DNA of 35,826 nucleotides from Hyphomonadaceae bacterium. GTDB lineage: Bacteria > Pseudomonadota > Alphaproteobacteria > Caulobacterales > Hyphomonadaceae. Of this stretch, positions 1 to 35,826 are shown in pieces. The stretch is from positions 1-35,826 of the forward strand of contig JAIXVM010000205.1 of NCBI GenBank assembly GCA_027482995.1, read 5' to 3'. A program made the translations under genes and the position numbers. The first letter of the stretch is position 1. Each line of letters begins with the position of its first letter. Below the pieces are notes generated by a model. The model saw only the letters and a program-made list of their open reading frames with translations, was not told where the DNA came from and searched no databases.

Positions 1-1
1 C

Positions 2-1294
2 AGCGACACGCACAAGGCGCATGCGAACCTGATGGCGCGCGCGCAGCAGATCGGCATGGGCGAGCTGACCTACAAGGGCGCGCCGACGATCTTCTGGGAC
101 GTGTTCGGAGAGAGCGGCCATCCGATCCGCGCGACGATCAGCGAGATGGGGCCCCTGCTCCTCTCCCGCCTGATGGGGCTGACGGATGTGCAGGAAGGCG
201 TGCTCAACATCGCGTTCCAGTACGCCGACGATAACGGCCTGTTGCTGCTGGACCTCAAGGATCTGCGCAAGCTGCTGGTGAGCCTCGGCGATGACACGCT
301 GCGCACCGAGATCAGCCGCAAGTATGGCAACGTCGCGCCAGCCTCGCTGTCCGCCGTGCAGCGCGAGCTGCTGGTGCTGGAACGGGACGGGGCGGAGCGT
401 TTCTTCGGCGAGCCGGCGCTCGAGCTGGCCGACTTCATGCGCACGACGCTGGATGGGCGCGGCTATGTGAACATTCTCGATGCGCGCAAGCTGATCAATT
501 CGCCGAAGCTCTATTCGACTTTCCTGCTCTGGCTGCTGTCGGAACTGTTCGAGGAGCTGCCGGAGATCGGTGATCCCGAGAAGCCGCGCCTCGTGTTCTT
601 CTTCGATGAGGCGCACCTGCTGTTCGCCGATGCGCCGCCGGCGCTGATGCAGAAGATCGAGCAGGTGGTGCGTCTGATCCGGTCGAAGGGCGTGGGCGTC
701 TATTTCGTCACGCAGAACCCGCGCGACTTGCCGGAATCCGTGATTGCCCAGCTGGGCAACCGGATCCAGCACGCGCTGCGCGCCTACACGCCGACGGAGC
801 AGAAGGCGGTGAAATCGGCCGCCTCGTCCTTCCGTCCGAACCCGGCCTTCAAGACGGAAGCCGCGATCACCGAGATGGGGGTTGGCGAAGCGCTGGTCTC
901 GACGCTGGAAGCCAAAGGCGCGCCGACGATGGTTCAGAAGACGCTGATCCGCCCACCCTCATCGCGCCTCGGCCCGGCCACGGACCCGGAGCGCGCCGAA
1001 GTGCAGAAGACGAGCCCGGTCTTCGGCAAGTATGACAAGGTCGTGGACCGCGAGAGCGCCTACGAGATCCTGTCCAAGCGCGAAGAAGTGGCCGCCAAGG
1101 AGGCCGAGAAGCTCGCCAAACTCGAGGCGAAGGAAAAGGAAGCCGAGGCCAAGGCCAAAGCCAAGGGCAAGACGACCACAGGCCGGCGCCGGATGAGCAC
1201 GACCGAGCGGGCCGTCAACAACGCGGCCGGCACGGCGAGCCGGGAAGTCGTGCGCTATGTGCTGCGCGGCATTTTCGGGACGCGGAAACGGTGA
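2..1294 (+). CDS. YjgR/DUF853 family HerA-like ATPase, 3' part only
   Basis: The open frame enters from the left edge, so the N-terminus and the Walker A loop lie outside the window; about 430 residues are visible. A hydrophobic strand ending in FFFDEAH is a clear Walker B motif (Asp and Glu about 192-193 counted from the ATG at 32). The downstream stretch YFVTQNPRDLPESV is typical of the DUF853/YjgR branch of HerA/FtsK-type ATPases. Residues about 345-390 are Lys/Glu/Ala-rich and probably form a charged helix, followed by a basic C-terminus. Family members are predicted cytoplasmic P-loop NTPases of unresolved function. The stop codon overlaps the next gene's GTG start (GTGA), which implies translational coupling. 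Family is confident; biological role is not. Confidence 0.88.
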   Translation, partial: SDTHKAHANLMARAQQIGMGELTYKGAPTIFWDVFGESGHPIRATISEMGPLLLSRLMGLTDVQEGVLNIAFQYADDNGLLLLDLKDLRKLLVSLGDDTLRTEISRKYGNVAPASLSAVQRELLVLERDGAERFFGEPALELADFMRTTLDGRGYVNILDARKLINSPKLYSTFLLWLLSELFEELPEIGDPEKPRLVFFFDEAHLLFADAPPALMQKIEQVVRLIRSKGVGVYFVTQNPRDLPESVIAQLGNRIQHALRAYTPTEQKAVKSAASSFRPNPAFKTEAAITEMGVGEALVSTLEAKGAPTMVQKTLIRPPSSRLGPATDPERAEVQKTSPVFGKYDKVVDRESAYEILSKREEVAAKEAEKLAKLEAKEKEAEAKAKAKGKTTTGRRRMSTTERAVNNAAGTASREVVRYVLRGIFGTRKR

Positions 1295-1497
1295 CGCCCG
1301 TGCGCAGGTTGTTCCTCATCGCCGCGTTCGCTCTGTCTGCCTGTGCCACGGGCCCATCCGAAAGCGGATGGACCAGCGGCGCGGACGCCCAGCCTTTCCA
1401 CACCGCCGTCGCCGCCTGCAACGAGATCAGCTACCATATCGAGGCGAACTTCGTGGTCTGCATGGCCGGGCGGGGCTGGACGAAGATCCGGGGTTAG
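1291..1497 (+). CDS. small putative lipoprotein, 68 aa
   Basis: The GTG start overlaps the stop of the upstream ATPase gene by four bases. The protein begins with basic residues, a hydrophobic stretch and a lipobox (LSAC, Cys18), so it is probably exported and lipidated. The mature part is only about 50 residues, with two further cysteines at about 44 and 57 that could form a disulfide in the periplasm, and ends in a GRGW motif. I do not recognise a named family. Reality rests on the good signal peptide and the tight operon spacing; function is unknown. Confidence 0.7.
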   Translation: MTPVRRLFLIAAFALSACATGPSESGWTSGADAQPFHTAVAACNEISYHIEANFVVCMAGRGWTKIRG

Positions 1498-1615
1498 GAC
1501 GCGGCGTGACGCAACCGTAAGCCCCCTCCCCGGCGTAAGGAGTGGCGGAAATGTCTCACCTCTCCTATAGTCAGTCGATAATCCGAACCATCATGCCAAA
1601 GGGAGGCACCGGCCC

Positions 1616-3046
1616 ATGAAAGAGTATCTCAAGTTCTATATCGACGGCGCATGGGTTGACCCGGTGACGCCGCGCCGCCTGGAAGTCGAGAACCCGGCGA
1701 CCGAGGAAAACTTCGCGGTCATCTCGCTCGGCTCGAAAGCCGATGCCGACAAGGCGGTTGCCGCTGCCAAGCGCGCCTTCCCGAGCTTCTCGCAGACCAC
1801 CGTCGAATACCGCGCCGACCTGCTCGACAAGATTGCTGCCGGTATCCAGAAACGCCTGCCGGAACTCGCCCAGGCTATCTCCGAAGAGATGGGCGCGCCG
1901 ATGTGGCTCGCCAACGCCGCGCAGGTTCCTGCCGGTATGGGCCACTTCGCGACGACCGCCGCGATCCTTCGCTCGTACAAGTTCGAGGAGCTGAAAGGCA
2001 CGACCCTGCTGCGCAAGGAGCCGATCGGCGTCTGCGCGTTCATCACGCCGTGGAACTGGCCGCTGAACCAGATCGCCTGCAAGGTGGCGCCTGCCATCGC
2101 CGCCGGCTGCACCATGGTGCTGAAGCCGTCCGAGATCGCGCCGCTGGACGCGATGATCCTCACGGAAATCATGCATGAAGCGGGCGTGCCGAAAGGCGTG
2201 TTCAACCTCGTCAACGGCGACGGCCCGGGCGTCGGCTCGGTGCTGTCCTCGCACCCGGATGTGGACATGGTGAGCTTCACCGGTTCGACCCGCGCAGGCG
2301 TGCTCGTGGCGCAGGCGGCCGCGCCGACCGTGAAGCGCGTGGCACAGGAACTCGGCGGCAAGAGCCCGAACATCGTTCTGCCTACGGCCGATCTGACGAA
2401 AGCCGTCTCCAGCGGCGTGATGTCGATGATGACCAACACCGGACAGAGCTGCAACGCGCCGAGCCGGATGTTCGTCCAGAAGGACCAGCAGGAACAGGCC
2501 ATCGCGATTGCGAAAGCCACCGCCGAGTCCGTGAAGGTGATGATGCCGGCCGAAGCTGCGCCGGGCGCCATCGGCCCGATCTCGAACGGCAACCAGTACC
2601 AGAAGGTCCAGGACCTGATCCAGAAGGGCATCGAAGAGGGCGCAACCCTCGTCGCCGGTGGCCCGGGTCGCCCGGAAGGCTTCAACAAAGGCTACTTCGC
2701 GCGCCCGACCGTGTTCGCGAACGTCACCAACGACATGACCATCGCCCGCGAGGAAATCTTCGGGCCCGTGCTCTGCATCCTGCCTTACAACACCGTGGAC
2801 GAAGCCGTGGAGATGGCGAACGACACCGTGTACGGACTTGCCGGCTACGTTCAGGGCCCTGAGAAGGAAGCCAACGCGATTGCCAACCGCATCCGCGCCG
2901 GCCAGATCCAGGTCAACGGCGCACGCCCGGACTTCTCGGCACCGTTCGGCGGCTACGGCCAGTCCGGCAACGGCCGTGAGTGGGGCGAGCATGGCTTCGA
3001 GGAGTTCCTCGAAGTGAAAGCCGTGATCGGTTACGCGGTCGCCTAG
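1616..3046 (+). CDS. aldehyde dehydrogenase family protein (NAD(P)+)
   Basis: A full-length 476-residue aldehyde dehydrogenase. Visible landmarks are PWNWP with the catalytic-site Asn147, the cofactor-loop FTGSTRAG, the general base in QELGGKSPN (Glu245), the nucleophile in TGQSCNAPSR (Cys279) and EEIFGPVL near residue 380. It oxidises an aldehyde to a carboxylic acid in the cytoplasm; the substrate cannot be read from the sequence. The ATG is preceded by a strong GGGAGG about 9 bases upstream. A classical intrinsic terminator follows at 3073-3107, so it looks like a single-gene unit. No truncation is visible. Confidence 0.93.
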   Translation: MKEYLKFYIDGAWVDPVTPRRLEVENPATEENFAVISLGSKADADKAVAAAKRAFPSFSQTTVEYRADLLDKIAAGIQKRLPELAQAISEEMGAPMWLANAAQVPAGMGHFATTAAILRSYKFEELKGTTLLRKEPIGVCAFITPWNWPLNQIACKVAPAIAAGCTMVLKPSEIAPLDAMILTEIMHEAGVPKGVFNLVNGDGPGVGSVLSSHPDVDMVSFTGSTRAGVLVAQAAAPTVKRVAQELGGKSPNIVLPTADLTKAVSSGVMSMMTNTGQSCNAPSRMFVQKDQQEQAIAIAKATAESVKVMMPAEAAPGAIGPISNGNQYQKVQDLIQKGIEEGATLVAGGPGRPEGFNKGYFARPTVFANVTNDMTIAREEIFGPVLCILPYNTVDEAVEMANDTVYGLAGYVQGPEKEANAIANRIRAGQIQVNGARPDFSAPFGGYGQSGNGREWGEHGFEEFLEVKAVIGYAVA

Positions 3047-3072
3047 AGCGCGCCGCCTGAGACAAAGTTGCA

Positions 3073-3107
3073 GAAGCGGCAGCCCGGAAAGCTGCCGCTT
3101 CTTTTTT
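3073..3107 (+). terminator. intrinsic terminator after aldehyde dehydrogenase
   Basis: A perfect 11-bp stem (GAAGCGGCAGC paired with GCTGCCGCTTC) with a 7-base loop is followed at once by six T residues. It starts 26 bases after the aldehyde dehydrogenase stop, which fits a rho-independent terminator. Confidence 0.93.
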
Positions 3108-3133
3108 GATCCGCTCACGGAGACCATGAACCG

Positions 3134-3748
3134 ATGACCCTCAAACTTCACCACCTGAATGCCTCGCGCTCGCAGCGCATCGTCTGGCTGCTCCTGGAAC
3201 TCGGCGTACCCCACGAGATTGTCCATCACACCCGGGACCTGACCACGCGGCGCGGACCGGCCGACCTTGCCAAGATCCATCCGCTCGGAAAGTCGCCGCT
3301 GCTGGAGCATGACGGGGTGGTGATCGCGGAAACGGGCGCAATTGCCGAATACCTGCTGGCGAAGTTCGACACGGGCCATACGCTTCACCCGAAGCCGGAC
3401 TCGCCCGATTTCCCGCGCTATCTCGAATGGATCCACTCGGCCGAGGGCGCCGTGTTCCTGCCCGGCCTTCTGGCGCTCTATACCGGCATGGCGGGCATCA
3501 CCGAAGGCCCCGTCGCCCAGATGATTGCCGCCGAGCGCGAGAAGGCGGCGAGCTTCATCGAAGCGCATCTCTCGACGCACGCCTACTTTGCGGGCCCGGC
3601 GTTCTCGGCCGCCGATTGCCTGATGGGCTTCCAGATTGCGATGGCAGCCGCGCAAGGCGGTCTCGCCAACCGGCCGGCAACGGCGGCCTGGCTCGAAAAA
3701 GTCATGGCCCGGCCGGCTTACAAGGCGATGCTGGCGGTGGGCGTCTGA
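3134..3748 (+). CDS. glutathione S-transferase family protein
   Basis: 204 residues with the two-domain GST plan: an N-terminal thioredoxin-like fold (SRSQRIVWLLLELG, then HPLGKSPLL with the cis-Pro region, then ETGAIAEYL contacting glutathione), and an all-helical C-terminal domain with the N-capping motif SAADCLMG. Probably a cytoplasmic enzyme conjugating or reducing small electrophiles with glutathione; substrate unknown. The ATG at 3134 has GGAG about 12 bases upstream; an ATG eight bases earlier reads into a stop. It lies just after the terminator, so it is transcribed separately. Confidence 0.9.
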   Translation: MTLKLHHLNASRSQRIVWLLLELGVPHEIVHHTRDLTTRRGPADLAKIHPLGKSPLLEHDGVVIAETGAIAEYLLAKFDTGHTLHPKPDSPDFPRYLEWIHSAEGAVFLPGLLALYTGMAGITEGPVAQMIAAEREKAASFIEAHLSTHAYFAGPAFSAADCLMGFQIAMAAAQGGLANRPATAAWLEKVMARPAYKAMLAVGV

Positions 3749-3781
3749 GGCGCCTCACGCGATTGTGAGCACACCTGTTGG

Positions 3782-3811
3782 CTGGCATTCACGTTCGCGC
3801 GCGCACATAAT
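3782..3811 (+). promoter_or_regulatory. candidate promoter of the CC0125-type lipoprotein gene
   Basis: CTGGCA (3782-3787) and CATAAT (3806-3811) are separated by 18 bases and resemble -35 and -10 boxes. Transcription would begin about 20 bases before the ATG at 3840, leaving room for the GGAGG ribosome site. Based on box similarity only. Confidence 0.35.
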
Positions 3812-3839
3812 ACATCTGTAGTTTTGGAGGCCCGTGTCC

Positions 3840-4427
3840 ATGAAACGCCTGACGCTTGCTGCTGCCTTTGCAGGTCTCGCCCTTCTCGGAGCGTGCGCCA
3901 CCTCGACGCCCTACCAGCCGGCGGCGGGCACCGAGCGTGGCTATTCGGAACAGCGGATCGAGGAGAACCGGTATCAGGTCCAGTTCGCCGGCAACTCGCT
4001 GACCGATCGCAAGACGGTCGAGACTTACCTGCTCTACCGCGCCGCCGAGCTGACCAAGCAGAATGGATATGACCATTTCCGCGTGGTTCGCCGCGATACA
4101 GATGCGAACACCAAGCTGGTCGGCGACAGCGCGTTCTATGACCCGTTCTACGACCACTTTTTCCTGAACTACAGGTATTTCGGCCCGCGCGCGGCCTATT
4201 TCCGCGACCCCTATCGCCGGTTCTATCCGGGCCCCAGCTATGTGTCGCGCTTCGGATACTATGATCCGTTCTGGGGCGGGCCGGCGGAATACCGGGAGCA
4301 GACAAGCTATCTTGCTTCTGCCGAGATCTACATGGGCAAAGGTCCGAAACCGGATGATGTGGCCTACTTCGATGCCAGCCAGGTGATCTTCAACCTGACC
4401 GGCAGCATCGTGCGGCCAGACGCCTGA
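3840..4427 (+). CDS. CC0125/CC1285 family lipoprotein
   Basis: 195 residues with a clear lipoprotein signal (lipobox LLGAC, Cys19). The mature domain has the features I associate with the Caulobacter CC0125/CC1285 family: YQVQFAGNSLTDR, then YLLYRAAELT, then GYDHFRVVRRDT. A Tyr/Phe/Pro-rich central stretch (about 100-145) is followed by a C-terminal strand region. It is presumably an envelope lipoprotein; no biochemical role is known to me. I chose the ATG at 3840 because GGAGG at 3826-3830 has 9 bases of spacing to it, against only 3 to the GTG at 3834. It is convergent with the sugar dehydrogenase gene, only 3 bp away. Confidence 0.88.
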   Translation: MKRLTLAAAFAGLALLGACATSTPYQPAAGTERGYSEQRIEENRYQVQFAGNSLTDRKTVETYLLYRAAELTKQNGYDHFRVVRRDTDANTKLVGDSAFYDPFYDHFFLNYRYFGPRAAYFRDPYRRFYPGPSYVSRFGYYDPFWGGPAEYREQTSYLASAEIYMGKGPKPDDVAYFDASQVIFNLTGSIVRPDA

Positions 4428-4430
4428 GGC

Positions 4431-5999
4431 TCACGGCGCGTTTTCGATCCGGAAAACGTCTCCGCCGAACGAGACGATGTAGAGGCGGCCCTGTGTGTCG
4501 AGGCCAAAGCTCGAGACCTGGGACAGGGTGCCTGCATTGGGCACCAGCACCGCATTGAGCCGGGTGAAGGTCGATGAGGCGAGCGTTTGTCCAGGTAACA
4601 GCGACGTGGCGGGAACGGACCAAACGTTTCCGCTGACGAAATCGCCGAACACATACTGGTTGCGGATCGGCTCGATATTGCCGCGATAGATATATCCTCC
4701 GGTCACGGAGCGTCCCTGGTCCGGTCCCGAGCCATGCGTGTATTCGGCCACGGGCGGCGTGAAAGAGGCCGAGTTGGCCCCGCCATTGTAGGCCTGCGTG
4801 CCTTCGCGCAGGTTCCAGCCGAAATTCGCGCCGGCATCGGCCGGACGCAGACGGTTGATCTCCTCGACGGCGTTCTGGCCGACATCCGCAACAATAAGAT
4901 CCCCCGTGAGCGAATCGACGCTGGCCCGGAACGGGTTGCGCAAGCCGAGCGCGAAAATCTCCGGCGCGCCGCCGGTGCCGCCCGGAAACGCGTTGCCGGC
5001 GGGAATCCGGTAGTCCCGGTTCGGATCACTCGGAAAGTCGTCTGCCGACACGTCGAGGCGAAGGATCTTGCCGAGCAGCGAAGACCGGTTCTGAGCATTG
5101 TTGTTCGGATCGCCCGCGCTGCCACCATCACCGGTCGGCACGTAAAGGAGGCCGTCATTGGCGAAACCCAGCCAGCCCGCCTTGTGGTTGGCGAAGGGTT
5201 GGACAATCGTCAGGATCACATCGGCGGTGGCCGGATCGGCCTGCGTGCTGGAGCCGGACATCATCCGGTAACGGCGGATTTCCGTGTTGCCCGCCAGGTT
5301 GGTCATGTTGATGTAGAAGGTCCGGTCGGTCGCGAAAGCGGGCGAGAAGGCGAGCCCGAGAAGGCCCCGTTCGCTGTCCGACGAGACCTGCGTTGTGAGG
5401 TCGAGGAAATCGACGCTCTCGATCACTCCGGTGGCCGGAGTCAGGACCCGGGCCCTGCCTTGCTTTTGCAGGACGACGACCTGCTCCGTACCCGGAATGC
5501 CGGCGACATAGAGCGGCTGGCTGAAACCGGTGCCGACGCGCCGCAGCGCCATGGCCTCGACCACGTTCTGCACCGAGATGGTGAGCGACAATTGCGCCGT
5601 ACCGCCGCGATTGTCGCGGGCCTCGAGGGTCACCGCGTAGGTGTTGTCGGTGTTGGCATCACGGGGCGCCTCGAAATCGAGGCCGGAAGCCAAGGACAGG
5701 ACGCCGCTTGTGGCATTGAAGGCGAAGACGCCTGCGTCTCCGCCCGGCAACAGCGCAAACGTGATGGGGTCGCCGTCCGGATCCGTCGCCGCGGCGGTGT
5801 AGATCGTTCCGGCCGTATTCTCGTTCACGCTGGCAGATGCCGGAGACGAGAAGACGGGTGGCCGGTTCGCCTGAGGCGCGGGCGAACTGCCGCCACCGCC
5901 GCCCCCTCCCCCGCACGCGGCGAGCAGAGCGGCCATGACCCACGGGGCGATGGAACGGGAGCGGGGATCGAAGAGTTTGCGCATGCGCATGGCTACCAT
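4431..5999 (-). CDS. PQQ-type sorbosone/glucose dehydrogenase lipoprotein with N-terminal cadherin-like domain
   Basis: 522 residues. A signal sequence ends in LLAAC (Cys29), followed directly by eight glycines, a probable flexible tether. Residues about 47-145 are a cadherin-like domain (VNEN, DPDGDP, LDFE, LEARDN calcium-type motifs). Residues about 150-522 match the six-bladed propeller of soluble PQQ-dependent aldose dehydrogenases (ERGLLGLAFSP, YVPTGDGGSAGDP, LGKILRLDV, GLRNPFR, VGQNAVEEIN). Family members oxidise sugars with PQQ and calcium outside the cytoplasm. Alternative in-frame ATGs lie at 5990 and 5984, and no strong ribosome site separates them. Divergent from the exporter gene. 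Fold is confident; cofactor and substrate are inferred from the family. Confidence 0.9.
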   Translation of the reverse strand: MVAMRMRKLFDPRSRSIAPWVMAALLAACGGGGGGGGSSPAPQANRPPVFSSPASASVNENTAGTIYTAAATDPDGDPITFALLPGGDAGVFAFNATSGVLSLASGLDFEAPRDANTDNTYAVTLEARDNRGGTAQLSLTISVQNVVEAMALRRVGTGFSQPLYVAGIPGTEQVVVLQKQGRARVLTPATGVIESVDFLDLTTQVSSDSERGLLGLAFSPAFATDRTFYINMTNLAGNTEIRRYRMMSGSSTQADPATADVILTIVQPFANHKAGWLGFANDGLLYVPTGDGGSAGDPNNNAQNRSSLLGKILRLDVSADDFPSDPNRDYRIPAGNAFPGGTGGAPEIFALGLRNPFRASVDSLTGDLIVADVGQNAVEEINRLRPADAGANFGWNLREGTQAYNGGANSASFTPPVAEYTHGSGPDQGRSVTGGYIYRGNIEPIRNQYVFGDFVSGNVWSVPATSLLPGQTLASSTFTRLNAVLVPNAGTLSQVSSFGLDTQGRLYIVSFGGDVFRIENAP

Positions 6000-6165
6000 T
6001 TTTCAGCCGTCCGAGCAGTGACAATTTCGACAAGATACGGCGCGCTGAGGAAAATCCGTGCAGGGCGCTAGGCAATCCTCCGGGATCAGTCCAAAAGGCC
6101 CGAAAGCCGACGGAGCCGGGACGGCGGGTCCGTCGCGGTCAGGGACTTCGCAGAAAGACAGGCTC

Positions 6166-7422
6166 ATGGACGGCAGCGACGCGCAGAAGGCGCCAGGCCC
6201 ACAAGTGCTGCACGCCGGCCTCAGCAAGGCCGAGCTGGTCGCGATAGTCGCCGGACTCATGACGCTCAATGCGATGGCCATCGACATCATGTTGCCGGCG
6301 CTCTCGCAGATCGCCCAGGCAACGGGATTGACCACCGCCGGCAGCGCGCCGGACAATCGCCAGCAGTGGATCATCTTCGCGTACGTTCTGGGTTTCGGTG
6401 CCCCGCAACTCCTGTGGGGCCCGATCACCGACCGGTTCGGACGCCGTGCGCCGCTGTTCATCGGCCTGATCGGCTACATCCTTGTGTCGCTGCTCTGTGT
6501 GCTCGTGCAGGATTTCTGGGTCCTTCTCGGCTTTCGCTTCCTGCAGGGCCTGTTTTCGTCCGGTGCGCGGATCGTCGCGTCGGCCGTGGTGCGCGACCTG
6601 TTTGCGGGCCGGGCCATGGCCAGTTTCATGTCGCTCGTGATGACGATCTTCATGATCGTCCCGATCGTCGCGCCCGCGTTCGGCCAGTTGATCCTCACCG
6701 TGGCGCCCTGGGAGGGCATCTTCATATGGCTCGCCATCTGGGGCGCGGTGATGCTGGTCTGGACCTGGTTCCGCCTGCCCGAGACCCTGCCGGATGAGGC
6801 GCGCCGCCCGCTGAACCTTGCGAGCGCCATGGATGCCTACCTCAGCGTGCTGCGGACGCGGGCGAGCCTCGGCTACATGTGCGCGTCCGGCATCGTGTTC
6901 GGCGCGCTGTTTGCGTTCATCGCGTCCTCAGAACAGGTATTCCGGCAGGTGTTCGAACGCGGCGACAGCTTTGCGCTGTGGTTTGCCGGGGTTGCCGGCG
7001 TGATGGCGGTTGCCAACTTCACGAACTCCCGGTTGGTGCCGCGGCTCGGTATGCGCCGGATCAGCCACGCCGCGCTGATCCTCTTCACCGCGATTTCGGC
7101 GGGGCTCGCGATATCCACCTGGCTGTTCGGTGAGAACTTTGCTGTCTTCTTCCCGCTGTTCGCGGTCGCGTTCGGCTGTTTTGGCCTTATGGGCTCGAAC
7201 TTCTCGGCGCTCGCGATGGAGCCCCTGGGCAAGATCGCCGGGACCGCGTCGGCGGCGTATGGCTTCGCCACGACGCTCGCCTCCGGCATGATCGGCGCCC
7301 TGATCGGCGCGCAGTTCGATGGCTCGACCGTGCCCCTGATGCTGGGCTTTGTGGCGCTGGGCACAACGTCTCTGGTGATTGTGCTGATCACCGAAAAAGG
7401 CCGGTTGTTCAGTACGCGGTGA
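6166..7422 (+). CDS. Bcr/CflA-like multidrug efflux MFS transporter
   Basis: About 418 residues with twelve predicted membrane segments. MFS signatures: the first helix contains MTLNAMAIDIMLPAL, typical of the Bcr/CflA branch of drug:H+ antiporters; the helix 2-3 loop has GPITDRFGRR (motif A); and the fourth/fifth helix region has RFLQG and RIVASAVVRD. The likely role is proton-driven export of a small molecule from the inner membrane; substrate unknown. The frame stays open upstream to a GTG at 6058 that has its own GAGG at 6047-6050, so a protein 36 residues longer is possible. I prefer 6166 because the extra segment is low-complexity and would precede a normal MFS N-terminus. Confidence 0.9.
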   Translation: MDGSDAQKAPGPQVLHAGLSKAELVAIVAGLMTLNAMAIDIMLPALSQIAQATGLTTAGSAPDNRQQWIIFAYVLGFGAPQLLWGPITDRFGRRAPLFIGLIGYILVSLLCVLVQDFWVLLGFRFLQGLFSSGARIVASAVVRDLFAGRAMASFMSLVMTIFMIVPIVAPAFGQLILTVAPWEGIFIWLAIWGAVMLVWTWFRLPETLPDEARRPLNLASAMDAYLSVLRTRASLGYMCASGIVFGALFAFIASSEQVFRQVFERGDSFALWFAGVAGVMAVANFTNSRLVPRLGMRRISHAALILFTAISAGLAISTWLFGENFAVFFPLFAVAFGCFGLMGSNFSALAMEPLGKIAGTASAAYGFATTLASGMIGALIGAQFDGSTVPLMLGFVALGTTSLVIVLITEKGRLFSTR

Positions 7423-7495
7423 CGCGGGGTGACGACTTTACCGCAGGCAGACTTCGCGTAGCTTTCAGGCTCAGGTTTGGGTGGCGGGGGCCGGA

Positions 7496-8155
7496 ATGAA
7501 CACGTTGGCTGTTGGAATGAAATCGGGCTTGGCCGGGATGGCAGCGTTGCTGCTGGCCGCGTGCGGACAATCGGGGCCTGCGGCTGTGGAAGCGCCCGCG
7601 GAACCCGCGCCGGTGGAAACGCCCGCGCCGGAGCCCGCCGCGTTCGTGCCAACCGCGGCAGACTTCAAGTGTATCCGCGACATGCACCCTGTTCGCGGCT
7701 TCTACGTCGACAACCTCATGGGTTATCTCGAAGAGACCGTGGCCGTGGCCGAGTCGGAGACGGGCGGTGTGTATCCGCCGGGGTCGGTGGTGCAGCTGGT
7801 GCCCGGCGAAGTGATGGTGAAGCGCGAGCCCGGCTTCAACGCCGCGACCAAGGACTGGGAGTTCTTCGAACTGGACGTCACGGCCGAGGGCGCCGCGATC
7901 CGCGTGCGCGGCGCAGGTGAAGTGGTCAACCAGTTCGGCGGCAACTGCCTCGCCTGCCACGAAAAGGCGAAGCCTGAGTTCGATCTCATCTGCGAGCAGA
8001 CGCACGGCTGTGACCCGATCCCGCTGACGCCGGTGATGGTCAAGGCCATCCAGAACACGGACCCTCGCTGCCCACCGGTCGAGAACCTGCCGGCTGACCA
8101 GCTCGAAGCCCTTGCGGCGCTGCAGGCCTTCCGGGACGCCACGACGGCGAACTAA
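7496..8155 (+). CDS. lipoprotein with a CxxCH heme-type motif
   Basis: 219 residues from the ATG at 7496, which is preceded by a G-rich site; a GTG at 7481 and an ATG at 7517 are alternatives. A lipobox (LLAAC, Cys23) is followed by a Pro/Ala/Glu linker and a globular part. A single CLACH motif at about 151-155 is the attachment site expected for one c-type heme. Downstream cysteines (in [16 protein letters not shown] and RCPP) are notable because they could instead suggest metal or disulfide chemistry. No standard cytochrome c fold signature is obvious, so heme binding is inferred from the motif alone. Its 3' end overlaps the converging rimB-rimK gene by four bases. Confidence 0.82.
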
Positions 8156-9540
8156 AGCGGCTCGCGCTGTTTCGACAGGGGACGGACGACCGTTTCGAGA
8201 TGTTCGATGACGAGACCGGCGATGTCCTTGCCGGTCGCCGCCTCGATACCTTTGAGGCCGGGTGAGGAATTGACCTCGAGCACCTTGGGGCCGTCGGCCG
8301 TCTGCAAGAGGTCCACGCCGGCGACCTGAAGACCGAGCACCTTTGCGGCGTCCTTGGCGATGTCACGTTCGGCGGCCGAGAGCTTGGCGGGGCTCGCCGT
8401 GCCGCCGCGGTGCAGGTTTGACCGGAACTCGCCCTTGGCGGCCTGGCGTTTCATGGCGCCAGCCACCTTGTTGCCGATCACGAAGACGCGGATATCGGCG
8501 CCGCCCGCCTCCTCGACGAATTCCTGCACGAGGAAGTTTGCCTCGACGCCCCGGAACGCATCGACGAGCCGCTCGGCCGCCTTGCGGGTCTCGGCGAGGA
8601 GGACGCCCTTCCCTTGCGTGGACGAGAGCAGTTTCAGCACGATGGGCGCGCCGCCAGCGAGCGCGATCAGGTCCTTGGTATCCTTCGGGCTGTGCGCGAA
8701 GGCGGTGATCGGCATCGCGATCTTGGCGCGCGCCAGCATCTGGTGTGCGAGCAGCTTGTCACGGCTGCGCCCGATGGCGCCGGCGCCGTTCAGGCAGTAG
8801 GCACCGGTGTTCGAGAACTGGCGCAGCACGGCCATGCCGTAATCGGTGATCGATGAGCCGATGCGCGGGATGACGGCGTCATAACGCGGCAAGGGCTCGC
8901 CGTCATAGTGAACCTCGGCGTCCACCGTTCCGATGCGCATGTAGCACCGCGCCGTGTCGATCACTTCGATGACATGGCCGCGCGTCTCGGCGGCTTCGAT
9001 GAGACGGAGCGAGGAATAGTTGCGCGGCTCGCGCGTCAGCAAGGCAATCCGCAAGGGACGGCGCACCGGCTTGCGCTTGGGCAGGCCATGATAGGGCGAG
9101 TAGTCGAGCACCGGCTGGAGGAACGACGCATTCGGATCAATGATCATGCTCGGCTGGATCGCGGCGCGGCCGAGCAGCATCCGGTAGGTCATCGTCTCGC
9201 GGTTGGAGAGCGTCAGCTGGATCGGCCAGCGCAGGTCGCCCATCTCCGCGTAGGTCTCGACCACATAGCGAAGCTCCCGGTCGCCATTGGAGCTGATGAC
9301 CTCGCGGCGGTCCACGACCGGGGCCGAGCACGTGATCTCAAGCGCCGGATCGCTGGGGTCCGGCTGGATCAGGAAGCGCACCTGCGGGGAGTTTGCCGGG
9401 CCAAACGGCTCGATCACGCTGGCATGCAGCGCCGACGTTTTCGCGCCGGTGTCGACCTTCGCCTTGATCGCGGGCAAGCCGAGATCACTGAGCGAAAGCC
9501 ATTCTTCCCAGCCGAGCTGGAAGGTCGTCACGTCCGGCAT
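8152..9540 (-). CDS. fused RimB-like aspartic protease and RimK-like ATP-grasp ligase
   Basis: 462 residues in two parts. Residues 1-145 match the ATP-dependent zinc protease/RimB family: a retropepsin-like [13 protein letters not shown] (Asp30) and [11 protein letters not shown] basic linker (about 150-161) leads to a RimK domain from about 162: [13 protein letters not shown], an ATP-grasp core with [16 protein letters not shown] and [14 protein letters not shown], and the Mg-binding end [14 protein letters not shown]. RimK adds glutamates to the C-terminus of ribosomal protein S6 in the cytoplasm, and RimB is thought to trim such tails. Here both are one polypeptide. The ATG has GAGG about 9 bases upstream. 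The substrate here is inferred. Confidence 0.92.
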
Positions 9541-9621
9541 GGCGAAGGCCTCATTCTGTGCCCGGCGCCGGGATAAGGCGGTTCGCTGTGCGGCGGCAAG
9601 TCAGCCTACAGAAAACCGGCT

Positions 9622-11616
9622 CTATCCCTTCACAAGCCAGGCTTTTTCAACAAGCCTGGTCACGTCGCCCATGATCTCGGTGATCTTGAAATCCTTCGGC
9701 GTGTAGACGCGGGCGATGCCCATCTGTTTCAGCGCGCGGGCATCTTCCGGCGGGATGATGCCGCCGACGACGACCGGCACATCGCCGAGACCGGCCGCGC
9801 GCAGTTCGGAGATCGTCTCGCGCACGAGATCGAGATGGCTGCCGGACAGGATCGAGAGGCCGACGACGTGGGCGTTGGCCTGCTTGGCCTGGGCGGCGAT
9901 TTCGGCCGGTGTGAACCGGATGCCCTCATACACAACTTCCATGCCGACCGCCCGGCCGCGCGCCGCGATCTGCTCGGCGCCGTTGGAGTGGCCATCCAGA
10001 CCGGGCTTTCCGAGCACGTATGTCAGTGTACGGCCGAGTGCCTGTGACACGCGGGCGACTTCGGCCTTGACCGTTTCGATATCCTCGCCGCCATCCGAGC
10101 CGACCACCAGCGCAACGCCGGTCGGCGCGCGGAACTCGCCGAACACTTCGCGCAGCACCGTGCCCCACTCGCCCGTGGTAACGCCGGCTTTCGCGCAGGC
10201 AATCGACGGCTCCATGATGTTGCGGTTTTCAGACGCGGCCGCGCGCAAGGCGGCAAGTGCGGCATTGGCCGCCTTGCCGTCGCGGGCTGCGCGCCAGGCC
10301 TTGAGATCGCGCACCTGGGCGGCCTCTTCGGCGGGGTCGACCGTCATGATGGCGCCGTCGCCGGAGCCCAGCGGGCTGTCTTCCGTCTCCGTGTAGCGGT
10401 TGACGCCGACGACCGTCATTGCGCCCGACTCGATGGCGCGGATGCGTTCGATATGCGCGCCCACGAGGCTTTCCTTCATGAAGCCGATCGCGTCCTTTGC
10501 GCCCCCGAGGGCGTCGATCTTGGCCAGCGTCAGACGCGCTTTCTGTTTGAGTTCCTCGGTCTTCGCAGCGATGACATGGCTGCCATCAAAGATGTCTTCG
10601 AACTCGAGAAGGTCTGTTTCGTAGGCGAGGATCTGCTGCAGGCGTAGCGACCATTGCTGGTCCCATGGGCGCGGCAGGCCCATCGCTTCGTTCCAGGCGG
10701 GAAGCTGCAGCGCGCGGCAACGGGCTTTCTTGGAGAGGGTGACGGCGAGCGCCTCAATCAGGATGCGGTAGACATTGTTTTCCGGCTGCGGCTCGGTGAG
10801 GCCGAGGGAGTTCACCTGCACGCCATAACGGAACAACAGCGCCTTCGGATCGGTGACGCCGTAACGCTCGCGGCCGATCTCTTCCCAGAGGTCGACGAAG
10901 GCGCGCATCTTACAGAGTTCCGTTACGAAACGGACTCCCGCATTCACGAAGAAGGATATCCGGCCGAAGACGGTTTCAAAGTCTGACTCCGGAACTTGTC
11001 CGCCGGCCTTCACGGTATCGAGCACGGCGATCGCCGTGGCGAGCGCATAGGCCAGCTCCTGTTCCGGCGTCGCGCCGGCTTCCTGCAGATGGTAGGAGCA
11101 GACGTTCATCGGGTTCCATTTTGGAACCTCCATATAGCACCAGCTCACCATGTCGCCGATCAGGCGCAGCGAGGGCTCGGGCGGGAACACGTAGGTGCCG
11201 CGGGAGAGGTATTCCTTGACGATGTCGTTCTGGGTGGTGCCGCGCAGCTTCTTGCGGCTTTCCCCGCGCTCGTCGGCGAGCGCCACATAGAGCGCCAGCA
11301 TCCAGGCGGCCGGGGCGTTGATCGTCATCGAGGTGTTCATCTGTTCGAGCGGCAGCTGGTCGAACAGGAGGCGCATGTCGCCGAGGTGCTTCACCGGCAC
11401 GCCAACCTTGCCGACTTCGCCTTTCGAGAGGATGTGATCGGCGTCGTAGGCCGTCTGGGTGGGCAGGTCGAAGGCGATGGAGAGACCGGTCTGGCCCTTG
11501 GACAGGTTCAGACGGTACAGCTCGTTCGATTTCTTGGCCGTTGAGTGGCCCGCATAGGTGCGGAAGATCCACGGTTCTTCAGGTGCGTGCTGATAGTCCC
11601 CGCGCGTCTGGCTCAT
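9622..11616 (-). CDS. ecm: ethylmalonyl-CoA mutase (B12-dependent)
   Basis: 664 residues. The N-terminal acyl-CoA mutase barrel opens with RTYAGHSTAKKSNELY and contains FDLPTQTAYDADH and EQMNTSMTIN. The C-terminal cobalamin-binding domain carries the DxHxxG motif as DGHSNGAEQIA (Asp541, His543) and SILSGSH. AGHSTAKKSNELY and DGHSNGAEQ are typical of the MeaA/Ecm branch rather than methylmalonyl-CoA mutase. It converts (2R)-ethylmalonyl-CoA to (2S)-methylsuccinyl-CoA in the ethylmalonyl-CoA pathway; ccr, three steps of biology earlier, is 3.9 kb away. The ATG at 11616 has a strong GGGAGG. The frame continues upstream another 214 codons, but that part is antisense to another gene and is not counted. 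Confidence 0.93.
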   Translation of the reverse strand: MSQTRGDYQHAPEEPWIFRTYAGHSTAKKSNELYRLNLSKGQTGLSIAFDLPTQTAYDADHILSKGEVGKVGVPVKHLGDMRLLFDQLPLEQMNTSMTINAPAAWMLALYVALADERGESRKKLRGTTQNDIVKEYLSRGTYVFPPEPSLRLIGDMVSWCYMEVPKWNPMNVCSYHLQEAGATPEQELAYALATAIAVLDTVKAGGQVPESDFETVFGRISFFVNAGVRFVTELCKMRAFVDLWEEIGRERYGVTDPKALLFRYGVQVNSLGLTEPQPENNVYRILIEALAVTLSKKARCRALQLPAWNEAMGLPRPWDQQWSLRLQQILAYETDLLEFEDIFDGSHVIAAKTEELKQKARLTLAKIDALGGAKDAIGFMKESLVGAHIERIRAIESGAMTVVGVNRYTETEDSPLGSGDGAIMTVDPAEEAAQVRDLKAWRAARDGKAANAALAALRAAASENRNIMEPSIACAKAGVTTGEWGTVLREVFGEFRAPTGVALVVGSDGGEDIETVKAEVARVSQALGRTLTYVLGKPGLDGHSNGAEQIAARGRAVGMEVVYEGIRFTPAEIAAQAKQANAHVVGLSILSGSHLDLVRETISELRAAGLGDVPVVVGGIIPPEDARALKQMGIARVYTPKDFKITEIMGDVTRLVEKAWLVKG

Positions 11617-11637
11617 GGCCGGTTTCCTCCCTGGAAT

Positions 11638-11678
11638 TGTTGCGGCGCAACATGGCCGAGCGCCTGCGCACTGGCAAG
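11638..11678 (-). promoter_or_regulatory. candidate operator region of ecm
   Basis: A 15-bp inverted repeat, TGTTGC-GGC-GCAACA (11638-11652), lies 22 bases upstream of the ecm ATG. Beyond it is CTTGCCAGTG (minus strand, 11669-11678). Both TGCGGCGCAACAT (11641-11653) and CTTGCCAGTG recur upstream of ccr. They probably bind a shared regulator; identity unknown. Confidence 0.5.
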
Positions 11679-11770
11679 GCCCGGCAAAACTGTGCCAAGC
11701 CCAGCTTGAATGCAGGCGGTGAGCCACGACATCTTCTGAATTGAACTTAACCCATTCCGGACGCGGACAA

Positions 11771-12277
11771 GTGCCAAGCCAAAAACAAGATCCCGCCGTT
11801 GCACTGAAGACCGCACTGTCCCTTCGGGCCGGCTCGCTGATGGCGTTTCCCGCCGGGGCCGTGTTGCTGGCCGTTCTCGAGCGGGGCTGGCTGGCCATCG
11901 GCGCCCTTGCCGCCGCGATGCTGGCCGTGAGCCTGTTGGAGCGGCGCCGCTTTGGCCGGGCTCTGGGCATCCAGATCCCGTCCAACTCAGGCACGATCGT
12001 CATGGGGCTGGCCGTGCGTTTCGGCCTGCTGACGAGCTTGTTCGTGGTTACGCTCGGCGTGCTCGCCCTCTTCCGCGACACCGCCCTGTCGCGTGTGCTC
12101 GGGTGGCCAGACCTTGCCGTGATCGCCCTGTCGGCCGGCGGCGCCTTGCTGGCCAACGCCTTCAGCGCCCGCCTCGTGCCGATCCGCACCGCCGCGCCAG
12201 GCCGGCCCGCGCCCAAGGGCGCACCCGCCGAGACGGTGATCCTCGAAGGCGAAATCATTGACCGTGATACGCAGTGA
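11771..12277 (+). CDS. predicted membrane protein of unknown function
   Basis: About 168 residues from the GTG at 11771; a TTG at 11741 would add ten residues, and neither has a clear ribosome site. Hydrophobic segments at roughly residues 20-60 (two passes split by ERGW), 80-105 and 125-145 suggest about four membrane spans. A cytoplasmic tail of charged residues follows, ending near EGEIIDRDTQ. I do not recognise a family. The gene is divergent from ecm and 55 bp before a SemiSWEET gene on the same strand, with which it may be co-transcribed. Reality is supported by the consistent hydrophobic pattern; function cannot be assigned. Confidence 0.65.
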   Translation: MPSQKQDPAVALKTALSLRAGSLMAFPAGAVLLAVLERGWLAIGALAAAMLAVSLLERRRFGRALGIQIPSNSGTIVMGLAVRFGLLTSLFVVTLGVLALFRDTALSRVLGWPDLAVIALSAGGALLANAFSARLVPIRTAAPGRPAPKGAPAETVILEGEIIDRDTQ

Positions 12278-12332
12278 CGCGCTCACTGAAGCAGCTTAGC
12301 TAGCAACAGCAGGCAATCGGGAGCGCGATGAG

Positions 12333-12593
12333 GTGACGGATGTTTTCGGTTTCGTAGGCGCTTTCCTGACGACGCTTTCGTTTGTGCCGCAGGCCTTGCT
12401 GGTTCTGCGGACCGGCAAGACCGAGGGTATTTCGCTGGCAATGTATGCCCTGTTCACGATCGGGGTGGCGGCCTGGCTGATATACGGTGTGCTGGAAAAT
12501 GCCCTGCCGGTGATCATCGCGAACGCGATCACGCTGGTTCTGGCCTCACTCATTCTGTCGATGAAGGCACGTGCCGTTCTGTTTCGGTCGTGA
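12333..12593 (+). CDS. SemiSWEET-type PQ-loop sugar transporter
   Basis: 86 residues forming one three-helix PQ-loop repeat. The signature TTLSFVPQALLVLRTGKTEG (Pro19-Gln20) followed by SLAMYALFTIG is characteristic of bacterial SemiSWEETs (MtN3-like). These dimerise in the inner membrane to make a small facilitated sugar pore. The start is a GTG with GGGAG about 9 bases upstream. The protein ends with a short basic tail. The substrate is inferred to be a mono- or disaccharide from the family only. A 95-bp gap separates it from the gntR gene. Confidence 0.9.
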   Translation: MTDVFGFVGAFLTTLSFVPQALLVLRTGKTEGISLAMYALFTIGVAAWLIYGVLENALPVIIANAITLVLASLILSMKARAVLFRS

Positions 12594-12653
12594 TCCGTCA
12601 GGCGCGTTTCTGAACTGTCCACACCCATCACCGATCCGTCGCGCGCCCCATGC

Positions 12654-12679
12654 TTGACAATCGCCTATAATTTTATACT
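12654..12679 (+). promoter_or_regulatory. candidate promoter of the gntR gene
   Basis: A perfect TTGACA (12654-12659) is followed by AT-rich sequence holding TATAAT at 12666-12671 and TATACT at 12674-12679. Spacing to TATACT is 14 bases, shorter than ideal. From TATACT, transcription would start at or within a few bases of the ATG at 12689, giving a leaderless mRNA. Confidence 0.5.
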
Positions 12680-12690
12680 GTATACAGTAT
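12675..12690. promoter_or_regulatory. perfect 16-bp palindromic operator overlapping the gntR start codon
   Basis: ATACTGTATACAGTAT is its own reverse complement. Its core TGTATACA resembles operators of FCD-type GntR regulators. It covers the -10 region and ends on the first two bases of the gntR ATG, so binding would block its promoter; autoregulation is the natural inference. Confidence 0.75.
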
Positions 12691-13351
12691 GCAACAAATC
12701 GGAAACCTCGACACACTCGCCGGCTCCCTTGTTTCGAGGGTTCGGGACGCTGTGCATGATGGCACGCTGCCGGATGGGGAGCGGGTCAATGAAGTGCACC
12801 TCGCCGAGAAACTGGGTGTCAGCCGAACGCCCCTGAGGGAAGCGCTGAACCGTCTCGTCTCGGAGCAGATCCTGACCTTGCGGCCTCGGCATGGGTACTC
12901 CGTTCCGGCAATGACGCTGGCCGGTTTTGAGGCCGAGTATGCCATCCGGCCGATTCTCGATGTCGCCGCGCTGGAACTGGCCGGCCTGCCCTCCCGCGAG
13001 GCGCTCGACGAGATTGACCGGCTCAATCATGCGATCCTCGCGGCACAGACGATGGCCGGGCGCATTGACGCGGATGATGCGTTTCACCTGAAGCTGCTCG
13101 CGCATTGCCCCAACCCGGTTCTGCTGGACCTGATCCGGCACATGATGCTGCGCACGCGCCGATATGAGTTCGCCTATTTCCGCGAGTGCCGCCCTTTCCT
13201 GTCGATGGCCGACGAGCATGCCCGGATCATCGTGGCGCTGCGGCGCGGCGACCTGGCCGGGGCCTGCGATGCGCTGCGCAGCAACCTGACTTCTGGGCTG
13301 GACCCCATCCGCGTCTGGCTCAGCGCCCGTACTCCCCCCTCCCAAACCTGA
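12689..13351 (+). CDS. GntR family transcriptional regulator, FCD (FadR-type) subfamily
   Basis: 220 residues. The winged helix-turn-helix at about 10-72 (LVSRVRDAVHDGTLPDGERV, LAEKLGVSRTPLREALNRL, LRPRHGYSV) is typical GntR. The C-terminal FCD domain (about 80-210) contains the His/Asp set expected for a metal- or ligand-binding pocket (DAFHLKLLAH, DEHARIIVALRRGD). No ribosome site precedes the ATG; an operator palindrome sits there instead, so the mRNA is probably leaderless. The next gene, a serine hydrolase, starts 12 bp after the stop and is likely in the same operon and a regulatory target. The ligand is unknown. Confidence 0.9.
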   Translation: MQQIGNLDTLAGSLVSRVRDAVHDGTLPDGERVNEVHLAEKLGVSRTPLREALNRLVSEQILTLRPRHGYSVPAMTLAGFEAEYAIRPILDVAALELAGLPSREALDEIDRLNHAILAAQTMAGRIDADDAFHLKLLAHCPNPVLLDLIRHMMLRTRRYEFAYFRECRPFLSMADEHARIIVALRRGDLAGACDALRSNLTSGLDPIRVWLSARTPPSQT

Positions 13352-13362
13352 AAGTGAATTCC

Positions 13363-14463
13363 ATGACGAGATGGTCTCCGGCCTTGCGCCTTGCCTTGAT
13401 GTGCCTCGCGGTGACCGCGTGCGCATCCCCGCCGCAGGCGCCTGCCGCGATTGCTCCGCAGGCGGAAGAAACACCTGTCTTCCCGGAAGCGGCGGAGGCC
13501 GCTCTCAAGGCCGCGCTGGCGGGTGACGCCTATCCAAAGACAACGAGCATATTGATCATCAGGGACGGCGAGACCGTCTTCGAGACGTATGCCGGCACGG
13601 GCGCGCCGGACAAGCTCAACGATACGCGGTCGGCGACCAAGACGATTGTGGCGCTGGCCGTGGGCATCGCCATAGCTGAGGGCGATCTGGCCTCCGCCGA
13701 CACGCCCATCTGGCCTTTGTTGGAAGCGCGCGCGCCTGCCGGTGCAGGCGATGATTTGACGCGCGGGATCACGGTGCGTGACCTGATGACCATGACCTCG
13801 GCTTTCCATTGCGACGACAATAACGATACGCCGGGCCAGGAAGAGTACATGTATCCGGAGACCTCCTGGACGGAATTTGCGTTGGGGCTGCCTTCCGAGC
13901 CAGGCTGGACGCGCGCCGAGGACGGGCTTGGCCCCTGGCGGTATTGCACGGCCGGATCGTTCCTGCTGGGGCAAGTGCTTGAAGCGGCAACGGGTGAGCC
14001 GGTCGACCAGTATGTCCGTACACGGCTGTTCGAACCCTTGGGCATCACGGCGGCGCAATGGGACACATCGCCGAGCGGCGAGTTCCAGACCGGCGGCGGA
14101 CTTGAGCTGACCTCAAAGGACCTCGCGAAGATCGGCTGGATGCTGACGGACGGTGGCCGCTGGCAGGGCAAGCAGGTCGTGCCGGAGGCCTGGATCAAGG
14201 AGATGACGACGATCCGGCGCGCCGCGTTTGAAGGCATGAGTTACGGCTATCAGATCTGGCAGCGGCCCTATGTGACGCCCTGCGGGACATTCGAGGCCTG
14301 GTTCATGGCGGGCAATGGCGGCAACCATGTCCTGTCGTTCCCGGCGTTGAACACAGCCGTTGTCCTGACGCGCGAAGCCTACAACACACGCGGCATGCAT
14401 CCGCAGTCATTCGAACTGGTCGAGCGCTTTGTGCTGCCCGCTCTGGCCTGCGGCGCGCCCTGA
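13363..14463 (+). CDS. class C beta-lactamase-like serine hydrolase lipoprotein
   Basis: 366 residues. A signal peptide with lipobox (VTAC, Cys20) indicates export. The penicillin-binding/class C beta-lactamase fold is seen from the SxxK motif in TRSATKTI (Ser90, Lys93), the second-motif tyrosine in WRYCTAGS (Tyr194) and a C-terminal GNGG that replaces KTG. Family members include D-aminopeptidases, esterases and 6-aminohexanoate hydrolases, so a true beta-lactamase role should not be assumed. It follows the gntR gene by 12 bp and abuts, back to back, a converging D-amino acid aminotransferase gene. The frame is open upstream into gntR, but the signal peptide fixes this start. Confidence 0.88.
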   Translation: MTRWSPALRLALMCLAVTACASPPQAPAAIAPQAEETPVFPEAAEAALKAALAGDAYPKTTSILIIRDGETVFETYAGTGAPDKLNDTRSATKTIVALAVGIAIAEGDLASADTPIWPLLEARAPAGAGDDLTRGITVRDLMTMTSAFHCDDNNDTPGQEEYMYPETSWTEFALGLPSEPGWTRAEDGLGPWRYCTAGSFLLGQVLEAATGEPVDQYVRTRLFEPLGITAAQWDTSPSGEFQTGGGLELTSKDLAKIGWMLTDGGRWQGKQVVPEAWIKEMTTIRRAAFEGMSYGYQIWQRPYVTPCGTFEAWFMAGNGGNHVLSFPALNTAVVLTREAYNTRGMHPQSFELVERFVLPALACGAP

Positions 14464-15354
14464 TCAGGCGCGCTCGAGCGTCCAGGGCGCGGCAGCCGGA
14501 ATGTCGGCGCCCATCGCTTCGTAATAGAGGCGCTGGATTTTCCGGGTGACCGGGCCCGGCGTTCCGGCGCCGACGACGCGTCCGTCGATATGCGTGACGG
14601 GCGCGACCATCGCGCCGGCGGAGGTCGTGAAAGCTTCGGCGGCGTTTACCACTTCGTCCGGCGTGAAGGCGCGCTCGGTGATGGTGAATCCGCCCTTCCC
14701 GCGCAGGGCCATGACGCCGGCGCGCGTGATGCCGGGAAGGATGGCGGGCGACAGGTCGCGGGTGATGATCTCCCCTGCCCGGGTGACGATCCAGGCATTG
14801 GCGGAGGCGGCCTCGGTGACGAACCCGTCCTCGACCATGAACGCGGTATCGGCGCCCTGCTGCTTAGCGGCGCGGTAGGCCAGCCCCTGCGAGAGAAGCT
14901 GCGTGGTTTTCATGTCGCGCCGGCTCCAGCGGGTATCATCGAGAAACACCGCCTTGATGCCGTCCCGCGCGGCCGCACCGATGAGGGCCTTGGCATCGGC
15001 ATAGGCGAAAACGGTGGGGGTGAACGTCTCAGGGCCTGCAAAGTCGCGCGCGTCATAGGCGCCGCCGGTGACTTCCAGATAGACCAGACCTTCGGTCAGG
15101 TCATTGCGTACGATCAGTTCCGTATGAAGCGCGGCCCAGCCGGACGCGTCATGCGGATTCGGGATGTCGATTCCGGCCAAAGTCCGCGTCAGTCGGGCGA
15201 TATGCCCGTCCAGATCGACGAGACGGCCACCGTAAACCGCTGTCACTTCGTAGGCGGCATGCGCGAACAGGAACCCGCGATCGAGCGGTGAAATATGTGC
15301 CTCGCCGAGCGGCAAAAACGATCCATTTAAGTGGACGATGGGACACACGGGCAT
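14464..15354 (-). CDS. D-amino acid aminotransferase-like class IV PLP enzyme
   Basis: 296 residues of fold-type IV aminotransferase. The start region VHLNGSFLPLGEAHISPLDRG matches D-alanine transaminase-like proteins. The PLP lysine lies in RDMKTTQLLSQ (Lys149), followed by VEDGFVTEAASAN (Glu181) and PGITRAGV for phosphate binding. It would transfer amino groups between D-amino acids and 2-oxo acids in the cytoplasm; branched-chain aminotransferase or aminodeoxychorismate lyase are relatives, but the sequence looks closest to D-amino acid aminotransferase. The stop lies directly against that of the serine hydrolase (convergent, no gap). The ribosome site is weak (AAGG about 9 bases upstream). 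Confidence 0.86.
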   Translation of the reverse strand: MPVCPIVHLNGSFLPLGEAHISPLDRGFLFAHAAYEVTAVYGGRLVDLDGHIARLTRTLAGIDIPNPHDASGWAALHTELIVRNDLTEGLVYLEVTGGAYDARDFAGPETFTPTVFAYADAKALIGAAARDGIKAVFLDDTRWSRRDMKTTQLLSQGLAYRAAKQQGADTAFMVEDGFVTEAASANAWIVTRAGEIITRDLSPAILPGITRAGVMALRGKGGFTITERAFTPDEVVNAAEAFTTSAGAMVAPVTHIDGRVVGAGTPGPVTRKIQRLYYEAMGADIPAAAPWTLERA

Positions 15355-15387
15355 TCAATATGACCTTGAACAATCGGGACGGGTTTG

Positions 15388-15434
15388 TGCGGCGCAACAT
15401 TTTTCTTGCACTGCGGCATGACACTTGCCAGTGT
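15388..15434 (+). promoter_or_regulatory. candidate regulatory region of ccr
   Basis: Contains TGCGGCGCAACAT (15388-15400), TTGCACTGCGGCA (15406-15418) and the inverted repeat ACACT-TGCC-AGTGT (15421-15434), which includes CTTGCCAGTG. The first and last elements also occur upstream of ecm. It lies 75-121 bp before the ccr start and probably holds operators for a pathway regulator. Confidence 0.5.
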
Positions 15435-15508
15435 GCCCGCGCCAAACGGGGCTGTGAAGACACCGTAGAGTGTCGGACAACGGAAACATTTCAAAACGGA
15501 GGAAAGTG

Positions 15509-16780
15509 ATGGCCACCAAGACGGCAGGTCGTGTCACCAAAGACATCTACGAAGTCGGCGAAATCCCGCCGGAGTTCCATGTTCCCAAGATGATGCACGC
15601 CTGGACGATCCGGCGCGAGCGTCATGGCCGCCCCTCCACGGCCATGCTGGTCGAGCAGGTGCCGGTGCCTGAAATCGACTCGGACGAAGTGCTCGTCCTC
15701 GTGATGGCGGCCGGCGTCAACTATAATGGCGTCTGGGCGGCGCTCGGCGAGCCGATTTCCCCGTTCGACGGCCACAAGCAACCTTTCCACGTCGCCGGCT
15801 CGGATGCCTCGGGCATCGTCTGGGCGGTCGGCAAGCGCGTCACCCGCGTGAAGCCGGGCGACGAAGTCGTCATTCACTGTAACCAGGACGACGGCGACGA
15901 CGAGGAGTGCAATGGCGGCGACCCGATGTTCTCGCCCAGCCAGCGCATCTGGGGTTATGAGACGCCAGACGGCAGCTTTGCCCAGTTCTGCCGCGTGCAG
16001 GCCCGCCAGTGCATGCCGCGCCCGAAACACCTGACCTGGGAAGAGAGCGCCTGTTACACGCTGACGCTTGCGACCGCCTACCGGATGCTGTTCGGCCACC
16101 GCCCGCACGTCCTCGCGCCGGCGGACAACGTGCTCGTCTGGGGTGCCTCCGGCGGCCTCGGCTGCTTTGCCGTCCAGCTTTGCGCCGTGACCGGCGCCAA
16201 CGCGATCGGCGTGGTCTCGTCCGAAGACAAGCGCGACTATGTGATGAGCCTCGGCGCCAAAGGCGTGATCAACCGCAATGACTTCAATTGCTGGGGTCAG
16301 CTGCCGAAAGTGAACGGCCCGGAATTCGCCGACTACATGAAAGAAAGCCGCAAGTTCGGCAAAGCGATCTGGGATATCACCGGCAAGAAAGACGTCGACA
16401 TGGTGTTCGAGCACCCGGGCGAGTCGACCTTCCCGGTCTCCGTCTTCGTCGTGAAGCGCGGCGGCATGGTCGTGATCTGCGCCGGCACCACCGGATTTAA
16501 CCTGACGATGGATGCCCGCTTCCTGTGGATGCGCCAGAAGCGCGTGCAGGGTTCGCACTTCGCCAACCTGAAACAGGCGTCGGAAGCCAACCAGCTGGTG
16601 ATCAACCGCCGCATCGATCCCGGCATGTCGGAAGTCTTTCCGTGGTCGGACATTCCGCTGGCCCACGAGAAGATGCTCGACAACAAGCACCTGCCTGGAA
16701 ACATGGCCGTGCTCGTCACCTCGCCGAAACCCGGCCTTCGCACGGTCGAGGATGTGCTGGCCGTCAACGGCCAGGGCTGA
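15509..16780 (+). CDS. ccr: crotonyl-CoA carboxylase/reductase
   Basis: 423 residues. A medium-chain reductase with the near-invariant Ccr stretches NYNGVWAALGEPI, HVAGSDASGIVW, IWGYETPDGSFAQF and VWGASGGLGCFAVQL (NADPH-binding). Residues that appear to match the CO2 pocket of the Kitasatospora enzyme are Asn73, Tyr150-Glu151 (Phe-Glu in that enzyme) and His348 in QGSHFAN. It reductively carboxylates crotonyl-CoA to (2S)-ethylmalonyl-CoA, the defining step of the ethylmalonyl-CoA pathway. The ATG at 15509 has CGGAGGA at correct spacing; the frame is open to 15470 without support. Ecm, which acts later in the same pathway, is nearby on the minus strand. Confidence 0.96.
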   Translation: MATKTAGRVTKDIYEVGEIPPEFHVPKMMHAWTIRRERHGRPSTAMLVEQVPVPEIDSDEVLVLVMAAGVNYNGVWAALGEPISPFDGHKQPFHVAGSDASGIVWAVGKRVTRVKPGDEVVIHCNQDDGDDEECNGGDPMFSPSQRIWGYETPDGSFAQFCRVQARQCMPRPKHLTWEESACYTLTLATAYRMLFGHRPHVLAPADNVLVWGASGGLGCFAVQLCAVTGANAIGVVSSEDKRDYVMSLGAKGVINRNDFNCWGQLPKVNGPEFADYMKESRKFGKAIWDITGKKDVDMVFEHPGESTFPVSVFVVKRGGMVVICAGTTGFNLTMDARFLWMRQKRVQGSHFANLKQASEANQLVINRRIDPGMSEVFPWSDIPLAHEKMLDNKHLPGNMAVLVTSPKPGLRTVEDVLAVNGQG

Positions 16781-16789
16781 TCCGGAAAT

Positions 16790-17188
16790 TCAGCCGTCCG
16801 TTCCGGGAATTTTTCGGAACGGCGGCGCTCCGGTGCACCACAGCACCAGCGCAATCAATGGAAACTGCAGGGCCACCCGCAGCCACAAGGCGGCGGGGCT
16901 CAGGACTGTGTCGCCGAGCGGTATGCCTGCGATGGCCATGTAGATATTGGCCGGCAACACCGCGATCAGATAGGCCGACAGCGCGAGCCCCGTCAGCGGC
17001 AGCCGCCATTTCGCGATCAGTGCGGCGGCAAACGCGAGTTCCATCGCGCCCGTGATCCAGACGATCGCCACCGGATAGGGCAGCACGGGTGGCACGATGC
17101 GCGCGAACGCATCGTCGAGCTGGAAGTGCAACACGCCCGCGATCAGGAAGAAAATGGCGAGGCCGAGCTGGACGATACGTCGGATCAT
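16790..17188 (-). CDS. DoxX-like membrane protein
   Basis: 132 residues with four predicted membrane helices. The opening GLAIFFLIAGVLHF and the second-helix GAMELAFAAALI are typical of the DoxX family of small inner-membrane proteins, whose functions are mostly unclear (some are linked to quinone or redox systems). The ATG at 17188 starts just before helix 1. The frame is open upstream, but that part is basic and antisense to the divergent GST region, so it is left out. It ends 9 bp after the converging ccr stop. Confidence 0.75.
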   Translation of the reverse strand: MIRRIVQLGLAIFFLIAGVLHFQLDDAFARIVPPVLPYPVAIVWITGAMELAFAAALIAKWRLPLTGLALSAYLIAVLPANIYMAIAGIPLGDTVLSPAALWLRVALQFPLIALVLWCTGAPPFRKIPGTDG

Positions 17189-17283
17189 GTTCGGCCTGTG
17201 TCTTGAGCTCTCCGTGGATCGTCTAGCCGCTTGCGCTAGGCGTGTCAGGCGGATTGAATGGCGCCCGAAGGAGCCCCTCTTCC

Positions 17284-17943
17284 ATGACACTCGCCCTCTA
17301 TGGCCACCCATTCTCATCCTACACGCAAAAAGCGCTGATTGCGCTCTACGAGAACGAAACGCCCTTCGAGTTCCGGATGATCGGGCCGGACACGCCGGAG
17401 CATATTGCGGACTGGCAGCGGCGCTGGCCGATGGGCAAGTTCCCGGTGCTCGCAGATGGCGACGAAACCATTGTCGAGGCGAGCATCATCATCGAGTATC
17501 TTGCGATGCGCTATCCGGGGCCCGTGGCGCTTCTGCCAGCAGACCCACAGACCGGTCTCCTGGTCCGCTTTCTCGACCGGTTCTTCGATCTCTATGTGAT
17601 GGATGCGATGCAGGTTGCCGTGGACGCCGCGCTTGGCCGGTTTCCCATGACGCGCGAAGACGGACGCGCTCTGGCGGCGCAGCGGCTGGACCGCGCCTAT
17701 GCCTGGCTCGAAGGCGCACTCGCAGGCAAGACCTGGGCGGCGGGCGACAGCTATACACTGGCCGATTGTGCGGCTTCGCCGTCCCTGTTCTATGCGGACT
17801 GGACGCATCCTATCCCGGACTCCTTTCCCCTGCTCCGCGCCTATCGAAGCCGGCTGTTGGCAAGGCCCTCCTTCGCGCGCGCCATCAACGAAGCGCGACC
17901 CTACCGGCCACTGTTCCCTCTGGGCGCGCCGGACCGGGATTGA
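17284..17943 (+). CDS. glutathione S-transferase family protein
   Basis: 219 residues. The N-terminal thioredoxin-like domain shows ALYGHPFSSYTQKALIALYE, MGKFPVL (cis-Pro) and ETIVEASIIIEYL; the helical C-terminal domain shows GDSYTLADCAAS. The Ser-Ser-Tyr near residues 10-12 probably supplies the glutathione-activating group. It is a different subfamily from the GST at 3134. The ATG has AAGGAG 10 bases upstream; the open frame upstream to 17242 lacks support. The NTF2-like gene follows 49 bp later on the same strand and may share its transcript. Confidence 0.9.
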   Translation: MTLALYGHPFSSYTQKALIALYENETPFEFRMIGPDTPEHIADWQRRWPMGKFPVLADGDETIVEASIIIEYLAMRYPGPVALLPADPQTGLLVRFLDRFFDLYVMDAMQVAVDAALGRFPMTREDGRALAAQRLDRAYAWLEGALAGKTWAAGDSYTLADCAASPSLFYADWTHPIPDSFPLLRAYRSRLLARPSFARAINEARPYRPLFPLGAPDRD

Positions 17944-17992
17944 CGCTCGCCGCGCGGCAAGGCACGCGCTGCACAGGACGAGGGAGTCATCG

Positions 17993-18349
17993 ATGCTGGA
18001 CAGAAACAAGGCGGAGACCTTCGCACGCGCCTGGGTGGCGGCGTGGAATGACCGGGACATTGACCGCATCCTTTCGCACTATGCCGATAACGTCGTGTTC
18101 CATTCACCGCGCATCGCGCGCGTGATGGGCAATGGCGCGGCGAGCGTTTCCGGCAAGGCGGAGTTGAGGGATTATTGGACGGAGGCGTTGAAACATGCGC
18201 CGGAGCTGTTCTTCGAACTTGAGGCGGTGCTGACGAGTTCCGACGCGATCACCCTTCTGTACACGAACCACCGCGAGGAACGCGTCGCGGAGACCTTCGT
18301 GTTCGATGCTGACGGCGATGTCCGCGAGTCGGTCGCTGCCTATGGCTGA
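17993..18349 (+). CDS. NTF2-like (SnoaL-type) domain protein
   Basis: 118 residues. The layout ARAWVAAWNDRDIDRILSHYADNVVFHSP followed by a Gly-rich loop, GKAELRDYWTEAL and paired strands is a standard SnoaL/NTF2-like cone fold. Such proteins can be isomerases, cyclases or ligand-binding proteins; this one cannot be specified. AGGGAG six bases before the ATG fixes the start. Its last ten bases overlap the end of the converging DMT exporter gene. Confidence 0.82.
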   Translation: MLDRNKAETFARAWVAAWNDRDIDRILSHYADNVVFHSPRIARVMGNGAASVSGKAELRDYWTEALKHAPELFFELEAVLTSSDAITLLYTNHREERVAETFVFDADGDVRESVAAYG

Positions 18350-19287
18350 GGCGTGGCCCGGCCGCGACCGCCGCCGCGCGCCAGCCACACACCGCCGAGG
18401 ATGAGGCAAAGCGCGAGCGCTGCGTTCCAGGACTGCGTCTCCCGGAAGAACAGCCAGCCAAACCCCGCACTGATCAGCGGGATCGCGTATCCGCTGAGCG
18501 ACACGAACGTGGCCCCTGCCCGGCGGATCAGGGTCATGTAGAGCAGCTGGGCGACACCGGACGAGCCGAGCCCCAGACCCAGAACCGCCGTCCAGTTGAC
18601 CCAGGACGCGCGGACCGTCTCCGCGTCGACCGTCAACGCCAGCGGCAAGGCTGTCAGCGCGGAGACCGTGGCATAACTTGCGGCGAACACGACGGCGTCC
18701 ATGACGGGCGCCGCGCGCGCGATCAGGGTGGAGGCGGCATAGGACAACGTCGCGATGAGCAGGAACACCTGCGCCCACGCGCTCGCCGTGCCGAAACCGG
18801 CCAGCGCTTCCGGGCCGAACAGCACGGCCACACCGATGAAACCGAGCGCGACGCCGATCGCGGTGCGGGCGGACATCTTTTCTTCGGCGAACAGGAGATT
18901 CGCGCCGATCGCCACAAAGACCGGCGAGGCGGCCGTGTAGAGCGCGGCCAGGCTCGAATTCACGGTCTCCTGCGCCGTTGTGATGAAAAAGAACGGGATG
19001 ACGGATCCCACAATCCCCATGCCCGTTATGGATATCCAGCGTTTGCGGTCACTCAGCGGCGGCAGATGCCGGCCGTTGGCAATCAGCACGATCCACAGAA
19101 AGGCCGCGCCGATGCACAGTCTCCCCGGCAGCACCCATTCGGCCGGCAAGCCCGTCTCCAGGCCTTTGCCGACCGCGACTCGTGTCATCGGGTAAGCGCC
19201 CGCCCAGATCATCGCCAGCAAGCCGAACAGCACCCAGTCGAGGACCGGGCGGCCCGGCTTGGCCGTCTGAAGGCTGGATTGTGTCAT
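18340..19287 (-). CDS. DMT family (EamA) transporter
   Basis: 315 residues with ten predicted helices arranged as two EamA repeats; the first begins at WVLFGLLAMIWAGAYPMTRVAVG and ends near residue 150, the second covers about 160-305. Typical motifs are SLAALYTAASPVFVAIGA and GATFVSLSGYAIPLISAGFGW. Members export metabolites such as amino acids across the inner membrane; substrate not predictable. The tail is Gly/Arg-rich. The ATG at 19287 has a purine-rich site upstream; an upstream GTG-type extension to 19362 is unsupported. It is divergent from gap. Confidence 0.88.
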   Translation of the reverse strand: MTQSSLQTAKPGRPVLDWVLFGLLAMIWAGAYPMTRVAVGKGLETGLPAEWVLPGRLCIGAAFLWIVLIANGRHLPPLSDRKRWISITGMGIVGSVIPFFFITTAQETVNSSLAALYTAASPVFVAIGANLLFAEEKMSARTAIGVALGFIGVAVLFGPEALAGFGTASAWAQVFLLIATLSYAASTLIARAAPVMDAVVFAASYATVSALTALPLALTVDAETVRASWVNWTAVLGLGLGSSGVAQLLYMTLIRRAGATFVSLSGYAIPLISAGFGWLFFRETQSWNAALALCLILGGVWLARGGGRGRATPQP

Positions 19288-19343
19288 CCTGAACTCTTCT
19301 CCAGCGAGGCAAGGCCGCTGAAAGCGCGTATGTCCCGGCTCGG

Positions 19344-19365
19344 ACTTGCACGCAACTTGCAAGCT
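19344..19365. promoter_or_regulatory. tandem 11-bp repeat upstream of gap
   Basis: Two abutting 11-bp units (ACTTGCACGCA and ACTTGCAAGCT, 9 of 11 alike) form TTGC/GCAA half-sites, including the palindrome CTTGCAAG. The one-turn spacing suggests operator sites between the divergent DMT and gap genes. Confidence 0.4.
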
Positions 19366-19514
19366 CGTGGCAGGCTTTCAACGGGCCGCTCAATCCCTTC
19401 CCCGGCGTCACTTTCGCGGCGCGGTGCCGCACGGAATGCGGGTGGACGTGGGGGAGCGGCGCCAGTAAATGGCTGCCAAACGTGCGAGATAGCTCGCCTG
19501 ACAGGAGAATTAAG

Positions 19515-20525
<1,011 letters not shown>

Positions 20526-20534
20526 ACCTGCCCA

Positions 20535-20605
20535 CCGCGCGCCCTCGCGAAAGCGCGGGTCTCGGCCGGGAAACATCAACCCAACGAGTAACCCGCTTGT
20601 GCGGG
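20535..20605 (+). other. hairpins in the gap-pgk intergenic leader
   Basis: In the 98-bp gap between gap and pgk, CCGCGC (20535-20540) can pair with GCGCGG (20553-20558), and CCCGC can pair with GCGGG around 20592-20605. Neither has a T-run. They may set relative expression or mRNA stability; no direct evidence. Confidence 0.3.
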
Positions 20606-20623
20606 AGTAAGCGGAAACGAGTC

Positions 20624-21832
20624 ATGACCAACTTCAAACGCATTTCGGATGCCGGCAATCTCAAGGGCAAGGTCGCCCTGGTGCGCGTGGACTTCAACGT
20701 GCCGATGGAGAATGGTCTGGTCACGGACGATACGCGGCTCAAGGCGGCGGTGCACACGGTCCAGACCCTGCGCACGGCCGGGGCAAAGGTTGTCCTTTTA
20801 TCGCATTTCGGGCGTCCGAACGGACAGCGCGTCGCCGAGATGAGCCTTGCGCCGATCGCCGGCGCCTTCGCGAAGGTGCTGGGCGCGAACGTCAGCTTCG
20901 TCGCCGATTGCAAGGGCGAACATGCCAAGCGCGCGATCGCGGACCTGCAGCCCGCCGGCGTCATCCTGCTGGAGAATACGCGCTTCTACAAAGGCGAGGA
21001 AAAGGGTGATCTGGAGCTTGCCCGCGAGATCGCTTCGCTTGGCGATATCTACGTCAACGATGCTTTCTCGGCCGCCCACCGCCGCCATGTGACGACCGCC
21101 GTGGTCGCAGAGCTGATGCCCGCCTATGCCGGCATCAACATGGAAGAAGAGCTCGACGCGCTCGACAAGGCGCTCGGCCGTCCGGTCCGCCCGGTGCTTG
21201 CCATTGTCGGCGGCGCCAAGGTCTCCTCCAAGATCGACCTGCTCAAGAACCTCGTGACGAAAGTCGACGCGCTCGCGATCGGCGGCGGCATGGCGAACAC
21301 CTTCCTGTACGCGCGCGGTTACTCCGTCGGCAAATCACTTTGCGAACGCGACCTGATGGACACGGCCAAGGAAATCGAAGCCATCGCGAAGGCGTCCGGT
21401 TGTGACCTCCTGCTGCCGCGCGATGTCGTCGTTGCCCGCGAGTTCAAGCCCAATGCGGCGCACCGGACTTGCGGCCTCGACGAAGTCTCGGACGACGAAA
21501 TGATCCTCGATGCCGGCCCGCAGTCCGTGGCGATCCTCGTCGCGGCGATGGACGTTGCGAAGACGATTGTCTGGAACGGGCCGCTTGGCGCATTCGAACT
21601 GACACCATTTGATGCAGCGACCGTCGCGGCCGCAAAGGCTGCCGCCGTGCGGGTCAAATCCGGCAAGCTGGTCGCCGTGGCCGGCGGCGGCGATACGGTG
21701 GCCGCGCTGCACCATGCCGGCGTGGCGCAGGACTTCACCTTCGTATCGACGGCTGGCGGCGCGTTCCTCGAATGGATGGAGGGCAAGGCCCTGCCCGGCG
21801 TCGAAGCCCTCAAAGCCTCGCACCTGGTTTGA
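20624..21832 (+). CDS. pgk: phosphoglycerate kinase
   Basis: 402 residues, full length. The N-terminal motif [12 protein letters not shown], then [23 protein letters not shown] and the substrate-side [13 protein letters not shown] are all present. The C-terminal nucleotide-binding half shows [32 protein letters not shown] and GGGDTVAAL. It transfers phosphate from 1,3-bisphosphoglycerate to ADP. The ATG at 20624 lacks a strong ribosome site; the open frame upstream overlaps the end of gap and is not the start. It is 98 bp after gap and likely co-transcribed. Confidence 0.97.
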
Positions 21833-21957
21833 TCTGGGCCGCAAGGCAGCGGGCCCAACCTTTCGGGAAAAACCGAGTTTCTCAGCCGGACACGATGTGG
21901 CAGGATTTTCTCAGTTTTCCGGCATGCGGCTTGAATAGGAGCGCACCGGAGCTGTTC

Positions 21958-21984
21958 GCGGCCCGGGCTTTCAAAGCCCGCCGC
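21958..21984 (+). other. strong hairpin upstream of fda
   Basis: CGGGCTTT (21964-21971) pairs perfectly with AAAGCCCG (21973-21980), and an outer GCGG (21958-21961) pairs with CCGC (21981-21984) around a two-base bulge. No T-run follows, so it is not a standard terminator. It sits about 70 bp before fda, after pgk, and may be a 3'-end or leader structure. Confidence 0.45.
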
Positions 21985-22052
21985 GGCAGCACAACGGATA
22001 GACATTGAACCCCGGGGGACATCTGGCCGGGGGAAACAGAAGGGTTGGAACA

Positions 22053-22973
22053 ATGACGAGTACGGATATGACGAAGACGGCTGGCAAGACCGATATGGCG
22101 CGGCAGATGTCGCAAAAGGCGGGCTTCATTGCCGCCCTGGACCAATCGGGCGGCTCGACCCCCAAAGCCCTTCGTCAGTACGGCATCGAAGAAGGTGCCT
22201 GGTCGTCCGAAGAAGAAATGTACGGCCTCATCCACGACATGCGCGCCCGCATCATCAAGTCGCCGGCGTTCAGCGGCGAGAAGGTGATCGGCGCGATCCT
22301 GTTCGAACGCACGATGGACGGCGCGATCGACGGCATTCCGACCGCGGAATATCTCTGGACGAAGCGCCAGGTCGTGCCCTTCCTGAAAGTCGACAAGGGC
22401 CTCGAAGCCGCCAAAGACGGCGTGCAGCTGATGAAACCGATCACCGGCCTCGACGCCCTGCTTGAGCGCGCCGTCGCCAAGGGCATCTTCGGCACCAAGA
22501 TGCGCTCGGTCATCGATGCGGCCAACCCGGCCGGTATTGCCGCCGTTGTGGCGCAGCAGTTTGAAGTCGGCCAGCAGATCCTGTCCCACGGCCTGATGCC
22601 GATCATCGAGCCGGAAGTGACCATTTCGATCGCCGACAAGGCCGAAGCCGAGGAAATCCTCCGCGCCGAAATCCTCAAGCATCTCGACGCCCTGCCCGCG
22701 GACAAGCAAGTCATGCTGAAACTGACGCTGCCGACGAAAGCCAACTTCTACAAACCGCTGGTCGATCATCCGCGCGTCATGCGCGTCGTCGCCCTTTCCG
22801 GCGGTTACAGCCGCGAAGACGCCTGCCACAAGCTCGCCGCCAACACCGGCATCATCGCCAGCTTCTCGCGCGCGCTGACCGAAGGCCTGTCCGCGAAACA
22901 AGCGGATGCCGACTTTGACAAGGCACTCGGCCATACGGTCGACGCCATATGTGAAGCTTCCAAAGCGGGCTGA
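22053..22973 (+). CDS. fda: class I fructose-bisphosphate aldolase (bacterial type)
   Basis: 306 residues, closely like the Staphylococcus-type class I aldolase: GFIAALDQSGGSTPKAL, PFLKVDKGL, GIFGTKMRS, PIIEPEV, and the Schiff-base region VMLKLTLP with Lys223. LSGGYSREDA and IASFSRALTEGL complete the phosphate site. It cleaves fructose-1,6-bisphosphate without a metal ion, in contrast to class II enzymes. The ATG at 22053 has AAGGG about 9 bases upstream; a TTG at 22005 would be longer, and ATGs at 22068 and 22095 shorter. It lies 220 bp after pgk, so it may have its own promoter. Confidence 0.94.
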   Translation: MTSTDMTKTAGKTDMARQMSQKAGFIAALDQSGGSTPKALRQYGIEEGAWSSEEEMYGLIHDMRARIIKSPAFSGEKVIGAILFERTMDGAIDGIPTAEYLWTKRQVVPFLKVDKGLEAAKDGVQLMKPITGLDALLERAVAKGIFGTKMRSVIDAANPAGIAAVVAQQFEVGQQILSHGLMPIIEPEVTISIADKAEAEEILRAEILKHLDALPADKQVMLKLTLPTKANFYKPLVDHPRVMRVVALSGGYSREDACHKLAANTGIIASFSRALTEGLSAKQADADFDKALGHTVDAICEASKAG

Positions 22974-23014
22974 GCGCCGCTGCCCCTTGCGGGCACGATA
23001 GAGAATCCCATCTG

Positions 23015-23051
23015 AAGGGGTGCAGCTGCATGGCTGCGCCCTTTTGCTTTT
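23015..23051 (+). terminator. probable intrinsic terminator after fda
   Basis: A 12-bp stem with two G-T wobbles (23015-23026 with 23033-23044) and a 6-base loop is followed by TTGCTTTT. It lies 42 bp after fda and just before the zinc-ribbon gene; the T-run is interrupted. Confidence 0.6.
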
Positions 23052-23063
23052 GGAGACTGGCCG

Positions 23064-23366
23064 ATGAAATGTCCCGCTGACGGTGAAACCCTGATCATGG
23101 CGGACCGCTCCGGCGTCGAGATCGATTATTGCCCGAAATGCCGGGGCGTCTGGCTGGACCGGGGCGAGCTCGACAAGATCATCGACCGGTCGGCCACCGT
23201 GCTGCCAGCCCCGGCGCCTGCGCCCTCTGCCGAAACCCACCGCCCGGAGCATTACCGGGACGAAGGCCGCTTCCAGGATCGCCACGACGACGATGACGAC
23301 TGGAAGTACAAGAAGGGCAAGCGCCGCGGCCGCGACAGTTTCCTCAGCGATATTTTCGATTTCTGA
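23064..23366 (+). CDS. TFIIB-type zinc-ribbon protein
   Basis: 100 residues. The N-terminal 45 residues match the zf-TFIIB domain: KCPADGETL, then GVEIDYCPKCRGVWLDRGELDKII (Cys3, Cys23, Cys26, with Asp5 in place of the fourth Cys, as in many family members). After a Pro/Ala linker, the tail is strongly charged (a run of Asp at about 75-79, then Lys/Arg), ending in SDIFDF. Function is unknown, with nucleic-acid or protein binding usual for such ribbons. GGAG about nine bases before the ATG supports the start. Confidence 0.87.
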   Translation: MKCPADGETLIMADRSGVEIDYCPKCRGVWLDRGELDKIIDRSATVLPAPAPAPSAETHRPEHYRDEGRFQDRHDDDDDWKYKKGKRRGRDSFLSDIFDF

Positions 23367-23379
23367 GACATGCGCTAAG

Positions 23380-23395
23380 CCTCCGTCTTCGGAGG
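23380..23395 (+). promoter_or_regulatory. hairpin masking the ribosome site of the DUF1272 gene
   Basis: CCTCCG (23380-23385) pairs perfectly with CGGAGG (23390-23395) around a TCTT loop. The right arm is part of the GGAGGAGG ribosome-binding stretch upstream of the ATG at 23405, so translation could be limited by this fold. Confidence 0.4.
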
Positions 23396-23404
23396 AGGCT
23401 CTAC

Positions 23405-23638
23405 ATGCTCGAGATGCGACCTGGTTGCGAACGCTGCGACCACGACCTGCCGGCGGATGAGCCGGGCGCGTTCATCTGCTCTTTCGAGTGCACGTTCTGC
23501 GACGAATGCATGGACGGACCGCTCGACGGCGCATGCCCGAACTGCAAGGGCGAACTGGAGCCGCGTCCGATGCGGCGGGGCGCGGCGCTGGCGAAGAACC
23601 CGGCCAGCACCAAGCGCGTGTTCAGGCCGGCGGGTTAG
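23405..23638 (+). CDS. DUF1272 family cysteine-rich small protein
   Basis: 77 residues. Eight cysteines (8, 11, 25, 29, 32, 35, 44, 47) in paired CxxC-like spacing (RPGCERCDHDL, CSFECTFCDEC, CPNCKGEL) match DUF1272 and would bind two zinc ions. The C-terminal part is basic and proline-rich. No function is established for the family. GGAGGAGG precedes the ATG with good spacing. Its last 17 bases overlap the end of the converging DUF2798 gene. Confidence 0.87.
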   Translation: MLEMRPGCERCDHDLPADEPGAFICSFECTFCDECMDGPLDGACPNCKGELEPRPMRRGAALAKNPASTKRVFRPAG

Positions 23639-23900
23639 CGGGCTGGGCTTGCGGCGGCGGCGCAAATGGCGATTCGACGAATTGCAGCGCCAGACGCCGT
23701 GCGAGCGGCGCCACAATCAGGATGACCGGCAGGGCAACGGAAAATGCGAACGCCCAGCTCCGCATCCAGCGCGCAAGATAGTCTGGTGGGAACCCGACAT
23801 TGATCGCGGTGATGACGCCGGACATGAGGCAGCTCATGACGGTGGCCATGATGACGCCGAACACGGGTTGGAAAACCTTGGCGGGCAGTTTCTTGGCCAT
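23622..23900 (-). CDS. DUF2798 family small membrane protein
   Basis: 92 residues with two membrane helices: KVFQPVFGVIMATVMSCLMSGVITAIN and, after the polar YLARWMRSW loop, AFSVALPVILIVAPLARRL. This pattern and the Lys/Arg-flanked ends match DUF2798. The C-terminus is Pro/Ala-rich. Function unknown. GGAGAG upstream of the ATG supports the start. A promoter-like region with an inverted repeat lies just upstream. Confidence 0.83.
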   Translation of the reverse strand: MAKKLPAKVFQPVFGVIMATVMSCLMSGVITAINVGFPPDYLARWMRSWAFAFSVALPVILIVAPLARRLALQFVESPFAPPPQAQPANPPA

Positions 23901-23918
23901 GCAACTCTCCGGATTAGG

Positions 23919-23951
23919 GTTCTGATATAGAACTCAGTGAGCGCTTGTCCA
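23919..23951 (-). promoter_or_regulatory. promoter of the DUF2798 gene with overlapping inverted repeat
   Basis: On the minus strand TGGACA (23946-23951) is spaced 16 bases from TATATC (23924-23929). The inverted repeat GTTCT-N5-AGAAC (23919-23933) lies over the -10 box, as expected for a repressor site. Confidence 0.5.
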
Positions 23952-24009
23952 GTTTCGTTGAGGCGAGCCGCGTTGACTTCCCGGCCAGTCCGCCGCACAT
24001 GCCGCCGCC

Positions 24010-24681
24010 ATGACCACCACGCCCCCGCCCCGCCCGCGCACGCGGCTCTACCTGATCACGCCGCCGCAGGTTTCCGACATTCCGGCCTTCACGTCTGCCC
24101 TGACCGCCGCCATCGGCGCCGGCGACATCGCTTCGCTCCAGCTGCGCCTCAAAGGCAAGGACGGCCTGATCGATGTGGACGCCACCCGTGCCGTCAGCCG
24201 CGCCGTGACCGGCCTCGCCCAGGAGGCCGGCATTGCGGTGCTGATCAACGACTCGCCGGAGCTTGCCCGCGAACTCGGCGCCGACGGTGTGCATGTCGGC
24301 TGGGAGGATGTGCCTGTGAAGACTGCGCGCAGCCTGCTGGGGCCGGACGCGATCATCGGTGCCACCGCCAAGAACAGCTATCACAAGGCCATGCAGGCCG
24401 GCGAAGACGGCGCGGACTATGTCGCCTTCGGCGCGTTTTATCCGACGCAGACGAAAGAGCACACGGTGCCTGCCGAGCTGGAGCTGCTGCAAGTCTGGCA
24501 AGCGGCCATGCTGCTTCCGTGCGTGGCGATCGGGGGGATCACGGCCAGCAATGCCGAGCCGCTCGTGACGGCGGGCGCGGATTTCATTGCGGTGTCTTCC
24601 GGCGTCTGGGCCCAACCCGAGGGCCCGGCCGAAGCGGTGAAAGCCTTCAACGCGCTCCTCGACCGTCTGACGCCCCGTTAA
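24010..24681 (+). CDS. thiE: thiamine-phosphate synthase
   Basis: 223 residues of the ThiE TIM barrel: LYLITPP, an early QLRLKGKD in place of the common Q-R-K stretch, VLINDSPELARELGADGVHVG (pyrimidine/pyrophosphate site), a phosphate-binding IGATAKN, and ADYVAFGAFYPTQTKE. The C-terminal AIGGITASN and FIAVSSGVW are typical. It joins the hydroxymethylpyrimidine and thiazole phosphates. The sequence deviates somewhat from Gram-positive ThiE, as in many alphaproteobacteria. The ATG has no clear ribosome site. No TPP riboswitch is seen upstream. The suhB-like gene follows 80 bp downstream. Confidence 0.85.
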   Translation: MTTTPPPRPRTRLYLITPPQVSDIPAFTSALTAAIGAGDIASLQLRLKGKDGLIDVDATRAVSRAVTGLAQEAGIAVLINDSPELARELGADGVHVGWEDVPVKTARSLLGPDAIIGATAKNSYHKAMQAGEDGADYVAFGAFYPTQTKEHTVPAELELLQVWQAAMLLPCVAIGGITASNAEPLVTAGADFIAVSSGVWAQPEGPAEAVKAFNALLDRLTPR

Positions 24682-24761
24682 CGCTTCGCGCCTTGACCCT
24701 GCGGGCACAAGGGATTACGCCCCCGCCTCCCGCTCCAAAAAGCGCGCAAGAGCTATTTCTC

Positions 24762-25586
24762 ATGTCGAAACCCTCCCCCGTTGGCGCAGTCATGATCGCC
24801 GCTGCGCGCGCCGCTGGGCGCAGCCTTGCGCGTGACTTTGGCGAAGTCGAAAACCTCCAGGTCTCGAAAAAAGGCCCGGCGGATTTCGTCTCGAACGCGG
24901 ACCTGCGCGCAGAGGAAACGATCTACGCCCACCTGATGAAGGCCCGCCCCGGCTACGGCTTCGTCATGGAAGAACGCGGCATCGTCGAGGGCACTGACAA
25001 GTCCAACCGCTTCATCGTCGACCCGCTCGACGGCACGCTGAACTTCCTGCACGGCCAGCCGCACTATGCCGTTTCCATCGGCCTCGAGCGGGATGGCAAG
25101 CTGCTGGCGGGGGTCGTCTTTGACGTCGCCAAGAACGAGATCTTCTGGGCCGAAACCGGCCGCGGCGCCTGGCTGGAGCAGCGCAAGCTGCGGGTGGCTG
25201 TGCGCAAGAAGCTGTCTGAATCCGTGATTGCCACCGGCACGCCCTGGCTCGGCAAATCGGAAGAGGCCCACGCCACCTTTGCCCGCGAAATGCTAGCCAT
25301 GACGCCGACCTGCGCGGGCATCCGTCGCTATGGCTCAGCCGCGCTCGACCTCGCCTGGGTCGCCGCCGGACGGTTCGATGCGTTCTGGGAGCGCACGCTG
25401 AAGCCCTGGGACATTGCGGCCGGCATCGTGTTGGTGCGTGAAGCCGGCGGCGTTGTCATCGAAATCGATGGCGGCGACGTGATGAAGACCGGTTCGATCC
25501 TTGCGGGTAACGAAGACATCGTCCCCCAGGTTCAGGAACAATTGCGAGTTGCGGGCGCTTTCGGGCGCCAGGCCAACCTAACCTGA
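24762..25586 (+). CDS. suhB: inositol monophosphatase family protein (SuhB-like)
   Basis: 274 residues. Metal-site motifs of the IMPase family are intact: VMEERG (Glu70-Glu71), FIVDPLDGTLNF (Asp87, Asp90) and LKPWDIAAGIVLVREAGG. It hydrolyses inositol-1-phosphate or similar sugar phosphates with Mg; E. coli SuhB also acts in rRNA transcription, which cannot be judged here. The frame is open upstream through thiE, but the ATG at 24762 (with AAGAG upstream) gives the normal family length. It is followed after 42 bp by the monooxygenase gene. Confidence 0.92.
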   Translation: MSKPSPVGAVMIAAARAAGRSLARDFGEVENLQVSKKGPADFVSNADLRAEETIYAHLMKARPGYGFVMEERGIVEGTDKSNRFIVDPLDGTLNFLHGQPHYAVSIGLERDGKLLAGVVFDVAKNEIFWAETGRGAWLEQRKLRVAVRKKLSESVIATGTPWLGKSEEAHATFAREMLAMTPTCAGIRRYGSAALDLAWVAAGRFDAFWERTLKPWDIAAGIVLVREAGGVVIEIDGGDVMKTGSILAGNEDIVPQVQEQLRVAGAFGRQANLT

Positions 25587-25628
25587 CGCCTCCGTCAGGA
25601 TTTTTTGCCAAGCGCAAAAAATCGCGGT

Positions 25629-27140
25629 ATGAACCGCGCTATGACAAAACCTGACACAGACGTTCTCATCATTGGCGCCGGCCTTTCAGGCATAGGCGCT
25701 GCCGTGCATCTCCAGAAGCTGAGCCCGGGAAAGACCTACCGGATCTATGAGGCGCGGGACGCCATCGGCGGAACCTGGGACCTTTTCCGCTATCCAGGCA
25801 TCCGGTCAGACTCCGACATGCACACGCTGGGTTTTGACTTCAAACCCTGGACCGAGGCCAAGGCCATCGCTGACGGTCCATCGATCCGCAAATATGTGAA
25901 CCAGACGGCCGACGAGTATGGCGTGCGCAAGCACATCCAGTTCAACACCAAGATCATCGCCGCCAACTGGTCGAGCGCCGACCAGGCCTGGCGCGTGACC
26001 AGCGAGAACACGAAAACCGGCGAGCAGAGCGTCACCCTCGCCCGCTTCCTGTTCATGTGCGGTGGCTATTACCGGTACGATCAGGGCTACAAGCCGGACT
26101 TCCCGGGCGAGGCAAGCTTCAAGGGCCAGATCCTGCATCCGCAGCACTGGCCGGAAAACCTCGATTATACCGGCAAGAAAGTCGTCGTCATCGGATCTGG
26201 CGCCACCGCCATGACACTGGTACCTGCGATGACCGACAAGGCCGCGCACGTCACCATGCTGCAGCGCTCGCCAACCTATGTCGTCTCGCGCCCGGCGGTG
26301 GACGGCGCCGCGAATTTCCTGCGCAAGATCCTGCCCGAGCAATGGGCCTACAATCTCATCCGCTGGCGGAACGTCATGTTCCAGCAGTTCTTCTTCCGCC
26401 AGACGCGGAAGAACCCGGAGAAGGCCCGGGAGCGCCTGCTCGGCATGGTGCGCGACGAGCTCGGCCCGGACTATGACATCGCCAAGCATTTCACGCCGGC
26501 CTACAATCCCTGGGAACAGCGCCTCTGCCTTGTTCCGGATGCGGACCTTTTCAACGCGCTGAAATCCGGCAAGGCAAGCGTCGAGACCGACCATATCGAG
26601 CGCTTCACCGAGACCGGTATCCTTCTGAAATCCGGCAAGCAGCTGGACGCCGACATCATCGTCACGGCAACCGGCCTGAACCTCATCTTCATGAACGGCG
26701 TCAACGTGTCGATCGACGGCGCGAAGGTCGATCCCGGCAAGCTCTTGAACTACAAGGGCGTGATGCTCTCGAACGTGCCGAACCTCGCGGTCACGTTCGG
26801 CTATACCAACGCCTCCTGGACGCTGAAGGCGGACCTCACCAGCGAGTATGTCTGCCGCCTGCTGAACCTGATGGACGAGAAGGGCGCGACCTCCGCGATG
26901 CCTTACCTCGCGCATTTCCCGAACGAGACCGAGCCGTTCGTGGACTTCTCGTCAGGGTATTTCCAGCGCGTGATGGACCAGTTCCCGCGCCAGCACACCG
27001 AGGCGCCCTGGAAGCTGCACCAGAACTACTTCACCGACCGCAAGAACCTGCGCGAAGCGCCGATCGAAGACGGCGTGATGAAGTTCGAGACAGCCCCGGT
27101 GCAGGCAGCGGCAGTCCCGGCGCTCCAACCGGCCGAATAG
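25629..27140 (+). CDS. flavin-containing (Baeyer-Villiger type) monooxygenase
   Basis: 503 residues. The N-terminal FAD fold is VLIIGAGLSGIGAAVHL, then GGTWDLFRYPGIRSDSD. The Baeyer-Villiger fingerprint FxGxxxHxxxW is exact as FKGQILHPQHW (Phe164 to Trp174), and an NADPH Rossmann motif VVVIGSGATAM follows. VTATGLNL closes the conserved part. It would insert oxygen into a ketone or oxygenate a hydrophobic substrate in the cytoplasm. ATGs at 25629 and 25641 are possible starts; neither has a ribosome site, and the first sits in the loop of a CGCGGT/ACCGCG hairpin. Substrate unknown. Confidence 0.9.
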   Translation: MNRAMTKPDTDVLIIGAGLSGIGAAVHLQKLSPGKTYRIYEARDAIGGTWDLFRYPGIRSDSDMHTLGFDFKPWTEAKAIADGPSIRKYVNQTADEYGVRKHIQFNTKIIAANWSSADQAWRVTSENTKTGEQSVTLARFLFMCGGYYRYDQGYKPDFPGEASFKGQILHPQHWPENLDYTGKKVVVIGSGATAMTLVPAMTDKAAHVTMLQRSPTYVVSRPAVDGAANFLRKILPEQWAYNLIRWRNVMFQQFFFRQTRKNPEKARERLLGMVRDELGPDYDIAKHFTPAYNPWEQRLCLVPDADLFNALKSGKASVETDHIERFTETGILLKSGKQLDADIIVTATGLNLIFMNGVNVSIDGAKVDPGKLLNYKGVMLSNVPNLAVTFGYTNASWTLKADLTSEYVCRLLNLMDEKGATSAMPYLAHFPNETEPFVDFSSGYFQRVMDQFPRQHTEAPWKLHQNYFTDRKNLREAPIEDGVMKFETAPVQAAAVPALQPAE

Positions 27141-27215
27141 ATCGTCTTGCAGGCGGGCTGAGGGTTCCCATCTATCGGGAGAGAGGCTCTGCGCCTGTCT
27201 TCGATGGAGGGACCT

Positions 27216-27377
27216 ATGTGGCTCTGGCTTTTGTGGTGGTGTGTGGACGATCATCTGGCTGACGCCTTGGCAACGCCAGGACTGGGCAATCTGCCCATCT
27301 GGGTGCCGCTTATCCTGTCGCTGGCATTTTCCTTCTCGCTGGACGGCGCCATCGACCGGGCCCGCAAGAAGGCCTGA
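27216..27377 (+). CDS. 53-residue Trp-rich small membrane protein
   Basis: An ATG with GGAGG five bases upstream opens a frame of 53 codons ending in TGA at 27377. The N-terminus is strikingly rich in Trp and Leu (MWLWLLWWC), then a polar stretch, then a likely membrane helix (LPIWVPLILSLAFSFSLDGAI) and a basic end (DRARKKA). No named family is recognised. It starts 75 bp after the monooxygenase and ends four bases before the converging ABC exporter stop. The strong ribosome site and sensible protein make it credible. Confidence 0.68.
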   Translation: MWLWLLWWCVDDHLADALATPGLGNLPIWVPLILSLAFSFSLDGAIDRARKKA

Positions 27378-27381
27378 CGGC

Positions 27382-29214
27382 CTAACGCTCCGTGAACTGA
27401 AGTTCGGCAAGGCGAGCATAGAGCCCACCTTTCGCAACCAGCGTGTCGTGGTTGCCTTCTTCCACGATCCGGCCATGCTCCATCACGAGGATGCGGTCGG
27501 CGCGGCGCACGGTGGACAGCCGATGCGCGATCACCAGCGTGGTGCGGCCGGTCGCGGCATTCTCGATGGCGCGGCGCACGGCCGCTTCGCTCTCGGAATC
27601 AAGCGCGGACGTCGCCTCGTCCAGCAACAAAACGGGCGCATCCCGCACCAGCGCACGCGCCAGCGCAATCCGTTGGCGCTGCCCGCCGGACAGGCTGCGC
27701 CCCTTCTGACCGAGCGGCGTCGCGAGGCCTTCTTTCTCATCGAGGAAGCCCATCGCCTCGGCCATGCGGGCGGCCTGCTCCAGGACAGCGTTATCCGCAT
27801 CGTCCCGGCCAAAGCGGATATTGTCCGCCGCCGTGCCGGTGAACAGCGCCGACTCCTGCGGAGCATAGGCAAACCGGCGGCGCCAGTCGCGCGGGTCAGC
27901 GTCAACAGAGGCGACACCGTCGAGCTTGATCGAGCCCGTCTGCGGATCGAACAGCCGCAGCGCGAGCCGGAATACGGTGGTCTTTCCTGCGCCACTCGGG
28001 CCCACCAGCGCGACGAACTCGCCGGGCTTCACATCGAGCGAGAAATCCTTGAGCGCCGAGGCATCATGCTCGCCGTACTGGAACGTCACATGGTCAAAGG
28101 AGAGGCTGCCCTTGCCCGCGTTTGGCATCGGCTTCGGATGCGCGGGGGCGGCGATCTCCGGCGTCTCACGCAGCACTTCCGCCGCGCGGTCTGCGGCGCC
28201 GGCCGCGCGCATGACTTCGCCGTAGACTTCCGCCAGCATCCCGAAGCCGGAGCCGGCATAAGCGGCGTACATCACCATCGTCGCGAGGTCGCCAAAACTC
28301 ATCTCGCCATTCGCCACCGCGCGGGCGCCGAGCCAGAGCACGCCGGTGAATCCGCCGAACAGCAGCACCGACACCAGCACGATCATCAGCGCCCGGGCGC
28401 CGGTGCGCTTCATGGCGGCGGCGAAGGTGGCCTCGATCGATCCGGAAAAGACCGACAGCTGCCGCTCCTCGCGCCCGTAAGCCTGTACGAGTTCGATGGC
28501 GTCGAGGGTTTCGGCCGCTTCGGCCCCGGCATCCGCGAGACGGGACTGGGCGCGGTTCGACATGTTGCGGATGATCCGGCCGATGCCCATGACGGGCAGG
28601 ATTGCGACTGGCAGCATGGCGAGCAGCGTCAGCCCGAGCTGCCAGTTGACGGCGATCATCAGCCCCAGCGCCCCGATGGTCGTGATCAGGGTGCGCGCCG
28701 CCAGCGAGGCCGACGAGCCGAGGAAGTTTTCGATCAGCGTCACATCTGCGGTGAGCCGCGAGACCGCCTCACCGGAACGCATCTTCGCGTGATAGGCGGG
28801 CGACAGGCGCAGGAGGTGCGCATAGAGGTCGCGCCGCAGGTCGGCCGCAATGCGCTCGCCAAAGCGCGAGACGAAGTAGAAGCGGAAGGCGCCCAGTACC
28901 CCAGCCCCTACGGCAGCGGCGAACACCCAGAGGAAGGCCTGGTCGATCAGCGCGACGAGCGCTTGTGGGTCCGGCCCGGCATTGCGCCCGGCGTCTGCGG
29001 CCCGCCCGAGCAGCATGGGGATGGCGAGGCTCACAGCCGCGGCCGCCAGAAGGAAAACGCCGGCCACGCTGACCGTGATCCAGTGCCGCCTCACATAGGG
29101 CCACAGCAGCGCCAAGGGCTTCAGGCTGCGCCCCTTCGGACGCGCCAGCGCCTCCCCGCCCTCAGGCAAGGTGGTCCGCCGGTCGTCGATGATCTGATCG
29201 CCCGAATCGGCCAT
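27382..29214 (-). CDS. ABC exporter, fused permease and ATPase (MsbA-like)
   Basis: 610 residues. The N-terminal type-I exporter membrane domain (about 40-340) has six helices (e.g. WITVSVAGVFLLAAAAVSLAIPMLLGRAAD). The ATPase domain contains Walker A GPSGAGKTT (near 405), signature LSGGQRQRIALARAL (near 505), Walker B VLLLDEATSALD (near 530) and the H-loop VIAHRLSTV. It would export a lipid, drug or peptide from the inner membrane as a homodimer; the substrate is not defined. GGGAG lies upstream of the ATG. rpmE is divergent. Confidence 0.93.
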   Translation of the reverse strand: MADSGDQIIDDRRTTLPEGGEALARPKGRSLKPLALLWPYVRRHWITVSVAGVFLLAAAAVSLAIPMLLGRAADAGRNAGPDPQALVALIDQAFLWVFAAAVGAGVLGAFRFYFVSRFGERIAADLRRDLYAHLLRLSPAYHAKMRSGEAVSRLTADVTLIENFLGSSASLAARTLITTIGALGLMIAVNWQLGLTLLAMLPVAILPVMGIGRIIRNMSNRAQSRLADAGAEAAETLDAIELVQAYGREERQLSVFSGSIEATFAAAMKRTGARALMIVLVSVLLFGGFTGVLWLGARAVANGEMSFGDLATMVMYAAYAGSGFGMLAEVYGEVMRAAGAADRAAEVLRETPEIAAPAHPKPMPNAGKGSLSFDHVTFQYGEHDASALKDFSLDVKPGEFVALVGPSGAGKTTVFRLALRLFDPQTGSIKLDGVASVDADPRDWRRRFAYAPQESALFTGTAADNIRFGRDDADNAVLEQAARMAEAMGFLDEKEGLATPLGQKGRSLSGGQRQRIALARALVRDAPVLLLDEATSALDSESEAAVRRAIENAATGRTTLVIAHRLSTVRRADRILVMEHGRIVEEGNHDTLVAKGGLYARLAELQFTER

Positions 29215-29273
29215 CTGGCAGCTTTACTCCCTTTGCGGGTCCGGTTCAGCCGCCGAATCCCTACCGGCGCCTC

Positions 29274-29302
29274 TTGCGGCGCCGTAGCCTTTCACTTATA
29301 CG
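29274..29302 (+). promoter_or_regulatory. candidate rpmE promoter
   Basis: TTGCGG (29274-29279) and TATACG (29297-29302) are 17 bases apart. They lie about 90 bp upstream of the rpmE ATG in the ABC exporter/rpmE divergent region. Match to consensus is moderate. Confidence 0.4.
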
Positions 29303-29390
29303 CCCGACTTCGATTTCAGGCTGAGACATGCCAGCGCACCCGGGCGCGTCAACCCGGATTGACACGAGATACGAGAAAGAGGCCAAGGCC

Positions 29391-29609
29391 ATGAAAAAAG
29401 AAGGCCATCCCGATTACCACTTCATCACGGTCGTGATGACGGACGGTACGGAATACCAGACCCGTTCGACGTACGGCAAGCCGGGCGACCGCCTCGTGCT
29501 GGACATCGACCCGAAAGTGCACCCGGCCTGGACCGGCGGCGAAGGCAAGTCGCTCGACCGCGGCGGCCGCATCTCGCGCTTCAAGGACAAGTTCAAAGGC
29601 TTCGTGTAA
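29391..29609 (+). CDS. rpmE: 50S ribosomal protein bL31, cysteine-free type
   Basis: 72 residues: [22 protein letters not shown], then [15 protein letters not shown], then HPAWTGG and basic [13 protein letters not shown]. This is bL31, a component of the large ribosomal subunit near the 5S rRNA. The zinc-binding cysteines of the C+ form are absent, so it is the zinc-independent version. The ATG at 29391 is preceded by an AAGAGG/AAGG purine site; the frame upstream to 29328 lacks support. A terminator follows. Confidence 0.95.
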
Positions 29610-29647
29610 GCGGTTTTCCGCTTTCCCGATGTGTGGCGTACGGAAAG

Positions 29648-29672
29648 CCCTGGCCCGACGGCCGGGGTTTTT
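29648..29672 (+). terminator. intrinsic terminator after rpmE
   Basis: CCCTGGCC and GGCCGGGG form an 8-bp stem with one G-T wobble and a CGAC loop, then five T residues. An additional AAGCGG/CCGCTT hairpin sits between it and the rpmE stop. Confidence 0.85.
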
Positions 29673-29677
29673 CTGTT

Positions 29678-30481
29678 TCAGCCCCTGAGCCTCAGCGCGA
29701 GGCCGATGAACGGAATGGCCAGTTCCACCAACAGCCGTTCGAGCGGCGCGCGCGCAAACTTCCGGAAATAGCGCGCGAGGCTTTTGGCCTTGTGTTGCGT
29801 CACGAAGGCAGAGGGCACGTCTGAGGTCGAGCCATAGTGCAATGCCCCCGCGGCGGGCACATAGGTCACCGATCCCCCAGCTTCGAGCGCGCGGCGACAG
29901 ATGTCGGCGTCCTCGACATGGATGAAATAGCCCTCATCAAACCCGCCAAGCGTCTCGAAGTCCTTCCGGCGCATCAGAAAGAAAGCGCCGGTGATCGCAC
30001 CGACCGGGATGGGCCCCGGCGGCGGCGGCAGGTGTTCGAGCGTCCAGCGGCCGAGACCCAGCGCGCGCGTCAGCGTCAGCGTTTCACGCCGCGCGCCGCG
30101 CTCTTCCCTGCCCTGCAAATCGAAGATCCGCCCGCCTGCAATCGCTGGCGCCGCAGCATCCTCCAGCGCCTCGATCATCGGGCGAAGGGCCCCGCGCTTG
30201 ATCACGCAGTCCGGATTGATCACCAACAGATACTCGCTCGCCGCCAGACGGGCGGCCGCATTGACGGCGGCGCCGAAGCCGGGATTGGGCAAATCCAGCT
30301 GGCGCGCCTTCGGTGCCGACGCGGTGAAGTCCTTGAGCCATGCGTCCGCACCCGGAGGATTGCCGTTGTTGGCGATCACGATCCCGGTCACATCCGGGTC
30401 GCCCTTCAGCGCATAGAGGCATTCCACCAGCCGGGGCCCGGTATGATAGGTGACCACCAGGGCCGTGACCGTCGGCGTCAT
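29678..30481 (-). CDS. family 2 glycosyltransferase
   Basis: 267 residues of GT-A fold: TALVVTYHTGPRLVECL, IVIANNGNPPG, PNPGFGAAVNAAA, then the metal/nucleotide motif LVINPDC, and FFLMRRKDFETLGGFDEGYFIHVEDADICRR. These features match rhamnosyltransferase-like GT2 enzymes, which use nucleotide sugars to build surface polysaccharides at the inner membrane face. The C-terminus has hydrophobic helices. Its start overlaps the stop of the O-antigen ligase gene (ATGA), indicating a coupled operon; the pair fits a surface-glycan role. Confidence 0.91.
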   Translation of the reverse strand: MTPTVTALVVTYHTGPRLVECLYALKGDPDVTGIVIANNGNPPGADAWLKDFTASAPKARQLDLPNPGFGAAVNAAARLAASEYLLVINPDCVIKRGALRPMIEALEDAAAPAIAGGRIFDLQGREERGARRETLTLTRALGLGRWTLEHLPPPPGPIPVGAITGAFFLMRRKDFETLGGFDEGYFIHVEDADICRRALEAGGSVTYVPAAGALHYGSTSDVPSAFVTQHKAKSLARYFRKFARAPLERLLVELAIPFIGLALRLRG

Positions 30482-31719
30482 GCCTCGGCGTCCTTCAGCG
30501 TCCGGTGCCAGAGAATGATAGCCGCCGCGGCGAGCGCCCCCGATGACCAGAAGCCTTCATTCCAGGCGCTGTAAGCGAAGCTGAAAATCACGGCTACTGC
30601 GCCCGTGAGCCCGGCGACCGCAAACCGAGTTTCCGGACGCAGTTCCTCCGGACGCGGCAGATGAAAGCCGAGTGCCACAAGGCTCAAGGCTGCGAGCACG
30701 GCGCCGACCATGCCGGTCTCAGCCCAGATCTGAAGCGCCATGTTGTGCGGATGGCCGGGCACAATCGGATAGTCTTTCCAGAAATCCGGCAGCTGCGCGA
30801 GCCAGTCGGGCCGGGTCGCAAATGTTTCGCGCCATTCGTTGGTCGCATGCAGGCCCTGCCCCATGAACGGCGCTTCTGTCATGCGGCCGATCACGACTTC
30901 CCATGACCAGAGCCGGGACCGGAACGAATCCGGCAGGCTGGGCGCAATGGGCTCAAGCGCACGGATCAGCATGGCAAAGAGAACCGGCGCCGCAGCGATG
31001 TAGCCGGCGAGGCCGCCAAACAGCCAGCGAAACCCCGTTCGCGGCAAGACAGCGACAAGGCCAATCGCAACGGCCGTGCCCACCAGCGCCAACAAGGCAG
31101 ACTGCGCATCCAGCTTCAGATACGCGATCGAAGCACCGGCCAGCAGCAGCACCGACAGCGCGATGCCGGCGATCTTCCACCGGAATACAAGCATTGGCAG
31201 AAGGAGCGGCAAAGCGAGCGCCAGCGCGTTGGCACTGCGGCCGATATTCTGGGCGCCTTCCTGCAGCCGCTTCGGATCTTCTCCGTACACGGCAGAAAGC
31301 GCGAACGCCGAGGCGTAGGGCGAGGCGATGAGCAGAACGGTCTGAAGGGCCAACATGGCAACGATGATGCCGGATGCCCTCGGCGCCGGCGCCGATTGCA
31401 GCGCCGCTGCGACCACGAGGGACGCCGAAAGCGCAAGCAACAAGTTCGCCAGACTGCCGGATTCGACCGCGAAAGTCCCCTCCATCAAGCTGCCTGACAT
31501 CAAGGCCAGCTCACCCGGGGCCCAGAACTCGCTCGCCGCCACCCAACCGGCGAAGGCAAAGCCGATCAAGGCGAATGCCGCAGGTGGCAGGCGCGGCCGC
31601 GCAAGCACGAGCGCGGCAAGCGAACTCAGCCCGAGAAGCGGGGCAAAGCCCTGCCCGCCCAGCACCGCCATCACGGGCCAAAGCACGAAGGCGACTGCGA
31701 GGACGGGTCCGTAGTTCAT
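30478..31719 (-). CDS. O-antigen ligase family (Wzy/WaaL-like) membrane protein
   Basis: 413 residues with about ten to twelve helices and a large periplasmic loop (about 235-325). The loop contains FRSRLWSWEVVIG, MGQGLHATNEWRETFATRP and GHPHNMALQIWAETG, the hallmark of Wzy_C/O-antigen ligase proteins. It would polymerise or ligate a surface glycan at the periplasmic side. The start is at 31719, 49 bp after the thrS stop, with no clear ribosome site. The glycosyltransferase gene overlaps its end. Confidence 0.9.
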   Translation of the reverse strand: MNYGPVLAVAFVLWPVMAVLGGQGFAPLLGLSSLAALVLARPRLPPAAFALIGFAFAGWVAASEFWAPGELALMSGSLMEGTFAVESGSLANLLLALSASLVVAAALQSAPAPRASGIIVAMLALQTVLLIASPYASAFALSAVYGEDPKRLQEGAQNIGRSANALALALPLLLPMLVFRWKIAGIALSVLLLAGASIAYLKLDAQSALLALVGTAVAIGLVAVLPRTGFRWLFGGLAGYIAAAPVLFAMLIRALEPIAPSLPDSFRSRLWSWEVVIGRMTEAPFMGQGLHATNEWRETFATRPDWLAQLPDFWKDYPIVPGHPHNMALQIWAETGMVGAVLAALSLVALGFHLPRPEELRPETRFAVAGLTGAVAVIFSFAYSAWNEGFWSSGALAAAAIILWHRTLKDAEA

Positions 31720-31768
31720 TGCACCCGTACTCTAGTCGGCGCCCCCGCGCCTTGTCACCGTATGCGTA

Positions 31769-33748
31769 TCAGCGGGCCCGCTTGAGATCCGGCGGCAGCG
31801 CGTCGTCGGCGAGGCTGACCAAGGCCTCGTCCAGCGAGATGATCTGCTGACCATTGGAGCCGAGACGGCGCAGGGCGAGCTTGCGCTCTTCCGCTTCGCG
31901 GGCGCCGACCACCGCAATCACCGGCACCTTGGCCAGCGAATGCTCACGGACCTTGTAGTTGATCGTCTCGTTGCGCCGGTCGACTTCGACCCGCAGGCCC
32001 GCCTTGCGCAGCTCTGCAGCCACCTCGTCGGCATACTGTCCTGCCGCATCATCCGAAATCGCAGCCACGACCACCTGCACCGGTGCCAGCCACATCGGGA
32101 AGGCCCCGGCGAATTCCTCGATCAGGATGCCGATAAACCGCTCCATTGATCCGAGGATCGCACGGTGCAGCATCACGGGCCGCTGCTTTGATCCGTCTGA
32201 TGCCGTGTACTCCGCGCCCAGACGTTCCGGCAGCACATAGTCGAGCTGCAGCGTTCCGCACTGCCAGACCCGGCCGATGGCGTCCGTCAGCTGGAATTCG
32301 AGCTTTGGCCCATAGAACGCACCTTCTCCGGGAAGAAACTCGCAAGGCAGGCCAGCCGCATCAACCGCAGCCTTGAGACCGCTCTCGGCCCGGTCCCAGG
32401 TCGCATCATCGCCCGCGCGCACGTCCGGCCGCGTGGATAGTTTCACGGCGATCTTTTCAAAGCCGAAGTCACGATACACGCTTTCCAAGAGCCGGCAGAA
32501 CCGGATCGATTCCTCGACAATCTGGTCTTCACGGCAGAAGATGTGGGCATCGTCCTGCGTGAACTGACGCACGCGCATGATGCCGTGGATCGCGCCGTGA
32601 GGCTCATTGCGGTGGCAGCATCCGAACTCGGCCAGGCGTAGGGGCAAGTCGCGATAAGACTTCTGGCCGGACTTGAACACCTCGACATGGGCCGGGCAGT
32701 TCATCGGCTTCAGCGCCATCAGTTTGGCATCTTCGGGCACGGATATCTCCACGCCCTCGTCGCCCTCCGGAATGAAATCCGGCACGATGAACATGTTCTC
32801 GCGGTACTTGCCCCAGTGGCCGGACTTTTCCCATTGCGCCGAGTCCATCAGCTGCGGCGTCTTGATCTCCTGGTATCCCGACACGTCCAGACGCCGGCGC
32901 ATGTAGGCTTCAATCTGGCGCCAGATCTGGAATCCGTTCGGATGCCAGAATACCGAGCCGGCGGCCGCCATGCCGTCGAGGTGGAAGAGGTCGAGCTGCG
33001 CCCCCAACTTGCGGTGGTCGCGCTTCTCGGCCTCTTCGAGGCGGTGGAGATGTTCCTTGAGGTCTTTCTCACTGGCCCAGGCCGTGCCGTACATGCGCTG
33101 GAGCATCTCGTTCTTGGAGTCGCCGCGCCAATAGGCGCCGGCCATCTTCATCAGCTTGAACGCCTTCGGCAGCTTGCCCGTGGACGGCAGGTGCGGGCCC
33201 CGGCACAGGTCGAACCAGTCGCCCTGCCGGTACAGCGTGATCGCTTCGCCCGGCGGGATGATGTCGTCGATGATCTGCGCCTTGTAGTCCTCGCCGATCC
33301 GCTTGAACTCGGCGATCGCAGCGTCCTTCTCCCAGACCTCGCGGACGATGGGATAATCGGCGTCGACGATCTCGCGCATCTTCGCTTCGATCTTCTCGAA
33401 GTCATCCGTCGAGAACGGGACCTTTCGGGCAAAGTCATAGTAAAAGCCGTCATCGATGACGGGGCCGATCGTGACCTGCGTGTCGGGGTAAAGCGCCTGC
33501 ACGGCCTGGGCGAGCACGTGGGCCGCGTCGTGACGGATCAGTTCGAGGCCGTCGGCGTCCTTGTCCGTGACAATGGCAACCGTCGCATCGCCGTCGAGCG
33601 GGCGTTTGAGGTCGCGGAGTTCGCCGTTCACACGGGCGGCCAGCGCCTTCTTGGCGAGGGATTTGGAGATGCTCTCGGCCACGTCGAGAGGCGAAGCCCC
33701 ATCGGCGAATTCCCGCTTCGAGCCATCGGGGAGCGTAACGTTGATCAT
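31769..33748 (-). CDS. thrS: threonine-tRNA ligase
   Basis: 659 residues. N-terminal TGS domain (about 1-60); editing domain with HDAAH (His73, His77) and LCRGPH; catalytic core with [25 protein letters not shown] (motif 2) and [20 protein letters not shown] (motif 3); C-terminal anticodon-binding domain. It charges tRNA-Thr and clears mis-charged serine. I chose the ATG at 33748, which gives the standard [11 protein letters not shown] start; a TTG at 33757 adds only three residues. 258 bp of non-coding sequence lies upstream, before yidD, with a possible Thr-rich short frame. Confidence 0.97.
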
Positions 33749-34006
33749 GGGTCTCAAGTTTCTCAGGTTTGCCGCACTCGCGGCGAATTCGGGTGATCCG
33801 GCAAGGGCGTCTGACGCGGCCGTGCTTAACGCGGCTTCATCGGGATTCCCACCCTGTTTTGAGGGCAGCTGCCGGGGCTTCTGGAGTTTACCGGGTGCAT
33901 GAAGGGGCGCGCACGGACGTGCGGGCCAAGGGCGCTTCAGGCACCCTGGCGAGTTCGCGTGGTCAGTCCGGTGAGGCAGCGGTTCGCGTTCATGGGCGTG
34001 CGTATG
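33749..34006 (-). other. thrS upstream region with a possible Thr-rich short frame
   Basis: This 258-bp gap between yidD and thrS holds no firm gene. On the minus strand an 18-codon frame (33937-33993) includes four Thr codons in eight positions ([11 protein letters not shown]). It has no ribosome site, and no terminator with a T-run follows, so leader-peptide attenuation is only a possibility. A CGCAC/GTGCG hairpin follows it. Confidence 0.25.
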
Positions 34007-34339
34007 TCACGCTTCCGGGCTGGATTCAACCAGCCCGCTTGATGCGTTTCGGGGCCCCGGCTTCCAGTCGCCAAAGCGCCAGGGCTGCCAGAATGGAACG
34101 GACGGGACCGTTTCCGGCGCCGGATCGTAGCCGTGACTGCCGCCGGGACGGCAGCGGACAAATCGCGCGAGCGCCATCCATCCCCCCGGCCACCAGCCGT
34201 GCCGGGCCACGCATTCGGCGCCGTATTCGCTGCAAGTCGGCATATGCTGGCAACGCGCCCCGGCCAGTTGCAACACCTGGCTCGGCCCGTGCTTGTAGAT
34301 GGCGAGCAGCGCGTAAGCGAGGCGGCGCCGGAGAGCCAT
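34007..34339 (-). CDS. yidD: membrane protein insertion efficiency factor YidD
   Basis: 110 residues. It shows the small YidD core: an amphipathic N-terminus (LLAIYKHGPS), PTCSEYGAECVARHG (Cys36), GGWMALARFVRCRPGGSHGYDPAPE (Cys63). A less conserved C-terminal tail of about 35 residues follows. YidD assists membrane protein insertion by YidC/Sec at the inner membrane. Usually it lies beside rnpA-yidC; here it follows the Fe-S scaffold gene with one base between the scaffold stop and its ATG. Confidence 0.92.
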   Translation of the reverse strand: MALRRRLAYALLAIYKHGPSQVLQLAGARCQHMPTCSEYGAECVARHGWWPGGWMALARFVRCRPGGSHGYDPAPETVPSVPFWQPWRFGDWKPGPRNASSGLVESSPEA

Positions 34340-34340
34340 G

Positions 34341-34784
34341 TCAGGCGGCCGCCCGCGCTGCCAGCGCGTCGTCGATCGCCGCCACGACGGCGTCAAACGC
34401 CAGCAGCGTGGACGCATGGCGCGGCGGATAATCCGCCACGGGCTCCAGATGGCGCAGTTCCCAGAACAGGCCGCCGGGCGGCGGCGCGCCGTCCTTCAGC
34501 ATCGCCCGCAGCGCGTCCCGCGCCGCGCGGATTTCGGCAACCGTCGCGCCGACTGCGTGTTCGGCCAGGATCGACGTGGAAGCCTGCCCCAGCGCACACG
34601 CCTTGGGGTCCACGGCGATCGCGGTGACGCTTTCGCCGGCGGCGTCCAGCACCACATCCACGTTCACGGTCGAACCACAGACGCGCGACACCTTCAGCGA
34701 GGTGCCCTCTGCGTCCGGCAGCCGCCCGAGATTGGGGATGGCGGCGGCGAGTTCCAGAATGCGGTTGTGATAGAGTTCGCTCAT
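34341..34784 (-). CDS. IscU/NifU-N-like iron-sulfur scaffold protein
   Basis: 147 residues. The fold is that of IscU/SufU: YHNRILELAAAI, SRVCGSTVNVDV (Cys36), DPKACALGQASTSIL (Cys63). The third ligand site, normally a cysteine in the C-terminal helix, reads RHASTLLAFD, so only two of the three scaffold cysteines are present. Either it is a diverged carrier or it uses other ligands. It probably acts in the cytoplasm in Fe-S assembly, but this is inferred. The stop and the yidD start are one base apart. Confidence 0.83.
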   Translation of the reverse strand: MSELYHNRILELAAAIPNLGRLPDAEGTSLKVSRVCGSTVNVDVVLDAAGESVTAIAVDPKACALGQASTSILAEHAVGATVAEIRAARDALRAMLKDGAPPPGGLFWELRHLEPVADYPPRHASTLLAFDAVVAAIDDALAARAAA

Positions 34785-34827
34785 CCGCGCCTAGATGGCC
34801 CGCCAGCCGGCACGGGACAAGTGGGGC

Positions 34828-34864
34828 AAAAAAGAGCCGCCGGATGCGCGGGCATGGGCGGCTC
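34828..34864 (-). terminator. intrinsic terminator after exoD
   Basis: On the minus strand GAGCCGCC pairs with GGCGGCTC (34857-34864 with 34834-34841), with a 15-base loop, then six T residues. It ends the exoD transcript before the scaffold gene. Confidence 0.88.
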
Positions 34865-34959
34865 AGATAGGGTGCGGTGTAGAAATGGCTCGGAAGCCAT
34901 GCCCCCCGCATGAACGCTCGCGGAAAGGGGGTCAATTTAAGGTTTGGACAGGAAGCCCG

Positions 34960-35580
34960 TCAGAACGGCCAGAGCCGCGCAAGTCTCGGCAGTATCTGCA
35001 GCATGATGAGGACCGCGCCCGAAAACGTCAGCGCCGCCAGCAGCACAACGACCCCGTCCCGCGCCGTGAGCGCCAATCCGAACAGCAACACCGCGAGCCC
35101 GGGCAAGAGCGGACCGAACGGCACAACACCCAGCGGATAGGTGATCAGGGCTGCGGCCACACACAGCAGGCCGACGATCTGCACGAACGGCGCGGCGGTC
35201 AAAAAGGTCAGCCGTGGCCGCACCAGCGAGTCCACCATGTGCGCATACTTGATGCCGGTCTTGGCGCCTTGCACGAGATGTTCGCGCTTGAACTGGAAAT
35301 CGAGTGCGCGCTTCGGGAGCCAGGGCGTGCGCAGGCCAATCACGATCTGCAGCGAGAAGATCAGCGTGATCGTCGCAACGAACCAGTTGGCGCCCGGAAT
35401 GATCGTCAGGGGGCTGACGGAAATGAAGCCGAGCAGAAGCAGCACCGGGCCATACGCCCGCCGGCCGACGGCTTTCAGAAGCTCACCAACCGTAACGGTC
35501 TCACCCTCGGTATTCTGCACCAGCGACTGAAGCAGGGATTTGAGATCGGTGACCGGGACCTTTGTACCTTTGGGGCTCAT
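34960..35580 (-). CDS. ExoD-like exopolysaccharide synthesis protein
   Basis: 206 residues. The N-terminal soluble part (TDLKSLLQSLVQNTEGETVTVGELLKAVGRRAYGP) and the following helices (VLLLLGFISVSPLTIIPGANWFVATITLIFSLQI, then PFVQIVGLLCVAAALITYPLGVVPFG, then GLALTARDGVVVLLA) match the ExoD family of inner-membrane proteins, first linked to exopolysaccharide production in Sinorhizobium. Its exact function is not known. The ATG overlaps the upstream phosphatase stop (ATGA), so the two are coupled. A strong terminator lies about 96 bp downstream. Confidence 0.9.
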   Translation of the reverse strand: MSPKGTKVPVTDLKSLLQSLVQNTEGETVTVGELLKAVGRRAYGPVLLLLGFISVSPLTIIPGANWFVATITLIFSLQIVIGLRTPWLPKRALDFQFKREHLVQGAKTGIKYAHMVDSLVRPRLTFLTAAPFVQIVGLLCVAAALITYPLGVVPFGPLLPGLAVLLFGLALTARDGVVVLLAALTFSGAVLIMLQILPRLARLWPF

Positions 35581-35826
35581 TCAGGATCTCCGGTCTGGGT
35601 CGACGAAGCTGGGCCGTAGCGTTCGATCCGTGAACGGACGAGACCGCTCCGGTCGATGGTGATCACATAGAGCCGGTCAAACTCGGCTTTCTCGTCAATC
35701 GCTGGCCCGGGCTCTGCGCCGAGCGCGGACGCAAGTTCGCCTGTCGTGTTCGAGTGGCCTACCACCAGCACCGCGCCCGGCTGCTTCCGAAGGTTTTCGG
35801 CGAGCGCTTGAAGCGCGGCTGCCTCG
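35577..35826 (-). CDS. histidine phosphatase family protein, C-terminal part
   Basis: Only the last part of the gene is visible; the frame enters from the right edge (residues ALAENLRKQPGAVLVVGHSNTTGEL). VVGHSNT is the second catalytic histidine motif of the phosphoglycerate-mutase-like phosphatases; the RHG motif is outside the window. The C-terminal part is about 60 residues after it. It probably removes phosphate from a small molecule or protein. Its TGA overlaps the exoD ATG. Confidence 0.8.
   Translation of the reverse strand, partial: EAAALQALAENLRKQPGAVLVVGHSNTTGELASALGAEPGPAIDEKAEFDRLYVITIDRSGLVRSRIERYGPASSTQTGDPE

Follow-up and report, generated by a model that had tools for sequence, protein, structure and literature searches.

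The window, by which we mean the whole 35,826-nucleotide stretch of DNA that was analysed, carries ecm and ccr in divergent orientation, each preceded by a PhaR-type box and a putative promoter. The −35 and −10 hexamers listed below were inferred from conservation and not from mapped start sites, and the gene calls around the sites, which were made with a simple codon-usage script, may be wrong in their details.

9622..11616, minus strand: ecm, ethylmalonyl-CoA mutase (B12-dependent mutase, 664 aa); named from its context, with no Ecm-specific model
11638..11652, no strand assigned: PhaR-type box of ecm, TGTTGC-GGC-GCAACA, a perfect 15-bp inverted repeat; from sequence conservation
11649..11654, minus strand: inferred −10 of ecm, CATGTT, with a 17-bp spacer to the −35; from conservation
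11672..11677, minus strand: inferred −35 of ecm, TTGCCA, inside the 10-mer at 11669-11678; position conserved as CTTGnn
15385..15399, plus strand: PhaR-type box of ccr, TTGTGC-GGC-GCAACA, with the inferred −35 following after 6 bp; from conservation
15406..15411, plus strand: inferred −35 of ccr, TTGCAC; from conservation
15429..15434, plus strand: inferred −10 of ccr, CAGTGT; from conservation
15509..16780, plus strand: ccr, crotonyl-CoA carboxylase/reductase, 423 aa; from profile and PDB matches

The ccr product scored 637.2 bits against TIGR01751 (cut-off 378.55) and matched PDB entry 4gi2 with an E-value of 5e-221. The ecm product contains NCBIfam mutase domains with a score below the cut-off of the Mcm equivalog, and among PDB chains it matched methylmalonyl-CoA mutases best (E 6e-112). 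The ecm gene divergently adjoins ccr in 67 of the 68 named loci in which ccr was seen. A second mutase, with 35-37% identity, is encoded in 30 of 37 genomes of the genus and was not found in the source genome (G000).

As the preliminary description had claimed, the 13-mer TGCGGCGCAACAT occurs at both promoters, at 11641-11653 (ecm) and 15388-15400 (ccr), and the perfect 15-bp inverted repeat at ecm is TGTTGCGGCGCAACA (11638-11652). Both copies are on the plus strand, and their orientation relative to the two genes is thus opposite, which hardly matters because the core of the 13-mer is nearly palindromic. When pairs of 200-bp upstream regions were base-shuffled, a 13-mer was common to the two in 0.085% of 20,000 trials. 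The source assembly contains three exact copies of the 13-mer versus none of the reversed control; the third copy is positioned upstream of mcd, and all three therefore precede genes of the ethylmalonyl-CoA (EMC) pathway. The bare palindrome TTGCNNNGCAA showed no enrichment (44 sites versus 61 for the control) and was rejected as a marker.

Alignment of promoters within the genus showed that the 13-mer belongs to a conserved 15-bp box of operator type that is common to ccr and ecm, as judged from the sequence. TTGTGC-RNY-GCAACA was found in all 36 ccr promoters, with invariant TTG and ACA flanks and a central triplet that takes seven forms, all RNY. TGTTGC-N3-GCAACA or a close variant (for example, with TGCTGC or GCAGCA) was present in all 37 ecm promoters, so that the earlier proposal of a TGC-N3-GCA operator shared by the two genes and conserved in relatives was borne out. 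The triplet at ecm was RNY in 35 of 37 promoters by first match; in L117 and L123, where the scan stopped at a site earlier than the box, the box triplet is GCC. When the palindromic pattern was examined in 40 regions, 30 of 31 intergenic sites had an RNY triplet, versus 4 of 9 sites within called genes.

The promoters themselves are conserved as well, with TTG-N20-CAT in 37/37 ecm promoters (CTTG-N20-CATG in 35/37) and CTTGC-N19-CANN(G/T)T in 36/36 ccr promoters. The ecm box overlaps the inferred −10 and extends to the presumed transcription start. The ccr box is separated from the −35 (TTGC) by 6 nt in 27 genomes and by 7 nt in 9. When a −10-like hexamer 17 bp further on is taken, the distance from box to −35 is 5-7 nt at phasin genes and 7-8 nt at mcd, in 6/6 genomes each. 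The upstream position of the box at ccr and mcd would equally suit an activator.

The box recurs well beyond the two genes. The pattern TGYTGCNNNGCARCA gave 75 sites in 12 genomes of the genus versus 2 reversed-control matches, and TTGTGCRNYGCARCA gave 133 versus 2 in 18 genomes, although some pattern matches fall inside called genes. A six-genome survey, in which profile assignment of the target families was made for one member each, placed the box upstream of the phasin gene and of mcd in all six genomes and upstream of a tesB/acyl-CoA ligase pair in five; the phasin of G000 exceeded the TIGR01985 cut-off and the other five were identified by BLAST cluster. Further targets are genes for PhaZ (G036, G019), Hbd (G000, G017) and ScoA (G019), and a PhaC-like gene (G003). 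The box also precedes genes for UrcA-like proteins, TonB receptors and an XRE-family regulator, whose link to polyhydroxybutyrate (PHB) is not evident. The preliminary description had proposed recurrence upstream of other EMC or PHB genes as support, naming mcd, phaP and phaR among them; this was found for mcd and phasin (phaP), whereas the phaR promoter has only variant spacers and triplets, as detailed below.

A class-wide survey extended these observations. Of 80 named ecm loci, 48 have the loose core box upstream (3/80 in the reversed control and 0 in the coding control) and 32 have the strict box (1 in the reversed control; shuffle mean 0.03). Core boxes are also present in the ecm-ccr region of Ponticaulis koreensis DSM 19734, a cultured member of the Hyphomonadaceae. 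At ccr, the box was found in 33 of 68 loci versus 0 in the control, and at mcd the loose core box was found in 18 of 29 versus 1, the strict box in only 6 of 29. Unlike the genus described here, 22 of 24 ecm loci from Rhodobacterales-titled genomes are without the strict box, yet a loose core box lies upstream of mcd in 8 of the 12 Rhodobacterales loci tested. Across 20 loci, the upstream regions of mcm, serving as a negative control, had core boxes inside called genes only (two); this control is weak because mcm is probably not the first gene of its operon, given that called genes run together in 18 of the 20 loci.

The box fits published binding sites of PhaR (AniA). The PhaR consensus in Bradyrhizobium diazoefficiens is given as TGCRNYGCASMA (PMC6201568), and the site in Sinorhizobium meliloti is described as a palindrome with the core YGCRNYGCR (PMC12542648). 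The sites described here share with both regulons the TGC-RNY-GCA core, outer flanks of the TTG/CAA type, and the presence of phasin and depolymerase genes among the targets. The placement of the box also has counterparts: the spacing at ccr and phasin is close to that at B. diazoefficiens phaP1, where the PhaR box lies 6 bp from the −35 (PMC6201568), and the ecm box, which lies over the −10 and reaches past it, has a position similar to that of the S. meliloti depolymerase gene SMa1961, where the box lies between the −10 and the start (PMC12542648). Unlike in those regulons, ccr, ecm and mcd are among the candidate targets here. The words "ethylmalonyl", "crotonyl" and "methylmalonyl" do not appear in the main texts of the S. 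meliloti paper (PMC12542648) and of two papers on B. diazoefficiens, the main text on a Methylorubrum phaR-mutant transcriptome (PMC6520949) does not name ccr, ecm or mcd, and among CC-licensed PMC main texts we found no report of PhaR acting on these genes.

PHB synthesis and the EMC pathway have their first steps in common and part at 3-hydroxybutyryl-CoA, and the stored polymer would therefore report the supply of C2 units. In what we consider the probable reading, the 13-mer common to both genes marks a PhaR operator, and the EMC pathway is under the direct control of PhaR, a repressor that senses PHB; both PhaR as the binding protein and repression as the effect are what we infer from the sites. 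According to this model, PhaR, which senses PHB by binding it, would occupy the TGC-RNY-GCA boxes of the EMC genes ccr, ecm and mcd, just as at the phasin gene. Without PHB, it would repress ecm by covering the −10 and the start region, and would repress ccr and mcd from just upstream of the −35, in the layout of the phasin promoter. When acetyl-CoA is plentiful, PHB granules would form and draw PhaR onto their surface, and the EMC pathway would be derepressed together with phasin.

The EMC pathway is the route of growth on C2 compounds in bacteria that lack the glyoxylate cycle, and, to our knowledge, little has been established about how it is switched on and off. The paper on RamB of Paracoccus attributes a lowering of the pathway to "a yet unknown signal" (PMC10370305). 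A PHB-sensing repressor acting on ccr, ecm and mcd would, if true, be a concrete answer to how the pathway is switched, would tie storage to assimilation at the PHB/EMC branch point, and suggests that the carbon store of the cell controls the pathway. It would also be relevant to PHB and EMC engineering, because flux through the pathway should then change when phaR is deleted. With less assurance, we lean towards the broader view that PhaR is a direct EMC regulator throughout Alphaproteobacteria, such that the PHB store, and not only CoA intermediates, gates the entry of C2 units. Lineages would differ in the gene that carries the box, which is ecm and ccr in this Hyphomonadaceae genus, as in many others, and mcd, with the loose box, in 8 of the 12 Rhodobacterales tested, as if the control point had been rewired and the link kept.

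One could envision that PhaR binds the box but exerts opposite control, activating ccr and mcd from its site ahead of the −35 and repressing ecm. The difference in box position between ccr and mcd on the one hand and ecm on the other would accommodate this, and positive effects of PhaR have been reported or suggested for some genes of B. diazoefficiens and S. meliloti (PMC6201568, PMC12542648). However, the box is likewise upstream of the −35 at phasin, classically a repressed target, both here and in B. diazoefficiens, and we regard such opposite control as unlikely, though it is the alternative that we take most seriously.

A less probable scenario, and one we doubt, is that another regulator of overlapping specificity binds the box, for example an XRE-family repressor, with phasin included by coincidence or co-regulation. 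The XRE-family gene that carries the box, which we take to be PraR-like, is itself preceded by it in 6/6 genomes examined. One of the two halves of the ecm box is similar to the consensus of PraR of Rhizobium, TTGCAA (PMC4149787). This consensus is not contained in the ccr box, however, whose left half, TTGTGC, is without TTGC in 36/36 promoters, and the RNY rule for the triplet, like the set of genes (phasin, PhaZ), matches PhaR.

We think it very improbable that the shared element is bound by an EMC-specific regulator of the ScfR (RamB/PccR) or CcrR type. CcrR of Methylobacterium extorquens, a TetR-family protein, reportedly regulates the EMC pathway gene ccr. Neighbouring pathways are under such control as well: RamB of Paracoccus denitrificans, an ScfR-family regulator tied to the EMC pathway, controls the glyoxylate cycle and senses CoA esters (PMC10370305), and PccR controls propionyl-CoA carboxylase in Cereibacter/Rhodobacter (PMC12632250). 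A class 2 RamB site is described as two near-identical boxes 18 bp apart (PMC10370305), whereas inspection of the genus alignments, made without the letters of the RamB motif, revealed one conserved 15-bp box per gene and no such pairing. Moreover, the identical type of box is found upstream of phasin, tesB and further genes that do not belong to the pathway.

The 10-mer CTTGCCAGTG, regarded earlier as a second shared regulatory sequence, did not hold up as one. It is indeed present at both loci (minus 11669-11678 and plus 15424-15433, with no further exact copy in the window), and the order of the two elements is swapped between ecm and ccr as had been stated; the extended form CTTGCCAGTGYGC is exact only at these two positions in the source assembly. 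At one mismatch or fewer, CTTGCCAGTGYGC gave 19 matches versus 9 for the reversed control, and a 10-mer was common to two base-shuffled 200-bp upstream regions in 5.5% of 20,000 trials, so that the 10-mer is much weaker evidence than the 13-mer. Genus-wide it reduces to promoter hexamers, the −35 at ecm and the −10 region at ccr, where it straddles the end of the spacer and the inferred −10. One of 45 upstream regions had it at ecm, and G000 alone among the genus genomes compared had it at both genes; we rejected it as a shared operator. An origin of both matches in chance or shared promoter hexamers stands for the 10-mer but is contradicted for the box, which is conserved genus-wide and class-wide against nearly empty controls, and as an account of the two elements together its probability is negligible.

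PhaR itself (TIGR01848, over the cut-off) is encoded in 27/27 and 50/50 genomes searched, box or no box, and its presence or absence thus had no power as a test of the link to the box. Among 24 phaR loci of the genus, no clear RNY box was seen at the phaR promoter itself, only variants, with TGC-ATA-GCA in 6 and TGC-ACTA-GCA (a 4-bp spacer) in 5; in 5 loci, an RNY box occurs at −134, closer to the adjacent gene. Autoregulation of phaR is reported in some species; the phaR region of S. meliloti, too, is described as having motifs below threshold that are bound weakly only (PMC12542648). In other genera, a core box lies between called genes at 16 of 30 phaR loci, versus 2 in the control. Eight of these 16 loci are from Rhodobacterales-titled genomes (L381, L382, L384, L385, L387, L388, L389 and L404), and their boxes, which resemble TGCTGC- or TTCTGC-RNY-GCAGCA, recall the "TGC-rich" PhaR sites of phaP-phaR in Paracoccus/Rhodobacter.

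The two ethylmalonyl-CoA (EMC) pathway genes of the window, which is contig C68 of the source assembly G000 (3.0 Mb, 335 contigs, 84.6% complete), are divergently oriented:

9622-11616, minus strand: ecm, mutase gene with a score under the Mcm equivalog cut-off, named from its position beside ccr
15509-16780, plus strand: ccr, TIGR01751

A GntR/FCD-family regulator gene (Pfam) lies between them at 12752-13351. The preliminary description placed a shared 13-mer and a shared 10-mer, the second element, upstream of both genes, and all of its coordinates were correct on re-search of the window. The 13-mer lies in a 15-bp box with the PhaR-type operator geometry TGC-RNY-GCA (11638-11652 at ecm, 15385-15399 at ccr). 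It has three exact copies in the source assembly, the third being the site of another EMC gene, mcd (C300:5218), and none for the reversed control. Over 20,000 trials, base shuffling gave two 200-bp regions with a common 13-mer in 0.085% and with a common 10-mer in 5.5%. The extended second element matched exactly only at its ecm and ccr sites, and with up to one mismatch gave 19 matches versus 9 for the reversed control.

The ecm-ccr regions were taken from genomes of the same genus (36 besides the source), and both promoters were aligned. Ponticaulis, the next named relative, stands at 76% in Ecm, and the window is tentatively assigned to Hyphomonadaceae. All 37 ecm promoters carried TGTTGC-N3-GCAACA or a form close to it, the variants seen being TGCTGC, TTTTGC, GCAGCA and GCACAA. 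All 36 ccr promoters, one fewer because G026 has ecm without a ccr match, carried TTGTGC-N3-GCAACA with invariant outer letters and a central triplet of seven forms (ACC, AGC, GGC, GCC, GGT, GCT and AGT), every one of them RNY. The box holding the 13-mer is conserved before both genes across the genus. The spacing was also conserved, as TTG-N20-CAT in 37/37 ecm promoters and as box-6/7 nt-TTGC-N19-CANN(G/T)T in 36/36 ccr promoters, which points to putative promoter hexamers. A second block strongly conserved within the genus, TGTGAAGnCnC, occupies 15453-15463, downstream of the putative ccr −10. The record CAMEDD010000017.1, titled 'Candidatus Sulfopaludibacter', probably wrongly, encodes an Ecm 98% identical to that of the window.

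The proposal that the second element is also a shared regulatory sequence was not borne out. With other families included, the 10-mer (minus 11669-11678, plus 15424-15433) was present in 1 of 45 upstream regions of ecm and in 7 of 44 of ccr, and only G000 has it at both genes. In our reading, CTTGCCAGTG would contain the −35 at ecm and would span the spacer end and the −10 at ccr. We reject it as a shared element and regard it as a coincidence of two unrelated promoter parts, a −35 and a −10 region, which is why the order of the elements appeared swapped between the genes.

Among genus genomes, TGYTGCNNNGCARCA gave 75 sites (12 genomes) and TTGTGCRNYGCARCA 133 (18 genomes), versus 2 for the reversed control in each case. 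The surroundings of 40 sites of each were fetched, and genes were called by a simple codon-usage script. The triplet was RNY in 30 of 31 intergenic TGYTGCNNNGCARCA sites versus 4 of 9 inside called genes; some of the latter are therefore probably chance occurrences. In a target set of six genomes (G000, G003, G015, G017, G019 and G036), for which the TTGTGCRNYGCARCA sites except ccr were fetched, the box preceded mcd (in G036 via TGYTGCNNNGCARCA), a phasin gene and an XRE regulator gene in 6/6, and a divergent tesB/acyl-CoA ligase pair in 5/6. Also behind the box were PhaZ (G036, G019), a PhaC-like gene (G003), Hbd (G000, G017) and ScoA (G019). The element recurs before another EMC gene, mcd, and a PHB gene, phasin. 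One member per family was checked, the remainder being assigned by BLAST clusters. The phasin (TIGR01985), PhaZ (TIGR01849), Hbd (NF005715) and ScoA (TIGR02429) members scored above cut-off, and the PhaC-like (TIGR01838, 529 bits, cut-off 622.65) and TesB (281.3 bits, cut-off 292.85) members under it. For Mcd, the match to PDB 6es9 was full-length (E 3e-224); it also matched 8ciw, a chain named (2S)-methylsuccinyl-CoA dehydrogenase.

The interpretation we consider most likely, judging from sequence, is that the shared element is an operator of the PHB-sensing regulator PhaR and that the EMC pathway belongs to the PhaR regulon; the RNY rule, the −35 spacing and phasin as a co-target all argue for it. 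The published site of B. diazoefficiens PhaR is TGCRNYGCASMA, and footprinted sites at phaP1 lie 6 bp to each side of −35 (excerpts of PMC6201568). The S. meliloti site is a palindrome with the core YGCRNYGCR; sites flank the phasin −35, and at the depolymerase gene one lies between −10 and the start (excerpts of PMC12542648). Here, the box stands 6-7 nt from the putative −35 at ccr. If a −10-like hexamer 17 bp farther on is taken to mark the −35, the gap is 5-7 nt for phasin and 7-8 nt for mcd (6/6 each); at ecm the box covers the putative −10 and extends beyond. PhaR is encoded in 27/27 searched genomes, the source included, and in 50/50 more distant ones. Counting against a simple PhaR account are the phaR promoters themselves, which among 24 genus loci had a variant triplet in 6, a 4-bp spacer in 5 and an RNY box only at −134 in 5. 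PhaR would presumably repress these promoters, with PHB relieving the repression. Elements of this kind are known; EMC genes as PhaR targets are new, judging by the literature searched. In Methylobacterium, earlier work assigned PhaR a role in acetyl-CoA flux (reported in PMC6520949, in excerpt).

Beyond the genus, an ecm-alignment scan confirmed 588 stretches, of which the best 80 were used (three were from genus members); the sample therefore leans toward close relatives. Among these best 80, TGCRNYGCA occurred within 300 bp before ecm in 48 (controls: 3/80 reversed, 0/80 coding stretches), and the strict box within 200 bp in 32 (1 reversed; shuffle mean 0.03), namely in 2 of 24 Rhodobacterales-type versus 30 of 56 other records, sorted by title. 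In the same best 80, ccr was seen in 68 loci, divergent from ecm in 67, and 33 of the 68 had the loose core box before ccr (control 0), one site in a short shared intergenic region being counted for both genes. We sought mcd in 30 of these genomes, of which 18 had the ecm box and 12 were Rhodobacterales lacking it, and found it in 29. The loose core box preceded it in 10/17 positives and 8/12 negatives (control 1/29), and the strict box in 3/17 and 3/12; mcd thus often has a box where ecm and ccr do not. Five Rhodobacterales-type records (L345, L351, L357, L369 and L372) have a AARTGCGAYGCAAAR site 213-269 bp before ecm, which differs in look from the genus PhaR box.

Several other genes lie near genus boxes. 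In eight genomes the box is ~135-150 bp before a gene for a small, apparently secreted ~115-aa protein (G000:C328:35943, which is L190, and L195, L197, L207, L208, L218, L222 and L227), which we take to be UrcA-like; a Pfam search with the L190 copy gave no match. A 100-aa protein straight behind the box (L268:2638-2940 in G036; L296 in G003), also without a Pfam match for the L268 copy, is possibly an unrecognised granule-associated protein. At L198, L219, L221 and L224 the box lies between divergent genes for a peptidase-like protein (~604 aa) and a ~60-aa protein. SulP-type transporters stand behind the box at L193 (Sulfate_transp and STAS by Pfam), L200 and L213; one might speculate that they carry bicarbonate, which would suit the carboxylase Ccr.
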